Assembly: GCA_040388535.1 (NCBI GenBank) | Contig: JAZKBR010000002.1 | Span: forward strand, 314,630 to 378,629 | Length of the DNA stretch: 64,000 nt | Source: Gemmatimonadota bacterium | GTDB lineage: Bacteria > Gemmatimonadota > Gemmatimonadetes > Gemmatimonadales > GWC2-71-9 | Direction: 5' to 3' | In this document: in pieces, positions 1-64,000 of the stretch | How the letters are laid out: each line of letters opens with the position of its first letter | Numbering within the stretch: position 1 is the first letter of the stretch | Made by a program: the position numbers and the translations under genes | Notes under the pieces: model-generated | Seen by the model: only the letters and a program-made list of their open reading frames with translations | The model's database searches: none | What the model was told of the DNA's origin: nothing

Positions 1-441
1 CAGTATCACGCGAAGATCGCCATCGCGAATGCGATCGTCGCCTACGCCGCTTTCGGCGAGACGCTGCTGACGCCGCGCTGGCAGGCACTCGCCGGCCGTG
101 GCGCCAAGGCGCAGCGCCCGCTCTGGGCCTCGACCAGCACCAAGGATCCGAAGCTTTCCGATACGCTGTACATCGAATCGCTGATCGCGCCCGACACCGT
201 CAATACCATCCCGCCCGACACCTACAAGGCCTACCTCGACCACGGCGACCCGCACGTGCGGATCACGCCACAGACCGAAGTCGAGGCGGCCGAGACGCTG
301 ACCGGCTATGCCCGCATCGGTGGTCGTCCGCTGACCGAAATTACCGCATTTCTGGAAGTCGACGGTGTGGCGAAGTTCGCGGCATCGTGGCATTCCCTGC
401 TGGATCGTGTGCAACAGAAGGCCGGCGCCCTCGTCGGCTGA
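1..441 (+). CDS. tal: transaldolase, C-terminal part (truncated by window start)
   Basis: The reading frame is open from base 1 and ends at TGA 439-441, giving 146 residues of a C-terminal half. Transaldolase moves a dihydroxyacetone unit between sugar phosphates in the non-oxidative pentose phosphate pathway, in the cytoplasm. The segment reads like the family: AYAAFGETLL, then RPLWASTSTKDP, followed by DTLYIESLIAPDTVNTIPP and a helical tail. These are the phosphate-binding Arg and late-barrel motifs of the class fused to or resembling transaldolase type 2 (TalB/tal-pgi group). The Schiff-base lysine lies upstream, outside the window. The symporter gene starts 21 bases after the stop in the same direction. 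Whether the complete protein is a single transaldolase or a transaldolase-glucose-6-phosphate isomerase fusion cannot be seen; ending here argues against a C-terminal fusion. Confidence 0.88.
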   Translation, partial: QYHAKIAIANAIVAYAAFGETLLTPRWQALAGRGAKAQRPLWASTSTKDPKLSDTLYIESLIAPDTVNTIPPDTYKAYLDHGDPHVRITPQTEVEAAETLTGYARIGGRPLTEITAFLEVDGVAKFAASWHSLLDRVQQKAGALVG

Positions 442-462
442 TCCTCACCCGAAGGAGTTGGC

Positions 463-1713
463 ATGCTGAGTGGCCTGCGAAAGATTTCGCTGACCCGCTG
501 GATCATCATTTCAATGATCGTCGGCGTCACGATCGGCTATCTCGACAACGCAGTCTGGACCGAGACCGACGTCGCGTCGTACCTCGCGCCGGTTTCGTCA
601 ATCTTCCTCCGGATGATCAAGTCGATCGTGGTACCGCTGATCTTCGGGTCACTGGTCGTGGGCATTGCCGGTCACGGCGACGATCTCAAGCGCGTGGGTC
701 GCCTCGCGTTGCGCAGCATCATCTATTTCGAGATCGTGACCACACTGGCTCTGGTAATTGGCCTGGCCGCAGTGAACCTCACCAAGCCGGGCGTCGGCGT
801 CGTGCTCAACGCTCCCGCCGATACGGGCCAGCAGCTCGCCCAGACCAAGACCACCCTTGCCGGCGTGCTCGAGCACACGGTGCCAGCATCGTTCTTCGAT
901 GCCGCAGCCAAGAACGAAGTACTGCAGGTCGTCTTCTTCTCGCTGATCTTCGCGATCGCCCTGGCACAGGTGAAGGGGAAGCCGAAGGAGATGATGCTCG
1001 GCTTCTGCGAGTCGCTCTCCGAAGTGATGTTCAAGTTCACTGGCATCGTGATGATGTTCGCACCCTTCGGCATCGGCGCCGCCATCGCCATCACCATCGG
1101 ACATAGCGGCCTCGGCGTGCTGCGAAACCTTGGCGCACTCGTGCTCACGCTCTACGGCGCGCTGGCCGTTTTCGTCCTGCTGGTGCTGATTCCGATTGCC
1201 CTGGTGGCGAAGGTCCCGCTGCGGCACTTCTGGAAGTGGGTCAAGGAGCCGTACCTCATTGCCTTCTCGACGGCATCCTCAGAAGCGGCGCTCCCGCTGG
1301 CGATGGAGAATCTCGAGAAGATGGGCGTCCCCAAGCGGATCGTCGCCTTCGTGCTGCCCACCGGCTACTCGTTCAACCTCGATGGCTCGACGCTCTACCT
1401 CGCGGTGGCGTCGGTGTTCGTGGCGCAGGCCGCCGGTATCGACATGACACTGGGCAATCAGATCGTGATGATGCTGACGCTGATGCTCACCTCGAAGGGC
1501 GTTGCCGCCGTTCCGCGTGCCTCGCTGGTGATCCTCTCCGGCGCGCTCGCCACCTTCGGCCTGCCGCTCGAAGGCGTTGCCGTCATCCTCGGTGTCGACG
1601 CGGTGATGGATATGGCGCGCACTTCGATCAACCTGCTCGGCAATTGCCTCGCCTCGGTGGTGATGGCGCGCTGGGAAGGGGATTTCCACCCGGTGCTCGA
1701 CGCCGAGGCCTGA
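463..1713 (+). CDS. dicarboxylate/amino acid:cation symporter (DAACS family)
   Basis: A 416-residue inner-membrane transporter of the GltP/DctA type, which imports glutamate, aspartate or C4-dicarboxylates with Na+ or H+. Eight hydrophobic segments are visible. Family signatures include the early IFLRMIKSIVVPLIFGSLV segment, the serine-rich re-entrant hairpin AFSTASSEAALPLAME (around residues 267-282) and the substrate/cation segment YSFNLDGSTLY (around 303-313), with a second hairpin LTSKGVAAVPRAS. Length is normal for the family. ATG 463 is preceded by GAAGGAG at good spacing, which fixes the start. The gene follows the transaldolase fragment by 21 bases and may be cotranscribed with it. 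Substrate specificity (glutamate versus dicarboxylate) cannot be decided from sequence alone. Confidence 0.93.
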   Translation: MLSGLRKISLTRWIIISMIVGVTIGYLDNAVWTETDVASYLAPVSSIFLRMIKSIVVPLIFGSLVVGIAGHGDDLKRVGRLALRSIIYFEIVTTLALVIGLAAVNLTKPGVGVVLNAPADTGQQLAQTKTTLAGVLEHTVPASFFDAAAKNEVLQVVFFSLIFAIALAQVKGKPKEMMLGFCESLSEVMFKFTGIVMMFAPFGIGAAIAITIGHSGLGVLRNLGALVLTLYGALAVFVLLVLIPIALVAKVPLRHFWKWVKEPYLIAFSTASSEAALPLAMENLEKMGVPKRIVAFVLPTGYSFNLDGSTLYLAVASVFVAQAAGIDMTLGNQIVMMLTLMLTSKGVAAVPRASLVILSGALATFGLPLEGVAVILGVDAVMDMARTSINLLGNCLASVVMARWEGDFHPVLDAEA

Positions 1714-1743
1714 AAGGCAGCCAGTATGCGCCGGTGAGAGTCC

Positions 1744-2286
1744 TCAGCCGGCGCGGCGACAGGTCAGTGAATCACCAATGGCCCAGACGCCGCCCGGTCG
1801 CGGGAGTTCCCACGCGAACCAGTAGGTCGAATCCGACGTGCGCCGGTAAGTGAAGCGATCCGGCGCACCAACCGGTGCCCCCGGAATCCGGAGCATGCTG
1901 GTATCCTTGACGAACACGAGCGCCTCATCGCGCCACCCTTCGCTGCGATAGGCACGCACGGAACTATTGTCGTGCAGTAGCGAGACAATCCCCGAATCCC
2001 GTGCCTGATGCCCCCAGAGTGCGCCCGCGCGGTAGCTGCCGGGCGCCACGTCGGTGTGCCGATACTGCAACCACTTCCCTCCCAGATCCGACGTGAACGA
2101 GACGGTGGCTTCCAGTTTGCGACCGCTGGGGAAGCCGCCACTGCAACGCCACTCGCCCCGGAAGAAGCGGAACCACGCTTCGCTGCTGTCGGCGGCCGTG
2201 ATTCGTATCGGAACGGGTGATGTCACTGCTCGAGCGGACCAGCTCGCCACGCCGACGGCAAGAGTAACGAAGAATGGCAATCGCAT
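1744..2286 (-). CDS. small secreted protein of unknown function
   Basis: A 180-residue protein with an N-terminal signal-like stretch (MRLPFFVTLAVGVASWSARA) and no other membrane segment, so probably exported. I do not recognise a family with certainty. The body is rich in aromatic residues and beta-type strands (FRFFRGEWRCSGGFPSG, GKWLQYRHTDVAPG, TYWFAWELPRPGGVW), a pattern reminiscent of DUF1579-like or lipocalin-like small beta-barrels, with two cysteines (near residues 48 and 175) that could form a disulfide. ATG at 2286 is preceded on the minus strand by AGGAG six bases upstream. It converges with the symporter and is divergent from the lytic transglycosylase, with about 90 bases of shared promoter space at 2287-2376. 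Confidence 0.7.
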   Translation of the reverse strand: MRLPFFVTLAVGVASWSARAVTSPVPIRITAADSSEAWFRFFRGEWRCSGGFPSGRKLEATVSFTSDLGGKWLQYRHTDVAPGSYRAGALWGHQARDSGIVSLLHDNSSVRAYRSEGWRDEALVFVKDTSMLRIPGAPVGAPDRFTYRRTSDSTYWFAWELPRPGGVWAIGDSLTCRRAG

Positions 2287-2376
2287 GACGGACTCCTGAC
2301 GATAGAGGCAATAGAGGAGGCGAAGGACGAGCGAGAGCGTGCGCTGGTTTCAATCGCAATTGAGTAGCTTTTCTGA

Positions 2377-4653
2377 ATGCGCGCTCGGTCCGTAAGCTGG
2401 TTTACGATCTTCTTACTCGCCGCCCCCCTCGCGGCGCAGTCGCCGCTGGCCGAGGCCGAAGCCGCGATTGCATCGGGGCAGCCGTGGCGAGCGTCGCAAC
2501 TGCTCGCCCCCACTCTCGCCAACGCCGATAGTCGCACCCCCGAAGTGGTGATCCTCGGTGCTCGCGCCGCGGCAGGGTGGGAGGGGTGGTCCGTGGTCCG
2601 GCGACTCCTCGAAACGGCGCCATGGATCGACACCCAGTTTGATCGACTCGGTCGCCGGCTGCTCGCCGAGGCGGCCCTCGCCGAGCAGCGCAATCCTCAG
2701 GCACTGGGCTACGCGCAACAGGCCGTGGTGCTCACCCAGCAGGGGCGCAGTACCCAGGAACAGGGCGAGCGTCTCCTCCTCCTCGCGCGCGCCTACGACC
2801 GGGCCGAGCAACGCGACTCGGCGGCGGTGGTCTATCACCGCGCGGCGGGCTTCCTGCCCGACATCGCCGACTGGGTCAACCTCCGCGCGGCAGGCGTCAC
2901 CAGCGACTCGGTCGTGCGCAGCGCCCTGCTCTCGCAGGTCACCCTTGCAGCGGCCATACCGCGGGTGCCCTGGACCGAAGCCCTCGCGCGTGAGCGCAGC
3001 GGTGATTTCGCCGGCGCAGCGGCGCGCTACGATCGGCTCGGTGCGCGTGTGTCGGCCGCGCGGATGCGCTGGCGTGCGGCCGCAAACGGCGCCGACAGCG
3101 CCCGCGTCGTCGCCTCGCTGATCGCGATGCTCGCTCCGGCGAACACCGCGGCGCAGTCACGCGAAGCACTCGACCTGCTCGACCGGATTTCACCGGCACT
3201 GAGCCGTGATCAGCGACTCGTGATCGCCCGCCGAGCCGCAGCCGTGGGGCGTACTGTGCAGGCGATGGATGAATTCGCTGCCGCTGCGAAGGCGAGCCCG
3301 CTCACCGGGCCCGATCGCTTCAGTTACGGCACCGTCCTCGGCGCGCTCAACCGCTGGCCCGAGGCAGCCCGGCAGTTCCAGGGCGTCACCGTGCCGGCAC
3401 TCGCGGGGCACGCAGCGTACTTCAATGCGCGGGCGCTCCTGCGGAGCGGCAACAGTGCCGGGGCAATCACCGCCCTGCGCGACGTGATTACCCGCTTCCC
3501 GCGCGACAGTGCCTCCGCCGCAACGGCACTCTTTCTGCTCGGTGACCTCGCGATTGATGGTGGCCAGCCGGATTCGGCGCGGGCACGCTTCCTCGCCCTC
3601 GCGGAGCGGTATCCTGCGGCGGCGGAGCGGCCACGGGCCGTGATGCTGGCGGCACTGATTGCCTTCCAGCGGGGCGACCCGACCGCCACAATCCGCGAAC
3701 TCACGGGAGCACTGGCGCGGAACGCCGGCGGCGAGGGCGACGCGATGCGTTACTGGATCGCGCGTGCCAGATTCGCGGCAGGTGATACGGCTGGCGGGCA
3801 AGCGGCTTTGCGCGAGCTCTTGCCCAAGGGCCCCGAGAGTTACTACGCGCTGCGGGCGGCCGCCCGACTCGACACCCTGCCCTGGCGGAGCGTCGCGATC
3901 ACGCCGAACAGCGTGAGCGACTCACTCCGGCCGGTCTTCGCGCGAGCCGCGCGACTCGATTCCCTCGGGCTCGACGTCGAATCGCGTCTCGAACTCGATC
4001 GCCTCGCCGGCGAGGCCCAGAATATTTCGGCTATGATCGCGACCGGACAGGCCTTCGTGACCAGCGGCCTGGCATCCCGTGCCCAGCAGCTCGGTGCGCG
4101 CGCCAGCGCTGCCGGTGCGCCACGCGACGCCACGCTCTGGCAGCTGCTCTATCCGCTTCCGTTCGAGAGTGCGCTGCGCGCCACGGCCGAACGCGCAGGT
4201 GTTGACCCGATGCTCGCCGCATCGGTGATCCGGCAGGAATCCGGCTTCGTTCCTCACGCGACGTCGCGGACCGATGCGCGCGGGCTGATGCAGATCATGC
4301 CGCCGGTAGGCCGCGAGCTCGCTCGCGGCATCGGCCTCGGCGACTTTGACCCCGCGTTGCTCTGGATTCCCGACGTGAACCTGGCGCTCGGAATGCGGCA
4401 CTTCAGTGCGTCGATGAAGCGCTACCCCGATATGGAGCGCGCGCTCGCGGCCTACAACGCGGGAGGCACCCCGGTCGATCGCTGGTCGGCCACGCCACTC
4501 GATGGCCGGCTGCGAAGTGGCGAGGGGATTCGCGCGCCGATCGATGACATCGAGCTCTTCATCGAGCGGATTCCCTACGTCGAGACGCGCGACTATGTCC
4601 GGATCATCATCCGGAATTATGCGATGTACCAACTCCTCTACGGTCGGAGTTGA
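2377..4653 (+). CDS. periplasmic soluble-type lytic transglycosylase with TPR-like repeats
   Basis: A 758-residue protein: signal peptide (MRARSVSWFTIFLLAAPLAAQ), a long alanine-rich alpha-helical superhelix of TPR/Slt70-like repeats (about residues 25-590) and a C-terminal SLT (goose-lysozyme-like) domain from about 605. In that domain AGVDPMLAASVIRQESGF carries the catalytic Glu (near residue 620), followed by SRTDARGLMQIMPPVG and the AYNAGGTPVDRW motif. It cleaves peptidoglycan glycan strands with formation of 1,6-anhydromuramic acid. Architecture matches Slt70, although the protein is somewhat longer than typical. It is divergent from the small secreted gene, and a strong inverted repeat follows immediately after its stop. 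Confidence 0.92.
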   Translation: MRARSVSWFTIFLLAAPLAAQSPLAEAEAAIASGQPWRASQLLAPTLANADSRTPEVVILGARAAAGWEGWSVVRRLLETAPWIDTQFDRLGRRLLAEAALAEQRNPQALGYAQQAVVLTQQGRSTQEQGERLLLLARAYDRAEQRDSAAVVYHRAAGFLPDIADWVNLRAAGVTSDSVVRSALLSQVTLAAAIPRVPWTEALARERSGDFAGAAARYDRLGARVSAARMRWRAAANGADSARVVASLIAMLAPANTAAQSREALDLLDRISPALSRDQRLVIARRAAAVGRTVQAMDEFAAAAKASPLTGPDRFSYGTVLGALNRWPEAARQFQGVTVPALAGHAAYFNARALLRSGNSAGAITALRDVITRFPRDSASAATALFLLGDLAIDGGQPDSARARFLALAERYPAAAERPRAVMLAALIAFQRGDPTATIRELTGALARNAGGEGDAMRYWIARARFAAGDTAGGQAALRELLPKGPESYYALRAAARLDTLPWRSVAITPNSVSDSLRPVFARAARLDSLGLDVESRLELDRLAGEAQNISAMIATGQAFVTSGLASRAQQLGARASAAGAPRDATLWQLLYPLPFESALRATAERAGVDPMLAASVIRQESGFVPHATSRTDARGLMQIMPPVGRELARGIGLGDFDPALLWIPDVNLALGMRHFSASMKRYPDMERALAAYNAGGTPVDRWSATPLDGRLRSGEGIRAPIDDIELFIERIPYVETRDYVRIIIRNYAMYQLLYGRS

Positions 4654-4656
4654 CCT

Positions 4657-4753
4657 CCCGGTGGTGCCGCGCTAGCGCGGCACCGGTCTGGCCCAGCGCT
4701 TCAGTGGTGGCGGGGCGGTAAGACCCGTGCCGCGCTAGCGCGGCACCACCGGG
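4657..4753. terminator. double palindrome between convergent genes, probable bidirectional terminator
   Basis: Two copies of the 20-base perfect palindrome GTGCCGCGCTAGCGCGGCAC lie at 4664-4683 and 4727-4746. Together with flanking bases they form 27-base perfectly complementary arms (4657-4683 and 4727-4753) around a 43-base spacer. The element begins 3 bases after the lytic transglycosylase stop. The TAG stop of the minus-strand gluQ gene (4737-4735) lies inside the second palindrome. There is no long T-run, so it may protect 3' ends or act with Rho instead of being a classical intrinsic terminator. Confidence 0.7.
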
Positions 4754-5673
4754 GATTCACCGAGACGCGATTCTCCCCACGCCAATTCGACAACCTCCCC
4801 CGCCGACTTCCCCGCCTCACGCATCGCGCGCACCGTCAGGCTCCGATCGCGCTTGCTGAGTTTTCGGCCGCTCTCATCGACGACGAGCGGATGGTGCACC
4901 GTGATCACCGGCTCCGAACGACCGAGCAATCGGCCAAGCAGGCCCTGACGAGCGGTGGAATGCACCAGATCTTCGCCGCGCACCACCAGGTTCACGCCGT
5001 GCACGAGATCGTCGACCACCACAGAGAACTGGTAGGTCCACTGTCCGAGCGCGTCACGCACCGCGATGTCGCCGCAAGTGGTCTGGGGCTCCTCCTCGAG
5101 TACACCGAGTCGAAGGTCAGTCGTTCGGACGGCACCATCCGGCAGGCGCACTCGCACCTGATGCTTCCCCTCGCGATCGATCGGCATCCCCCGACAGTTG
5201 CCCGGATAGCGCCGCTCGCGATCGACATCGGCGGGGCCGAGCAGGGCGCGGGTACAGGTGCAACCGTACACCTCGGTTTCGCTGCGAAGTCGGGCGAATG
5301 CCTCGGAATACCGTTCCGGCACATCACTCTGCCGAAACGGTGAAGGGTGCCCGGAAAGCGATGCCGTCGACACCGGCTCCCCCGCAAAGCCGAGCCAGGC
5401 GAGATCACTGAGGATCGAAGCCTCGAAGGCCGCGGTGCAACGCGTGCGGTCGTGATCTTCCATCCGAATGAGGACAGTGGCGTCGAGGACCTCCGCGACA
5501 CCCCAGACCCAGAGGGCGTGAGCGACGTGGCCGAGATGGAGCTCACCGGTGGGAGAGGGCGCGAACCGCGTGACCGGCGCGGGCTGCGTCGCATCGCGGA
5601 GGGCGTCGTATCGCGCTGCAACGCTCCGCAGTGTCGGAGCATCCTTTAAGCGATCCCGCAGAATATTCGTCAT
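4735..5673 (-). CDS. gluQ: glutamyl-Q tRNA(Asp) synthetase
   Basis: A truncated glutamyl-tRNA synthetase paralogue that attaches glutamate to the queuosine base in the anticodon of tRNA(Asp). With ATG at 5673 it is 312 residues. Visible are the class I HIGH-type motif in RFAPSPTGELHLGHVAHA (about 36-53), the DHDRTRC segment, the zinc-binding CTC...Y...C pattern that marks GluQRS (YGCTCTRALLG with YPGNCRG), and a KMSKS-type loop RKLSKRD near residue 271. The anticodon-binding domain of true GluRS is absent, as expected. A GTG at 5700 would add nine residues and overlap the divergent gene; the N-terminus is about 30 residues longer than in E. coli in either case. The stop codon is embedded in the downstream palindrome. 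Confidence 0.9.
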   Translation of the reverse strand: MTNILRDRLKDAPTLRSVAARYDALRDATQPAPVTRFAPSPTGELHLGHVAHALWVWGVAEVLDATVLIRMEDHDRTRCTAAFEASILSDLAWLGFAGEPVSTASLSGHPSPFRQSDVPERYSEAFARLRSETEVYGCTCTRALLGPADVDRERRYPGNCRGMPIDREGKHQVRVRLPDGAVRTTDLRLGVLEEEPQTTCGDIAVRDALGQWTYQFSVVVDDLVHGVNLVVRGEDLVHSTARQGLLGRLLGRSEPVITVHHPLVVDESGRKLSKRDRSLTVRAMREAGKSAGEVVELAWGESRLGESPVVPR

Positions 5674-5683
5674 CCGGAGGAAG

Positions 5684-6856
5684 ATGTCAGTGTCACGCAC
5701 TCATTGCATTGTGGCTGCTGCCTTGGCGTTCGCCGCCCCGCTCTCGGCCCAGGGCAAGCTGGTGAACCTCACCGGGCGGCCGATCGTGGCGCTCGAGGAA
5801 CCGTTCACCAGCATCAACGGCGTGCGCGAGCTCCCGGGAAACCGGGCCATCGTGGTTGATGCAGGCGAAAAGACGGTCCAGATGGCCGATTTCACCAGGC
5901 GAACGCTGACCAAGATCTCGCGGAATGGGAGCGGCCCCGGAGAATATCAGCTGCCGATGGCTGCCTATGCCGGCCCCGACAACAACACCTACGTCTCGGA
6001 CCCGATGGTCGGCAAGGTGCATGTCGTGACCGCCGACGGAAAAATCCCCTCGACCATTTTTCCGCCCGGCGGTGATGGCCCTGGCTCGTTGATCGTTCCG
6101 AGAAGCATCGACAGCAGGGGTCGGCTCTACTATCAGGGAATGGGCTTCATCCCGGGCGAGAATCGGATGTCGGACACGGTGCCGATCGTGCGATGGGACC
6201 CGGTGGCCAAGCGCGTCGATACATTGACATACGTGCCGTCGGGGATGGTCAACACGGTGAACAGCAGCGCCAACCGCACCTCCTTCACCATGCGGATGAA
6301 TCCGTACACCAGGACCGATGTCTGGGCCGCGCTTCCCGACGGTCGGGTGGCGATTGTTCGCCCCGATCCCTACCGCGTCGACATCGTGACCGGGCCGGGA
6401 AAGGTGGTCAAGGGCGTGCCCATCGCTTACACGCCAGTGAAGATCGGCAAGGCCGAGCGCGATGCCTTCCGCAAGGCGCTGACGTCGAGCGGCGGGCCGA
6501 TGATGGTCACTCGGGGAACCACCTCCGGCGGGGGCGGCGGCGCACCGTCGAACACGGGTCCGACGGTCTCGCGCGGCACACCAGGCGCAATTGCCGACGA
6601 AGATTTTCCAGCGGTGATGCCGGCGTATTCGAACCAGGTGCGCGTGTCGCCCGAAGGGGAAGTATGGGTTCCCCGCAACCGCCCGGCGAGCGACAAGGTG
6701 CCGACCTACGACATCTTCGACAGCAACGGCAAGCTGATCGGCAAGGCGACGTTGAAGCCGGGTTGTGTCGTCGTCGGCTTTGGCGCCGGCACGGTGTACC
6801 TGTCGCGTCAGGACCCCGACGACGACCTCCACTACCTCGAGAAGTACAACCGATGA
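5684..6856 (+). CDS. secreted 6-bladed beta-propeller (NHL-like) protein, first of an overlapping pair
   Basis: A 390-residue exported protein with signal peptide MSVSRTHCIVAAALAFAAPLSAQ, predicted to be cleaved before or at Gln. The mature part has repeated blade-like segments and the GSGPGEYQLP signature typical of the 6-bladed beta-propeller family (DUF5128/NHL-like). A low-complexity Gly/Thr/Ser-rich loop (SGGGGGAPSNTGPTVSRG) precedes the last blades. ATG 5684 has GGAGG just upstream (3-base gap, short); the frame is open further upstream, but that would overlap gluQ and lose the signal peptide. It overlaps the next gene by ATGA, and the two proteins are clear paralogues (VNLTGRPIVAL versus VNLTGKPLAAL; PTYDIFD..GKLIGKATLKP in both). 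Ligand or partner is unknown. Confidence 0.8.
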   Translation: MSVSRTHCIVAAALAFAAPLSAQGKLVNLTGRPIVALEEPFTSINGVRELPGNRAIVVDAGEKTVQMADFTRRTLTKISRNGSGPGEYQLPMAAYAGPDNNTYVSDPMVGKVHVVTADGKIPSTIFPPGGDGPGSLIVPRSIDSRGRLYYQGMGFIPGENRMSDTVPIVRWDPVAKRVDTLTYVPSGMVNTVNSSANRTSFTMRMNPYTRTDVWAALPDGRVAIVRPDPYRVDIVTGPGKVVKGVPIAYTPVKIGKAERDAFRKALTSSGGPMMVTRGTTSGGGGGAPSNTGPTVSRGTPGAIADEDFPAVMPAYSNQVRVSPEGEVWVPRNRPASDKVPTYDIFDSNGKLIGKATLKPGCVVVGFGAGTVYLSRQDPDDDLHYLEKYNR

Positions 6857-8007
6857 TACATCCTGCGGAATTCCCGAAGCCACGTTGGCGGTTGCAGTTG
6901 GTAACCAACTGTTTCAGCGTCGCCCTGCTGGCGATGCCACTTTCGGCCCAGCGCAGCGTGAACCTCACCGGCAAGCCGCTGGCCGCGCTTTCCGAAGGCC
7001 TCACGAAAATCAGCGGCGTCCGCGAGCTCTCGGGAAACAGAGCCCTGGTCACGGATCGCGACGAGAATGCGCTGCGGCTTGCCGATTTCGCGGCAAATGA
7101 TCTCCGCTCGATCGGAACGAAGGGAGACGGACCCAACGAGTACCGGCTCGCGACCGAATTGTACCCCATGCCTGCCAGCGGCAGCGTGATGACGGGAATG
7201 GGAAGAGTCTACCAGTTTTCGGCCGATGCGAAGATCACGGCAGTGTTCCCCGAACCCGGCAACGAAACGGGACTGCTGGCGCGCCAGACCATCCTCGGTG
7301 CCGATCAGGCCGGTCGGCTCTACTTCCTCCGGCGGCAGCGGTATGACGATGACTCCGCCGCGGTGATCCGGTGGCAGCCGCATTCGAGTCGCGTGGACAC
7401 CGTGGCGATCGTCGCGGCGCCGCGGCCGCAAACCGGAACCATCGATGGTAGTGGCCACCTGCGGCTTTCGCCCGATTCACCGAAGGCGCTGGAGGCAGGC
7501 GATGTCTGGGTTGTGCTTCCTGACGGCCGGGTGGCTGGCGTGCGCGGCAATCCGTATCGCATTGATTTCGCCGATCACCGGCAGATCACTCGCGGACCGC
7601 TCGCCGGGTTTACGCCTCGGAGCGTGACCGCGGCAGATCGCGCGGCCTTCAATGCGCAACGGGCGAAGGAGCGGATGGCCGGGGCAAGCGGTGGTCCCAA
7701 CGCACCGGCAGGAGGGGTGCGGCATCCGCCGCCGCTCGAGGACGCAGACTTTGCGAAGGTGATGCCACCTTTTGTAGGCGGCGCGTCGATCCGGGTCACC
7801 CCCGAAGGAGAGATCTGGGTGCTCCGCGCCCGGGCAGTGACCGATAGCATTCCCACCTACGACATCTTCGACCCGACCGGCAAGCTCATCGGCAAGGCAA
7901 CCCTCAAGCCACATTCCACCGTGGTGAGCTTCGGAAACGGCACCGTGTACATCGCTCGCGAGGACCCGGCAGACGACCTGCGCTATCTCGAGAAATACGC
8001 GAGGTAG
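6853..8007 (+). CDS. secreted 6-bladed beta-propeller protein, second of the pair
   Basis: A 384-residue paralogue of the preceding gene, starting at ATG 6853 inside the previous stop (ATGA), so it is probably translationally coupled. It has a longer basic N-terminus (MIHPAEFPKPRWRLQ), then a hydrophobic stretch ending in LLAMPLSAQ. Conserved pieces shared with its partner are RELSGNRALVTDRDENALRL, the GDGPNEYRLA version of the propeller GxGPGEF motif, and a C-terminal PTYDIFDPTGKLIGKATLKP block. A Gly/Pro-rich variable loop lies at the same position as in the partner. The frame is open far upstream, but the signal peptide and overlap define the start. It converges with the S9 peptidase gene 15 bases downstream. 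Function is unknown. Confidence 0.8.
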   Translation: MIHPAEFPKPRWRLQLVTNCFSVALLAMPLSAQRSVNLTGKPLAALSEGLTKISGVRELSGNRALVTDRDENALRLADFAANDLRSIGTKGDGPNEYRLATELYPMPASGSVMTGMGRVYQFSADAKITAVFPEPGNETGLLARQTILGADQAGRLYFLRRQRYDDDSAAVIRWQPHSSRVDTVAIVAAPRPQTGTIDGSGHLRLSPDSPKALEAGDVWVVLPDGRVAGVRGNPYRIDFADHRQITRGPLAGFTPRSVTAADRAAFNAQRAKERMAGASGGPNAPAGGVRHPPPLEDADFAKVMPPFVGGASIRVTPEGEIWVLRARAVTDSIPTYDIFDPTGKLIGKATLKPHSTVVSFGNGTVYIAREDPADDLRYLEKYAR

Positions 8008-8022
8008 CGCAGCGGAAGACCG

Positions 8023-10050
8023 CTATTGTCTTGGCGAGTACTTCTCGTACCAGGCCAGCATGTAGAGCTGGGTGCGGATTGCATTCGAGGGCTTCGAGGC
8101 CGTGCCGTGGTATTCGCCGGCAAAGCGCAGCATTACCGTCGGCACCCCGCGAAGCTTGAGCGCGGAATAGTACTCCTCGGTCTGGGCGATCGGGGTGCGC
8201 AGATCGAGTTCCCCCGTCATCAGCAGGGTCGGCGTCTTCACGTTGCCCACGTACATCAGCGGTGACGTCTTGAGATACGGCAGCGGGTCTTCCCAGAACG
8301 GCTTGTCAAAGAAGTGATTTCCGAACATCGGGACATCGGTCTGGCCGGCAAAGGAGAGCCAGTTGATGACCGGGCAGCGCACCGCCGCTGCCGCGAAGCG
8401 CGTGGTGTGGCCAATGGTCCAGCTCGAAAGCACCCCGCCACCACTGCAGCCGCCGACGAACATCCGCGTGGTATCAACCCATCCCCGCTTGATCACTTCA
8501 TCGACCCCGGCCATCAGGTCGTCGTAGTCAACACTCGGATACGCCTTCGCGATGGCGTTCCCGAACGTGGTGCCGTAGCCGGTGGAGCCGCGTGGATTGG
8601 TGTAGAGCACCAGGTAGCCCTTGGCCGCGAAATGCTGGAACGAGGGATTGAACCCGACGTTGTACATCGAATGCGGGCCGCCGTGAATCTCCAGAATCAA
8701 CGGGTAGTGTTGCGACGGGTTGAACCCCGGCGGCTTCACCAGCCATCCCTGCACCAGCTGATCGCCACTGTGATATTCGACTTCCTCGACCTCGCCGAGG
8801 CGCATTCCAGCGAGGAGATCGTCGTTGAGGTGCGTGAGCGGCTGGAAGTCCCACGCCTTCTTGAGGGAGAAGCGCACTAGTTCCTGTGGTTGCTGCGGCG
8901 CACTTCGTGTTGCGATCCCGAAGCCGCCCTTGTTCGAGATTCCGCTCAGGTTCACGAAGTGCTGGCCATTGCTCGCGGCCTTGACGCCACCGCCAGCCAG
9001 CGCCACGGAGTAGACGTTCGAGGTGCCGTGATCACTCGCCGAAAACCAGAGCAGCTGACTATCGCCACTCCAGGAGGTGTTGATCGGGTCGCGGTCGAAT
9101 CCCGTGGTGACGGCACGCGCACCGCTGCCATCGGGGTGGATCACCCAGAGATCCTCCGCCTGATAGCTGTTGCTGCTCTTCGAGATGCCGCCATAGGCGA
9201 TCCACTTGCCATCGGGCGAGACCACCGGGGCGTGCCAGTAACCCGGCGCGCCAGTGAGCTTGCGTATGGCGCCGCTCGCTACGTCGACGGTGTAGAGATT
9301 CGCCACCGTGAAATGGCGATCGGCATCGCTGTCGTCATCGCCATCGAAGACGATAGTGCGGCCGTCAGGAAGCCAATCGATCCCGGCAGGCGCGGGAATT
9401 CCATCGAACTTCGAGCCGACATCCCAGCTGCCGCGCGTCAGCTGGCGAGGCGTTCCGCCGTCGGCGCTCACCACGAAGAGTTGCTGATGGCCGTTGCCGT
9501 AATAGCCGATGCCGTCACCGCGGAAGTGATAGCGATCGACCATTCGCGGCGCATCGGTCCACTTCCCACCGGCAGGCGCCGATGGGAGTGCCACACTCCA
9601 CGCCATCGGCTCGTCGACGAACATCGTGAAGGCGAGCTGCTTGCCGTCGGGCGACCAGCGGAAGTCCTTGGGTGAGTTGAGTCCGCGCGTGACCTGGATC
9701 TTGAGTCCTTCGGCGTCCATGTAGCGGATCCAGAGCTGGGTCTTTCCCTCGGCATCGGCGAGGTAAGCGATCCGACTGCCATCGGGCGACCAGCGTGCGC
9801 CACCACCCTCCAGCAGTTCGCGCGGACGACCGCCGTCGGCATCCATCAGCCAGAGCATCGACGCGCGCCGATCCTTCATCTGGTCGATCCAGAGCCTGGA
9901 AAAGACGATGCGCTGACCGTCAGGCGAGATCTGCGCCCCGGCCACGCCCTCGACTTCCATGAACTTCCGGTCGGTGAAGACTGAATCCTGCGCAGTCAGC
10001 GGAGCTGCCAACAGCACGATCCCAATAGCAACCCTAGGCAGAATTCGCAT
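8023..10050 (-). CDS. secreted S9-family prolyl oligopeptidase / acylaminoacyl-peptidase-like enzyme
   Basis: A 675-residue exported serine peptidase. Signal peptide MRILPRVAIGIVLLAAPLTAQ; N-terminal WD40-like (PD40/TolB-type) propeller with repeated SPDGxxIxY/F segments (about residues 30-400); C-terminal alpha/beta-hydrolase domain with catalytic Ser in GGCSGGG (near 530), Asp in TGELDLRTP (near 614) and His in GEYHGTAS (near 646). Family members cleave short oligopeptides or remove N-terminal residues. ATG at 10050 overlaps the uridine kinase stop by one base (TGATG); a GTG one codon earlier is less likely. It is the last gene of a minus-strand run and converges with the propeller pair. 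Confidence 0.92.
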   Translation of the reverse strand: MRILPRVAIGIVLLAAPLTAQDSVFTDRKFMEVEGVAGAQISPDGQRIVFSRLWIDQMKDRRASMLWLMDADGGRPRELLEGGGARWSPDGSRIAYLADAEGKTQLWIRYMDAEGLKIQVTRGLNSPKDFRWSPDGKQLAFTMFVDEPMAWSVALPSAPAGGKWTDAPRMVDRYHFRGDGIGYYGNGHQQLFVVSADGGTPRQLTRGSWDVGSKFDGIPAPAGIDWLPDGRTIVFDGDDDSDADRHFTVANLYTVDVASGAIRKLTGAPGYWHAPVVSPDGKWIAYGGISKSSNSYQAEDLWVIHPDGSGARAVTTGFDRDPINTSWSGDSQLLWFSASDHGTSNVYSVALAGGGVKAASNGQHFVNLSGISNKGGFGIATRSAPQQPQELVRFSLKKAWDFQPLTHLNDDLLAGMRLGEVEEVEYHSGDQLVQGWLVKPPGFNPSQHYPLILEIHGGPHSMYNVGFNPSFQHFAAKGYLVLYTNPRGSTGYGTTFGNAIAKAYPSVDYDDLMAGVDEVIKRGWVDTTRMFVGGCSGGGVLSSWTIGHTTRFAAAAVRCPVINWLSFAGQTDVPMFGNHFFDKPFWEDPLPYLKTSPLMYVGNVKTPTLLMTGELDLRTPIAQTEEYYSALKLRGVPTVMLRFAGEYHGTASKPSNAIRTQLYMLAWYEKYSPRQ

Positions 10051-10706
10051 CACGACGCTCCTTCGTCAGCACGGCGACGCTGCAGCTCCAGCCGGACCCG
10101 TGCAATGATCATCTCGACGCCGATACGATTGTGCCCTCCCTCGGGCAGGATCACGTCGGCGTACCGCTTGGAAGGCTCCACGAATTCCAGGTGCATCGGG
10201 CGGACCGAGCCGAGGTACTGGCGGATGACGTCGGTCATGGAGCGGCCCCGGTCTTCCACGTCGCGGAGCAGGCGGCGGATGAAGCGGACATCGTCGGCGA
10301 CATCGACATAGACCTTGATGTCGCAGAGTTCGCGCAGTCGTTTGTCGGTAAAGAGGAGAATGCCATCGACGATGACGATGTCACGCGGTTCCACCACGAC
10401 CGTGGCCGCAGCGCGAGTATGGGCGGCATAGTCGTATGTCGGCTTCTCGATCGCGATGCCATCAGCCAGCAATTGCAGATGCTCGGCCAGAAGGTCGTTG
10501 TCGAGTGCGTCGGGATGATCGAAGTTGACCTGCTTCCGCTCCTCGAGCGTCAGATGCGCGAGGTCGTTGTAGTAGGCGTCCTGATCAACGAAGGCCGCGT
10601 CGAGTCCGGTCGATTCATGGATCGCGCGCGCGACGGTCGTCTTGCCGGAGCCGGAACCCCCGACCACACCGATGATCAGTGGCCGGGGACGGGTAGTGCT
10701 GGTCAC
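10050..10706 (-). CDS. udk: uridine kinase
   Basis: A 218-residue P-loop kinase that phosphorylates uridine or cytidine with ATP or GTP in pyrimidine salvage (cytoplasm). Walker A is GVVGGSGSGKTTVARAI (about 13-29). The family features DAYYNDLAHLTLEERKQVNFDHPDA, split here as DAYYNDL then NFDHPDALD, and the later lid region DVRFIRRLLRDVEDRGRS are all present, and the length is normal. The start is GTG 10706, with AGGAG about ten bases upstream. It overlaps the S9 peptidase start and lies 31 bases after the beta-helix gene in the same direction, so all four minus-strand genes from 13577 down may be one transcript. The other members are exported, so the link may be transcriptional only. Confidence 0.93.
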   Translation of the reverse strand: MTSTTRPRPLIIGVVGGSGSGKTTVARAIHESTGLDAAFVDQDAYYNDLAHLTLEERKQVNFDHPDALDNDLLAEHLQLLADGIAIEKPTYDYAAHTRAAATVVVEPRDIVIVDGILLFTDKRLRELCDIKVYVDVADDVRFIRRLLRDVEDRGRSMTDVIRQYLGSVRPMHLEFVEPSKRYADVILPEGGHNRIGVEMIIARVRLELQRRRADEGAS

Positions 10707-10737
10707 GTGGCGGATTCTCCTGGGGGGAACACGAAAA

Positions 10738-12918
10738 CTACTTCATTCGCTCGATGTCGAGGCGAAGCTCGTACCAGCCGTCGATCTGCAGGTGCACCAC
10801 CCGAATGGTGTGGGTCCCGGTGGCCGTGAACTCGGCCGCCTTCGCGTGTGATTCACCCGGCGCCCAGTCGTCGAGCAGCAGATTTCCATCGAGGTAGACT
10901 TTCACAGCGTCGTCCGAGATCGTGCGCATCGTGTACTTGCCCGGTGCGAGTGTCACGCTGGTCGTCGCCTCGGTCAGGACGTTCGCCTGTGGGATGATCT
11001 TTCGCGGCGGCCCATACCAGGTCAGGTCGAGGCGGGTCGTGTCCATCGTCGTTATTTCGGCGTCACGCAGCGCCTGGGCAATCGCAGCATCGTCGGTTCG
11101 TGGCGTCCTGACGGAATCCCAGGCCAAAAAGCGCAGATGCCAGGAGGCGGTGGGCAGGTAGCGCGACCAGCCGAAGCGTACCGCGGTGCCTGCAGCGATC
11201 TTCTCGCCGAAGGGCGATGTCGTGGCCAGGCCGCGATACTCGAGTTGCACGCGATAGTCGTTCTCGTGCCCGGCAACCGGGGTTACAACCAGCGTGTCGC
11301 CCACCTTGCCGCTGCTGGCCGAGAGTGACGCGACCCCGTCACGAGAAACCACTTGCCAACGCCCGGCCGGACCGAGGACGCGGAGCTTCTGCGGCGTAGC
11401 ATCTGATCGGCCGACGGGCCAGAGTTTCGGGCTCTTCCATTCGTAGGGACCCCACTCGTCGACGATGATGGTGTTGCGGCCGCGACGTGCGCCGGCGGGG
11501 AGTATCGCGTTGATACCGCCAGGGAGTTTCGCCACCTGGTATTCCGTCGGAATCGGCGAGGCATCGAAGTCGTCGTCGTCTTGCCAGAACGGTACCGTGC
11601 CGCTGCTGTCACCGCTGATGCGGGCCAGCGAATCGACATCACGAAAGAGGTTGCCGCTTCCCCGCAGCGCCTGCGTGTTGTCGGCGCGCAGTGCGAGGCG
11701 GACATTGTGGAACTCGTTGCCCTCGATAGCGTAACCCCGCGAGCGGGTGTCGCGGTGCTTCGGGTAACCCCAGTCGGACGGTTCGATCTTGTTCCACCAG
11801 AGATGGATCGCCGTGGTATCCTGGGTGAAGCTATTCCCGCCGACGACATTGTCCTGCCCGTGCTCGATGGCAATCGCCTCCACATTCCGTGCGAAGGCGT
11901 TCCCGATCACCACCGAGTTGTAGGAATAACCGCCCCAGAGGCCGTGCCAATTCTCTTCCACGCGGTTGTTGACGAAGGCATTGCGCGAGAAGGTCGCTTC
12001 CATCCCGTTCGTGGGAGCGTGGGAGAAGTCATTGCGATAGAAGAGATTGTCGTTCGCCCCGCCCTGCCCGCTGTCCATCGTGCTCTGACCGGCCCAGAGG
12101 AAGAGCCCGTCGCCGCCGTGGGTCACCGAATTGAACGCCACCACATTGTTCGATGTCTGCTCAAACATCAGCAGCCCGGCTGAATCCTGGCCGCGATTGA
12201 AGAAACCGTGGGAGTAGCCACGAACGTCGTAGTCGATGTGATTGTGCATCAGCGTGTCGTAGCTGGCGCGGTACATCCCGACACCGAGGCCGGAATTGTA
12301 GGAGAAATCGTTGTTCCAGACTCGCGTGCCCGTAGTACGCACCAGCATCAGTCCGTTCATCCCGCGCCGCACCGTGTTCCCCTTCACCTCGCTTGCGCTC
12401 ACATCGACGAGATAGATCGCCGCGCCATAGCGCAGCCATTCATCCTTCTCGTTGTGGTGATAGGAGAGCCAGTCGACCAGCGACTCCTTCTCGATGCCGG
12501 AGTAGAGCCGCGGCCGCCAGTTGTCGGAGAGGTCGTTGTCGAGGAGGCGAAGCCGCGTCACACCGCGAGCAATGATGCCGACCTTGTAGCCGCGCACCCG
12601 GGCACCCGTCACGGTGACATTGCGACCGCCATCGACACGAACGGCCGTGCCGGCAAATCCCTCGGGATTCTCGCGGTCGCTGCTCCCGATCAGCTCGACG
12701 CCACGCAGGTCCACAACAATGTTGCTGCCGCGCACGGTGATCGCAGCCGAATCGCCGGCCGGCGCGAGGTATCGCCCGGGGCGGATCCGCACCGAGTGGG
12801 TGATGACCATTCCCGACATGAAGGGCGTAGCTGCTGTCTGTGCGGGGAGGACCGACGGAAGTGCGAGGATGAGCAGCGCGGAGGCGAACCTCCGCGCGCT
12901 CAGAGAGAGCTGCATCAT
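10738..12918 (-). CDS. secreted right-handed beta-helix protein with C-terminal PA14-like domain
   Basis: A 726-residue exported protein starting at one of two adjacent ATGs (12918 or 12915; MMQLSLSARRFASALL), with a signal peptide ending SVLPAQ. Residues from about 50 to 440 are parallel beta-helix (NosD/CASH type): repeated Asn-rich rungs such as VRVDGGRNVTVTGARVRGY, LRLLDNDLSDN, TRVWNNDFSYNSG and NNVVAFNSVTHGGDGLFLW. The C-terminus (APGKYTMRTISDDAVKVYLD then DDWAPGESHAKAAEF) resembles a PA14 carbohydrate-binding fold. Such proteins often bind or cleave polysaccharides, but no lyase catalytic pattern is evident. Its start overlaps the stop of the upstream DsrE-like gene (ATGA). The frame is open upstream, but that part is a shadow of the neighbour. 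Confidence 0.85.
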   Translation of the reverse strand: MMQLSLSARRFASALLILALPSVLPAQTAATPFMSGMVITHSVRIRPGRYLAPAGDSAAITVRGSNIVVDLRGVELIGSSDRENPEGFAGTAVRVDGGRNVTVTGARVRGYKVGIIARGVTRLRLLDNDLSDNWRPRLYSGIEKESLVDWLSYHHNEKDEWLRYGAAIYLVDVSASEVKGNTVRRGMNGLMLVRTTGTRVWNNDFSYNSGLGVGMYRASYDTLMHNHIDYDVRGYSHGFFNRGQDSAGLLMFEQTSNNVVAFNSVTHGGDGLFLWAGQSTMDSGQGGANDNLFYRNDFSHAPTNGMEATFSRNAFVNNRVEENWHGLWGGYSYNSVVIGNAFARNVEAIAIEHGQDNVVGGNSFTQDTTAIHLWWNKIEPSDWGYPKHRDTRSRGYAIEGNEFHNVRLALRADNTQALRGSGNLFRDVDSLARISGDSSGTVPFWQDDDDFDASPIPTEYQVAKLPGGINAILPAGARRGRNTIIVDEWGPYEWKSPKLWPVGRSDATPQKLRVLGPAGRWQVVSRDGVASLSASSGKVGDTLVVTPVAGHENDYRVQLEYRGLATTSPFGEKIAAGTAVRFGWSRYLPTASWHLRFLAWDSVRTPRTDDAAIAQALRDAEITTMDTTRLDLTWYGPPRKIIPQANVLTEATTSVTLAPGKYTMRTISDDAVKVYLDGNLLLDDWAPGESHAKAAEFTATGTHTIRVVHLQIDGWYELRLDIERMK

Positions 12919-13577
12919 CCCGCGAAGATATAGTTGGCGCCGAACTCCTGCGCCCGCGCTGCCGCCATCACCCCCGACGGCACCACCATGATCCCGGGGA
13001 AGAGCCCGGCGATCCATTCCTTCTTCACCGCGGCGGCGTCCATTCCCATCTTGCCTGCGGCACCGCTGCTGTACACCGTGAGCGCCACATCGCACGCCCC
13101 GATCAGCACGCCGCCCTTGAGCAGCTCGGCGATACCGAGACCGGGGATCGGCAGGTTGGTGATGGTCGCGTAGGGGTTGGCCTTCACCGTGTTGCCCCCG
13201 GGCTTGATGTTGAACATCTCGCTGATGGGATACTTGGCCCAGATCGAGTCGTTCAGCGCGAGCGCAAGACCACCGTGTCGCAGGATCACCATCGCGACCG
13301 CGTGTTCACCCGGATAGGTCGCATCGGTCGTGTTGAGGTAGATGCGCGGCCAGATCGCCGGCATTCCTTCATTGGGTTCCGGCGCATCGAAAATCGTCTT
13401 GTGCTTGCCGGTGAGTTTGCCGAACCAGGCTTCGAGCTTCGGGTCGGCCGCCGCGACGTATGCTTCGGCGGCGGCCGTGGCGGGCATCAGGCCGGCAGCA
13501 CCAAGGCCCACCGCAGCGGCCGCAACCTGACCGAGGAAGCCGCGACGCGGCGTCCCGGGCGTGGAATCATCACTCAT
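12915..13577 (-). CDS. Tat-exported DsrE/DsrF-like family protein
   Basis: A 220-residue protein starting at ATG 13577, with AGGAGG six bases upstream on the minus strand. The N-terminus is a twin-arginine signal (TPRRGFLGQVAAAAVGLGAA), implying export of a folded protein. The mature part has the pattern of DsrE/DsrF-like small proteins: a hydrophobic strand VAMVILRHGGLALALND, GGVLIGACDVALTVYS with one conserved-position Cys, and LFPGIMVVPSGVMAAARAQE at the C-terminus. Cytoplasmic DsrE proteins handle protein-bound sulfur; a Tat-exported version is less well understood. Its stop overlaps the beta-helix gene start, indicating coupling. Family assignment is by motif resemblance only. Confidence 0.72.
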   Translation of the reverse strand: MSDDSTPGTPRRGFLGQVAAAAVGLGAAGLMPATAAAEAYVAAADPKLEAWFGKLTGKHKTIFDAPEPNEGMPAIWPRIYLNTTDATYPGEHAVAMVILRHGGLALALNDSIWAKYPISEMFNIKPGGNTVKANPYATITNLPIPGLGIAELLKGGVLIGACDVALTVYSSGAAGKMGMDAAAVKKEWIAGLFPGIMVVPSGVMAAARAQEFGANYIFAG

Positions 13578-13681
13578 GGGGAACCTCCTGGTTTCAGCTG
13601 TGGATTTGGGTACTGCGAGCTGCACCAGAAGAAGGTACTGCGAAAGCAGAAGTGCACGAGGGGGTCATGGGTCATGGTGGT

Positions 13682-13785
13682 TGTCATCCTGAGCGGAGCG
13701 ACCGAAGGTCGCGCAGTCGAGGGAGCGGAGCTCCGCCCCCTCGCTTCCCCGCAACAGCAGCGGGGCAGGCTGCTCAGGGTGACGC
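13682..13785. repeat. dispersed palindromic repeat (GTCATCCTGAGC family), copy 1
   Basis: A 104-base element with near-perfect terminal inverted repeats, GTCATCCTGAGC at the left end and GCTCAGGGTGAC at the right end (one mismatch). Internal hairpins are GCGACC-GAA-GGTCGC (13698-13712), the palindrome GCGGAGCTCCGC (13725-13736) and CCCCGC...GCGGGG (13747-13765). A related element occurs at 20623-20764. It lies downstream of gcvP and upstream of the DsrE-like gene, so it could act as a 3'-end structure for the gcv transcript. No coding sequence is visible in 13578-13801. Confidence 0.8.
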
Positions 13786-13801
13786 ACCCTCCCCCTCCTC
13801 C

Positions 13802-16636
13802 TTATTCGTACTCCGACATCGGCGGACAGGTGCAGACGAGATTCCGGTCGCCATACGCGCTGTCGATCCGGCCCACCGTGGGCCACACCTTCCGGTCTCG
13901 CAGCCCGACAACCGGAAACGCTGCCTGCTCGCGCGGGTACGGCCGGTCCCAGCTGTCGGACACCACTTGCGACAACGTGTGCGGCGCTCCCTTGAGAACG
14001 TTCCGCTCGCGGTCGGCACTGCCACTCTCGACCGCGCGAATCTCTTCCCGAATCGCCAGCATCGCGTCGATGAATCGATCCAGCTCGGCCTTCGACTCCG
14101 ATTCGGTCGGCTCGACCATCAGCGTCCCGGGGACCGGGAAGGACACTGTCGGCGGATGGAAGCCGAAATCGATGATCCGCTTGGCGATATCCTCGACCTC
14201 GATCCCGGCGCTCTGCTTGAAGCCACGGGTGTCGAGAATGCACTCGTGCGCGATGAGCCCATCGTGCCCTGAGTAGAGCAGGTCGTAGGCACCCGCCAGC
14301 CGCCGCGCGATGTAATTCGCCGAGAGGATCGCGATCCGCGTGGCGTCGGTGAGCCCTTCACCACCCATCAGCAGGTTGTAGATGAACGAGATCGGCAGGA
14401 TTGACGCACTGCCCCACGGCGCCGCCGAAATCGTTCCGGACGACTGCGCGTGGCCGAGATCGATTACCGGGTGGCTCGCGAGGAACGGCACCAGATGCTT
14501 CGCGACGCCGATGGGGCCCATCCCCGGGCCGCCGCCGCCGTGCGGAATGCAGAAGGTCTTGTGCAGGTTCAGGTGACAGACATCCGCGCCGATGTCGCCC
14601 GGTCGGCAGAGGCCGACCTGGGCGTTCATGTTGGCGCCATCCATGTAGACCTGCCCGCCGTGCCCGTGCACTGTGGCGCAGATCTCCTTGATCGAATCCT
14701 CGAACACGCCGTGCGTCGAGGGATAGGTCACCATCAGCGCCGCAAGATTCGTCGCGTGCTCTGCCGCCTTCGCCTTGAGGTCGGCGACATCGATGTTCCC
14801 CTTCGCGTCCGATGCGACCACCACCACACGCATTCCGGCCATCACTGCGCTCGCCGGATTGGTGCCGTGCGCGCTCATCGGAATCAGACAGACATCGCGA
14901 TGCAGATCGCCTCGGCCATGGTGGTAGCCACGAATCGCCATCAGGCCGGCGAACTCGCCCTGTGACCCGGCATTGGGCTGGAGCGAGACCGCGGCGAAGC
15001 CGGTGATCTCGCAGAGTTGTGCCTCGAGTCGATCGAACATCTCGGTGTAGCCGGCGGCCTGGTCGCGCGGCGCGAACGGATGAATGGCACCGAACTCGGG
15101 CCAGCTCACCGGCATCATTTCGGTGGTGGCGTTGAGCTTCATGGTGCACGAACCGAGGGGGATCATCGCGGCAGTGAGCGAGAGATCCTTCGCCTCGAGG
15201 CCGCGCATATAGCGCAGCATCTCCGTTTCGGAGCGATAACGATGGAAGACCGGGTGGGTCAGGAATTCACTGGTGCGGGCGAGTGAACCGAGTGATTCCG
15301 CGGCCGGAGTTCCGTCGAGCGTGTCGGCACTGCTGCCGAAACAGGCGAGCACGTCACCCACGTCGGCCGTCGTCGTGGTCTCATCGAGTGCGATCGAAAG
15401 CCGGGTCTGACCGATGCGCCGGAAGTTGATCTTCCGGAAGCGCGCAGCAGAGGTAACGGCAGCACACTTGTCGGCAGCCATCGTCACGGTGACGGTGTCA
15501 AAGAAATGCTCGTGATCAACGACGATGCCGGCCTTCTTGAGGCCACGCGCGAGACGCTGCGCGAGCGACTGCACCCGCGTCGCGATCTCGCGGATGCCCT
15601 CGGGGCCGTGCCATACCGCGTACATCGACGACATCACCGCGAGCAGTACCTGCGCGGTACAGACGTTACTGGTGGCCTTGTCGCGACGAATATGCTGCTC
15701 GCGCGTCTGCAGCGCCATGCGCAGTGCCGGGCGGCCATCGACATCCTTCGAGACACCGATGATGCGTCCGGGGAGGTGACGCTTGTAGGCATCCTTGGTC
15801 GCGAAAAAGGCGGCGTGCGGCCCGCCATAGCCCAGTGGCACACCGAATCGCTGCGAGTTGCCGACGGCAATGTCGGCGCCCCACTCGCCCGGCGGCGCCA
15901 GCAACGCGAGGGCAAGCAGGTCGGTCGCCACAGTAACCAGTGCACCGGCCGCGTGCGCTGCGTCACACACGGCACGCCAGTCGGGAACGTTGCCGTCGGT
16001 CGCGGGATACTGCAGCAGGCAGCCGACAGTGTTCGCTTCGAAAGCGAAAGCTGCCGGATCTCCGACCTTGATCTCGACGCCACGCGCTTCGGCGCGCGTC
16101 TTCACCACCGCAATCGTCTGCGGATGGCACGCGGCATCAATCAGGAAGATCGGCGTCCCTTCGTGCTTCACCACCGCGATGGTCATCGCCATCGCTTCCG
16201 CAGCGGCGGTGCCTTCATCGAGCAGCGACGCATTCGCGACGGGGAGCGCGGTCATGTCGCTCACCATCGTCTGGAAGTTCAGCAGTGCCTCGAGCCGCCC
16301 CTGCGCAATCTCGGCCTGATACGGCGTGTAGGCCGTGTACCAGCCGGGATTCTCGAGGATGTTGCGCTGGATCACTGGCGGCGTGAAGGTGCCGTTGTAG
16401 CCCATCCCGATATAGGAGCGGAAGACCTGGTTCTTCGCCGCGAGCGCGCGCATCGTCGCGAGCACTTCGTGCTCACCCTGGCCGGCCGGAAGCTTGAGCG
16501 GGTTGGCCATTCGGATCGACGCGGGGACGACAGCATCGATGAAGGCATTGAGAGTCGGGTAGCCGAGCGTATCGAGCATCGCCTGCACATCCGCCGACGT
16601 GGGGCCGATGTGCCGCGGTACAAACGTATTCTCCAT
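13802..16636 (-). CDS. gcvP: glycine dehydrogenase (decarboxylating), P-protein
   Basis: A 944-residue, full-length single-chain P-protein of the glycine cleavage system. It decarboxylates glycine with PLP and passes the aminomethyl group to the lipoyl arm of GcvH. It starts [41 protein letters not shown] follows near residue 85, and the PLP-lysine region [19 protein letters not shown] lies near residue 692. Both halves, which are separate GcvPA and GcvPB chains in many bacteria, are fused here as in E. coli and mitochondria. GGAGG precedes ATG 16636 by four bases. It is the last gene of the gcvT-gcvH-gcvP operon, with a hairpin in the gcvH-gcvP gap. Confidence 0.97.
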
Positions 16637-16650
16637 CTATCCTCCAAAGG

Positions 16651-16675
16651 CGACGAGGCCCAGTGGGCCCCGTCG
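16651..16675 (-). other. hairpin between gcvH and gcvP
   Basis: CGACG-a-GGCCC-AGT-GGGCC-c-CGTCG forms a stem of two 5-pair segments with one internal mismatch. It sits in the 57-base gap between gcvH and gcvP and lacks a T-run, so it is more likely a processing or partial-attenuation structure than a full terminator. The effect on gcvP expression is inferred only. Confidence 0.5.
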
Positions 16676-16693
16676 CATCGTTCTCAACGCAAC

Positions 16694-17068
16694 TCAGTGA
16701 TTCGCGATCAGGTCCTTGTAGCCGGCCGCGTCTCGCAGCAGGGTCAGATCCGAGGGCTTGGTGACCTCGATCTTGATCAACCATCCCGCGCCGTAGCAAT
16801 CGGCGGCGACGGTCTCGGGCGCATCGGTGAGCGTTTCGTTGACGGCGATGACCTTGCCGGTCGCCGGCGCGAAGAGTTCGCTCACGGCCTTCACCGACTC
16901 GATCACGCCGAACGCCTTCCCGGCCTCGACCGTGGAGCCAACCGCGGGGAGTTCCACGAACACGATGTCGCCAATCTGCTCGACGGCGAAGGCAGTGACG
17001 CCGACGGTGCCGTCAGTGGCCAGCCATTCGTGTTCGACGGAGTACTTGAGGTTTTCGGGGACGGACAC
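16694..17068 (-). CDS. gcvH: glycine cleavage system H-protein
   Basis: A 124-residue lipoyl-carrier protein that shuttles the aminomethyl intermediate between GcvP, GcvT and the lipoamide dehydrogenase L-protein. The hallmark segment VIESVKAVSELFAPATGKV carries the lipoylated Lys at residue 60, followed by the VNETLTDAPE loop. Length and N-terminus (NLKYSVEHEWLATDG) are canonical. It lies 14 bases downstream of gcvT and upstream of gcvP, in operon order T-H-P. No lpd gene is in the window, so L-protein must come from elsewhere. Confidence 0.97.
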   Translation of the reverse strand: MSVPENLKYSVEHEWLATDGTVGVTAFAVEQIGDIVFVELPAVGSTVEAGKAFGVIESVKAVSELFAPATGKVIAVNETLTDAPETVAADCYGAGWLIKIEVTKPSDLTLLRDAAGYKDLIANH

Positions 17069-17082
17069 GTCGATCTCCTCGC

Positions 17083-18177
17083 TCAGGTCGCGCGCTTGTA
17101 GAACGGCAGGGCCACCACTTCGGCGGCCACTCGGGTATTGCGGACTCCCACCTCGACGGCGGTGCCCACCGCGGCGTGTTCCGGCGGCAGATACGCCATC
17201 GCGATCGGGGCGCCCACAGTCGGCGATGTGGTCCCGCTGGTGACGGTGCCACAGGCGTCCGACGCGGCGGGAAGATAGACCGGATAGCCGGTCCGGGCGA
17301 TGCCTCTACCGGTCAGTTTGAGCCCGACCAATTGCTTCCCGGGATGCTCCTTCGAGGCCTCGAGCGCGCTGCGGCCCACGAAGTCGCCCGGCTTGTCGAG
17401 CTTCACGACCCGGCCGAGTCCGGCCTCGAAGGGCGTGGTCTCGCGGGTGAGTTCCTGGCCATAGAGCGGCATGCCGGCCTCGAGCCGCAGGGTGTCGCGG
17501 GCACCGAGCCCGACCGGCACCAAGCCACGATCCTTGCCAGCGGCGAGCAGCGCGTCCCACACTGTAACGCCATCGTCCCAGAGTACAAACAATTCGAAGC
17601 CGTCTTCGCCGGTGTACCCAGTGCGCGCGAGCAAGGCCGGAATACCGCACGCAGTGGTCTGCACCGAGGCGTAGTACTTGAGGGTCGAGAGGTCGAACGG
17701 GGTGAACGGCTGGAGGATTTCGGCGGCCTTCGGCCCCTGGATCGCGACCAGCGAGGTCCGCATGGTGGCGTCGTCGAGCGAGGCATCGAAGCCGACGATC
17801 CGCTCGCGCAGCGCGGCCGAGACGGTGTCCACATTGGAAGCGTTGGCGACCACGAGATAGGAGGTATCGCCGAGGCGGTAGACGATCAGGTCGTCCATGA
17901 CCGAGCCGTCTGGGGCGCAGATCATCGAATAGTGCGCCCGGCCCACCGCCAGCTTGCTCGGCGCGGTGACCAGCGCGGCATCGAGGGCGCGGTCGGCTTC
18001 GGCGCCCTTGATATAGAGCTCACCCATATGGGAGAGGTCGAAGAGGCCGGCGGCGTTGCGGACGGCGTGGTGCTCTTCGACGAGCCCGGCGTACTGCACC
18101 GGCATTTCCCAGCCGGCGAAGGGGATCATCCGGGCGCCAAGGGCGCGGTGACGGGCATCGAGGGCGGTCTGGTGCAC
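17083..18177 (-). CDS. gcvT: glycine cleavage system T-protein (aminomethyltransferase)
   Basis: A 364-residue tetrahydrofolate-dependent enzyme that releases ammonia from the H-protein-bound intermediate and forms 5,10-methylene-THF. Visible motifs include [16 protein letters not shown] near the N-terminus, [12 protein letters not shown], and the catalytic/folate region [15 protein letters not shown], with the C-terminal ITSGTTSPT-type loop seen as [16 protein letters not shown] chose GTG 18177 ([15 protein letters not shown]) because it gives the usual length. The frame is open further upstream and overlaps the divergent promoter region and neighbouring gene. Only 91 bases separate it from the divergent propeller gene, and I see no glycine-riboswitch-like sequence there. 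Confidence 0.94.
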
Positions 18178-18215
18178 GGGCGCCGATCCAGTTCGGGGAG
18201 ATGAATTCGGGCGAA

Positions 18216-18221
18216 AAGATA
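18216..18221 (-). promoter_or_regulatory. candidate -10-like box upstream of gcvT
   Basis: TATCTT followed by TTCG on the minus strand, 39 bases upstream of the chosen gcvT start. The same hexamer occurs on the plus strand at 18235-18240 ahead of the divergent gene. No convincing -35 hexamer was found at the standard spacing. Confidence 0.35.
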
Positions 18222-18234
18222 TCACCTTGACCGC

Positions 18235-18240
18235 TATCTT
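18235..18240 (+). promoter_or_regulatory. candidate -10-like box upstream of propeller array
   Basis: TATCTT followed by TCCC, ending 29 bases before ATG 18269. It is one of several TATCTT/TATATT boxes found just upstream of genes in this window (see findings). It would start the transcript for the six-gene propeller array. Confidence 0.35.
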
Positions 18241-18268
18241 TCCCGTTCCCTCTCCCCCGAGCACTCGA

Positions 18269-19432
18269 ATGCGCCACGCCGCTGTCGCTGCTGCCCTCGC
18301 CGGTCTTTCGCTTACCACACCACTCATCGCCAACGCGCAACTCTCACGGCCCAAGATCGATACGGTCGGCGGGCACGTTGTGCGGGTGATGAATCCGGGC
18401 CCGACGGCGTGGGTGGACACCAACGGCTGGAAGCTGGTGCTCGAGCGGACGATTCAGCCGAAGGACGGGGAGCCGGGGGAGCTGGAGAATCCGACGGGTG
18501 TGATCCTGCTCCGCGACGGCCGAACGGTGGTGTATCAGCGGGCCCCCGCCCGTCTCCGGCTCTACGATGCCCAGGGCCGGTTCGTGCGGGATATCAGTCG
18601 CGAGGGAGAAGGGCCGGGGGAAATTCGCCGGCCCCTCGTGGGCGTGTACGGCGATACCGTCGTGGCGTTTGATGCAGGTCGCGGCCGAGCCACCTTATTG
18701 ACGCTTGAAGGAAAGCGGGTCCGCGAGTTTCTCACCAACACTCACGCCGATGGTCCGCCAATTTCGCTCGACGCTCGCGGCCGACTTCGCGTTGAACGTG
18801 GCCGCATTGTCGGCGATGCGGTCCGAAAGGAATGGTTCTACTTCGATCCCGTCGGGAAGCAACTCGACTCGATCGTGCCTCCAGAAGCGGGGCCGTACAA
18901 AGGCTGGGTGGTCAAGTCGAACGGCGGTATCGGGACCTATGGAATTCCGCTGGCAGCCAACACCCAGTATGCCTTCCGCAATGACGGAACGATTCTCTAC
19001 GGAGCTTGGGATCGGTACGCGTTTGTGTTGAGTCGACACGGCGCGGATACGACGTTGATCTTCGGCCGCTCTGGTGTCGCGCCGACACCCATTTCGTCAG
19101 GCTTGAGAGACTCGCTCTTCACGCTCAGCACCGGGAATCCGGAAGTCGCTGCGATCGCATCCAAGCGTGATATCCCCACCAGTTTTCCGCTCTGGAACGA
19201 TGCCGCGTTTGACGGCAGCGGCAATCTTTGGGTCTCCGCCGGTTTGGCGAGGTTGCGAAACCTTCATTTTGATCTCTTCTCCCCTGCGGGCCGCTACCTC
19301 GGTGCCGTTCCGGCTCCCTTCGCGAGCGCCGCTCGTGCCTCCTGGTCCACCGACCGCGTCGCCGTCATCGACACCGACGACAACGATCTGCCGCGGGTCC
19401 GCATCTATCGCATTGACCGGCGCGGGAAGTAG
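18269..19432 (+). CDS. secreted 6-bladed beta-propeller protein, array member 1
   Basis: A 387-residue exported protein, first of six tandem paralogues. Signal peptide MRHAAVAAALAGLSLTTPLIANAQ ends in Ala-Gln and lacks a lipobox, unlike members 2-6. The mature N-terminus has the array signature KIDTVGGHVVRVMNPGPTAW then VDTNGWKLVLERT, followed by blades with the GEGPGEIRRP motif. The C-terminus has LWVSAGLARLRNLHFDLFSP and ends RVRIYRIDRRGK, which is also conserved among members. ATG 18269 starts the signal peptide; no strong Shine-Dalgarno is visible. Its stop overlaps the next start (TAGTG). Function is unknown; propellers of this family are usually binding scaffolds. Confidence 0.82.
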   Translation: MRHAAVAAALAGLSLTTPLIANAQLSRPKIDTVGGHVVRVMNPGPTAWVDTNGWKLVLERTIQPKDGEPGELENPTGVILLRDGRTVVYQRAPARLRLYDAQGRFVRDISREGEGPGEIRRPLVGVYGDTVVAFDAGRGRATLLTLEGKRVREFLTNTHADGPPISLDARGRLRVERGRIVGDAVRKEWFYFDPVGKQLDSIVPPEAGPYKGWVVKSNGGIGTYGIPLAANTQYAFRNDGTILYGAWDRYAFVLSRHGADTTLIFGRSGVAPTPISSGLRDSLFTLSTGNPEVAAIASKRDIPTSFPLWNDAAFDGSGNLWVSAGLARLRNLHFDLFSPAGRYLGAVPAPFASAARASWSTDRVAVIDTDDNDLPRVRIYRIDRRGK

Positions 19433-20550
19433 TGCGTCGTGCCCGGTTGGCTGCGGCCGTTGCACTCACCGCCTGCGGAGCCGGCAACTATGCCCTTGCC
19501 ACGGCGAAAATCGACACCCTCCCAGGTGGCATCGTGCGGGTGCGGAACGACGGCCCGACCGCGTGGAGCGACACCAACGGCTGGAAAATCGTTCACGTTG
19601 CTGCAGTTCGAATTGCCGCGGGTTCGCCGGGAGAACTGACCCTCCCGTTCACTCCCGCGATTGCCAGAAGTGGTGACCTGCTGGTGCTCGATCGACGGCC
19701 AGCCAGTATCAAGGTGTTTGCACCCGACGGCAGCTGGCTACGAACCATCGGACGCGAAGGCGCCGGGCCAGGCGAATTCCGGAATCGCGCCCTTATCGCT
19801 GCGACTGCGGGAAAGGTCTTTGTCCTCGACCGCAGCACCAGTCGGGTCATCGTCTTCGATTCGGTCGGAGCGCTCGTTGCGGAGCGCCCCGTCACCGACG
19901 GGGTCGTCCTCGACGGCATCGCTGCCGCCGGCGCAGAATCGATCATCCTCGACGGACGAGTCGGATCCCGGCAATCGCTGGTCTGGCTCAACGATTCGCT
20001 CGTTGAACAACATCGGGCAACACTCCCCGCAGCCTTGCCTGAGGCGATGTGGAGCCCCTGTGCCCTGGTCATTCCCTTTCAGCCGAGCGTCCTGGGGATC
20101 GGCCGAAGTGATCATACCGCGATCTGGGGCCGCACCGACTCCCTGAAGCTCCTGGTGACTCGCACAGGGAGCGACACCACCCGGATCATCGAGGCAGTGT
20201 TCACAGCGCCGGAGGTGACCGATGCTGACCGGACGAGGCTCTTCAGTGGCCCGGGGTCGATTTCGGCCGAGTGCCCGGTCGCCAGGGCCGCTGATCTCCC
20301 GGCACGGAAGCCTCTCTGGCGCGACTTGCACCACGACGGCCAGGAGAATGTCTGGGTCGAGCTGACACCGGATGTCGGGAAGCGGCAGTACGCTGTGTTC
20401 TCGCCAGTGGGTGAGTTCCTTGGCCGCGTTCCCGACCCGTTCGATCCAGACCAGAACACCTTCTGGCTCGGTGATGTTGCACTGGAATTCGAAACGGCCG
20501 GGGACGGCAGCGTTACGATTCACCGCTGGGAAGTGCGGCGTAGCCGGTAG
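19432..20550 (+). CDS. beta-propeller lipoprotein, array member 2
   Basis: A 372-residue paralogue starting at GTG 19432, sharing one base with the previous stop (TAGTG), so likely reinitiated by the same ribosomes. The N-terminus MRRARLAAAVALTACGAG is a lipoprotein signal with lipobox LTAC. Right after it comes the array signature AKIDTLPGGIVRVRNDGPTA then WSDTNGWKIV. The propeller motif is GAGPGEFRNR, and the C-terminal part ends with a TIHRWEVRRSR strand. Vicinal cysteines seen in members 3, 5 and 6 are absent. It is followed by a 207-base gap holding a dispersed repeat, which separates it from member 3. Confidence 0.8.
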   Translation: MRRARLAAAVALTACGAGNYALATAKIDTLPGGIVRVRNDGPTAWSDTNGWKIVHVAAVRIAAGSPGELTLPFTPAIARSGDLLVLDRRPASIKVFAPDGSWLRTIGREGAGPGEFRNRALIAATAGKVFVLDRSTSRVIVFDSVGALVAERPVTDGVVLDGIAAAGAESIILDGRVGSRQSLVWLNDSLVEQHRATLPAALPEAMWSPCALVIPFQPSVLGIGRSDHTAIWGRTDSLKLLVTRTGSDTTRIIEAVFTAPEVTDADRTRLFSGPGSISAECPVARAADLPARKPLWRDLHHDGQENVWVELTPDVGKRQYAVFSPVGEFLGRVPDPFDPDQNTFWLGDVALEFETAGDGSVTIHRWEVRRSR

Positions 20551-20622
20551 GCAGAGACAGCGCTTTCACGACGAGCTGCGAACCTCAAGCATCGTTGAAT
20601 CGAGATGTATCTCCGAGACCAG

Positions 20623-20764
20623 CTCCCTCGACTTCGCGCCTTCGGCGCCACGCTCAGGATGACACGAATGACCAGGCAGCCCACCGGACAGTTCCTTCGA
20701 CTTCGCAACGACTTCGTCGTTGCTTCCCTTCGACAGGCTCAGGGCAGGCTGCTCAGGATGACAG
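20623..20764. repeat. dispersed palindromic repeat (GTCATCCTGAGC family), copy 2, compound
   Basis: Two half-elements in tandem, each ending in GCTCAGGATGACA (ends at 20664 and about 20764). The first contains the hairpin GCGCC-TTC-GGCGC (20636-20648) and begins CTCCCTCGACTTCG, the reverse complement of part of copy 1. The second contains the 8-pair hairpin GCAACGAC-TTC-GTCGTTGC (20705-20723) and TTCGACAGGCTCAGGGCAGG. The last repeat end supplies the ATG (20758-20760) of array member 3. The rest of the 20551-20757 gap shows no gene. Confidence 0.8.
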
Positions 20765-21939
20765 CACTGGCGTGGCTCGCCGCCTGCGGCACCGCCGGCG
20801 AAGCCGAAGTCGCCCTCAACGTCCCCAAGGTCGACACGCTCCCCGGGGGCATCGTCCACCTCGTCAACACCGGCCCCACCGCGTGGCGCGATACCAGCGG
20901 CTGGCGCTGGGTCGCCGGCGCCACCATCAACCCCGACGAAGGTTCGCCTGGCGAACTGGGTGACATCTCCACCCTGACCATCGGCGACGACGGCACCGTG
21001 TTCGCGCTGCAGAGGAAGCCGACGACGATCAAGGTCTTCGGCCCCGACGGCGCGTTCCTGCGGGATATCGGCAAGGAGGGCGATGGGCCGGGTGAACTTC
21101 GGGATGGTTACATGGGAATGCGCGGCGACACCATCCTCTTCCAGAGCCCGGGCGCCACGCGACTCTCCTACTTCCTCACCAGCGGCACCTTCGTGAAGTC
21201 GGTGCCGTCGCCGTGCTGCTATTTCTGGCCGCGGCTCACCGCCGACAGCGCTGGTCGCGTCTGGGTGCCGGGTTCGGGCAAGAACGACAAGGCCGCCTGG
21301 TTCCGCTTCAAGATGGACGGCACCATTGCCGACACCTTCGAGATGCCGGCGCAGGACGATTTCCGCAAGATGAAGACCTGGACAGTGACACTCAAACGCG
21401 GCAGCAACTCGATGTCGATGGTCACCGGCGTCCCGATGCAGCCGAGTACGTCGTTCGAGCCGCGCGTCGATGGGATGATCGTGGGCGGCAACAGCACCGC
21501 CTACCGCTTTGCGCTTCTGCGCGGCGCCGCTGACACGGTCCGGATCTTCGAAGCATCGGCCCCCACAGTGGCGATGTCGGCCGCCTGGCGCGACTCGATT
21601 TTCAATGCAGCCACCGCCCATAACGATCCGGACTTCCAGAAGTCACTGCGCGCCTCGGCCAAGAAGGAAGACATCCCCACTATCTGGCCCGTGTGGACGC
21701 ATATGTCGCTCGATGGCGCCGGACGCCTCTGGGTCGCCCTCCCGGGCGATGGGGGCGAAGTGAGTCGCCTCCAGGTCTTCGACCGCGACGGCAAGCTCCT
21801 CGGCGATGTGCCGACCCCGAACCGGAAAATGTTCAAGAACGCGGCATGGGGTCGCGACTGGCTCGCCGTGGCCGACGAAGACGCCGACGGCCGGCCGGTG
21901 ATCAAGACCTATCACCTGCAGACCACCCGTAAGAAATGA
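20758..21939 (+). CDS. beta-propeller lipoprotein, array member 3, start codon inside a repeat
   Basis: A 393-residue paralogue if it starts at ATG 20758, giving MTALAWLAACGTAGEAEV with lipobox LAAC. This is an unusually short signal with no basic residue, unlike paralogues (MRRAR.., MKRRT.., MLSR..). The ATG belongs to the terminal GCTCAGGATGACA of a dispersed repeat, and the frame stays open upstream through the repeat to ATG 20605, where the translated repeat twice reads LRMT. No proper Shine-Dalgarno is visible before 20758. The mature part has the array signature VPKVDTLPGGIVHLVNTGPT then AWRDTSGWRW, the GDGPGELRDG motif and vicinal cysteines in SPCCYFWPRL. The protein body is intact. 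The gene may be functional with a repaired start, or poorly expressed. Confidence 0.75.
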   Translation: MTALAWLAACGTAGEAEVALNVPKVDTLPGGIVHLVNTGPTAWRDTSGWRWVAGATINPDEGSPGELGDISTLTIGDDGTVFALQRKPTTIKVFGPDGAFLRDIGKEGDGPGELRDGYMGMRGDTILFQSPGATRLSYFLTSGTFVKSVPSPCCYFWPRLTADSAGRVWVPGSGKNDKAAWFRFKMDGTIADTFEMPAQDDFRKMKTWTVTLKRGSNSMSMVTGVPMQPSTSFEPRVDGMIVGGNSTAYRFALLRGAADTVRIFEASAPTVAMSAAWRDSIFNAATAHNDPDFQKSLRASAKKEDIPTIWPVWTHMSLDGAGRLWVALPGDGGEVSRLQVFDRDGKLLGDVPTPNRKMFKNAAWGRDWLAVADEDADGRPVIKTYHLQTTRKK

Positions 21940-21946
21940 CTTCAGC

Positions 21947-23230
21947 GTGAAGCGTCGCACGGTGTGGCCATTCCTGTTCGCGTTGCTCACCGGCTGCGCG
22001 GGCCACGCCAGACCCGTGATTGACACCCTCCCCGGCGGGATCGTGCGGGTGAGGAACACCGGGCCAACGGTATGGCGTGACACTTCGGGTTGGCGGTGGA
22101 TCCCAACAGCAACGATCGACGTCTCAAAGGAGAGCCACAGAGGCAAGGCGGAGATCGTTGCAATGGCATGGCGCGACGATGGCACATTGTACGTGCTCGG
22201 GCCGTCCAGAAACGCGATCCGCGTCTATGGAGCCAACGGCGGACTCCTGCGGAAGCTTGGGCGCGACAGGGACACGGTAGCACGTGCACCTGGCGCACCT
22301 GTCGCCCTCTCAGTCGATTCATTCGAAGACAACGACGACCCCTTCGGCTGGGGCGAACTGGTCGAATTCACCCCAGCCTCCGAGTCGTGGCAGGGTGGTC
22401 TCATCGCGGTCCGCAGCGACACCCTCGCCGTCCAGTATCGCCTTCACTCGCCGCTACGAATCCTCGGATCGAATGGCAACCTTCTCGCAGAACCCGAGGA
22501 TTTGCTCGGCCTTGCATGGCAGCCACTCACCATCGATTCACTCGGGCGTCTGTGGTTGCCGAGCACTCCTGACTCGTCGCGTTCTGCCTGGATTCGAGTG
22601 CGGATGAATGGGGAGGTCATCGACACCATTTCGGCACCGTTGGATAGTTCGCCGGCGAGGCCCGGGGACTGGTGCGCTTATCTGTTCGTTCCGGACGGTG
22701 TAGGATCGCAATGCGTGGTCGCACCGCACCGGCCACTCGCAATAGCAATCCCTCGCATCGACGGTTTGATCATCGCTGGCAATACCGTGAACTACCGGTT
22801 CGCCGTCCTGCGCAGCATGAGAGACACCATCCGTGTCTTTGACGCGCCGGCGACGACGTTCACGCTCTCCGACGCTCAGCTCGACTCACTCATTATCCTG
22901 AAAACCACCTCGACGGACACCGCCGCTCAACGCGAGTGGCGCGCCCAAGCCAAGCGCTCCGACATTCCACGGACCACCCTTCCATGGAGCCAGATGGCCC
23001 TCGACGGCGATGGTCGGCTCTGGGTCGGGGTGCCCGACTGGACCGGAAAAGTCATCCGCCTTCAGGTCTTCACTCGCGAGGGGGTTCTACTCGGTGACGT
23101 GCCACCCCCCAGCACCGAGATCTTCGGATTAGCAGCCTGGAGTCGTGACCGCCTCGCCGTAGTGGAGAAGGAGGCGAGCGGCAAGCAAGTCATCAAGACT
23201 TTTCACTTGCAGACCACCCCGCCCAAGTGA
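21947..23230 (+). CDS. beta-propeller lipoprotein, array member 4 (divergent)
   Basis: A 427-residue paralogue, the longest of the array, starting at GTG 21947 seven bases after member 3. Signal MKRRTVWPFLFALLTGCAG has lipobox LTGC. The array signature follows (PVIDTLPGGIVRVRNTGPTV then WRDTSGWRWIP), but the usual GxGPGEF motif is lost: the matching region reads LGRDRDTVARAPGAP, and an acidic insert (DSFEDNDDPFGWGE) follows. The second half is close to member 3, including RLWVGVPDWTGKVIRLQVF and a C-terminus VIKTFHLQTTPPK versus VIKTYHLQTTRKK. This suggests member 4 arose by duplication with member 3 and then diverged in the middle blades. Confidence 0.8.
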   Translation: MKRRTVWPFLFALLTGCAGHARPVIDTLPGGIVRVRNTGPTVWRDTSGWRWIPTATIDVSKESHRGKAEIVAMAWRDDGTLYVLGPSRNAIRVYGANGGLLRKLGRDRDTVARAPGAPVALSVDSFEDNDDPFGWGELVEFTPASESWQGGLIAVRSDTLAVQYRLHSPLRILGSNGNLLAEPEDLLGLAWQPLTIDSLGRLWLPSTPDSSRSAWIRVRMNGEVIDTISAPLDSSPARPGDWCAYLFVPDGVGSQCVVAPHRPLAIAIPRIDGLIIAGNTVNYRFAVLRSMRDTIRVFDAPATTFTLSDAQLDSLIILKTTSTDTAAQREWRAQAKRSDIPRTTLPWSQMALDGDGRLWVGVPDWTGKVIRLQVFTREGVLLGDVPPPSTEIFGLAAWSRDRLAVVEKEASGKQVIKTFHLQTTPPK

Positions 23231-23314
23231 CGCCCCCGTAGCGCGTAACGGTCGGGCGCCCCGACGCATCTAACCTCTCTGGCACCATCCCCACCATCGC
23301 CGGAGCGCCTCATC

Positions 23315-24520
23315 GTGCTGTCTCGCATCGCCGCCGCCTCCCTGCTGCTTCCCCTCGCGGCCTGCGGCGGTTCCGCCATCGCCGACTCTGGCAAGGTGAA
23401 GGTCGATACCCTCCCTGGCGGCATCGTCCGCACGATCACCAGCGCACCGATCGACTCGGGCCGCTGGAGCCTCGAACTCGAGCGCACTGTCCAGCCTGCC
23501 GAGGGCACTCCTGGCGAACTCTCGGCACCCGGCGACCTGGCGCTCCGCGAAGACGGCACCCTGTTCGTGGCCGAAGGCGATCTGCATCAAGTGCGATCGT
23601 ACGATACGACCGGCGCGCTGATTCGCACCTTCGGTCGCAATGGCGAAGGGCCGGGAGAGTTCCGCAGTGCCTACATCGCCGTCCACGGCGACACACTGGT
23701 GGTGCAGGACCCGCAGGCCGCCCGGCTCACCACCTTTCGTGTAAGCGATGGCACGTTGCTCAACACGCGCGCTTCGGTCTGTTGCAACTACGGCAGCATC
23801 GGCATCGACGGCACCGGTCGCGCGGTGCTGCGCACCATCGTACGTCCCGATACCACGCGCCCAACCAGTGGCTTCGCACGTGCAGCACTCGACGGCGCTA
23901 CGATCGACACAGCGACGGTCACCGATCACCCACGCGAGACCGCCGAGAGCAAGCGCTGGCTCGTGCGCGAAGGGAAGCTGGTCCGGATGGAAATGCAGGT
24001 GCCGTTCCAGCCCGCCGACCTGCATTTCGCCGATCCGCACGGCGGCTTCCTCAGTGCGTGGACCGGTGAATACCTGCTGCGCACCTCGCGGAACGGCAGC
24101 GACACGACGGCGATCTTCGGCCGGCCACGCTCGAACGCTCCGGTGACGGCAGCAGAAAAGCAGGCGATCATCGAGGAACGGGTCTCAAGCAACAAAGCCT
24201 ACTGGCCCGAGGCCACCTTGCGCGCGTCGTTCGTTGCCGACGCCATCCCCAACGAGCGTCCTGCGTTCGACTGGGTCGCCACAGATGGCAGCGGTCGCCG
24301 CTGGGTGCGGCGGTCGAGTGCCGATACCAGCATCGTGCGCTTCGACCTCTTCAGCGCCGATAACAAGTGGCTCGATGTGGTGAGTGTCCCCGGCAATGGC
24401 TGGCCCCGCGCGCTCTACACTGCGACGTCGTGGAGTCGCGATCACGTTGCCGTGCTGCTCGAAGACGAGGGCTCGCGCCCGATCGTGAAGATCTATCGCA
24501 TCAAGCACACGGAGAAGTAA
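23315..24520 (+). CDS. beta-propeller lipoprotein, array member 5
   Basis: A 401-residue paralogue starting at GTG 23315, with signal MLSRIAAASLLLPLAACGG (lipobox LAAC). The mature N-terminus begins KVKVDTLPGGIVRTITSAP, but the following WxDTxGW part of the signature is replaced by IDSGRWSLELERTV. Other family features are GEGPGEFRSA, vicinal cysteines in ASVCCNYGS and the C-terminal PIVKIYRIKHTEK. An 84-base gap precedes it, and no terminator or clear promoter is visible there. Its stop lies two bases before the ATG of member 6, so these two are almost certainly cotranslated. Role unknown. Confidence 0.8.
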   Translation: MLSRIAAASLLLPLAACGGSAIADSGKVKVDTLPGGIVRTITSAPIDSGRWSLELERTVQPAEGTPGELSAPGDLALREDGTLFVAEGDLHQVRSYDTTGALIRTFGRNGEGPGEFRSAYIAVHGDTLVVQDPQAARLTTFRVSDGTLLNTRASVCCNYGSIGIDGTGRAVLRTIVRPDTTRPTSGFARAALDGATIDTATVTDHPRETAESKRWLVREGKLVRMEMQVPFQPADLHFADPHGGFLSAWTGEYLLRTSRNGSDTTAIFGRPRSNAPVTAAEKQAIIEERVSSNKAYWPEATLRASFVADAIPNERPAFDWVATDGSGRRWVRRSSADTSIVRFDLFSADNKWLDVVSVPGNGWPRALYTATSWSRDHVAVLLEDEGSRPIVKIYRIKHTEK

Positions 24521-24522
24521 CC

Positions 24523-25713
24523 ATGCGCTGCCCACTCCCGATGGTGCTGCTCCTCGCCGCGGCCTGCAACAGTGCCGGTGCGAAGGTCGCGCTCAATGTA
24601 CCGGCCATCGACACGCTGCCAGGCGGGATCGTCCGCGTTCGCAACAGCGGGCCGACGGAGTGGGCCGACACCAGCGGCTGGAAGCTGGTGCTCGAGCACA
24701 CCTTCACGATGGCCGACGGATCGCCGGGGCAGCTCAACGACCCCGGCGCCATCGTCGTTGACAGCAAAGGCAATTTCTACATCCTCGACCAGAAGCCGGC
24801 AACGATCAAGGCCTATGGCTCCGATGGCGCGTTCCTTCGCACCATCGGGAAGGATGGCAGCGGACCGGGCGAGTTCCGTCAGTGGGGTCTGTTGATGATC
24901 GCCCACGATACGCTCGTGGAGCATGACCCGCGGCAGTCGCGCACCTCGCTCTTCACCACCGATGGCCAGTTCATCCGTGTCTGGCTCACGCTCTGCTGTC
25001 ACTCGCGGCCAGTGAGCGCCGATGACAACGGCCTGATCTCGATTCCAGGCAGCATCAAGATCGACACCACCGCTGGCCGCAAATCACTCTTCGCCGGTGC
25101 CGGCTTCGTCCGCTTCCGCCTGGACAGCACGGTGGCCGACACCGTCCTTTTCCCCACCGAACCCGTGCGCAAGCTCTGGGAATTTCACAACAAGCAGAAC
25201 AACTCGAGCTGGTCGATTCCCTTCACGGCGGGCACGTCATCGCGCCTCGATCGTGCCGGGCGATTCGTCTGGGCCGATCAGGAGAACTACCGCTTCATCA
25301 TCTCGAAGACCGGGCTCGACACCACCCGCATCTTCGAATCGGTGCCAGGACCAGTCGCGACGATTCCGGATTCACTCCGCAAGGAACAGTTCGACAGCTA
25401 CACCAAGGGGAATCCTGATCTCCGCGGCATCGCGAAGATGGCAGACATTCCCACCGTCTATCCGGCCTGGACCACCTTCGTGGTTGACGGCGCCAACAAC
25501 CTCTGGGTCCTGCTGCCAGGTGCGAAGGGCCCGGGCACCTTCTGGGACGTCTTCACGGCCGACGGTACCCTCCTCGGCCGGGTGCCGGCCACCTTCTCCG
25601 AACCGTGGCGAACCTTCTGGACGCGAGACCACGTCTATTCGGTGGAAGACGACGAGTCGACCGGCAGCACGGCCATCAAGGTCTACCGTATTGACAAGGG
25701 CGGGAAGCGCTGA
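24523..25713 (+). CDS. beta-propeller lipoprotein, array member 6
   Basis: A 396-residue paralogue starting at ATG 24523, two bases after the previous stop. Signal MRCPLPMVLLLAAACNSAG has lipobox LAAC. The signature is complete (VPAIDTLPGGIVRVRNSGPT then EWADTSGWKLV), with the GSGPGEFRQW motif and vicinal cysteines in LTLCCHSRP at the same place as members 3 and 5. The C-terminus AIKVYRIDKGGKR matches that of member 1 (VRIYRIDRRGK). It closes the array and is followed by a 270-base stretch before the RND adaptor gene. Function is not recognised beyond the propeller fold. Confidence 0.82.
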   Translation: MRCPLPMVLLLAAACNSAGAKVALNVPAIDTLPGGIVRVRNSGPTEWADTSGWKLVLEHTFTMADGSPGQLNDPGAIVVDSKGNFYILDQKPATIKAYGSDGAFLRTIGKDGSGPGEFRQWGLLMIAHDTLVEHDPRQSRTSLFTTDGQFIRVWLTLCCHSRPVSADDNGLISIPGSIKIDTTAGRKSLFAGAGFVRFRLDSTVADTVLFPTEPVRKLWEFHNKQNNSSWSIPFTAGTSSRLDRAGRFVWADQENYRFIISKTGLDTTRIFESVPGPVATIPDSLRKEQFDSYTKGNPDLRGIAKMADIPTVYPAWTTFVVDGANNLWVLLPGAKGPGTFWDVFTADGTLLGRVPATFSEPWRTFWTRDHVYSVEDDESTGSTAIKVYRIDKGGKR

Positions 25714-25809
25714 GGGTGTAAGGAACGACACACCTTCTTCATATCTCAGCAGTAGCATCGAGGGGTTCGTGGCCGGGGACCCCCTCCCCTCGCAGCCCCA
25801 TTCCGGAGC

Positions 25810-25815
25810 TATCTT
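25810..25815 (+). promoter_or_regulatory. candidate -10-like box ahead of the RND locus
   Basis: TATCTT in GAGCTATCTTGAAG, 31 bases upstream of an in-frame ATG at 25846 and 169 bases upstream of the signal-peptide ATG at 25984. The 25714-25983 stretch otherwise shows only an open extension of the adaptor frame (25846-25983) and no separate gene. Confidence 0.3.
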
Positions 25816-25983
25816 GAAGCTCAATTTCCCCCAACTCCGAGCCCGATGCGCACCCCCCTCGCGCGTTCGTCGCCCCAGATTTCCTTCCGCCGGCCCCGAG
25901 CCGTGCGTCTCTCTACTCCTCTCGTGCATCCCCCGGGGGCTGGCGTCTTTTCGCCGGCCACTCGACACCCTGTGAGGCCTTCG

Positions 25984-27102
25984 ATGAAGCCTGCTCGTCC
26001 GCTCGCCGTCCTTTTCCTCGCCGCGATCACATTCGGCGCCTGCAAGAAGAAGGATGACGCCGCGGCCAACGGGCCTCCGGCCGATTCGACCAAGGGGGCC
26101 TCGACGCTCGCCCTCGATGTCGTGGGCGAGCCGGTGCGAAAGGGTGACCTCGTCCTCACGGTGACTGCCACGGGCCAGATTCGCTCCGACGCCGTCTCCA
26201 ACCGGAAAGCCGAAGCGACTGGCACGGTGGCCGAAGTCCTGGTGCGCGCGGGTGATCGGGTGAAGCGCGGGCAGGCGCTGGTGCGCCTCGACCCCAGGCC
26301 GCTCGACCTTGATGTTGCTGCGGCCGAAGCGCAGGTCTCTTCGGCCCGGGTGAAGTTCACCACCGAGATGAACGTCGATTCGATCGCGAGCGGCCAGGCA
26401 CCGCCGGCTGCGCGCCGCGCGTACGCCCTCGCAAACTCGGGCCTCACCGGCGCCGAGGTGGCGCTCGACAAGGCAAAGCTCGCGCGCGAAAACGCGGTGA
26501 TCACCGCTCCGTTCGATGGTGTGGTCGACAAGATCAACGTCGCCGTGGGTGATCGCGTCGGAAATGGCCAGGATATCGCGACCATCGTCGACCTGACCAA
26601 TCTCCGCGTCGAAGCCGCCGTGCTCGAGCACGACCTGCCGCTCCTCCGCGTCGGCGGTGACGCGTATGTCACCATCGCTGCCGCGCCAGACAAGCCGGTG
26701 CGTGGCACCGTCGCCGCGATTCTGCCGCTGGTCGACACCGTGACCCGTGCCGGGCGCGCCGTGGTGCGCATCCACGGCGATGGCACGCTGCGCCCCGGGA
26801 TGTACGCCGACGTCCGCCTCGAGTCGGCCCGCCTCCCGAACCGCATCGTGGTCCCGACCAAGGCGATCATCGAGCGCGAGAATCGGCCGCTGGTCTTCGT
26901 GGTGAAGGACGGACGTGCCGAGTGGGTCTATGTGAATCCGGGCCGCCGCTCGGTGAATGAGACCGAAATTCTTCCCGACAGCGCGAGCAATGAGATCCCG
27001 CTCAAGCCGGGCGACATCGTGCTCACCGATGGTCATCTCACGCTGTCGCACCAGGCGCCGGTGCGCCTGACGCGCAAGCGCGAAGCCGACCAGCCTCACT
27101 GA
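25984..27102 (+). CDS. RND efflux periplasmic adaptor (membrane fusion protein) lipoprotein
   Basis: A 372-residue HlyD/AcrA-type adaptor that links an inner-membrane RND pump to an outer-membrane channel. Signal MKPARPLAVLFLAAITFGAC has a lipobox with Cys at residue 20, so it is probably lipid-anchored. The barrel-sandwich (lipoyl-like) halves are EATGTVAEVLVRAGDRVKRG (about 74-93) and ENAVITAPFDGVVDKINVAV, flanking a helical hairpin, and a beta-barrel plus membrane-proximal region follow. I chose ATG 25984 because it starts the signal; the same frame is open to ATG 25846, which would put 46 basic, Pro-rich residues before it. It is 13 bases upstream of the first RND permease gene. No TolC-type gene is nearby. 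Confidence 0.9.
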   Translation: MKPARPLAVLFLAAITFGACKKKDDAAANGPPADSTKGASTLALDVVGEPVRKGDLVLTVTATGQIRSDAVSNRKAEATGTVAEVLVRAGDRVKRGQALVRLDPRPLDLDVAAAEAQVSSARVKFTTEMNVDSIASGQAPPAARRAYALANSGLTGAEVALDKAKLARENAVITAPFDGVVDKINVAVGDRVGNGQDIATIVDLTNLRVEAAVLEHDLPLLRVGGDAYVTIAAAPDKPVRGTVAAILPLVDTVTRAGRAVVRIHGDGTLRPGMYADVRLESARLPNRIVVPTKAIIERENRPLVFVVKDGRAEWVYVNPGRRSVNETEILPDSASNEIPLKPGDIVLTDGHLTLSHQAPVRLTRKREADQPH

Positions 27103-27115
27103 CCGGGGCTCCCGC

Positions 27116-30100
27116 GTGTCCTTGAGTACTACGGCGCTCCGGCGCCCCGTCGCGACGATGTCGGCGACCCTCGCCCTGATCCTTCTCGGCGCAGTGTCGC
27201 TCGGCAAGATGCCGGTGTCGCTGCTCCCCGATGTCGCCCTGCCGGTGCTGACGGTGCGCACCGTGTACGATGGCGCGGCACCGGAAGAAGTCTCGCGCTT
27301 CATCGCCGAACCGATCGAAAAGGCCGTGGGCAACACCCCCGGCATGGTCGAGATGCGCTCGGTCTCGCGCAATGGCGAGGGCACCACGACGCTCCGCTTC
27401 TCGTGGGGCACCGACATGGCAAAGACCGTGTTGGCCGTGCGCGAGAAGCTCGATAACGCCCGCAACTCGCTCCCGACCACTGCCGCGCGCCCCACGCTGC
27501 TGACGTCAGACCCGGGTGAGCGACCGATCGCCGTGCTTGCGCTCACCGGCCCGGGAGATCTCCGCGCTGTCGCACGCGCCGCGCTCGACGTGCACGCTCG
27601 CCGGCTCGAGCAGATCACCGGAGTCGCGTCGGTGGCCGTGGTCGGCGAACCCGCAGATGAAATTCGTGTCGACGTTGATGCTGAGCGCATTCGTGCCCTC
27701 GGCCTCACCTCCGACGACGTCGCCAACGCGGTCAAGAGCGCCAACGCGATGGCGACCGGCGGCACCATCCGCCGCGGTCAGTTCCGCTTCCCGGTGCGCA
27801 CCTTCACCGAACTGCGCGACCCGGCCGACATCCGGAACATACCGGTCGGCCCGTCGAGCAAGCATGTGGTGATGGGCGACATCGCGACCGTGACACCGGC
27901 CAGCGCCGACCCACGCACCATCGTGCGCCTCGACGGCGCCGAAGCCGTCGGGCTTGTGGTCTACAAGGACGCCGGCTCCAACACGGTGGCGGTCACCAAG
28001 GAGCTGCAGAAGACGCTCGACGTGCTGCGGAAGGAATTCCCGAAGGTCAAGATCCGCCTTGTCGCGGCGCAAGCGCAGTTCGTTCAGGACGCGCTCTCGA
28101 ACCTGTCGCAGGAAATCATCGCCGGCGGCATTCTCTCGATCCTGCTGATCCTGGTCTTCCTGCGCGACTGGCGGATGTCGCTCGCCATCGGCCTGATGGT
28201 GCCGCTCTCGGTGCTGGTCTCGCTCACCCTGCTGCAGCTCTTCAACGTCACCATCAACATCCTCTCGCTCGGCGGACTCGCACTGGCCGTCGGTCTTCTC
28301 GTCGACAACGCAATCGTCGTCGCCGAAGCGACCGGGCGAATGCGCGATGAAGGGGTCGGCTTCTGGGAATCGGCACGCCTCGGCACCGAGGAAGTCGCCG
28401 GACCGCTCTTCGCCGGCACCCTCACCACGGTGCTCGTCTTCGGACCGATCGTCTTCGTGCAGGGGCTCGCGGCCGCGCTCTTCCGCGATCTCTCGATTTC
28501 CGTGGTACTGACCGTGAGCGCGTCGCTGGTGATGGCGCTCACGATGATGCCGGTGATGATGACGCTCGGCCATCGCCGCGAGCGCGGCGAAGAGGGCGGC
28601 GAACAGCTTGGCGAAAGCAGTGGTGCCGCAGAAGTCATCCCGAAGCACGCCGAGGTCGACAACCGCAAGCTGACGCGGTGGGGCCACGAACTCGCCGAGA
28701 TGTACGAGGCGGGAATGGAGTGGTCGCTCAACAACCCGAAGAAGGTCTTCGTGACTTCGATCGCGGTGACTGTGGCCACCGTCTTCATCACCATGGCGCT
28801 TCCCCGCGAGATTCTGCCACAGGTCGACGAAGGGACGGCAGTGGCCGAGATGCGCCTCCCCGCCGGTACCGCGATCGAGGAAACCACCCGGCAGGCCGCC
28901 CGCATCGAAGCCGCCGCCGCGAAGCTCGGCAGCAAGGGCGTCTACGTGCGTGTGGGCGTCGCGTCGGACGAAGAAGTGCTTTCGGGTGCGGAGCCGGGTT
29001 CCGCCGGGACCGCTACCTTCGTGATCCCGGTCCCCGATGGTATGGTCGCGACGAAGTTCGCCGACGCGCTCCGCCGCGCCGTGCCCGACCTCGCCAACGG
29101 TTCGCTCTCGCTCGACCTCGCAGGGCAGTCGGAGTTCGGTTCACTGATCGGTCGCGAAGGGCGCTCGGTGAAGGTCGAAGTGATGGCTCCGAAGATCGAG
29201 ACGGCAGCCGCCGCAGCGGAGCAGGTGCGCACGGCACTCTCGAAACTCAAGACCCTCGCCGACGTGCAGGATGCCTTTGCCGGTACCCAGCCGATCGTCG
29301 AGGTCACCCTGCTCCGCGACCGGATCGCCCAGCGGAACATCCAGATCAGCGCGGTCTCGAATGCGCTCAAGGGCGCCCTCGGTGGCGTGCCGGCCGGCGA
29401 CCTGCGCGAGACCGATCGTCGCACCCCGATCCAGATCCGCTACTCCGGTCTCTCCAACGAGAACCTCGATGCCGCGCTCGCGAGCACGGTGCAGGGCGTT
29501 CCGGTGGGGCAGCTGGTGAGCATCCGCGAAACGCGCGCCCCGATCGAAGTGGTACGCATCGGACAGCGACCGGTCTCGGTCGTCGAAGGTGTGGTCGAAA
29601 CCGGCGGCACTGCGAGGGCGGCGGCCGATGTCGAGAAGGCGATGACCGCACTCAAGTCACAACTCGACCCGTCGGTGGAGTGGGCGGTCACGGGCGCCGA
29701 CACCGAACAGCGGAAGACGTCGCGCGAACTCAGCATCGTGGCGCTGCTCTCGGTGGCACTGATGTTCCTGGTGCTCGCGGGCGAGTTCGCCTCGTTCACC
29801 ACGCCGCTGCTGATCATGACGACGGTGCCGCTCGCCGGCGCCGGCGGCATCATCGCACTCTGGATCACCGGTCAGTCGATCAACGCCGTCTCACTCATCG
29901 GTATCGTGGTGATGATCGGTATGGCCGACAACGAGGCGGTGGTCAAGCTCGATGCGATTCAGCGCTTCCGGGATGCGGGTCACCCGATTCACGAGGCGAT
30001 CCTGCTCGGTGGCCGTCAGCGACTGCGCGCCATCGCGATGACCTCGCTCACGACCATCACCGGCGTCCTGCCGCTGGTGTTCAACTGGGGCAGCGGCGGT

Positions 30101-30256
30101 GCGCTCTATCAGCCGCTCGCAGCGGGCATCATCGGCGGTTCTGTCTCGGCGCTGCTGGTGACCTTCTTCCTGCTGCCGACCGCCTACGCCGTGATCGAAC
30201 GACGCAAGGAACGGAAGGCGCTCGCTGCCGCGGCTGCGATGGAGGCGATGGCATGA
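27116..30256 (+). CDS. RND efflux transporter permease, first of a pair
   Basis: A 1046-residue inner-membrane RND pump of the AcrB/MdtB type, starting at GTG 27116. It has the 12-TM, two-porter-loop layout: TM1 near residues 12-30, a long periplasmic loop, and a TM2-6 block from about 330 (SILLILVFLRDWRMSLAIGL). In TM4, GLLVDNAIVVAE (near 396) keeps one acidic residue of the usual DD pair (DN is common in relatives). The TM10 lysine position is replaced: IGMADNEAVVK. A charged cytoplasmic loop (HRRERGEEGGEQLGESSG) lies mid-protein. It overlaps the second permease by ATGA. Together with the adaptor, this suggests a heteromeric pump like MdtABC. Confidence 0.93.
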   Translation: MSLSTTALRRPVATMSATLALILLGAVSLGKMPVSLLPDVALPVLTVRTVYDGAAPEEVSRFIAEPIEKAVGNTPGMVEMRSVSRNGEGTTTLRFSWGTDMAKTVLAVREKLDNARNSLPTTAARPTLLTSDPGERPIAVLALTGPGDLRAVARAALDVHARRLEQITGVASVAVVGEPADEIRVDVDAERIRALGLTSDDVANAVKSANAMATGGTIRRGQFRFPVRTFTELRDPADIRNIPVGPSSKHVVMGDIATVTPASADPRTIVRLDGAEAVGLVVYKDAGSNTVAVTKELQKTLDVLRKEFPKVKIRLVAAQAQFVQDALSNLSQEIIAGGILSILLILVFLRDWRMSLAIGLMVPLSVLVSLTLLQLFNVTINILSLGGLALAVGLLVDNAIVVAEATGRMRDEGVGFWESARLGTEEVAGPLFAGTLTTVLVFGPIVFVQGLAAALFRDLSISVVLTVSASLVMALTMMPVMMTLGHRRERGEEGGEQLGESSGAAEVIPKHAEVDNRKLTRWGHELAEMYEAGMEWSLNNPKKVFVTSIAVTVATVFITMALPREILPQVDEGTAVAEMRLPAGTAIEETTRQAARIEAAAAKLGSKGVYVRVGVASDEEVLSGAEPGSAGTATFVIPVPDGMVATKFADALRRAVPDLANGSLSLDLAGQSEFGSLIGREGRSVKVEVMAPKIETAAAAAEQVRTALSKLKTLADVQDAFAGTQPIVEVTLLRDRIAQRNIQISAVSNALKGALGGVPAGDLRETDRRTPIQIRYSGLSNENLDAALASTVQGVPVGQLVSIRETRAPIEVVRIGQRPVSVVEGVVETGGTARAAADVEKAMTALKSQLDPSVEWAVTGADTEQRKTSRELSIVALLSVALMFLVLAGEFASFTTPLLIMTTVPLAGAGGIIALWITGQSINAVSLIGIVVMIGMADNEAVVKLDAIQRFRDAGHPIHEAILLGGRQRLRAIAMTSLTTITGVLPLVFNWGSGGALYQPLAAGIIGGSVSALLVTFFLLPTAYAVIERRKERKALAAAAAMEAMA

Positions 30257-33200
30257 TCCACTGGGCCGCGACTCGCCCCGCCGTGGTCTGGGCCTTCGCG
30301 GCCGGGCTCGTTATTGCCGGCGGCGTGGCATTCACCAAGCTGCCACTGGCAACGAAGACCACGGTCGACCTGCCGACCATCAGCATCAGCGCCATCTGGC
30401 GCGGCGCGTCGCCTGAACTCACCGAGACCTACCTCACCTCGCCGATCGAGGCAGCGGTGCAGGGTGTCCACGGCGTCCGGAAGACCTCGTCCACCTCAAG
30501 CGAGCGTGGCGCATCGATCCGGGTGGAGCTCGATCCGGAAGCCGACATCACCATGGCGCGACTCGCGATCCTCGAGCGGATGGAAACACTGCGTCGCGAG
30601 CTTCCCGCCGCCGCGCAGAACACGGTCAGCGTCAGCAATTACGTCCCTGAGGAGCTCGACCAGCAGCCGTTGCTCGAGGTGAACATCACGGGCCCGTACA
30701 CCCCTGGTGCATTGCAGCGGATATCGAAGGATCAGGTGCAGCCGCGCCTCGAGGCGTTGCCGGGCATTGCCGGCCTCGGCCAGAACGGTGGCGCGACCAA
30801 CGGCGTGCTCCTCTCCTACGACCCGAGTCGCCTGCGACAGCTTGGCATCAATCCGTTCCTGCTGGTGCAGGCGGTGGATCAGGCCAAAGTTGTCGAAGCG
30901 CTCGGCGTGACCCGTGACGGTTCGACTGAGCGCCATGTCTCGCTCCGCGATGTGCCGCATGCCATCGAAGACCTCGAACGGCTGCCGATCCGCGGTCCTG
31001 GGGGCCAGGTGTACGCGTTGGGAGAGCTTGCGGCGATTCATCCCGAGGAAGACAGCCGCGGCAATTTCTATCGCCTCAACGGTCAGACGGCAGTCACCCT
31101 CTCACTGCAGCGGCAGGCAGGCGCCGACGCCATCAAGACCGCAGCTGCTGCGCGCGCCGTCCTCGCCGAGATTGCCCCGACGCTGCCGCCTGGGGTGCAC
31201 CTGCGGATCGAGCGCGATGAGAGCATCGACCTCGACAAGGAACTCAACGACCTGCTGCTGCGCGGCGGGATCGCCTTCGCCGCCGTGCTCCTGGTGATGA
31301 TGCTCACCCTGCGCGAGGTCGGCCGCTCCTTCCTCGTGCTCGGCAGTGCGGTGGTTGCGATCGCCGGCACCGCACTCGGCCTCTACCTCTTCAAGATTCC
31401 GGCAAATCTGCTGACGCTCGCCGGCCTCGCGATGGGAATCGGCATCCTGGTGCAGAACGGGCTCGTGGTGGTCGAACGGATGCGGATGGTGCCGAACACG
31501 CCCGAGGCGCGCGCTGCAGCCGGCTCGGCGATCGGCCCCGCAGTTATCGGCTCGACCCTGACCACCGCCGTGGTGCTCTTCCCATTCCTGTACCTGCAGG
31601 GCAATGCCCGCGCGGCCTTCATGCCGTTCGCCGCAGCGTTCACGCTGGCGCTGTTCTGGTCGGTCATCACGGCACTGGTGCTCGTGCCGGCCGTGGGCCG
31701 CGGCGGTGGCGGACAGAAGCGTGGCTGGAAGCGCCTCTCGCACGCCTATGAGCGCACGTCGTTTCACCTGCTCCGCTGGCGCTGGGCGACCATCACGCTC
31801 ACGGTCGCGATCATCGGCGTGCTCACCTGGGGCTTCATCAAGAAGGTCCCGCGCAACAGCTGGGGTGGCTACTGGGGCGGCGGCCAGCGCACCACGGTCT
31901 CTGCGCGCGTGAGCTTTCCGCGCGGCTCCGACCCCGAAGACATTGAACGAATCGTCTCCGAGCTCGAGCGCGTCGCGGTGGGCCGCGAGGGCGTGGCGCT
32001 CGTCCGCTCGAACGGCAACGGGATGGGCGGTGGCGTGCTGGTGGAGTTCACGAAGGAAGGCGGCCTCACCGACATCCCCTGGGTGATCTCCGATGCGATG
32101 ACGCAGCGCGCGGTCCTCATTGGTGGCACCGACAACGTAAGCGTCTCACCACCGCAGGGCCCCGGCTTCAACAACAGCTCCGGCGGCGGTTCGATCAACA
32201 AGCAGGTGAAGATCCTCGGCTATTCGTTCGAGGGGGTGAAGAAGGTCGCCGAGGACCTCAAGGCGCGCCTCGACCGGATTCCGCGCGTGCGCGAGGTCAA
32301 CATCAATACCGCCGGCTGGTTCAATCGTGAGCGCGCCGTGTCGATCGCCCTCACTCCGGATCGGCAGGCGCTCGGCCGGATCGGCGCGACTGCGCAGGAT
32401 TATGCCAGTAGTGTCGCGCGTGAAGTGCAGAACGCCTCGGGCGGCACCGAACTCGAAATCAACGGCGAGACCGTGACCGCCAACGTTCGCGCTGCGGGTT
32501 CGGCCTTCCGCCAGCTCGACCAGCTCCGTGCGGGGCAGGTTTCCAATCCCAACGGCGCACCGGTCCGGATCAGCGATGTCAGTTCGGTCGAGGAGGTCGA
32601 GGGACTCTCGCGCATCGAGCGTGAAGACCAGCAGTACGTCCGCATTCTGAGTTACGACTTCCGCGGTCCGCAGAAACTCGCCGACCGCACTCACAAGGCG
32701 TTCATGAGTTCGATCACCGTGCCGCCGGGCTACACCGTCAATGACGATCAGGGAAAGTGGGCCGACGACGAATCCTCGAAGGGACTCTGGCTCGTCTTCG
32801 GTATCGGCCTCGTGCTGGTGCTGCTCGCCGTCGCACTGGTCTTCGATTCGGTCTGGGCGGCCGGCATGGTCTTCCTCTCGCTGCCGATGGCACTGGCCGG
32901 CGTGGTCGCGGCCTTCTGGATCACCGGGAGCGCGTTCACGCGCGAGGCGGCGGTCGGTGTGATTCTCGTGGTGGGGCACGCGGTCAACCAGTCGATCCTG
33001 CTCATCGATGCGGTGTTGCTCGCGCGCCGTCGTCACGGCGGCAAGGCGACCGGCGCCGATGTGTTGCGCGCGATGATCGACCGCGCGGGCATGATCGTGA
33101 TCGTCACCCTCACCACGACTGCCTCACTGATCCCGATGGCGTGGGGCACCGCCTCCGACACGATGTTCGGCGCCATCGCCCTCGCAATGGCTGGCGGGAT

Positions 33201-33339
33201 GTTCGCGGGAACACTCGGCGCCCTCTTCCTCCTCCCCGCATTTCTACTGGGATTTCGGCACCGGAAGTGGGGGCGACGCCGGAAGAAGCCCCCCGCGGCA
33301 CCGATGCTGGCCCCTGCCCCGGAGCTTGCAGGCAGCTGA
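30253..33339 (+). CDS. RND efflux transporter permease, second of a pair, atypical proton relay
   Basis: A 1028-residue RND permease starting at ATG 30253 inside the stop of its partner (ATGA). The start is fixed by MIHWAATRPAVVWAFAAGLV, which is TM1; the open frame upstream is a shadow. Fold features match the family, but TM4 reads GILVQNGLVVVERM (near residue 400), so both aspartates of the canonical VDDAIV motif are replaced by Gln-Asn, and TM10 reads GHAVNQSILLID instead of a Lys-containing segment. An extended Gly-rich periplasmic region (GFNNSSGGGSINKQ) is present. The protein may be a non-proton-translocating partner in a mixed trimer. Substrates are unknown. Confidence 0.92.
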   Translation: MIHWAATRPAVVWAFAAGLVIAGGVAFTKLPLATKTTVDLPTISISAIWRGASPELTETYLTSPIEAAVQGVHGVRKTSSTSSERGASIRVELDPEADITMARLAILERMETLRRELPAAAQNTVSVSNYVPEELDQQPLLEVNITGPYTPGALQRISKDQVQPRLEALPGIAGLGQNGGATNGVLLSYDPSRLRQLGINPFLLVQAVDQAKVVEALGVTRDGSTERHVSLRDVPHAIEDLERLPIRGPGGQVYALGELAAIHPEEDSRGNFYRLNGQTAVTLSLQRQAGADAIKTAAAARAVLAEIAPTLPPGVHLRIERDESIDLDKELNDLLLRGGIAFAAVLLVMMLTLREVGRSFLVLGSAVVAIAGTALGLYLFKIPANLLTLAGLAMGIGILVQNGLVVVERMRMVPNTPEARAAAGSAIGPAVIGSTLTTAVVLFPFLYLQGNARAAFMPFAAAFTLALFWSVITALVLVPAVGRGGGGQKRGWKRLSHAYERTSFHLLRWRWATITLTVAIIGVLTWGFIKKVPRNSWGGYWGGGQRTTVSARVSFPRGSDPEDIERIVSELERVAVGREGVALVRSNGNGMGGGVLVEFTKEGGLTDIPWVISDAMTQRAVLIGGTDNVSVSPPQGPGFNNSSGGGSINKQVKILGYSFEGVKKVAEDLKARLDRIPRVREVNINTAGWFNRERAVSIALTPDRQALGRIGATAQDYASSVAREVQNASGGTELEINGETVTANVRAAGSAFRQLDQLRAGQVSNPNGAPVRISDVSSVEEVEGLSRIEREDQQYVRILSYDFRGPQKLADRTHKAFMSSITVPPGYTVNDDQGKWADDESSKGLWLVFGIGLVLVLLAVALVFDSVWAAGMVFLSLPMALAGVVAAFWITGSAFTREAAVGVILVVGHAVNQSILLIDAVLLARRRHGGKATGADVLRAMIDRAGMIVIVTLTTTASLIPMAWGTASDTMFGAIALAMAGGMFAGTLGALFLLPAFLLGFRHRKWGRRRKKPPAAPMLAPAPELAGS

Positions 33340-33369
33340 GTCCGGGGTCGCAGCCGCCATTCAACAATT

Positions 33370-33439
33370 AGTATCCGGTGGACGTACGATGAGGGATCCC
33401 TTGGGGATCCCTCGATTCGGCCCCCGTGCACTGGATACT
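33370..33439. promoter_or_regulatory. nested inverted repeats upstream of second RND adaptor
   Basis: Outer arms AGTATCCGGTG (33370-33380) and CACTGGATACT (33429-33439) are complementary except for one pair. They enclose a perfect 10-pair hairpin GAGGGATCCC-TTG-GGGATCCCTC (33391-33413). The 105-base gap (33340-33444) holds no gene. The element could terminate the upstream RND transcript (no T-run follows) or serve as an operator for the adaptor gene that starts six bases after the outer arm. Confidence 0.5.
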
Positions 33440-33444
33440 CCCTG

Positions 33445-34554
33445 ATGCCACGACCCAATGATCTCGCCACGTATGCAGTACTTCTCGTGGTCGGGACTGC
33501 AGCCTGCACCAAGAAGAGCCCTGCCCCGTCCGCGCCTCCCCCGGTATCCGTTGCCTCAGCAACGCGTCAGGATGTCCCGCTCCTGGTCGAAGCGACCGGG
33601 ACGGCCGAACCGACCCGTTCGGTCGCGATCGAGGCCCAGGTTGGTGGCGTCCTGACCCGAGTCGCCTTTTCCGAAGGCCAGCCGGTCACCGCCGGGCAGC
33701 TCCTCTTCGAGATCGATCCGCGACAATACCGGGCAGCGCTGAGCCAGGCCGAAGCGGCCCTCGCCCGCGACGCGGCGCAGGCCGCCGCCGTCCTGCTCGA
33801 CCTCAAGCGGGTCGAAACGCTCTCGGCCCAACAGTATCTCACCCAGCAACAGCTTGATCAGGCGCGCGCCAATGCCGCGACCCAGACGGCGACACTTCGC
33901 CTCGATTCGGCCCAGGTCACCCAGGCGCAAATCAATCTCCAGCGCGCATCGATCACGGCCCCGATCAGCGGCCGCGCCGGCACCTTCCTGTTGCGCGAAG
34001 GGAACCTCGTGCGCGCCAACAGTGGCGAACCGATGGTGGTGATCAACCAGATCTCGCCGATCCGGGTGCGCTTCCCTGTGGCCGCCGACCAGTTCGATGC
34101 CGTGCGGCGTCGGGCCAGCGGCAGTCTCGTCGTGACCGCGACCGCCATCTCTGACTCGGCTGCCTCCGCGCCGCAGACCGGACGCCTCGTCTTTCTCGAC
34201 AACGCGGTGGATCCGACCACCGGCACCGTAGCGCTCAAGGCCGAGTTCCCGAATCCGGGCGGCGTGCTCTGGCCGGGAGCGCTGGTGCGGGTGACGTTGC
34301 GCCTCGAGCTCGAACGGGGCGTTGTCGTGGTGCCGCGCGCCGCGGTGCAGAACGGTCAGTCGGGGACAGTGGTGTGGGTCATCGATTCAAGCAGCACCGC
34401 GCGCCTGCGACCGGTGCAGGTGCGCCGCACCACCGACTCGCTGGCGGTGCTCAACAGCGGCATTCATGAGGGTGATCGGGTCGTGATCGACGGGCAGCTC
34501 AAACTCGTCGACGGCAGCAAGGTCTCGGTGCGGGGTGCGGAGAAGTCGAAGTGA
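33445..34554 (+). CDS. RND efflux periplasmic adaptor lipoprotein, second locus
   Basis: A 369-residue HlyD/AcrA-type adaptor. The N-terminus MPRPNDLATYAVLLVVGTAAC has a lipobox Cys at residue 21, then a Pro-rich spacer (KKSPAPSAPPPVSVAS). Lipoyl-like halves are AIEAQVGGVLTRVAFSEGQP and ASITAPISGRAGTFLLREGN, with a Gln/Ala-rich helical hairpin between them (QQYLTQQQLDQARANAAT). A beta-barrel follows (RLVFLDNAVDPTTGTVALKA, the typical adaptor signature), then a C-terminal IHEGDRVVIDGQLKLVDGS. ATG 33445 has only weak Shine-Dalgarno support. It overlaps the next permease gene by GTGA, so the pair is translationally coupled. Confidence 0.92.
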   Translation: MPRPNDLATYAVLLVVGTAACTKKSPAPSAPPPVSVASATRQDVPLLVEATGTAEPTRSVAIEAQVGGVLTRVAFSEGQPVTAGQLLFEIDPRQYRAALSQAEAALARDAAQAAAVLLDLKRVETLSAQQYLTQQQLDQARANAATQTATLRLDSAQVTQAQINLQRASITAPISGRAGTFLLREGNLVRANSGEPMVVINQISPIRVRFPVAADQFDAVRRRASGSLVVTATAISDSAASAPQTGRLVFLDNAVDPTTGTVALKAEFPNPGGVLWPGALVRVTLRLELERGVVVVPRAAVQNGQSGTVVWVIDSSSTARLRPVQVRRTTDSLAVLNSGIHEGDRVVIDGQLKLVDGSKVSVRGAEKSK

Positions 34555-37500
34555 ATCTCTCTGCGCCGTGGATTCGCCGGCCGGTGATGACGACGCTGAT
34601 CATGGCCGGCCTGCTCGTGTTCGGCATCGCGTCGTATCAGCGCCTCCCGGTGGCCGACCTCCCTACCGTTGATTACCCCACCGTGTCCGTCAACGCCTCG
34701 CTTTCCGGCGCGTCGCCCGAGACGATGGCCGCGGCGGTCGCCACGCCGCTCGAGAAGCAATTCTCGACCATTGCCGGCCTCGACGCCATCACCTCGACAT
34801 CGCAATCCGGTGCGACCTCGATCACGCTGCAGTTCGGTCTCGATCGCAGCGTCGACGCGGCGGCCGCCGATGTGCAGGCGGCGATTGCCCAGGCGCAGCG
34901 CACCCTGCCGCGCGACGTGCTGCCGCCGTCGTACCGCAAGGTCGACCCGTCGGCCGCACCGATCATTCTCTTCGCGCTGACTTCGCCTACACTGCCACTC
35001 GCGACCCTCGACAACTACGGCCAGACCGTCATTGGCCAGCGACTCTCCACGGTTGCCGGCGTGGCGCAGGTCCAGGTCTTCGGCTCGCAGAAGTACGCGG
35101 TTCGCATCCAGCTCGACCCGCAGGCGCTTGCGGCGCGCGGCGTCGGCATCGACGAGGTTGTCACCGCGATCGGCGACGGCAACGTCAACCTCCCCACCGG
35201 CATTCTCTGGGGCACCGACAAGGCCTACGCGGTGGAGGTCGATGGTCAGCTGCGCAACGCGGCAGCACTGCGCCCACTGGTTGTGGCGTGGCACGGTTCC
35301 TCCCCTGTCCGGCTCGGTGACCTCGGCCAGGTGCTCGACAGCGTGCAGGACACCAAGGCAGCGGCGTGGTACAACGGCACCCGCGGCATCGTGCTCGCGG
35401 TGCAGCGGCAACCCGGCACCAATACCGTTGCCGTGGCGCAGGCAGTCCGCGACGAGATGGCGCGCCTCGGCAGCCAGCTGCCCCCGTCGGTGAAGGTCAC
35501 CACGATCTATGACCGTTCGGTGTCGATTCAGGATTCGGTGCACGACGTGAAGTTCACGCTCTACCTCACGCTCTTCCTCGTCGTCTGCGTGATCTTCGTC
35601 TTCCTGCGCAACGTCTCTGCCACCATCATTCCGTCCCTCGCGCTGCCGATGTCGCTCATCGCGACCTTCGCCGCGATGGACATGCTGGGCTACTCGCTGG
35701 ATAACCTCTCGCTGATGGCGCTCACGCTTTCGGTGGGGTTCGTCGTCGACGACGCGATCGTGATGCTCGAGAACATCGTCCGTCACACCGAGATGGGGAA
35801 GGACGTCCGGACCGCGACCTTCGACGGGTCATCAGAGATCGGCTTCACGATTCTCTCGATGACGCTCTCGCTCGTGGCCGTCTTCATTCCCATCGTCTTT
35901 CTCGGCGGGCTGATCGGTCGGCTCTTCCGCGAATTCGCCATCACCATCAGCGTCGCCATTCTCGTGTCGGGGTTTGTCTCGCTCACCCTCACACCAATGC
36001 TCTGCTCGCGCTTCCTGCGGATGCAGGCGCACGGACACGGCGCGCCCGAAGCGAAGGGCATCCTCGGCCGACTCTTCGCCTTCACCGAGGGCGTCTACAG
36101 CGGCGCGTTGAACTGGTACGAACGGACCCTGCACAAGGTGATGGCGCGCCCTCGCCTCACGCTCGCCTTCTCGGCACTCGTCCTCGTACTCACCGTCGGG
36201 CTGGCGCGGTACGTCCCCAAGGGCTTCATCCCCAGTGAAGATCAGGGCCAGTTGCGGGTCACCACCGAAACGGCGGAGGGGTCATCGTTCGAGACGATGA
36301 TGCGGCACCAGGTGCTCGCGATGGACATCATCAAGAGTGACAGTCGTGTGACTGGCTTCTATTCGGCGGTTGGCGGTGGTGGTGGCGGCGCTACCTCGAA
36401 TCAGGGGCGGATGATCCTTCACCTGGCCGATCGCGCCGACCGCGACGTTTCAGCCGACCAGCTTGCCCGTGAACTCACGGCCAAGCTGGCCAAGGTGCCT
36501 GGCCTGCGTGCCTTCGTGCAGAACCCGCCGGTCATCAACATCGGCGGCCGGCAGTCGAAGAGCCTGTACCAGTACACCCTGCAGGGCTCCGACATCGACG
36601 AGCTCTATCAGACGGCGCAGGTGCTGGAGGGAAAGCTGCACGACCTGCCCGGGCTTCGCGACGTGACCAGCGACTTGCAGATCAAGAATCCGCAGGTGCG
36701 TGTCGATATCGACCGCGAGCGCGCTTCGGCGCTCGGCGTCACGATGGAGCAGGTGCAGACCGCGCTCTACAATGCCTATGGCGCGCGTCAGGTCTCGACC
36801 ATCTACACCGATGACAACCAGTACTGGGTCGTCCTGGAGTTGCTGCCGCAATACCAGCACGACCTGTCGGCCTTGTCACTGCTCTCGGTCCGCGGGAAGT
36901 CGGGCAACCTGGTTCCGGTGAACGCACTCGCGAAGATCACCGAAGGCGTCGGGCCGCTCACGGTGAACCACTCGGGCCAGCTCCCTTCAGTGACGCTGTC
37001 GTTCAACCTCGCGCCGGGTGTCGCCATTGGCGATGCCGTGACCGCTGTCGACAACCTCGGCCGGCAACTGCTGCCGCAGTCGATCACGGCAGCGTTCAGC
37101 GGGACGGCCCAGGCCTTCCAGGATGCTCAGCGCGGGCTCTCGGTGCTGTTGCTGCTGGCGATCGTGGTGATCTACATCGTGCTCGGCGTGCTGTACGAGA
37201 GCTTCATTCATCCGCTGACGATTCTCTCCGGGCTCCCCTTCGCCGGTTTCGGTGCGCTGCTCACGCTGGCCATCTTCCACATGGATCTCTCGGTCTATGC
37301 CTTCGTCGGCATCATCATGCTGATAGGCCTCGTCAAGAAGAACGCGATCATGATGATCGACTTCGCCGTGGAGGCCGAACGCATGCACGGCAAGGCACCG
37401 CACGATGCGATTGTCGAGGCCTGCCTCGTCCGCTTCCGGCCGATCATGATGACCACGATGGCCGCCCTGATGGGCACCCTTCCGATCGCCCTTGGTGCCG

Positions 37501-37649
37501 GGGCCGGGGCCGAGTCGCGTCGTCCCCTCGGCGTGGCCGTCGTAGGTGGCCTCGCCTTCTCCCAGTTGATCACCCTCTTCGTGACGCCCGTGGTCTACGT
37601 CTGGCTCGACCGCTTCCGGAAGCGTGATGAGGTGACGACGGGGAACTGA
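34551..37649 (+). CDS. RND efflux transporter permease (HAE1 type), canonical
   Basis: A 1032-residue proton-driven multidrug-type pump starting at GTG 34551. Unlike the pair upstream, it keeps the canonical relay: FVVDDAIVMLENI in TM4 (two Asp, near residue 398) and IGLVKKNAIMMIDFA with Lys in TM10 (near 928). The N-terminus WIRRPVMTTLIMAGLLVFGI and the porter-loop segment GFIPSEDQGQLRVTTETAEG are typical of the MdtB/AcrB-like HAE1 class. A Gly-rich loop (VGGGGGGATSNQG) lies in the periplasmic part. It is cotranslated with its adaptor. No outer-membrane channel gene accompanies it. Confidence 0.95.
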   Translation: MNLSAPWIRRPVMTTLIMAGLLVFGIASYQRLPVADLPTVDYPTVSVNASLSGASPETMAAAVATPLEKQFSTIAGLDAITSTSQSGATSITLQFGLDRSVDAAAADVQAAIAQAQRTLPRDVLPPSYRKVDPSAAPIILFALTSPTLPLATLDNYGQTVIGQRLSTVAGVAQVQVFGSQKYAVRIQLDPQALAARGVGIDEVVTAIGDGNVNLPTGILWGTDKAYAVEVDGQLRNAAALRPLVVAWHGSSPVRLGDLGQVLDSVQDTKAAAWYNGTRGIVLAVQRQPGTNTVAVAQAVRDEMARLGSQLPPSVKVTTIYDRSVSIQDSVHDVKFTLYLTLFLVVCVIFVFLRNVSATIIPSLALPMSLIATFAAMDMLGYSLDNLSLMALTLSVGFVVDDAIVMLENIVRHTEMGKDVRTATFDGSSEIGFTILSMTLSLVAVFIPIVFLGGLIGRLFREFAITISVAILVSGFVSLTLTPMLCSRFLRMQAHGHGAPEAKGILGRLFAFTEGVYSGALNWYERTLHKVMARPRLTLAFSALVLVLTVGLARYVPKGFIPSEDQGQLRVTTETAEGSSFETMMRHQVLAMDIIKSDSRVTGFYSAVGGGGGGATSNQGRMILHLADRADRDVSADQLARELTAKLAKVPGLRAFVQNPPVINIGGRQSKSLYQYTLQGSDIDELYQTAQVLEGKLHDLPGLRDVTSDLQIKNPQVRVDIDRERASALGVTMEQVQTALYNAYGARQVSTIYTDDNQYWVVLELLPQYQHDLSALSLLSVRGKSGNLVPVNALAKITEGVGPLTVNHSGQLPSVTLSFNLAPGVAIGDAVTAVDNLGRQLLPQSITAAFSGTAQAFQDAQRGLSVLLLLAIVVIYIVLGVLYESFIHPLTILSGLPFAGFGALLTLAIFHMDLSVYAFVGIIMLIGLVKKNAIMMIDFAVEAERMHGKAPHDAIVEACLVRFRPIMMTTMAALMGTLPIALGAGAGAESRRPLGVAVVGGLAFSQLITLFVTPVVYVWLDRFRKRDEVTTGN

Positions 37650-37731
37650 CGGCCGACGGTCCCGTCGGGCTCTTGCCCCGGCGGTGCGGAGGGCGCAATG
37701 CTTGTGGCACACCCCGACCGGGAGTGTCTCG

Positions 37732-38925
37732 ATGCTACGATGGCTGCTCGCCTCGTTGTTGCTCACGCCGTCGTTCGCCGCCGCGCAGGACCTTACCCCC
37801 GAAATCGGGGAACTGCGTCGACGCGTTGCCGCCATTCGAAGCAGTCTCCCAGCCATCACCGAGGCCGCGGAGTATGCCGCGCGCATCTTTGGTGCCGACT
37901 CCACCGCGCGCTTTCTGGTTCCGAAAGGATTCGACGCTGCCGCGTGGATGGAGTGGTACTGGCGTGCCGGTGGACCACCGGAGACTGGAAACGCCGATGA
38001 TCCGGCAGCTCGTGGAGTGGTAATCCTCCCGATCCGCTCCTGGGATCAGGGGCTCGCTGCCGCGATGCTCGTGGAGCGATACCTCGGTCAGGGGCGACCC
38101 GTCGTGACCATCGGATCAACAACGGATCGGCCGACGCTTCGACTGGGACAGCGGGTGCTCGACAACGGGGCACCCGATGGCTCAAGCTCCCACGCCGCGA
38201 TGAACGGGGTCGCAAACATCATTGTGGGTTGGACACTCTACGTCGAGTTCGTTGCCGCTGCGACGCGCGGAGGGTGGCAAGCAGGCTCGTACCGCTCCGT
38301 GCTCGCGCCGGGGGCAGAGGGCTTCAACGGCGGGGTCCGGTTCAGGATGTTCACAGCACCGGAGCCGCCGCGTGTGGCTGCCGGAACCCTTGGCGCGGCC
38401 TACCTGGATGCGATCGATGCCATTCTTGCTGCGGATGCCACGCTCAGCCACCAGGCCCTGGTCCGCCGGGCCGCTGACTCACTCCGCGCACGCCGAGCCC
38501 GCGGTGGGCAATTGCTGGTGGCGACGTGCGGCCACTATCTCTCGGATGAGCTGCCACGCGACTCCGTCGGCTCGCCTTTTCGGCACGTCGAGTGGCGGTG
38601 GGACATTGCCGGCAAGCTCCGAGAACGGGAAGCACGCGCGGGCGACGGTATGCTCTGGCTCGGCTACGCCAACTATGACTGCCCCAACGTCGCCGTCGCC
38701 GACATCTTCCAGGATGCCGGACTCGGGGTGGTGGCCCTCAGCCGGGACATCGCGCCAACACGACCAAACGTGATGGTCCAGCTGCCGATGCAGTTCCCGG
38801 CACTGGATGCCGCCGTCAAGGTCCCCTTTCCCCCGGGCCTGATCGGGGCCACCGCGTCGGTGGAGCTGGGATTGCACTACCTCTGGATCAAGCGGCTGGT
38901 CGGGGGTCAGCGCACCCCGCCGTAA
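37732..38925 (+). CDS. secreted protein of unknown function
   Basis: A 397-residue exported protein. I chose ATG 37732 (GGGAG seven bases upstream), which gives signal MLRWLLASLLLTPSFAAAQ ending in Ala-Gln; the frame is open to 37684 without improving it. I do not recognise a family with confidence. The middle contains alternating hydrophobic strands and helices, for example RGVVILPIRSWDQGLAAAML and RPVVTIGSTTDRP followed by APDGSSSHAAMNGVANII. This could be a SIS-like or other Rossmann-type alpha/beta fold, which is unusual for a secreted protein. Several cysteines occur late (VATCGHYLSD, NYDCPN). It lies between the RND locus and gyrA on the same strand; a hairpin separates it from gyrA. 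Confidence 0.72.
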   Translation: MLRWLLASLLLTPSFAAAQDLTPEIGELRRRVAAIRSSLPAITEAAEYAARIFGADSTARFLVPKGFDAAAWMEWYWRAGGPPETGNADDPAARGVVILPIRSWDQGLAAAMLVERYLGQGRPVVTIGSTTDRPTLRLGQRVLDNGAPDGSSSHAAMNGVANIIVGWTLYVEFVAAATRGGWQAGSYRSVLAPGAEGFNGGVRFRMFTAPEPPRVAAGTLGAAYLDAIDAILAADATLSHQALVRRAADSLRARRARGGQLLVATCGHYLSDELPRDSVGSPFRHVEWRWDIAGKLREREARAGDGMLWLGYANYDCPNVAVADIFQDAGLGVVALSRDIAPTRPNVMVQLPMQFPALDAAVKVPFPPGLIGATASVELGLHYLWIKRLVGGQRTPP

Positions 38926-38967
38926 GGCATCCCCTAAGCTGTGACATTGCAACAACTTAGAACCGTG

Positions 38968-38993
38968 CCACCCCCCTTCATTTGCGGGGGTGG
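38968..38993. terminator. hairpin upstream of gyrA
   Basis: CCACCCCC (38968-38975) pairs with GGGGGTGG (38986-38993) around a 10-base loop. It sits 42 bases after the unknown secreted gene and just before the TATATTT box of gyrA. There is no T-run, so termination is uncertain. Confidence 0.4.
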
Positions 38994-38999
38994 AACGGC

Positions 39000-39008
39000 T
39001 ATATTTCG
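39000..39008 (+). promoter_or_regulatory. candidate -10-like box for gyrA
   Basis: TATATTTCG lies 55 bases ahead of the gyrA ATG, in AT-richer sequence than its surroundings. TTCATT 17 bases upstream is a poor -35 match. The pattern TAnnTTT resembles the -7 element described for Bacteroidetes; this is suggestive only. Confidence 0.35.
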
Positions 39009-39062
39009 CTGTTTCCGTCCGCCTCGCGCGACGATCGCCGACTCCCCGTACTCCGGACCCAG

Positions 39063-41570
39063 ATGACCGCGCCGAATTCCCGCGAACGCATCCTCCCGCG
39101 CCTCATCGAAGACGAGCTGCAGCAGTCGTTCATCAACTACTCGATGAGCGTCATTGTCTCGCGCGCGCTGCCCGATGTGCGCGACGGCCTCAAGCCGGTA
39201 CATCGCCGCATTCTCTACGCGATGAACGAGCTCGGCCTGATGCCCAATCGCGCCTACAAGAAGTCGGCGACGGTCGTGGGCGACGTGCTCGGCAAGTATC
39301 ACCCGCACGGCGACTCCTCGGTGTACGAAGCGCTCGTGCGCATGGTGCAGACCTTCTCGCTGCGGTACCCGCTGGTCGACGGTCAGGGAAACTTCGGCTC
39401 GGTCGACGGCGATCGCGCGGCAGCCTATCGATACACCGAGGCGCGACTCACGCGCATCGCCCTCGAGATGCTCGAGGACATTGACAAGAACACCGTCAAT
39501 TTCATTCCGAACTTCGATGACCAGCGCGAAGAGCCGTCGGTGCTGCCGGCCAAGCTCCCGAACCTGCTGATCAACGGGTCGAGCGGCATTGCCGTCGGCA
39601 TGGCGACGAACATCCCGCCGCACAATCTTCGCGAGGTGGCCAAGGCCATCGCCGCGCTGGTGAAGCATCCCGAGTGCACCACCGACGACCTCCTCCAGCA
39701 CATCAAGGGTCCCGACTTCCCCACCGGTGGCTACATCTACGGTGAACACGGGATCCGCGACGCCTACGAGACCGGCCGCGGCAAGGTGATCATGCGCGCA
39801 CGCGTGCGCATCGAGGAGAACGAGCGGACCGGCAAGAACGCGCTGGTGATCACCGAGTTGCCGTACCAGGTCAACAAGGCCAACCTCGCGATCGCGATTG
39901 CCGACCTGGCCTCCGAGAAGCGGATCGAAGGGATCACCGGCGTTCGCGACGAGTCCGACCGCGAGGGCATGCGGCTTGTCGTCGAGCTCAAGCGCGATGC
40001 GATCCCGCAGGTCGTGCTCAACGGGCTCTACAAGCACACCGCAATGCAGAGCACCTTCGGCGTCATCAACCTCGCGCTGGTCAACGGCGCGCCGAAGGTG
40101 ATGCCGCTCAAGGAGATCCTGCAGCACTTCATCGACCACCGCCACGTCATCATCGTGCGGCGGACCGAGTTCGATCTCGCCGAGGCGAAGAAGCGGGAAC
40201 ACATCCTGCGCGGCCTCAAGATCGCCGTCGACAACATCGACGAAGTCATCGCGATCATTCGCTCCTCGGCCGACACACCGACCGCCGACACCCGGCTGCG
40301 CGCGCGCTTCGGCTTCACCGAGGCGCAGAGCGATGCCATCCTCAACATGCGGCTCGCACGGCTCACCGGCCTCGAGATCAGCAAGCTGGAAGCCGAACTC
40401 GCCGAAGTGCTGGCGACCATTGCCGAACTCGAGAGCATCCTGGCGTCGCGTGAACGGCGCGAGAAGATCCTGGTCGGAGAGGTCGACGAACTCGCCGCTA
40501 CCTACGGCGATGCGCGCCGCACCGAAATCCTCAAGGATCAGGGCGAGTTCTCGGTCGAAGACCTGATCGCCGAAGAAGACATGGTGATCACCGTCTCGCA
40601 CACCGGCTACATCAAGCGGATTCCGGTCACCACCTACCGGCGCCAGCGTCGCGGCGGCCGCGGCCTCACCGGGATGGACACCAAGGAAACCGACTGGGTC
40701 GAGCATCTCTTCATCGCCTCGACGCACGATTACCTGATGTTCTTCTCCGATCGCGGTACCGTCTACTGGCTCAAGGTGCACGAGATCCCGCAGGGCGGGC
40801 GCAACGCGCGCGGCAAGCCGATCGTCAACTGCATCAACATCCGCGAGCACGAACGGATCGCCTCGCTGGTGCCAGTCCGCACCTTCGGCGACGACGAATG
40901 GCTGATGTTCGCCACGCGCAACGGCACCGTGAAGAAGACGGTGATGTCGGCGTACGGCAACGTCCGCACCGTCGGTATCAATGCCATCAACATCGACGCC
41001 GACGACGAACTCATCGACGTGCAGAAGACCCGCGGCAACGATGACATCGTGCTCGCCACCTCGTCGGGAATGAGCATTCGCTTCCACGAGAGCGATGTCC
41101 GCGAGATGGGCCGTGCCACGGCCGGCGTCAAGGGCATCGAACTCGACACCGACGACCGGGTCATCGGCATGGTCGTTGTCCGCGAGCGCGCCGAACTGCT
41201 GGTCGTGAGCGAGAAGGGGATCGGCAAGCGGTCGATGGTCGCCGATTACCGCGTCCAGCGTCGCGGCGGCAAGGGGATCATCACGATGCAGCAGACCGAG
41301 AAGACCGGCCGGCTCATCGCCCTCAAGGATGTCGTGCCCGAGGACGAGCTGATGATGATCACCAAGGGTGGCGTCATTATCCGCTGCCCGGTCGAAGGGA
41401 TCCGGGTCTCCGGCCGCAACACGCAGGGCGTCAAGCTGATGAACCTCGACACCGACGATCGGATCGTCGACGTCGCGCGGGTGCAGAAGGAAGAAGACGA
41501 CGGCGCCGAAGAGGGGCTCGAAGGTGTGCCCGCTCCCGGAGGCGACGACGGTCCGGCGGAGGAGGGGTGA
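39063..41570 (+). CDS. gyrA: DNA gyrase subunit A
   Basis: An 835-residue type IIA topoisomerase subunit that cuts and reseals DNA and, with GyrB, introduces negative supercoils. ATG 39063 gives [20 protein letters not shown]; the open frame back to 38982 is intergenic. The quinolone region reads [17 protein letters not shown], with Ser at the position of E. coli Ser83 and Glu at that of Asp87. The catalytic Tyr is in [14 protein letters not shown]. The C-terminal pinwheel contains the GyrA box QRRGGKG and a related QRRGGRG blade, supporting gyrase over topoisomerase IV. The tail is acidic (EEDDGAEEG). It overlaps the following PLP-enzyme start by GTGA. gyrB is not in the window. Confidence 0.97.
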
Positions 41571-42514
41571 CCGGCCCCTCCCTCGACAATCTTCGTGAAG
41601 CGGCAGCGGGGCTCGTCGGCATTGCCGAACGGACCCCGCTGGTTCCGTTAGAGGGGTTGGTCCCCGGTATCGATGTCCGGCTCAAGGCCGAACATCTGCA
41701 GCCGATTGGCGCCTTCAAGATCCGTGGCGCCTGGACCGCAGTCAGGCGCCTGGATCCCGAGAAGCGCCAGCGCGGGGTGGTGACCTCTTCGAGCGGCAAC
41801 CACGGTCTCGGGGTCGCTTTCGCCGCAAATCGCCACGGAATCCCGGCGGTGGTGGTCATGCCGGAGTCGGCTCCAGCCATCAAGGTGGCCGGGGTGAGGG
41901 AATTCGGGGGCGAAGTGGTCCAGATCGGGAAGATCCGTGGTCCCGAGCAGACGGTGGAGGCCGCCCGACTGGTCAAAGAGCGGGGGCTCTCGATGATCCC
42001 CCCCTACGACCACCCAGATGTGATGGCAGGTCAGGGGACCTGCGGTCTCGAGATCCTCGAGGCCTGGCCGGAAGTCACCACCATCCTGGTCCCGGTGGGC
42101 GGTGGGGGGCTCCTCGCCGGAATCTGCGCTGCGGTCCGGGCATTGCGCCCCGACGTGACCGTGGTGGGGGTCGAACCGGCCGGAATCCCCAAGCTTTCGG
42201 CCGCGATCCAGGCCGGGCACCCCGAAACCCTGGCCGCTGGCACAAGCCTCGCAGATGGACTGCTTACCCGGTCGGTGGGGGAACTCACCTGGCCGGTCTT
42301 TCAGTCCACTGTCCACGAGGTTGTAGCCGTGACCGATGATGACATCACCGCCGCCATGAAATGGCTGGCGGTCCGGGGCGTTCGCGTGGAGCCCTCGGGT
42401 GCGGTCACCACGGCGGCCCTCCTCTCGGGACGATTCCGACCACGCGGGCCGGCCGTCGTTGTCGCCAGTGGCGGCAACGTCGATCCGGCGCGCTACGACG
42501 CTCTGGTCAGCTGA
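41567..42514 (+). CDS. PLP-dependent threonine/serine dehydratase or serine-racemase-like enzyme
   Basis: A 315-residue fold-type II PLP enzyme starting at GTG 41567, overlapping the gyrA stop; GGAGGAGG just upstream acts as ribosome site. The Schiff-base Lys is in [11 protein letters not shown] (near residue 51), the substrate loop is SSSGNHGLG, and the phosphate-binding loop is [10 protein letters not shown]. Catabolic family members convert threonine to 2-oxobutyrate or serine to pyruvate. There is no C-terminal ACT regulatory domain, so it resembles TdcB or serine racemase more than biosynthetic IlvA. The stop overlaps the next gene (TGATG). Its placement with gyrA and a cyclase looks like simple close packing. 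Confidence 0.88.
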
Positions 42515-43947
42515 TGCAGCTCAACCCCCGGCTGCTGCTCGCCACTGAAGACACCGCGCTCGCCCGCACGCTCTCCTGGGTCCTCAAGGAGAACGGCTAC
42601 GATGTTGTGACCGCGCAGGGTGGACCGCAACTCCTCGAGCGTCTCGAGCAGGAGGAGTACGATCTCCTGGTCGTCGATCTCGCCAACGCCGACGCCGGCA
42701 CGATGGACCGACTCGCTGGCGTGCGCGCCGATCTCCGCTACAAGGATGTTCCTCTCTTCGTCCTCACCGATCCCGGTTTCGATCCCGCCGTGCTCGAACC
42801 GTACGGCCTGGTCGCCGCCGATATCGTCAAGCGCCCCTATCGCGTGCGTGAACTCCTCTCGCGCATCAAGGCCCACCTCCGCGTCGGCCGCGAGCTCAAC
42901 AAGGCACGGGCCGAGGTCCGCTCGCGTGCTGAGATGGTGGCGATCCTCAAGGAAGTCACCGCGACCCACAACCCGGACGAGATCTACCAGATCCTCGTCC
43001 GTCGCGTGGCGCAGGGGCTCCGGATCGCACGCTGCTCAGTGGTGCTCGCCGCACCCGGCGCCGACGAAGGTACCGTCGTCGCGGCCTACGAGAACCCCAC
43101 GCTGCGCGAACTGAAGGTGGAGCTCGCGAAGTACCCCGAGATCCTGCGCGCGCTGCGCACCGGCGAGACGGTGATGGTCGGCGACGTCAATGCCGACCCG
43201 CTCTATCAGGACGTGCGGATGATCATCGCGACCGAGGCCAACGCGGCGTCGCGCACCAGGTCGGTCATCGCGCTGCCGTTCCCGATCAACGGCCGCCTCG
43301 CGGGCGTCTTCTTCCTGCGCACTACCGCCGATGATCCGCCACTGAATCGTCTCGATCTGGGCTTCGCCGAGCAGGTCATCGAGGCCGCCGTGACCGCGCT
43401 CGAGAAAGCATACGATCTCGAGCAGACGTCGCAGGGACACCAACAACTGCGTCAGCTCGCCGACACCGACCCACTCACGGGCTGCGCCAATCGTCGCGTG
43501 CTCAACGAGCGGCTCCGCGAGGAACTCGATCGTGCGCGACGCTACGACCAGGTCGTCACCGTCGCGCTGTTCGATGTCGATGATTTCAAGCGGATCAATG
43601 ACACCCACGGCCATCATGTGGGTGACACGGTGTTGCAGCAGATCGTGACCATCCTGCGTCGCGAACTGCGCACGATGGACATCCTCGCACGCTATGGTGG
43701 CGAGGAGTTCGTGGTGCTGCTCCCCGAAACGGGCGGCACCGGTGCCAGGCTCTTCGTCGACCGGATCCTGCGCCGCGTCGCGCAGCACAACTTCGGCGAG
43801 GAATCGGCACCGATCTCGGTCACCGTGAGCGCGGGCCTGGCCACCTTCCCCGATGACCGCGCCGCCGACGACGAATCGCTCCTCAAGCTGGCCGACGAAA
43901 ACCTCTACAAGGCCAAGCGCGCGGGGCGTAACCGCTACAGAGACTAG
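42514..43947 (+). CDS. diguanylate cyclase with receiver and GAF domains (REC-GAF-GGDEF)
   Basis: A 477-residue signalling protein beginning at ATG 42514 (TGATG overlap). The N-terminal receiver domain (about 5-120) has acidic TED, phospho-acceptor Asp in LLVVDLANAD and a Lys in DIVKRPYRV. A GAF domain follows (about 150-310; IARCSVVLAAPGADEG). The C-terminal GGDEF domain starts near 325 (LADTDPLTGCANRRVLNERL), with active-site motif RYGGEEFVVLLPE near 395 and an RTMD product-inhibition I-site just upstream. It should make cyclic-di-GMP in response to phosphorylation by an unknown kinase and to a GAF ligand. No histidine kinase is nearby. Confidence 0.93.
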   Translation: MQLNPRLLLATEDTALARTLSWVLKENGYDVVTAQGGPQLLERLEQEEYDLLVVDLANADAGTMDRLAGVRADLRYKDVPLFVLTDPGFDPAVLEPYGLVAADIVKRPYRVRELLSRIKAHLRVGRELNKARAEVRSRAEMVAILKEVTATHNPDEIYQILVRRVAQGLRIARCSVVLAAPGADEGTVVAAYENPTLRELKVELAKYPEILRALRTGETVMVGDVNADPLYQDVRMIIATEANAASRTRSVIALPFPINGRLAGVFFLRTTADDPPLNRLDLGFAEQVIEAAVTALEKAYDLEQTSQGHQQLRQLADTDPLTGCANRRVLNERLREELDRARRYDQVVTVALFDVDDFKRINDTHGHHVGDTVLQQIVTILRRELRTMDILARYGGEEFVVLLPETGGTGARLFVDRILRRVAQHNFGEESAPISVTVSAGLATFPDDRAADDESLLKLADENLYKAKRAGRNRYRD

Positions 43948-43973
43948 CCCCGCCGGAACCTCCCCGGCGCGGA

Positions 43974-43979
43974 TATCTT
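43974..43979 (+). promoter_or_regulatory. candidate -10-like box for dienelactone hydrolase gene
   Basis: TATCTT in GGATATCTTAGG, ending 31 bases before ATG 44010. It repeats the box seen upstream of other genes here. Confidence 0.3.
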
Positions 43980-44009
43980 AGGGGTCTCCCCTCCCTCCCG
44001 GAGCTCCCC

Positions 44010-44828
44010 ATGCGCCCCACTCGCGGCATCGCCGCTACGCCGGTTATCGCCGGCCTGACCCTGGTCGCCGGGCTCGCCGCTGGCCTGCTCGTCGGTCGCC
44101 CACGCCATACCACCATCACGCTTGACCCCGTCACGACCCACGGCGAATGGGTGAAGTTCGCCAACGCCAAGGGCGACTCCATCCGTGCCTACGTGGCCTA
44201 CCCAGAGCGGAAGGACAAGGCGCCCACCGTCATCGTCATCCATGAGATCTTCGGGATGACCGACTGGGAGCCGACGATGGCCGATCACTTCGCGGCGAAG
44301 GGCTACATCGCGGTGGTGCCCGACCTCCTCTCGTCCCGCTGGGGCACCTCGCCCGCAAGCCCCGACAGCGGCCGCAAGCTGGTCGCGCAGCTCACACCCG
44401 ACGGCGTGAACGCTGACCTCGATGCCGCCTATCGCTACATCAATGCCCTACCCGCCGCATCGAAGGATCGCACCGGCGTCATCGGCTTCTGCTGGGGTGG
44501 CGGCACCGTCTGGCGCTATGCCTCCGCCAATCCGAAGCTCAAGGCCGCCGTGGTGTGTTACGGGCCGCTGGCCGACACGCTGCTGCTGAAGACCATCAAG
44601 GCACCCGTCCTCGGCGTCTTTGGCGAGAATGACATGCGCGTCAACGCGATGATTCCACTCGAGCAGCGGATTCTCGGCGACCTGAAGATTCCCTTCAGCG
44701 CCGATAGCTATCCCGGGACCGGCCACGGTTTCCTCAAGCCCGGTCGCAAGGGATCCGGCACGCCGGAGGCCGAACGCGCCCTCGGCAACATCGACGCCTT
44801 CTTCGCCAAGCGGCTCGAGGGGAAGTGA
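44010..44828 (+). CDS. dienelactone hydrolase family protein
   Basis: A 272-residue alpha/beta hydrolase. The N-terminal hydrophobic helix TPVIAGLTLVAGLAAGLLVG suggests membrane anchoring or export. The catalytic triad is Cys in GFCWGGG (near residue 160), Asp in GENDMRV (near 206) and His in GTGHGFL (near 238), the DLH arrangement with a nucleophilic Cys. The oxyanion strand VIVIHEIFGMTDW is typical. Classical members open dienelactone rings in aromatic degradation, but many homologues have unknown ester substrates, and no aromatic pathway genes are nearby. It overlaps the next gene by GTGA. Confidence 0.9.
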   Translation: MRPTRGIAATPVIAGLTLVAGLAAGLLVGRPRHTTITLDPVTTHGEWVKFANAKGDSIRAYVAYPERKDKAPTVIVIHEIFGMTDWEPTMADHFAAKGYIAVVPDLLSSRWGTSPASPDSGRKLVAQLTPDGVNADLDAAYRYINALPAASKDRTGVIGFCWGGGTVWRYASANPKLKAAVVCYGPLADTLLLKTIKAPVLGVFGENDMRVNAMIPLEQRILGDLKIPFSADSYPGTGHGFLKPGRKGSGTPEAERALGNIDAFFAKRLEGK

Positions 44829-45601
44829 AGCCATTGCACTACCGCACGCTCGCGGCACTCGCGCTCCTCCTGACTGCCGCGGCGTGCAACCTCTCGCCGC
44901 TCCGGAATCGCATCAAGGTGGGAGAAGAACCGATCGTGGTCTTCGTGGGCGAGGGGGTCGATGGCAATACCGATCTCTTCGTGGTGCCGGCGGGTGGCGG
45001 CACCATTGTACAACTCACCTTCACGCCGTTGCGCGAATCGATGCCCCGGATCAACCTGCGCGGCGACGCGGTGGCCTTCCTGCGGGCGCGCGATACCCTC
45101 GCCACGAGCGCGAATGAAGTGATCCTGATGAACCTGCTGAACGGCGCTGAGCGGCAACTGCCGGTGCCCGACAGCGCCGGGCGGATCACGATGATTGCGT
45201 GGGGTGGCAGCGGCAACACCCTCTATGTGCGAAGCGCGCGCGGGAGCTGGCTCCTCTCGACGCCGCCGGAGCCGGCGCGTGCCGTCGCGGCCACCGGTGC
45301 CGAGGTCGCGCGAGCGGACTCGTTCTTCCAGCTCTGGGTCGGTACACCGCCGTTCGCCTACATCACGCGCTGTGCCGGCGGCGGAATCTGCGCCCAGGGT
45401 CCGGTCGTCAAGGCGACGACACTCACCACCGAAGGACACGACCCGTTGCTGTGGGGCACCGATTCGGTGGCGTGGTTTGAAGGCGATGGGATGGTGATTC
45501 GCGGGATCGGGCCGGGGACCGTGCGGCGGATGCTCTGGAGGCATCCGCCGGGACATCCACGCGACGGGAGCTACAGCGGCGTGACCGAGGCCGGGCGTTA
45601 G
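44825..45601 (+). CDS. lipoprotein with TolB-like propeller repeats
   Basis: A 258-residue protein starting at GTG 44825 in the stop of the hydrolase gene. The N-terminus HYRTLAALALLLTAAACNLS has a lipobox (Cys near residue 21). The mature part has PD40/TolB-style strands (DGNTDLFVVPAGGGTIVQLT, PRINLRGDAVAFLRARD, GNTLYVRSARGSWLLS), too few for a full propeller. A Cys pair occurs in TRCAGGGICAQG. The C-terminus becomes basic and Gly-rich. It may be a periplasmic accessory of the hydrolase, which is suggested only by coupling. It converges with the CBS gene 12 bases downstream. Confidence 0.75.
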   Translation: MKPLHYRTLAALALLLTAAACNLSPLRNRIKVGEEPIVVFVGEGVDGNTDLFVVPAGGGTIVQLTFTPLRESMPRINLRGDAVAFLRARDTLATSANEVILMNLLNGAERQLPVPDSAGRITMIAWGGSGNTLYVRSARGSWLLSTPPEPARAVAATGAEVARADSFFQLWVGTPPFAYITRCAGGGICAQGPVVKATTLTTEGHDPLLWGTDSVAWFEGDGMVIRGIGPGTVRRMLWRHPPGHPRDGSYSGVTEAGR

Positions 45602-45613
45602 GCCCGGCGCCCG

Positions 45614-46051
45614 TCAGCTTCGGACGTAGAAGACGAAGCTTTCGAGTTGGGCGATCTTGCTGTCCTTCTCCTTCAGCTCGTGCGCGAGCAGGTCGCCCGT
45701 GGTCACGACCCCTTCGACCCCGTTGGGGCCCAGCACGGGCAGGTGACGAATCCGGCGCTCACTCATGACGGCGCCGCAGTCGTCGAGGGTCGCGTCGGGC
45801 GTACAGGTGATCAGCGACGAGGTCATCACTTCGGCGACCGTGGTGGCACCTGGCAGCCGGTCAACCGCCACGACGCGACGCATCAGGTCGCGTTCGGTGA
45901 AGATGCCGGCAAGTGTACCATCTTCGGTGACGAGTACGCTGCCCGTGCCGCGGTCATTCATCATCTGCGCGGCCTGCAGTACGGTCGTGCTGGGCGACAC
46001 CATCAGAAGCTCACGGCCCTTCTGGGCCAGAAGTTCGCGGACTGTCTCCAT
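45614..46051 (-). CDS. CBS-domain pair protein
   Basis: A 145-residue cytoplasmic protein made almost entirely of two CBS motifs: VSPSTTVLQAAQMMNDRGTG then GIFTERDLMRRV (about 18-60), and MTSSLITCTPDATLDDCGAV then RHLPVLGPNGVEGVVTTGDL (about 75-125). Such Bateman modules bind adenine nucleotides and act as energy or ionic sensors. The start at METVRELLAQKG (46051) fits the family; the frame is open to 46183, but that stretch (including QSGRQIGSIKVPRH) looks like upstream sequence and would nearly reach the ftcD start. It ends in a hydrophilic tail KEKDSKIAQLESF. Partner unknown. Confidence 0.85.
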   Translation of the reverse strand: METVRELLAQKGRELLMVSPSTTVLQAAQMMNDRGTGSVLVTEDGTLAGIFTERDLMRRVVAVDRLPGATTVAEVMTSSLITCTPDATLDDCGAVMSERRIRHLPVLGPNGVEGVVTTGDLLAHELKEKDSKIAQLESFVFYVRS

Positions 46052-46194
46052 CGACGATTCCTTGTGCCTGGGAACCTTGATACTACCGATCTGGCGTCCA
46101 CTCTGCCAGAGGTGCCGGCTCTCTGCTTTCGTCGCACCCCCGCTTACGATTCTCTGCAATCCGGACATATCGTGACTCATCACCCCGCCAGGCC

Positions 46195-47844
46195 ATGATC
46201 CGTCTCATCGAGTGCGTCCCGAACTTCTCCGAGGGGCGCGACCCCGAGGTCATCCGGCAGATCACCGCGAGCATTGCGGCGGTCGAAGGCGTACGCTTGC
46301 TCAATGTCGACCCGGGCAAGGCCACCAATCGCACCGTGGTCACCCTGGTAGGCGATCCCGACGCCGTGATCGAGGCCGCATTCCAGGCCATTCGCGTGGC
46401 CGGCACCCTGATCGACATGCGTCATCACAGTGGCGAGCATCCGCGGATGGGGGCCACCGACGTCTGCCCGCTGATTCCGATTTCCGGGATCACGATGGCC
46501 GAGACGGTGGAATATGCCCGTCGCCTCGCCGAGCGGGTCGGTCGCGAGCTCAACCTTCCGGTCTATCTCTACGAGGCCGCTCAGCCGGACAAGAACCGCA
46601 GCAACCTCGCCACCATTCGTGCGGGCGAGTATGAAGGCCTCGCGCAGAAGATCGTCAAGCCGGAGTGGCGACCCGATTTCGGCCCGGCCAGCTTCGACGC
46701 AGCGCGCGGCGCCACGGTGATTGGAGCCCGCGATTTCCTCGTGGCCTACAACGTGAATCTCAACACCACCTCGACCCGCCGCGCCAATGCCATTGCATTC
46801 GACATCCGCGAGGCAGGTCGCAAGGTCAAGAATGCCGCAGGAGAGGAAGTCTCCCAGCCCGGCACGCTCAAGGCCGTCAAGGCGATTGGCTGGTTCATCG
46901 CCGAGTATGGCATCGCGCAGGTGTCGATCAACCTCGTGGATCTCGCAGTCACACCGGTCCACGTCGCTTTCGATGAAGTCTCCCGGGCGGCGGCGGCGCG
47001 AGGCATTCGCGTCACCGGCTCCGAGCTGGTCGGCCTGGTGCCACTCAAGTGCCTCGTCGATGCCGGCCGCTACTTCCTCGAGAAGCAGCAACGCTCCACC
47101 GGTGTCCCGGAGCGCGAGCTTGTGCGTATCGCCGTGCGTTCCCTCGGCCTCGATGAGCTGGCGCCGTTCCACCCCGAGGAGCGGGTCATCGAGTACTTGC
47201 TGCAATCCGATTCGGCCGCGCCACTCGTCGGGATGTCACTCACGAACTTCGCCTACGAGACCGCGAGCGAGAGTCCGGCACCCGGTGGCGGCTCCATTGC
47301 GGCGTACATCGGCGCGCTCGGCGCTGCCCTCGGGACGATGGTCGCGAACCTGTCGAGCCACCGACGCGGCTGGGACGAGCGCTGGAAGGAATTCTCCGAT
47401 CAGGCCAATGCCGGCCAGCAGCAGACGCGCACCCTCCTCACGCTGGTCGACGAAGACACCGCGGCCTTCACCCGCGTGATGACGGCGTTCGGACTCCCGA
47501 AGGCTACCGATGACGAAAAGGCTGCCCGCCGCGCCGCCATCCAGGAAGCCACCCGCGCCGCGACCGAAGTGCCGTTCCGCGTGATGGAAACCGCGCTGGC
47601 CTCGATGACCCTCATCAAGTCGATGGCCGACACCGGTCAGGAGAGTTCCGTCTCCGACGCCGGCGTGGGCGCCCTCTGCGCGCGTTCGGCCGTGATGGGG
47701 GCGTTCCTGAACGTGAAGATCAACGCGGCATCGCTCACCGACAAAGCGTACGCGAGCGATATCGTCAGTCGCGGCGCCGAGATCGAACGGCAGGCGCAGG
47801 CGCTGGAGACGGAGATCCTGGCCATTGTGAACGGGAAGATCTGA
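46195..47844 (+). CDS. ftcD: bifunctional glutamate formimidoyltransferase / formimidoyl-THF cyclodeaminase
   Basis: A 549-residue fusion that finishes histidine breakdown. The N-terminal formiminotransferase (about 1-325; [36 protein letters not shown]) moves the formimino group from formiminoglutamate to THF, releasing glutamate. The C-terminal cyclodeaminase (about 345-549; [20 protein letters not shown]) converts it to methenyl-THF and ammonia. The fused form is known from vertebrates and some bacteria; others have separate genes. Only a weak ribosome site (CCAGG) precedes ATG 46195. hutU starts 2 bases after its stop. The product joins the folate pool that the gcv operon also feeds. Confidence 0.95.
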
Positions 47845-47846
47845 CC

Positions 47847-49490
47847 ATGCCTGTCATCCGCGCTCCCCGAGGCAACACCCGCACCGCGCAGGGATGGATT
47901 CAGGAAGCCGCCAAGCGGATGCTGATGAACAATCTCGACCCCGACGTGGCCGAGAAGCCGGAAGAGCTGATCGTCTATGGTGGGCGTGGCAAGGCGGCGC
48001 GGAACTGGGAAGCCTACCACCGGATCGTCGCGACGCTCGATCGACTGAAGAACGATGAGACGCTTCTGATCCAGAGTGGCAAGCCGGTCGCGGTCCTGCG
48101 AACTCACGATCACGCACCGCGGGTACTGCTCGCCAATTCCAACCTGGTGCCCAAGTGGGCAACCTGGGACGAGTTCGATCGCCTCGACAAGCTCGGCCTG
48201 ATGATGTACGGCCAGATGACGGCCGGGTCGTGGATCTACATCGGGACGCAGGGGATTCTGCAGGGCACCTACGAGACCTTCGCCGCCGCTGCCGCCAAGC
48301 ACTTCGGCGGCACCCTCGCCGGCACCATCACCGTGACTGCGGGACTCGGCGGAATGGGCGGGGCGCAGCCGCTCGCCGTCTCGCTCGCCGGTGGCGTGTC
48401 AATCACGATTGAAATCGACGCATCCCGCATCCAGCGCCGGCTCGAGACGCGCTACCTCGATGAAGTCGCGACCTCACTCGACGATGCGATTTCGCGAGCG
48501 GAGCTGGCACGCCAGGAAAAGCGCGCCGTTTCGATCGGCCTGCTGGGCAACGCCGCCGAAATGCTGCCGGAGATGGTGCGGCGTCGCTTCACCCCGGAGC
48601 TGGTCACCGATCAGACGTCGGCCCACGATCCGATGTGGGGCTACCTCCCGCCAGCGCAGCCCGACGAAGACCTCAACGAGCTTCGGAGCAAGCAGCCCGA
48701 CGAGTATCTCGTGCGCACACGCGCGGCGATGGTGACGCACGTCGAGGCGATCCTCGAATTGCAGCGTCGTGGCAGCATCGCCTTTGACTACGGCAACAAT
48801 CTGCGCGCGCAGGCCCAGATCGGCGGGCTCGCCAACGCGTTCGACTACCCCGGCTTCGTGCCGGCATTCATTCGTGATTCCTTCTGCGAAGGACGCGGCC
48901 CGTTCCGCTGGGTCGCACTCTCGGGTGATCCGGCAGACATCGCCGCCACCGACGCCGCGATGAAGGATCTGTTCCCAGCAGATGCGCGCTTGCAGAAATG
49001 GCTCGGCTGGGCTGGTGACCGGATTGCCTTTCAGGGGTTGCCCGCGCGCATCTGCTGGCTCGGCTACCGCGAGCGCGACAAGGCCGGCCTGATGTTCAAC
49101 GAAATGGTGCGCGACGGCCGACTCAAGGCGCCGATTGTCATCGGCCGTGATCACCTCGACGCCGGCTCGGTGGCGTCGCCGTATCGCGAAACCGAGGCGA
49201 TGCTGGACGGTTCCGACGCCGTGAGCGACTGGGCCCTGCTCAACTTCGCCACCGGCATCGCCAGCGGCGCGGGGTGGATGTCCTTCCATCACGGCGGCGG
49301 CGTCGGCATGGGATATTCCCAGCACTCGGGGCTGGTCGCTGTCGCCGATGGCACCGACGAGGCGGCCCTCCGGCTCTCGCGCTGCCTCCTCAACGACCCC
49401 GCGATGGGCGTGATCCGCCACGCTGACGCCGGCTATGAACTGGCGCAGCGCGTCGGCCGCGAGCGCGGACTCGATATGCCGTCGCTGTGA
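47847..49490 (+). CDS. hutU: urocanate hydratase (urocanase)
   Basis: A 547-residue cytoplasmic enzyme that uses tightly bound NAD+ as an electrophile to convert urocanate to imidazolonepropionate, the second hut step. Family segments are [39 protein letters not shown], the nucleotide-binding [31 protein letters not shown], and the C-terminal [16 protein letters not shown]. Length matches the family. ATG 47847 lies 2 bases after ftcD, so they form an operon. It converges with the gntR gene. hutI and hutH, the neighbouring pathway steps, lie 2-3 kb downstream on the same strand. Confidence 0.97.
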
Positions 49491-49551
49491 TTGCCGACCG
49501 GCTGCGCGCCTGGACGTCAGCGCAGTCACCCTGAGTACGTGCCGATGCCCT

Positions 49552-50292
49552 TCATGACCTGAGAAGGGCGGGAAGTGATGACGGCCCTAGCGCGGTCTTC
49601 AGCACCTGCACCGATCGCTCGGCTGCGAGCTGCCAGTGCGTCGTGACGGCGAGTGCGGCGGCCATTCCGTTACCCCTCTCGATCGCAGCAGCCATCGCCT
49701 CATGTTCCGCGAGCGATTCGACGATGTGGGATGCATCGCTCGCTCCGTAGAGCCACTCATATCGCTCGATGTGCGGCCGAACCGCCTCGTACACCACATG
49801 CAGCCGACGCCCGCCACAGGTGGTAACCATGACGCGGTGAAAGCTTGACTGGAGGTCGAAGGCCAGGTCCGGGTCCCGAGCATGCGTTGTCCATGCCGCG
49901 CGGAGCTCGGCGTTGATGCGGCGCAATTCGTGGGCAAGTTGCTCTCGCTCGCCCACCGCCAGCAATTCAACCCTGCGCGCGGCGATCGCCTCAAGACTCC
50001 CGATGATCTGCCACAACTCGGCGATATCACCCCAATGCAACGGCGCCACGCGTAACTCTCCGCGACGCGCGTCTGGTCCCTGGGTCACCAGAAACCCTTC
50101 ATGGGTGAGCCGCTGCAGCGCCTGTCGCGTGGGAGTCCGGCTGGTGGTGAATCGCGTCGCGACGACACGCTCGAGGAGGCGTGTGCCCGGCGGGAGTCTG
50201 CCACGAATGATCTCGTCAAGCAGCAGGCTGCGGATTACGTCCGCCGGTTCCCGTCGCTTGTTGCCCGCGTGGTCGACCGCCTTTGCCGGCAT
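49552..50292 (-). CDS. GntR-family (FadR/FCD subfamily) transcriptional regulator
   Basis: A 246-residue regulator. The N-terminal winged helix-turn-helix is at about 18-85 (VIRSLLLDEIIRGRLPPGTR, RTPTRQALQRLTHEGFLV). The C-terminal FCD ligand domain has the metal/ligand-type pattern DLQSSFHRVMV and HEAMAAAIERGN. FCD members usually sense carboxylic acids or amino-acid catabolites and repress neighbouring genes. It stands divergently between hutU and the S41-hutI-hutH group, and two identical TTTGTATACAACA sites lie in the shared upstream region, the expected operator type for this family. Urocanate or a downstream acid is a plausible effector (inferred). Confidence 0.93.
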   Translation of the reverse strand: MPAKAVDHAGNKRREPADVIRSLLLDEIIRGRLPPGTRLLERVVATRFTTSRTPTRQALQRLTHEGFLVTQGPDARRGELRVAPLHWGDIAELWQIIGSLEAIAARRVELLAVGEREQLAHELRRINAELRAAWTTHARDPDLAFDLQSSFHRVMVTTCGGRRLHVVYEAVRPHIERYEWLYGASDASHIVESLAEHEAMAAAIERGNGMAAALAVTTHWQLAAERSVQVLKTALGPSSLPALLRS

Positions 50293-50306
50293 CTCAGCGC
50301 CTCACT

Positions 50307-50319
50307 TTTGTATACAACA
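50307..50319. promoter_or_regulatory. GntR/FCD operator, site 1
   Basis: TTTGTATACAACA, containing the perfect palindrome TTGTATACAA (50308-50317). It lies 15 bases upstream of the gntR start codon, so binding would block gntR expression (autoregulation). An identical 13-mer occurs at 50402-50414. Confidence 0.75.
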
Positions 50320-50401
50320 GCCAGCCGAATCTTGCTGCGTGCCGCCGCGTAAAGCAAACATTGGCACACGGGCGGAGCACGAGCAACACCTGTGCTGAGT
50401 A

Positions 50402-50414
50402 TTTGTATACAACA
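50402..50414. promoter_or_regulatory. GntR/FCD operator, site 2
   Basis: A second identical TTTGTATACAACA, with its palindrome at 50403-50412, 25 bases ahead of the S41 peptidase TTG start. Centres of the two palindromes are 95 bases apart, close to nine helical turns, so looping between sites is conceivable. Confidence 0.75.
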
Positions 50415-50436
50415 ATTCCCCATCGGAGGTCGAAAG

Positions 50437-51423
50437 TTGCGGGCGCCCTTCCTTCTCATCACCATCGTGGCCAGCCTCGTGGCCACGGCTCTCCCCGCGG
50501 CCATGCCGGGGCAGGCCGCGCCGAGTATTGATCCCCAGGCGAAGGCGTACCTCCTCGCCGCGCTGGATACCATCCAGGCGACGACGATCCGCGCCGACAC
50601 GATTCGCTGGCAAGTCGTGCGCGACAGTGCCCTCTTCTTTGCGGCAGGCGCCGTGAAACCGCCTGACACCTACGCGGCGATTTCGTGGGCATTGCACCGG
50701 GCAAATAAGCACAGCTTCCTCCAGGCCAAGGCACCCGGTGCAGCCTCCGAATTGATCATGGAGAAGCTTGGGTACCTCCACGTCCCGCAACGCGGCGGCG
50801 CTGCTGTTGCATTGGCAGACTCCCTCCACAGCGCGATCGCCACCCTCAGTAGTTCCGGTGTGTGTGGCTGGATTGTCGATCTCCGCGACAACGGCGGCGG
50901 CAACATGTGGCCGATGCTGGCCGGGATCGGGCCGCTTCTCGGCGATTCGCTGGTTGGCTCCTTCGGAACCGCCAACGAGGCGAGCTTCTGGTATTACCAG
51001 CACGGCGTCTCGGGGTTGTGGCGGCACGGCGGGCAGCTGGACACCCTTAGCAAGATCACCGTGTCGCTGACGCAGCTCTCCGAGCGGTATCCCCCGCTCG
51101 CGGTGCTTCTCGATTCGGGCACCGGGAGTTCCGGCGAGGCCATCGCCATCGCATTCAGCGGTCGACCCAACACCAGGAGCTTCGGGAGCGCCACGGCAGG
51201 ATTCGCGACCGTGAACCGCGGTGCCAAACTGGCGGATGGTGCGAACATGGTGGTGACCACCGGTCACAACACCGATCGCACCGGGAAGCGATTCCTGGAC
51301 CAGGTTGTCCCGGACGTCTCGATCCCCAGCCCTCCGAGTGGCTGGCCGACGCCACGAGATCGCGTGGCCCGCACCGCGGCGGCGTGGCTGCTTGCTTCCC
51401 CGATGTGCAACAGGAGCCGCTGA
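50437..51423 (+). CDS. secreted S41-family peptidase-like protein
   Basis: A 328-residue exported protein. I chose TTG 50437 because GGAGG sits seven bases upstream and it opens a clean signal peptide (MRAPFLLITIVASLVATALP); a GTG at 50392 in frame would place the operator inside the coding region. The S41 core is recognisable: VCGWIVDLRDNGGGNMWPML, VLLDSGTGSSGEAIAIAF with the probable catalytic Ser, and SFGSATAGFATVN. There is no PDZ domain, and no Lys at the usual Ctp position, so it resembles the IRBP/tricorn-like side of the family. Its place between gntR and hutI under an operator suggests co-regulation with histidine use, perhaps to release peptides for uptake. Confidence 0.85.
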   Translation: MRAPFLLITIVASLVATALPAAMPGQAAPSIDPQAKAYLLAALDTIQATTIRADTIRWQVVRDSALFFAAGAVKPPDTYAAISWALHRANKHSFLQAKAPGAASELIMEKLGYLHVPQRGGAAVALADSLHSAIATLSSSGVCGWIVDLRDNGGGNMWPMLAGIGPLLGDSLVGSFGTANEASFWYYQHGVSGLWRHGGQLDTLSKITVSLTQLSERYPPLAVLLDSGTGSSGEAIAIAFSGRPNTRSFGSATAGFATVNRGAKLADGANMVVTTGHNTDRTGKRFLDQVVPDVSIPSPPSGWPTPRDRVARTAAAWLLASPMCNRSR

Positions 51424-51433
51424 CCAGCGATCA

Positions 51434-51451
51434 CCCGGCGCGCGCGCCGGG
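51434..51451. repeat. 18-base GC palindrome between S41 peptidase and hutI
   Basis: CCCGGCGCGCGCGCCGGG is a perfect palindrome 10 bases after the S41 stop and 21 bases before the hutI start. It could fold as a hairpin in the transcript and lower read-through into hutI, or just stabilise the upstream 3' end. There is no T-run. Confidence 0.5.
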
Positions 51452-51472
51452 CAGGAAACGATAGATTTCCGG

Positions 51473-52699
51473 ATGATCGCCGACCGGCTCCTCATCGGAA
51501 TCTCCCAATTGGTGACCACCGCCGGCGTCGGTGCTGCGCGCGGTGCCGCGATGAGTCAGCTCGAGATCATCCCCGACGCGGCCATCGCCATTGTGGGCGA
51601 TCAGATCGCCTGGGTCGGCCCGCGGACCGAGTGGCATGGCAACGCGGCGACCGAACAGCACCTCGGAAACTGCGCGGTGCTTCCCGGGCTGGTCGACCCG
51701 CACACCCACGCCGTCTGGGCTGGCGATCGACTCGCCGATTTCGAGGCGCGCGTCAGTGGCGTGCCCTACGAGGCGATTCTCGCTGGTGGCGGCGGCATCC
51801 GCTCCACCGTGCGACAGACTGCGGCCGCAACGGGCGAGACCCTGTTGGCCCTCGCCCAACCGCGCATCGATGCCTTGATGCGGAGTGGCGCCACGACTGT
51901 CGAGGTCAAGAGCGGTTATGGCTTCACGCACGAGGCGGAAATCCTTTCGCTCGGAGTGATCACTGCACTCGCGACGAGCAGCCAGGTCGGTATCGAAGCG
52001 ACTCTGCTGATTCACGTTCCTCCCGCGAATGCTGCCGAACGCGGCGATTATCTCGCGATGGTAACCCGTGAGTTGATTCCCGAAGCAGCGCGACGCGGTC
52101 TCGCCCGGGCCGTTGACATCTTCATCGAACGCGAGGCCTTCACGCTGGCGGAGGCGACGGCCGTCTTCACGGCGGCGCGGACGCACGCGCTCAGCATCAA
52201 GGCCCACGTCGATCAATTCCATGCGATCGGCGGACTGGAACTGGCGGTGGAACACGGCGCGCTCTCGGTCGATCATCTCGAAGCGTCTGGCCCGGCACAA
52301 ATCGAGGCCTTGGCACAAGGCAGAAGCGTAGGGGTCATCCTCCCCGGCGTGACCCTGCATCTCGGCCTCCCCGCCGCCCCGGCCCGCGCGCTCATCGAAG
52401 CCGGCGCAGCGGTTGCCGTGGGGACCGACCTCAACCCCGGATCGTCGCCGCTCTTCTCTACCCAGCAGGCGATGGCGCTCGCGGTCCGCCTCAACCGGCT
52501 CACCCCGGCCGAGGCGGTCACGGCCGGTACCGCCAATGCCGCGGCTGCGCTGGGTCGCGGCGATATCGGCCGCATCCGTTCAGGCACCCGCGCGGACCTC
52601 CTGGTTCTCGACAGCGCCGACTGGCGCGATCTTCCCTACACGCTCGGCACGTCGCCGATCGGACAGCTTTTCATCGGTGGACACGAGGTGTCGTTGTGA
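51473..52699 (+). CDS. hutI: imidazolonepropionase
   Basis: A 408-residue metal-dependent amidohydrolase that opens the imidazolone ring to give N-formimino-L-glutamate, third step of histidine breakdown. ATG 51473 gives MIADRLLIGISQLVT; the open frame upstream is a shadow over the S41 gene. Metal and substrate motifs include LPGLVDPHTHAVWAGDR, TTVEVKSGYGF, KAHVDQFHAIGG and the late Asp in VAVGTDLNPGSS. Length is normal. It overlaps hutH by GTGA. A palindrome separates it from the S41 peptidase gene, but no other promoter is obvious. Confidence 0.97.
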   Translation: MIADRLLIGISQLVTTAGVGAARGAAMSQLEIIPDAAIAIVGDQIAWVGPRTEWHGNAATEQHLGNCAVLPGLVDPHTHAVWAGDRLADFEARVSGVPYEAILAGGGGIRSTVRQTAAATGETLLALAQPRIDALMRSGATTVEVKSGYGFTHEAEILSLGVITALATSSQVGIEATLLIHVPPANAAERGDYLAMVTRELIPEAARRGLARAVDIFIEREAFTLAEATAVFTAARTHALSIKAHVDQFHAIGGLELAVEHGALSVDHLEASGPAQIEALAQGRSVGVILPGVTLHLGLPAAPARALIEAGAAVAVGTDLNPGSSPLFSTQQAMALAVRLNRLTPAEAVTAGTANAAAALGRGDIGRIRSGTRADLLVLDSADWRDLPYTLGTSPIGQLFIGGHEVSL

Positions 52700-54225
52700 G
52701 TGCTCCCACGCTGGTTGGTCGTCGCCTCTCCCTCAGGGATGTCGTGCGCGTGGCGCGGGACGGCCAGCCCGTGGCGCTCTGCCCCGATGCGGCGGTGCGC
52801 ATCGCGCAGTCGCGCGCCTACATCGAGCAGATCGTGGCCGAAGGACGGATGGTCTATGGCGTGACCACCGGCTTCGGCAAGCTCGCCAACGTTCGCATTG
52901 CGGCCGCCGACGTGCAGCAGTTGCAGCGAAACCTGATCGTTTCCCATGCGATGGGTGTGGGTGAGCCGTTCTCGACCGAAGTGGTCCGCGCGATGCTGCT
53001 GTTGCGCGCGCAATCACTGGCGCAGGGGAACAGCGGCATCCGTGTTGATGTCATCATGCTGCTGCTCGCGATGCTCGACCGTGGTGTGCATCCGGTGGTG
53101 CCGTGCCAGGGGTCGGTCGGTGCCAGTGGCGACCTCGCGCCACTCGCCCATATGGCGCTGACCCTGATTGGAGAAGGCTTCGCCGAATTCGGCGGTGAGG
53201 TGCTGCCAGCCACCGAAGCGCTCTCCCGCGCCGGACTCTCGCCGGTGGTGCTCGAAGCCAAGGAAGGACTCGCGCTCATCAACGGCACCCAGGCGATGAC
53301 AGCGATCGGCGCACTGGTAATCCACGACGCAATGGAGCTTGCCACTGTTGCCGACATCGCCGGCGCGATGTCACTCGAGGCGCTGAAGGGAACCCGCACA
53401 CCATTCGACGCTCGCGTTACCGCCGTGCGCCCGCATCCCGGCGCCGCGGCCACGGCGGCGAACATCCTCCTCCTCTCGGCCGACTCCCCGATTCACGCGT
53501 CGCACGCCGACTGCGACAAGATCCAGGATGCCTACTCGCTCCGCTGCATCCCTCAGGTGCATGGCGCCTCGCGCGATGCGCTCGACCACGCGGCCACCGT
53601 CCTCGACCGCGAGATCAACGCGGTCACTGACAATCCGCTGGTTTTCGCTTCCGACGACCTGGTGATCTCCGCCGGCAACTTCCACGGCCAGCCAGTCGCC
53701 CTGGTCATGGACTATGCCAAGATCGCGATCGCCGAACTCGCCAACATCGCCGAACGCCGCGTGGAGCACATGCTCGACCCGGCAGTATCAGGACTCCCGG
53801 CATTCCTCGCGCATCAGGGTGGTCTGCATTCGGGATTGATGATCTCGCAGTACACCGCCGCATCACTCGTCAGCGAGAACAAGGTGCTCGCGCACCCCGC
53901 CAGCGTCGACTCGATTCCCACCAGTGCCAACCAGGAAGATCACGTCTCGATGGGCACCACCAGCGCGCGGCAGTGTGCCATGATCCTCGAAAACTCCCGC
54001 TGGGTCCTCGCCGTTGAAGTGCTCAATGCGGCCCAGGCACTCGACTTCCACAAGCCGCTCGAACCAGGGCCCGGGGTCGGCGCGGCAGTGACCCTGGTTC
54101 GCAGTGTGGTGCCACCACTCGATGCCGACCGGATCATGACCGGCGACCTGGCCGCGGTCCGGTCCCTCATCGTCAAAGGCACCCTGCGGAGGGCAGTCGA
54201 AGCGGCGATCGGGAAGCTCCGATAG
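52696..54225 (+). CDS. hutH: histidine ammonia-lyase
   Basis: A 509-residue enzyme that eliminates ammonia from histidine to form urocanate, the first hut step. The MIO prosthetic group forms from Ala-Ser-Gly in GSVGASGDLAPLAHMAL, at about residues 142-144, the same place as in characterised HALs. VYGVTTGFGKLANVRI near residue 54 supplies the conserved Tyr. Start GTG 52696 lies in the hutI stop (GTGA), so it is coupled. It is the last gene of the hut group and is followed by a 423-base non-coding stretch with tandem repeats and strong secondary structure. Confidence 0.97.
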   Translation: MSAPTLVGRRLSLRDVVRVARDGQPVALCPDAAVRIAQSRAYIEQIVAEGRMVYGVTTGFGKLANVRIAAADVQQLQRNLIVSHAMGVGEPFSTEVVRAMLLLRAQSLAQGNSGIRVDVIMLLLAMLDRGVHPVVPCQGSVGASGDLAPLAHMALTLIGEGFAEFGGEVLPATEALSRAGLSPVVLEAKEGLALINGTQAMTAIGALVIHDAMELATVADIAGAMSLEALKGTRTPFDARVTAVRPHPGAAATAANILLLSADSPIHASHADCDKIQDAYSLRCIPQVHGASRDALDHAATVLDREINAVTDNPLVFASDDLVISAGNFHGQPVALVMDYAKIAIAELANIAERRVEHMLDPAVSGLPAFLAHQGGLHSGLMISQYTAASLVSENKVLAHPASVDSIPTSANQEDHVSMGTTSARQCAMILENSRWVLAVEVLNAAQALDFHKPLEPGPGVGAAVTLVRSVVPPLDADRIMTGDLAAVRSLIVKGTLRRAVEAAIGKLR

Positions 54226-54238
54226 GCCCGAGGTTCCC

Positions 54239-54274
54239 GACGAGCGAGAGACGAGCGAGAGACGAGCGAGAGAC
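54239..54274. repeat. 11-base tandem repeat after hutH
   Basis: Three consecutive copies of GACGAGCGAGA (54239-54249, 54250-54260, 54261-54271) plus a partial GAC, starting 13 bases after the hutH stop. The unit is not a multiple of three, and the region is not coding in a convincing frame. It borders the structured module that follows. Confidence 0.85.
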
Positions 54275-54281
54275 GCCAGCG

Positions 54282-54388
54282 TTGCTCGTGGGCTGCCTCT
54301 CCGCGTCTGTTACAGCCGCCCGCGATCGCACTAGCGATACCAGCAATCGTGAGCGACGGCTGTAAAGGCCGCTGCGAGGCACCCACGA
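54282..54388. ncRNA. structured module 1 in the hutH-hydrolase gap
   Basis: Nested complementarity: TCGTGGG (54286-54292) with CCCACGA (54382-54388), GCCTC (54295-54299) with GAGGC (54376-54380), and TTACAGCCG (54310-54318) with CGGCTGTAA (54357-54365), enclosing a small hairpin ATCGC-ACTA-GCGAT (54325-54338). A symmetric 10x10 internal loop lies between the second and third stems. Whether it acts as RNA or as a DNA repeat is not known; the strand is undetermined. Confidence 0.5.
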
Positions 54389-54432
54389 CTCAACGCGAGC
54401 GAATCTCACGACGCGGAATAGCAGCACGTGGA

Positions 54433-54610
54433 CTCGGTGCAGGAGCCGTGGGAGGAGAATCAGTAGGGAGCGCGTCCATAGCCGGCGCTCTTTGCGCCGG
54501 CGAGCGATTCGCAGGAGCGACCGCCGAGCGGGCGGCAGCGCCCGCCGCCGGTCGCTACCGAATCGCGGACGCGCAGAATCTGATCCGACGACCACGGCGC
54601 CTGCGCCGAG
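54433..54610. ncRNA. structured module 2: branched element upstream of the serine hydrolase gene
   Basis: A 178-base segment that folds almost completely on itself. The outer 19-base arms 54433-54451 and 54592-54610 pair with one G-T wobble and one mismatch. Inside are ATCAG/CTGAT (54459-54463 with 54580-54584) and GCGCGTCC/GGACGCGC (54470-54477 with 54567-54574). The latter opens into two arms: hairpin GCCGGCGC-TCTTT-GCGCCGGC (54481-54501), and a long arm GCGATTCG/CGAATCGC (54504-54511 with 54559-54566), AGCGACCG/CGGTCGCT (54516-54523 with 54549-54556) and GCGGGCG-GCAG-CGCCCGC (54528-54545). It ends 38 bases before the hydrolase ATG. It does not match RNase P, tmRNA, SRP or 6S motifs I know. 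It may be a cis-regulatory RNA, an sRNA or a REP-type element; strand is undetermined. Confidence 0.6.
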
Positions 54611-54648
54611 CCTTACGCCCTGATCAGCACGAAAGAGGAGAGTTCCCA

Positions 54649-56043
54649 ATGACGCTTCGTGGATCGCTACTCTCGATGTTTTTGCTTGCCGCGCCGCTCA
54701 CCGCGCAGACCGTCGACACGACGGCAGTCAATCGCCTCTTTGCGCGATACGCGACCGACTCCACGCCGGGCTGCGCGATCGGCATCGCGCGGGGCGGTGA
54801 CCTGCTCTTTGCGCACGGCTACGGCCTCGCCGACCTCGAACGGAATGTGCCGCTCACAGCAGGCAGTGTGATCGAAGCCGGCTCGGTATCGAAGCAGTTC
54901 ACCGCAGCTGCGGTACTCCTGCTCGCTTCGCGCGGACTCCTTTCGCTCGATGACAACATCCTGCACTACTTCCCCGAGCTTCCCGATTTCGGCACGCCGA
55001 TCACCATTCGCAATCTGATGCAGCATACCAGCGGGTTGCGCGATTGGGGCGCGATGGCCGAACTCGAGGGGTGGCCGCGCGGCACGCGGACCGCGACCCA
55101 GGGCGACGTGCTGACCATTCTCTCCCGGCAGCGGCGGCTCAACCACGCGCCCGGGGCGGCATTTTCCTATACCAACAGCGGCTACAACCTGCTGGTGATG
55201 CTGGTCGAGCGAGTCACCGGGCAATCATTCCCGGCCTTTACCTCGCGTGAATTCTTCGTGCCACTGGGAATGACGCACACCCAGTGGCGCGATGACTACG
55301 CCCGGATCGTGCACGACCGGGCCGAGGCGTATTCTCGCGATGGCAGTAACTGGAAGCTCGATATGCCGTTCGAAAATGCCTACGGCAACGGTGGGCTGCT
55401 CACCACGGTTGGCGACTTGCTGCGCTGGACGCAGGCCATCGCCGACCATCGCATCGGCAACCCGGATGTGAGCGAGGCGATGCAGACACCCGGTACGCTG
55501 ACCAACGGCAAGCCGATAGCGTACGGTGGTGGACTCTTCATGACATCGTTCCGGGGTGTACGCGAGATCAGCCACAACGGCGCGACCGCCGGCTATCGCT
55601 CCTTTCTCGCGCAGTATCCGGAGAGCCGGTACCGGGTCGCGGTGCTCTGCAATGCGGGGAGTGCCAACCCGGTGGCGCTTGGGCACGACGCCATCGGAAC
55701 CCTCATCACCTTCGCACCGCCTCCGGCGCCAGCGGCCACGACACCAGCACCCGCACCTTCCCACGCCGTGACGCCGTCGCACCGGGCTTTGCAGGCGATT
55801 ACTGGAACCTGGATCAGCGATGAAGCCGCGGCACGCTGGCTCATCACCCTCCGCAGCGACACGTTGCGCGTCACCCGCCGACCGGGGGATGAGTTCGCGC
55901 TTCGGCCCACGGGTACCGATCAGTTCGCCGGCGCCGGTACCACGATTCGCGTCACCCGGAACAAGCGTGGCGCCGTCTCCCAGTTGTTCGTCACCATTTC
56001 AAGCGCCGTTGATGTGGCCTTCCGCCGGGCCGGAATGAAGTAG
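54649..56043 (+). CDS. secreted serine hydrolase, class C beta-lactamase-like (penicillin-binding family)
   Basis: A 464-residue exported enzyme. ATG 54649 has GAGGAG eight bases upstream and begins the signal MTLRGSLLSMFLLAAPLTAQ; the same frame is open to 54349 across the structured element, but that part lacks protein-like character. Active-site motifs are SVSK (about 80-83), YTN (near 174) and HNG (near 309, replacing KTG), the pattern of class C beta-lactamase/esterase EstB-like proteins. After a Pro/Ala-rich linker (APAATTPAPAPSHAVTPS) comes a small C-terminal beta domain (TWISDEAAARWLITL). Substrates could be peptidoglycan peptides or esters; beta-lactam resistance is not implied. Confidence 0.9.
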   Translation: MTLRGSLLSMFLLAAPLTAQTVDTTAVNRLFARYATDSTPGCAIGIARGGDLLFAHGYGLADLERNVPLTAGSVIEAGSVSKQFTAAAVLLLASRGLLSLDDNILHYFPELPDFGTPITIRNLMQHTSGLRDWGAMAELEGWPRGTRTATQGDVLTILSRQRRLNHAPGAAFSYTNSGYNLLVMLVERVTGQSFPAFTSREFFVPLGMTHTQWRDDYARIVHDRAEAYSRDGSNWKLDMPFENAYGNGGLLTTVGDLLRWTQAIADHRIGNPDVSEAMQTPGTLTNGKPIAYGGGLFMTSFRGVREISHNGATAGYRSFLAQYPESRYRVAVLCNAGSANPVALGHDAIGTLITFAPPPAPAATTPAPAPSHAVTPSHRALQAITGTWISDEAAARWLITLRSDTLRVTRRPGDEFALRPTGTDQFAGAGTTIRVTRNKRGAVSQLFVTISSAVDVAFRRAGMK

Positions 56044-56065
56044 CAGCCCTTCCCCTGAGGTTACG

Positions 56066-56992
56066 ATGAAATGCCTGACCCTCGCCGCGATCCTTGCCAC
56101 TCTGGGAGCGGCCCGCTCTGCCGCGCAGGTCGTTGTCCGTGACACCACCGTCGCAACCGGCGACTCGCTCGTGGTCCATTTCCCCGATGCAACGCGCTAC
56201 CTCGTCGAAGTTGACCAACCGCTGACCACCTTCTCGGCACATGCCATCGCGCGGGCGGGCGACCCGGTCCTGTCGACGCGAGCGGTCGCCTGGGAGCCCG
56301 GATCCTCAGCGCAGTACGAGGTGTATCCGCGGTGGGCGGGCGACTACCTGATCCGCTTCACGCGAAGCACCGCTGGAACGACGGTGCACTTCCGCATCAC
56401 GCGGGTCCCCGCGACGCCAATTGTCAGCAAGCCCCGGTCGCGATATCGGTTGGGGTTTGTCGTGGCCGCTGGTATGCAGCGTGCACAATATCTTGAAAGT
56501 GCGGAGTGTGACGCGTGCACCGATCCAGACCCCGCACACTTACGCCCCGACGAGTTCTACCGGTGGGGTCGGGAATTCGAGATTCAGGTGGTCCTGGGAT
56601 CCGCCGGCCCTTGGAGTCTCGGCATTGGCGCAACGCAGACCCATCGGACCAACCGGCCGTACGGTTATTCCACAACCATCTTCCTTGAGCCGAAGTGGAT
56701 GCCGCTGGCCCTTTCTCCATTCGGGGTCACCACCGAGGCCGGTCTCGCTCTCCGCGTGGGGCTCATCAGCGCGAGAAATCTGCCCACCAATCCGATCATC
56801 ACATCCCCCGGGCTCCTCCTCCGGCAGCACCTTGATCACCGCCGTGGAACCGAAGGGTGGACCCTCTCGGCCGGCGCCTACTTGAACGTTGTCTGGATCC
56901 ATAAGCAGGGTGACGACCTCTTCGGGCCCCTGCCCCAGGTCGGTACCCAGGTCGACCCACGCTTCACCATCCAGCTCGGCTTCGCGCCCTGA
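56066..56992 (+). CDS. secreted or outer-membrane protein of unknown function
   Basis: A 308-residue exported protein with signal MKCLTLAAILATLGAARSAAQ (Ala-Gln end). The first part (about 22-120) looks like a small beta domain (RDTTVATGDSLVVHFPDATR, YEVYPRWAGDYLIRF). The second part alternates short amphipathic strands with turns (RLGFVVAAGMQRAQYL, EIQVVLGSAGPWSLGIGATQ, RFTIQLGFAP at the end), as in small outer-membrane beta-barrels. A Cys pair occurs in SAECDACTDP. I do not recognise a named family. It lies 22 bases after the hydrolase gene, so the two may be cotranscribed. Confidence 0.7.
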   Translation: MKCLTLAAILATLGAARSAAQVVVRDTTVATGDSLVVHFPDATRYLVEVDQPLTTFSAHAIARAGDPVLSTRAVAWEPGSSAQYEVYPRWAGDYLIRFTRSTAGTTVHFRITRVPATPIVSKPRSRYRLGFVVAAGMQRAQYLESAECDACTDPDPAHLRPDEFYRWGREFEIQVVLGSAGPWSLGIGATQTHRTNRPYGYSTTIFLEPKWMPLALSPFGVTTEAGLALRVGLISARNLPTNPIITSPGLLLRQHLDHRRGTEGWTLSAGAYLNVVWIHKQGDDLFGPLPQVGTQVDPRFTIQLGFAP

Positions 56993-57069
56993 GATGAGTC
57001 GACACCACGGCTGACACGTCCTTGACGTTGCGCCCTCCCGATTCCGGTCGGGCCGGGCAACGATTCAGC

Positions 57070-57810
57070 ATGACCCGTTTCCTCGCGATCGCTGCCTGGG
57101 CCCTCCTCGCCTGCTCCTCCGGGCCCGTGCAGGTCTCACCCCCACCCCCACCGCCCCCGCCACCGCCCACTGGCGCGGTACGGCTCCTCTTCATCGGCAA
57201 TTCCCTCACCTATGCCTACAACATCCCCGGGCTGGTGAAGCAGATGAGTACGGCGGCGGGGCTGATCGAACCGTACACCGTCTCGGCGACCTATCCCGAC
57301 TACGCCCTCGAGGATCACTGGGTCAGCGGCACCGCACGCTCCGATATCACCCAGCGGTTCGATCGCGTCATCATGCAGCAGGGGCCATCGACGCTGCCAG
57401 AGAGCGGCGTCGCGCTGACACAATGGACGAGTACCTGGTCGGATGAAGCGCGGAAATATGGCGCGCGCCCGGGGCTGTACGTGGTATGGCCGCCGCGAGG
57501 CGGCGACCTTGCTGCGGGCATTGCAAATCACGAAGCGGCTGCTGCTGCCGCCAACGCAGCGCTCTATCCCGTCGCGCATGCCTGGCGTGAGGCCTGGAGT
57601 GTTGATCCCGCGATGCCGCTGTATGGCCCCGATCAGTTCCACCCGAGTCAGCATGGCTCCTGGCTTGCGGCGCTGATCATCACGGCGATGGTGCACGATC
57701 GACCAGTGGGCGATTTTCCAAATCTCTTTCCGGCGCAGATCACCGCGACACAGGAGCGCGTACTTCGCGCTGCGGCCACCAAGGCAATCGCCCTCTACGG
57801 CAGGCGCTAG
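57070..57810 (+). CDS. SGNH/GDSL-type hydrolase lipoprotein
   Basis: A 246-residue esterase-like protein starting at ATG 57070 (MTRFLAIAAWALLACSSG, lipobox LLAC); an upstream in-frame start at 57022 would bury the signal. A run of ten prolines (residues about 24-33) links the lipid anchor to the catalytic domain. Block I is LLFIGNSLTYAYN, with the nucleophile Ser near residue 45, and block V is DQFHPSQHG, with Asp near 188 and His near 191. Likely a periplasmic carbohydrate or lipid ester hydrolase; substrate unknown. Its TAG stop shares the palindrome CTAG with the stop of the convergent antiporter gene. Confidence 0.87.
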   Translation: MTRFLAIAAWALLACSSGPVQVSPPPPPPPPPPTGAVRLLFIGNSLTYAYNIPGLVKQMSTAAGLIEPYTVSATYPDYALEDHWVSGTARSDITQRFDRVIMQQGPSTLPESGVALTQWTSTWSDEARKYGARPGLYVVWPPRGGDLAAGIANHEAAAAAANAALYPVAHAWREAWSVDPAMPLYGPDQFHPSQHGSWLAALIITAMVHDRPVGDFPNLFPAQITATQERVLRAAATKAIALYGRR

Positions 57811-59894
57811 ACCGATCCGGCTGTCAGCACCATACGCGCAGCATCGAGCGCATCGCGAGTCCCGACCAGCACCAGCGTATCATCAATTTCCAGACGCTCC
57901 GTCTTGCTTGGCGCCGGAATTCCCAACCCGCCACGCGTGATCGCCAGCACCGTGGCACCCGTGCGCGCACGCAGTCCGAGCTCCGCCAGACTCCGCCCCA
58001 CACCGAAGTGCCCTTCCTCGACGCGAAACGGTGTCGGCATCCCGATCCCCGGCAGCATATGAGTGGCCGTCGCGAATCGATCGGCACTTCCCTCGAGCGT
58101 CGGCACCTGCATTTCGATGGTGTGATGTTCTGGCGGCAGCGTCGAGCGCACCGCATCAATCAGCAACTCGCTTCCCGCCCGGACGTGGCCATCGAGATTG
58201 CGCGCACTGCGCCACGCCGCGATGCCGAGGAATGACAGCACCAGGCCGAGGACGGCGGCACCACGAAATGGTGGCAGAAACGGTTCGGTCACCAGCAGGA
58301 TCGGCAAACCGGTGAGCAGCAGGACGGCAATCTCGATTGCCACCACCAGGGCGCCACGCGGCGCGGCGGCACGATCCATCCCTTCGGCGCGGGGCAACGC
58401 CGACATCGCGAGCACTCCCGACAACCGCCGGCCCGTCCGCACAATGCCGAGCACGAACGGCGCCGCGAGCAGCAGGGCCGCAGCACCGATCGCGATCCCG
58501 CCGGCACGTGCACTCAAGCCGAACCGGGCACCAGTCCAGGCGACGAGCTGAGGGGCCATCACCGAGCCGGCGATGATGATCACCGACACCAGCGCGGCAT
58601 CGAGCAGGAGCCAGCGCACCAGCATTCCAATCTCCTGGCCGGTGGAATGCTGCCGGGCCGACTTCCGGATATCGTCGATCCAGGTGCCGTAGAGCGTCGC
58701 GAACGTCTGCAGCGGCTTGGGCAGGTTCCGGTCGACGAACAGCACCACGCGCGCCGAGGCGCTCACCAGCGACGGCGTCGAGAGCGTCGTGATCGCCGAG
58801 ACCGCGACCGCCACCGGATAGAGGAACGGGCGCACCGCCCCCGTTGCAAGCCCGAGTGAGGCGATGATGAACGAGAACTCGCCGATCTGTGCCATGCTCA
58901 GTCCGGCCTGCACAGATGTGCTGGTGCCCTGACCGGCGAGGAACGATCCCAGCGACACCGACACCACCTTGCCGATGATCACCACCAGCGTGAGCACCAG
59001 CACCGCGACCCAGTGCTCCATCACCAGCTTGGGGTCAAGCAGCATCCCCACGGCCACGAAGAACACGGCTGCGAAGATATCGCGCACCGGCTGCACCATC
59101 TTCGCAACCGCTTCACCCTTGCCCGACTCACTGATCATCGACCCGGCGATGAAAGCCCCGAGCGCCACCGAGTAGCCGAGTCGCTGGGCGAGCAAGGCGA
59201 ACGCAAACGCGAGCCCGATACTCGCGACCAGCGTCGTCTCCGGTCGCATCTTCTTCACCAGCTTCCGCATCCCGCGCGGGATCAGCACCAGCCCGACGGT
59301 GACCCACCCGAGCAGCAGCGTCACCAGACGCGCGAGTGTGCCGAGCAGCGGCGTGGATTCCCCGCCGGCACCAGTACCGAGTGTCGCCAGGCCGGCGAGG
59401 AAGATCACCGCGAAGAGATCCTCGACGATCAGCACGCCGAAGACGAGATCACGCAGCCGACGTCCGACACCGCGCTCCTCGAACGTCTTCGCGATGATGG
59501 TGGTGCTCGATATGGCGGTGATCGCCCCGGTGAAGAGCGCCTCGCGTCCGCTCCAGCCCAGCAGGCGCGCGGCCCCGATGCCGAGCCAGGCCATCAGCGT
59601 GACATCGATGATCGCCGTGATTGCAACCGGCCCGCCCACCCGCAGCAGGCGCCGGATCGAGAACTCGAGTCCGATGCCGAAGAGCAGCAGGATCACACCG
59701 AGTTCCGCAAGCGTCTCGATCGTTGCATGATCGGCGGAGAGCGGCACCGCGACGTGGGGGCCGATGATCAGCCCGGCCAGCAGATAACCGAGGATCACCG
59801 GCTGCTTCAGCCACTGACAGACAATCGTGGTAAATGCGGCCGTGCAGAGCACCACCGCGAAGGTGGTCAGGAAGGTCGGCGCGCCCTCGCTCAT
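57807..59894 (-). CDS. cation:proton antiporter (CPA2, Kef-like) with C-terminal RCK_C domain
   Basis: A 695-residue inner-membrane antiporter, probably K+/H+ or Na+/H+. The Na_H_Exchanger domain spans about 1-390, with the characteristic ILGYLLAGLIIGPHVAVPLS, LLLFGIGLEFSIRRLL, AISSTTIIAKTFEERG and FGVLIVEDLFAVIFLAGLAT (Asp within TM). A second block of hydrophobic helices (about 430-580) follows. A C-terminal TrkA-C/RCK_C-like domain (about 615-690; VEEGHFGVGRSLAELGLRAR, LEIDDTLVLVGTRDALD) likely senses a ligand. An NAD-binding RCK_N domain is not apparent. It is 3 bases downstream of the TetR gene on the same strand. Confidence 0.92.
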   Translation of the reverse strand: MSEGAPTFLTTFAVVLCTAAFTTIVCQWLKQPVILGYLLAGLIIGPHVAVPLSADHATIETLAELGVILLLFGIGLEFSIRRLLRVGGPVAITAIIDVTLMAWLGIGAARLLGWSGREALFTGAITAISSTTIIAKTFEERGVGRRLRDLVFGVLIVEDLFAVIFLAGLATLGTGAGGESTPLLGTLARLVTLLLGWVTVGLVLIPRGMRKLVKKMRPETTLVASIGLAFAFALLAQRLGYSVALGAFIAGSMISESGKGEAVAKMVQPVRDIFAAVFFVAVGMLLDPKLVMEHWVAVLVLTLVVIIGKVVSVSLGSFLAGQGTSTSVQAGLSMAQIGEFSFIIASLGLATGAVRPFLYPVAVAVSAITTLSTPSLVSASARVVLFVDRNLPKPLQTFATLYGTWIDDIRKSARQHSTGQEIGMLVRWLLLDAALVSVIIIAGSVMAPQLVAWTGARFGLSARAGGIAIGAAALLLAAPFVLGIVRTGRRLSGVLAMSALPRAEGMDRAAAPRGALVVAIEIAVLLLTGLPILLVTEPFLPPFRGAAVLGLVLSFLGIAAWRSARNLDGHVRAGSELLIDAVRSTLPPEHHTIEMQVPTLEGSADRFATATHMLPGIGMPTPFRVEEGHFGVGRSLAELGLRARTGATVLAITRGGLGIPAPSKTERLEIDDTLVLVGTRDALDAARMVLTAGSV

Positions 59895-59897
59895 CGC

Positions 59898-60524
59898 CTA
59901 TTCCCCGCCCGGTGGTGTCGTGGCGGTCGGTGCGCCCACCGCTATCGGGCGCCAGGCAATCGCTTCCCAGGCCGCATCGAGCGTCGCGGCGGCGTGCGGG
60001 TGGGCCGCAGTCCATTCCCGACTCGCCACCTTCTCCGCCGCGAACGACACCAGCGTGAGCCAGACCGCCGTCCAGAGTTCGACGACGCCCGCACGCACGC
60101 TTCCTTCCTGCTTGCCGTGCGCAATAAGGTGCTCGAGGCCCTGCCGCAGTTCGGCCGCTGCCATTCGCGAAGCCTCATCGAGCTCCTGCGGATGCCGCCA
60201 CGTCAGCAGCAACCGCACCCGTGCAGGATCCCGCTCGGCCTGCTCGAGCCATGATCGGCCAATCTTCGCGAGCCGCTCGCCGAGGGCCGGCCCTTTGCCA
60301 AGCGCGGCGTCGCGCACCACGGCCGCACCCCAGCGCTGGGTGTCCTGGTAGGCAGCATTCAGCAGCGCCTGCTTGCTGGGGAAGTGCCGGTAGATCGTCC
60401 CTTCGGCCACCCCGGCACGCTTGGCCAGGATCGGCGTCGTGGTCGCGTGGTATCCGGCGGTCGTGAACAGCTCCCGGGCGGCCTCAAGCAGGCGATCTCG
60501 GGTGGTCAGGGCAACGTCGGCCAT
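59898..60524 (-). CDS. TetR/AcrR-family transcriptional regulator
   Basis: A 208-residue one-component repressor starting at ATG 60524 (MADVALTTRDRLLEAARELF); a TTG one codon upstream is less likely. The TetR helix-turn-helix is TTTPILAKRAGVAEGTIYRH then FPSKQALLNAAY (about 27-58). The C-terminal ligand domain is variable and mostly helical. It is upstream of, and cotranscribed with, the antiporter gene (3-base gap) and divergent from the oxidoreductase gene. I could not identify a clear palindromic operator in 60525-60609; the small GCCC-CCAA-GGGC repeat there is a weak candidate. Confidence 0.92.
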   Translation of the reverse strand: MADVALTTRDRLLEAARELFTTAGYHATTTPILAKRAGVAEGTIYRHFPSKQALLNAAYQDTQRWGAAVVRDAALGKGPALGERLAKIGRSWLEQAERDPARVRLLLTWRHPQELDEASRMAAAELRQGLEHLIAHGKQEGSVRAGVVELWTAVWLTLVSFAAEKVASREWTAAHPHAAATLDAAWEAIAWRPIAVGAPTATTPPGGE

Positions 60525-60564
60525 CAATCCTCGCGGACGGGTGGGGTCGCCCCCAAGGGCGGAT

Positions 60565-60570
60565 TATCTT
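60565..60570 (+). promoter_or_regulatory. candidate -10-like box for the oxidoreductase gene
   Basis: TATCTT in GGATTATCTTCGG, ending 40 bases before ATG 60610. It matches the box found upstream of several other genes in the window. Confidence 0.3.
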
Positions 60571-60609
60571 CGGGCCTGCGGTACTTCCGACCCGAGATAG
60601 AGGAACTCC

Positions 60610-61752
60610 ATGAAGATGCTCGTACTCGGCGCTGGCCTGCAGGGCTGCGCCTGTGCCTTCGATCTGCTGCGCGACCCCGAAGTGACCCAGGTCACCATCG
60701 CCGATCTCCAGCCCGAACGGATGGCCCGCTTCCTCTCCCGGCTCGAGGATCCACGCCTCCACCCACTCACGCTCGATGTGACCGATCACGCGGCCGTCCT
60801 GAGCGCGATGAAGGGGCACGACGCGGTGATGAGCGCCATCCCATACTACTTCAATGGGCCGATGGCGGCACTCGCAGTCCAGGCCGGCTGCCATTTCGCC
60901 GACCTGGGTGGCAACACCGAAATCGTGATGGAACAGAAGAAGCTGGAGGCCGAGGCGCACGCCAAGGGGCTCTCGATCATGCCGGACTGCGGCCTCGCGC
61001 CGGGTATGGTCAACATCCTCGCTGCCGAAGGAATTCGACGACTCGACAAGACCGACCGGGTCCGGATCTACGTGGGCGGCCTGCCGCAGCATCCTGAGCC
61101 CCCGCTGAACTACCAGATCGTCTACTCCCTCGAGGGTGCGCTCGACTACTACACCACGCCGTCGTGGGTGCTTCGGAACGGCAAGCCGACCACGGTCGAA
61201 GCGCTCACCGAACTCGAGCCGGTGGAGTTCGCTCAGCCGGTCGGAACGCTGGAGGCCTTTCACACCGCGGGCGGCCTCTCGACGATGGCCTTCACCTTCG
61301 AAGGGAAAGTCCGGGAGATGGAGTACAAGACCCTCCGCTATCCCGGCCACGCTGCGCTGATGAAGGCGATCCGCGAACTCGGCCTCCTTGACCTCACGCC
61401 GGTGAATGTGAAGGGGAAGGAAGTGGTGCCGCGCGACGCCTTCATCGCCTCAGTAAGCCCCAAGCTCACCAAGCCCGAAGGCCGTGATCTCGTGGCACTC
61501 CGTGTGATCGCGAGCGGTACCAAGGATGGCGCCCCGAAGACCACCACCTTCGATCTCGTCGATCGCTTCGACGAAGTGCACCACGTCTCGGCGATGATGC
61601 GCACCACCGGCTACTCGCTCTCGCTCACTGGTCTCACCCAGGCCCGTCGCCAGGTGGTCCGCTTCGGTGTCACGACGCCCGATGAAGGGATGCCGTTTGA
61701 TCGATACGTCGCGGGATTGAAGGAGCGAGGGATTCTCATCCGCGAGAGCTAG
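60610..61752 (+). CDS. saccharopine dehydrogenase-family NAD(P)-dependent oxidoreductase
   Basis: A 380-residue cytoplasmic protein with an N-terminal Rossmann fold (MKMLVLGAGLQGCACAFDLL, acidic end of strand 2 at TIADLQPERM), then GHDAVMSAIPYYFNGPMAAL and HFADLGGNTEIVMEQ, the saccharopine dehydrogenase/lysine-ketoglutarate reductase signature region. The GLAPGMVNILAAEG segment is also typical. Related enzymes act on saccharopine, carboxynorspermidine or other imino-linked amino acids, and sequence alone does not choose. GAGGAA precedes ATG 60610 by seven bases. No lysine-pathway gene lies nearby. A strong terminator follows. Confidence 0.88.
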   Translation: MKMLVLGAGLQGCACAFDLLRDPEVTQVTIADLQPERMARFLSRLEDPRLHPLTLDVTDHAAVLSAMKGHDAVMSAIPYYFNGPMAALAVQAGCHFADLGGNTEIVMEQKKLEAEAHAKGLSIMPDCGLAPGMVNILAAEGIRRLDKTDRVRIYVGGLPQHPEPPLNYQIVYSLEGALDYYTTPSWVLRNGKPTTVEALTELEPVEFAQPVGTLEAFHTAGGLSTMAFTFEGKVREMEYKTLRYPGHAALMKAIRELGLLDLTPVNVKGKEVVPRDAFIASVSPKLTKPEGRDLVALRVIASGTKDGAPKTTTFDLVDRFDEVHHVSAMMRTTGYSLSLTGLTQARRQVVRFGVTTPDEGMPFDRYVAGLKERGILIRES

Positions 61753-61758
61753 GCGTCG

Positions 61759-61875
61759 GATGATGGATGACGGATGACAGATGACAGTTAAGGGAGGGGC
61801 CGGTACCTCGAATGAGATGCCGGCCCTTCTTCTTATTCGTCATCCGTCATCTGTCATCAGTCATCTGTCATCCTG
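61759..61875. terminator. bidirectional terminator nested in inverted short tandem repeats
   Basis: The core hairpin GGGCCGG...CCGGCCC (61797-61826, about 12 pairs including CTC/GAG near the loop, one mismatch and one wobble) is followed by TTCTTCTTATT, a good intrinsic terminator for the plus strand. It is flanked by repeated 7-8-base units: GGATGACGGATGACAGATGA on the left, and the inverted TCATCCGTCATCTGTCATCA plus a second copy on the right. These could pair over the core. Genes converge on this site. Confidence 0.75.
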
Positions 61876-61880
61876 TTGTT

Positions 61881-63077
61881 CTACCAGCTCCACCCACTGC
61901 TGACATACCACCTCGTCACCCCGGCCCCGCGCGCGGCCGTAATGGTGAGCTGCGCGGAGCGGAGCACGCGGATGGCGATACCGCCGCCGGCGCCGATGGT
62001 CCAGTCATCAAGCGATCTTGCCTTGGGAATGTCCTTCCAGGGCGTTCCCGGCAACGGATCGTCCACCGTGGGCCGGTCCCGATACGGCGCCATGCCATCG
62101 ACGAACACGACGGCGGTAATCGCTCCGAGTTCGCCGACGTTCAACAGGTCGTGACGAATCTCCGCTCCCGCCAGGTACCCTCCACGTCCGCTCACCTGGC
62201 CGATACCGAGCCCGCGATGCGACGTCGGTCCGCCGAAGGTCGTGACCGGCGATTCCCATGCCGGCATTTCATTCATGATGCCGATGGCGTCAGTTTCGGA
62301 GACGCCCATCGCAGCAACGCGCGCCGTGAGTCGTGTCCCGCGGCGTGGTGAGTACCAGCCACGCGCCATGCCGTAGACACCATGATATCCCTGCTCGCCA
62401 CCGCCGCTGCCCGCGAAGAACCCTGCTTCGAAGAGAGCGCCCTGGCGCGTGTCAAACTCGCGATCACGCAGGTCGACTACGAACGCCGCGCGGGCGTTGA
62501 CATCAGTCTGCGAGGTACTGAGTTCGGTCGTCGATGCGCACAACATCTCCGGCGGGCATCCGGGTGAGGAGAAGGTTGTCCGTGGGTAGCGGTAGTACAA
62601 GTTGACGTCGCCGGACACTCGTTGATGATCTACACCACCACGCACTGCGAACTGCAGCGGCCCCTTGAGTCTGCGCGTCACATCGACCCAGCCGACCGAG
62701 CGCGTGCGCGAGAGGGAGCCACCGGGAACCCCGAAATTCGGCTGCTTCCCCGTTTCGACACTCGCCGCCAACCGCCAGCCATCACGCAGCTTCGGCATAT
62801 CCACGCGTCCGCGCAGCAGCCAGGCATCCTTGGTGGAGTAGCCGCCTTCGAGTGCAATTGCATCCCGCAACGACACCCGATCGTCGTAGTTGGCCTGACG
62901 GAAGAAGAGGACGCGCCCGATCCCCATCAACCCGTCATTGGGCGAGACCGTGACATACGGGAAGTACGAGGTGCGCCACGGCACGTCCGGTGCGGACGCC
63001 GGCGTGGACGTGGAATCCTGGGCCGCGAGAGCGCTCGCGAGCAGCGTCAGGGAGAGCGCCGCGCGAAGCACTTTCAT
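61881..63077 (-). CDS. outer-membrane beta-barrel protein (surface-antigen-like)
   Basis: A 398-residue exported protein starting at ATG 63077 (MKVLRAALSLTLLASALAAQ signal, Ala-Gln end), overlapping the upstream gene stop (ATGA). The mature part is a succession of amphipathic strands with Gly/aromatic turns (LEGGYSTKDAWLLRGRVDMP, FEAGFFAGSGGGEQGYHG, LTITAARGAGVTRWYVSSG) ending in an aromatic residue (Trp), the usual C-terminal signal for barrel assembly. It resembles the barrel half of Omp85/BamA-type surface antigens, without POTRA domains. Ligand unknown. It is downstream of the glycosylasparaginase gene in one operon. Confidence 0.78.
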   Translation of the reverse strand: MKVLRAALSLTLLASALAAQDSTSTPASAPDVPWRTSYFPYVTVSPNDGLMGIGRVLFFRQANYDDRVSLRDAIALEGGYSTKDAWLLRGRVDMPKLRDGWRLAASVETGKQPNFGVPGGSLSRTRSVGWVDVTRRLKGPLQFAVRGGVDHQRVSGDVNLYYRYPRTTFSSPGCPPEMLCASTTELSTSQTDVNARAAFVVDLRDREFDTRQGALFEAGFFAGSGGGEQGYHGVYGMARGWYSPRRGTRLTARVAAMGVSETDAIGIMNEMPAWESPVTTFGGPTSHRGLGIGQVSGRGGYLAGAEIRHDLLNVGELGAITAVVFVDGMAPYRDRPTVDDPLPGTPWKDIPKARSLDDWTIGAGGGIAIRVLRSAQLTITAARGAGVTRWYVSSGWSW

Positions 63078-64000
63078 GACGTGAACATCGTCGCGCAATC
63101 TTCAAGGCGCGCGCCCTTCTCGTCGCACACGGCGAACTTCGATTCGGTAAGTGCCGCCGCACCGTACTGACCCTTCTTGTTCACGGCGTAGAACTGGAGC
63201 TGGAACTTCGGCCGCCCGTTCGCCTCGATCAGCCGCTTCGGGGCGACCATCATCACGCGCTTGAGAGTCGCGAGCGCCGCATCCTTCGGCGCCATCCCCT
63301 GCCGCATATGCTCCACCGTCAGGAAGCCACCGCAGACCATGATGTTCAACTCGCCGAGCCCGGTCGATCCGGCCGCACCGACGTCATTGTCGGTGTACTG
63401 GCCGGCGCCAATGATCGGCGAATCACCTACTCGCCCCGGGATCTTCCAGGAGAGTCCGCTCGTGGTGGTACACGATGAGATGTCACCATTCGGCGCCACC
63501 ACATCCATGTTGATGGTGCCGGTGGTGTAGGCCATCTTCACGGTCGACGCCTGGTCGGCCCAGTTGTCGTCGGAGCCGCGATTGGCACGCCAGTGCAACC
63601 ACGCCTCGCGTGACGCCGGCGTGAGCAGATCCTCGATCGGATAACCGTACGACGTCGCGAAGCGCTGCGCGTCCTTCCCGACCAGCATGATGTGGTTGGT
63701 GTACTTGAGAATGAGCCGGGCGATCTCGCTCGGCGTCTTGATCCCCTCGAGCGCACCGACCGACCCCGCGCGCCGGGTCGGGCCGTGCATGCAGGAGGCG
63801 TCGAGCTGCACCACTCCCTCCTCATTCGGGAGACCGCCGTAGCCCACCGACTGGTCGTTCGGGTCGAGCTCCTGGATCTTGACCCCCTCCACCGCCGCAT
63901 CGAGCGTATCAGCCCCCTTCATCACCAGCTCCACCGCCCGGGCGACCCCCCGCAGGCCGTTCGCGCTGGCGACGGCAACCGGGGCCGCAAAGGAACGCCG
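63074..64000 (-). CDS. N4-(beta-N-acetylglucosaminyl)-L-asparaginase, C-terminal part (truncated by window end)
   Basis: An N-terminal nucleophile hydrolase that cleaves the GlcNAc-Asn bond of glycoasparagine or acts on aspartyl amides. The frame is open to base 64000, giving 308 residues without the true start; the visible N-terminus reads RRSFAAPVAVASANGLRGVA. Family features are DPNDQSVGYGGLPNEEGVV, DASCMHGPTRRAGSVGAL and the autoprocessing site with nucleophile Thr in YTTGTINMDVVAPNGD, followed by GRVGDSPIIGAGQYTDNDVG. Autocleavage before Thr would yield alpha and beta subunits. An upstream Tat or Sec signal is plausible but outside the window. It overlaps the barrel gene by ATGA. Confidence 0.92.
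   Translation of the reverse strand, partial: RRSFAAPVAVASANGLRGVARAVELVMKGADTLDAAVEGVKIQELDPNDQSVGYGGLPNEEGVVQLDASCMHGPTRRAGSVGALEGIKTPSEIARLILKYTNHIMLVGKDAQRFATSYGYPIEDLLTPASREAWLHWRANRGSDDNWADQASTVKMAYTTGTINMDVVAPNGDISSCTTTSGLSWKIPGRVGDSPIIGAGQYTDNDVGAAGSTGLGELNIMVCGGFLTVEHMRQGMAPKDAALATLKRVMMVAPKRLIEANGRPKFQLQFYAVNKKGQYGAAALTESKFAVCDEKGARLEDCATMFTS

Follow-up and report, generated by a model that had tools for sequence, protein, structure and literature searches.

How the element that occupies the 178 nucleotides immediately before a secreted hydrolase gene should be understood is the question raised by this locus, which lies in a 64,000-nucleotide stretch of a Gemmatimonadota genome (hereafter, the window). 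The first-pass annotation, made from the sequence alone, proposed that it could be a novel cis-regulatory RNA or sRNA, or else a complex REP-like mobile palindrome. The genome of the window (G000) comprises 3.72 Mb in 11 contigs, and the element, termed element A, was compared there and in related genomes. The features concerned are listed in Table 1.

The minimum free energy (MFE) structure predicted for the plus-strand RNA is the one that had been drawn by hand-pairing, with 66 pairs counted in the 178 bases where about 63 had been given. Its outer stem has 11 + 7 pairs with one mismatch and is followed by 5-pair and 8-pair stems. These open into a three-way junction that carries an 8-pair hairpin with a TCTTT loop and an arm of 8, 8 and 2 + 7 pairs with a GCAG loop. 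We name these parts, from the outside inwards, the outer arm, internal loop J1, helix P2, internal loop J2, helix P3 and the three-way junction with its hairpin P4 and arm P5/P6. The comparison with dinucleotide shuffles on both strands that the first-pass annotation had called for favours the fold strongly, since the plus strand reaches -130.6 kcal/mol against -82.5 +/- 4.5 for 200 shuffles (z -10.7), and the minus strand reaches -126.1 (z -9.0). Folding with DNA parameters gives z -10.0. Strong folding of the minus strand and with DNA parameters is as expected, because element A is a near-palindrome. The Rfam covariance models give no match at the gathering score, and those seen at E up to 10 are at chance level only; even among these, HEARO (the IscB omega-RNA family) is absent.

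Table 1. Features in and around element A, with positions in the window
Feature	Position	Strand	Description
Aromatic amino acid lyase / histidine ammonia-lyase gene	52696-54225	+	Neighbour, not part of the element; Pfam PF00221, 667 bits
Tandem repeat	54239-54275	+	3.4 copies of GACGAGCGAGA, at the left edge of element B
Element B	about 54266-54408	+	Companion of A in the same orientation; large imperfect palindrome, dispersed repeat
B-A spacer	54409-54432	+	No two copies have the same sequence; length 32-44 nt if measured from the B core end
Element A	54433-54610	+	Full copy, branched imperfect palindrome; covariance model match at 54445-54598, 177.9 bits
Head, 5' side of J2	54464-54469	+	Unpaired TAGGGA; most conserved sequence, together with the adjoining GCGCGTCC
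Helix strand after the head	54470-54477	+	GCGCGTCC
Hairpin P4	54481-54501	+	GCCGGCGC-TCTTT-GCGCCGGC; both partners differ between species in 5 of 8 pairs
Arm P5 with extension P6	54504-54566	+	P5 (GCGATTCG/CGAATCGC) conserved; P6 variable and covarying
J2, 3' side	54575-54579	+	AGAAT here, GGAAT or GGATC in other copies; from alignments and conservation
Secreted beta-lactamase-family serine hydrolase gene	54649-56043	+	Neighbour, not part of the element; Pfam PF00144, 212 bits

Element A is a genus-restricted dispersed intergenic repeat. There are 12 full copies in G000, as well as partial ones, with 76-100% identity in a DNA search. Contigs C2 and C3 start within a copy and contigs C1 and C3 end within one; the assembly breaks are thus probably due to the repeat. 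Covariance model R1 finds six further copies in the congener G009 and one in G001, and none in the rest of the 102 genomes of the family or of the 395 sampled across the phylum; the well-assembled congener G006 likewise yields none with the covariance model. When a degenerate pattern of the element was run against 85,000 species genomes, the sole source was the Gemmatimonadetes MAG palsa_1233, which is taken to be G009 because the element A copies match. No match is present among phages, plasmids or IMG/VR, and a phage, plasmid or viral origin is rejected on the basis of these collections. At locus L089 of G009, a second element A, which is a remnant with its centre deleted, directly follows a copy, and tandem A is thus also seen in a congener.

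Every copy lies between genes, and the neighbouring genes are unrelated in function where examined. By our tally, the approximately 15 placements for which both neighbours are called include about seven co-directional, seven convergent and one divergent; co-directional and convergent intergenic placement has likewise been reported for REPs (PMC3733652). The surroundings of the copies in G009 and G000 share a single gene, at a different distance and in opposite orientation, where we estimate 0.9 to be expected by chance. The two species thus have no more positions of element A in common than the roughly one that chance would give.

The junction between an ABC permease gene and parA bears on how one copy came to its place. 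In G000 this junction holds both B and A, and the permease stop codon is separated from the ParA Walker motif by 670 bases. In the same gene order, the stretch measures 252 bases in G009, 159 in G008, 377 in G002, 486 in G001 and 328 in G006, and a covariance model search finds element A missing at the junction of all five. By parsimony, these five congeners without the element make the G000 lineage the best place for the gain. Sequence comparison thus indicates that element A was probably gained there, with insertion preferred over repeated loss by parsimony only. Two parS-like sites (GTTTCACGTGAAAC) flank the B+A insert near parA (L053, approximately 11050-11560); they could represent either an ordinary duplication of parS or a long duplication of the target. 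Overall, the suggestion of a complex REP-like mobile palindrome proves largely right, given that element A is dispersed and intergenic, is lacking from congeners at one orthologous site, and is frequently located beside another palindrome.

Conservation among the copies is distributed unevenly. The alignment used, which was fitted to the structure, has 19 rows drawn from three species. Pairing holds in 98% of its pair cells, and both partners have changed in 25 of the 45 pairs, a level reached by none of 500 shuffles. Identity between G000 and G009 is 0.80-0.87 in internal loop J2 and helices P3, P4 and P5, 0.66 in internal loop J1, and 0.09-0.49 in the P4 loop, J3, P1, P2 and side arm P6. J2 by itself stands at 0.80, and leaving P2 aside the low group spans 0.09-0.47. 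The conserved core consists of the unpaired nTAGGGA head, the helix GCGCGYCC and the three-way junction, and it is the outer arm, the loops and the side arm that vary. The purine-rich internal loops, GAGGA/GACGA included, are kept in sequence, and a 22-mer around TAGGGA is exact at all 13 places found in G000 by a search allowing 3 mismatches.

There is also a bias between the strands. RNA energy is lower on the plus strand in 16 of 16 copies. When scaffolds are folded without G-U pairs, which makes them strand-symmetric, the single mismatches include 22 G-T and 5 A-C. The copies are related, so these counts are not independent; as distinct alignment sites the ratio is 9:1 on A1 and only 6:3, a weak excess, on A4. 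This bias suggests that one strand, the plus strand, is the working form. Template switching at palindromes also yields multi-base compensatory changes (PMC8794818), and for this reason covariation alone is no proof of RNA function. The conserved unpaired bases and the strand bias are better evidence for a folded single strand than is covariation.

Most copies of element A have element B just upstream, and eight such pairs in the same orientation were counted. Element B occupies 27 distinct places in G000, where it occurs as several centre subtypes with conserved arms, and it was found in none of 39 other family genomes searched. Its wobble bias is opposite to that of A (G-T 2 versus A-C 14) and points to the opposite strand. 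A Mantel test of paired B and A distances gives r 0.26 (p 0.07) with an outlier included, and without it the distances are uncorrelated (r about 0, p 0.54). On this ground paired copies have separate histories, and movement of B and A as one unit was rejected. To judge from these distances, the association seems to have arisen repeatedly, or else B centres have been exchanged. The idea that the spacer forms a third hairpin was rejected, as all eight spacers fold only a little better than shuffled sequence and none is convincing singly (combined z -2.8). B-A-B arrays are located at L055 (9500-10200, on C7) and L050 (3150-3850, on C3), and the C7 array also holds copies of A without a centre, as expected from slippage at hairpins. 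Two spacers, at L053 (C2:546 kb) and L054 (C2:815 kb), have AGCACTTCCTCG in common in opposite orientation and differ in the remainder, possibly reflecting spacer inversion. Clusters of B copies with a further repeat (GTCGCCCCGGGC...GACGCGACGCCTGGGGCCTCCGAAGTCG) occur at L048, L049 and L062.

A search for the mobiliser gave the following results. Neither of the two Y1 (IS200-like) transposase genes in G000 has A at its flanks; other, classical REP-like palindromes stand there instead. They lie at L064 (8500-9250) and L065 (8180-8900), each with palindromes of its own (GAGCTCGTGACTAAAGTCACGGCTC; GGTGCCGCGC..GCGCGGCACC), and apparently represent RAYT-REP pairs in Gemmatimonadota. No Y1 transposase gene was found in G009, despite its six copies of A. 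A RAYT is thus rejected as the current mobiliser, given that the Y1 genes bear other palindromes and are missing in G009. An RVT_1 search of G000, G009 and G001 gave no reverse transcriptase match, and retro-mobility is rejected for these A-bearing genomes. No target-site duplication accompanies the copies; exact flanking repeats are no longer than 2 bp, and the element ends are not sharply defined. The GTAG-type REP of X. campestris is GTAGGAGCGCGCTCGCGCGCGA (PMC2817692), and by our reading it is resembled by the head-plus-helix GTAGGGAGCGCG of element A. This form of the head is present in most G000 copies, with ATAG in others and CTAG mainly in G009 and G001, and further variants are seen as well.

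These results bear differently on the possible explanations. A riboswitch-like leader of the hydrolase gene has the position in its favour, as the element ends 38 bases before the ATG at 54649, on the same strand. However, the other 11 full copies adjoin unrelated genes and are mostly outside a leader position, among the 10 G000 copies for which both neighbours are called only three have a same-strand gene directly downstream, and the hydrolase homologues in congeners have no element A upstream. The proposed cis-regulatory role for the hydrolase is therefore not supported. The contexts of the copies and the element-free homologues lead us to reject a riboswitch or leader of this gene, which is left with a very small probability, and the link between A and the hydrolase is incidental. 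A broader RNA hypothesis is that A is a multi-copy functional RNA, either an sRNA or a 3' or 5' UTR module, which is selected for its RNA structure and whose dispersal is secondary. The compensatory changes in major helices across three species, the conserved purine-rich internal loops, and the plus-strand advantage in every copy with G-U exceeding A-C would all be accounted for, and A may indeed have an RNA function, as its pairing covaries strongly and is strand-biased. On the other hand, neither gene context nor position is conserved, Rfam holds no match, no promoter- or terminator-like site was seen nearby (a weak test), the element was not found in G006, and template switching could also create and maintain compensatory stems (PMC8794818). 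We regard this hypothesis as rather unlikely.

Two DNA-level explanations can be set beside these. If A were an ordinary MITE, its outer arms would be terminal inverted repeats for a DDE transposase acting in trans. It is dispersed, palindromic and intergenic, as such an element should be, and its arms are long and, in the G009 copy L091, perfect over 28 bp. But the arms, which are similar within G000, show no relation among several G009 copies or from one species to another, and the centre is conserved, which is the reverse of a MITE. Moreover, no target-site duplication was found, and no larger parent transposon with A ends came to light, given that the left-half motif occurs only within A copies (in G000, with a partial transposase survey). 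Thus, a MITE appears distinctly improbable. A still lower probability, that of a very unlikely event, is given to a functionless DNA palindrome whose copies multiplied by recombination and whose symmetry is maintained by template switching at quasipalindromes. Such switching does give rise to multi-base compensatory changes (PMC8794818), and tandem B-A arrays with centre-deleted remnants reveal slippage at these palindromes, but the conserved unpaired TAGGGA/GGAAT, the strand asymmetry and the presence at a new, unlinked site would be left unexplained.

On balance, we lean towards the reading that element A belongs to a new family of non-autonomous mobile repeats that are intergenic and restricted to one genus, and that its working form is a single folded strand, the plus strand. 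Perhaps A spreads through a trans-acting enzyme that recognises the conserved head and core once the top strand has folded as single-stranded DNA, such as on the lagging strand, in the way proposed for TnpA-REP/RAYT enzymes and REPs. Because the head-plus-helix is like that of GTAG-type REPs, our preferred candidate would be a HUH enzyme, either extinct or distant, that works on the top strand in its folded form. The outer arm would stay complementary while its sequence changes. Where A is transcribed with a neighbouring gene, which may be the case for the copy before the hydrolase, it would form a passive stable barrier in the mRNA. Against the mobile-repeat reading, no enzyme is linked to A, the GTAG head is not strictly kept, and the strand bias fits a functional RNA equally. 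A more unusual and unlikely possibility is that A is a mobile structured RNA or single-stranded DNA module of new architecture, moved by machinery not known for REPs or MITEs, with the core possibly inserting into pre-existing palindromes. The architecture meant here is a branched one, in which a conserved head and three-way-junction core are combined with an exchangeable, always self-complementary outer arm.

Element A extends what is known of structured mobile repeats in Gemmatimonadota by a family specific to one genus, and a limited search of the literature found no description of such a repeat family in this phylum. Its variable paired arms, conserved unpaired head and strand-biased wobbles suggest that a folded single strand is what is recognised, in contrast to transposition of the classical inverted-repeat kind. 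Element A would serve as a test case for the spread of large palindromes without a linked transposase.

Among known systems, the REP, BIME and REPIN repeats with their RAYT (TnpA-REP) enzymes are similar in several respects. They are palindromes scattered through intergenic regions, for the most part close to convergent or co-directional genes, and they form mosaics with other palindromes, are strand-polar and carry an unpaired head before the palindrome (GTAG, compared with mostly nTAGGGA in A). However, REPs are hairpins of 20-40 bp present in hundreds of copies, whereas A is branched, about 178 bp long and present in 12 full copies. An unpaired GTAG (or GTGG or CGTC) stands at one end of a REP, and the head of A is not strictly GTAG. 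The Y1 gene of a REP system is flanked by the same repeat, whereas no Y1 gene is flanked by A and G009 has none.

The ERIC and RU elements are intergenic imperfect palindromic repeats of approximately 100-200 bp with a conserved predicted fold (PMC2267715; RU sizes from PMC2759123), and A likewise falls in the 100-200 bp range, is palindromic and dispersed between genes, and has a fold common to its copies. ERIC-like repeats are further characterised by being transcribed and by affecting mRNA stability or the expression of adjacent genes. Element A differs in its branched three-way junction with conserved internal loops and in arms that vary yet stay paired, and the likeness seen is one of form. 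MITEs of DDE transposons are also small, non-coding and dispersed, with inverted-repeat arms, but A combines variable arms with a conserved centre and has no target-site duplication. The TIR elements of TIRYT tyrosine transposases (PMC3733652) are comparable as long, partly self-complementary palindromes of moderate copy number that form dimers and clusters, but in G000 no tyrosine transposase gene is flanked by A. By the tests made, element A is neither a REP nor a MITE, and in how it works it is probably REP/ERIC-like.
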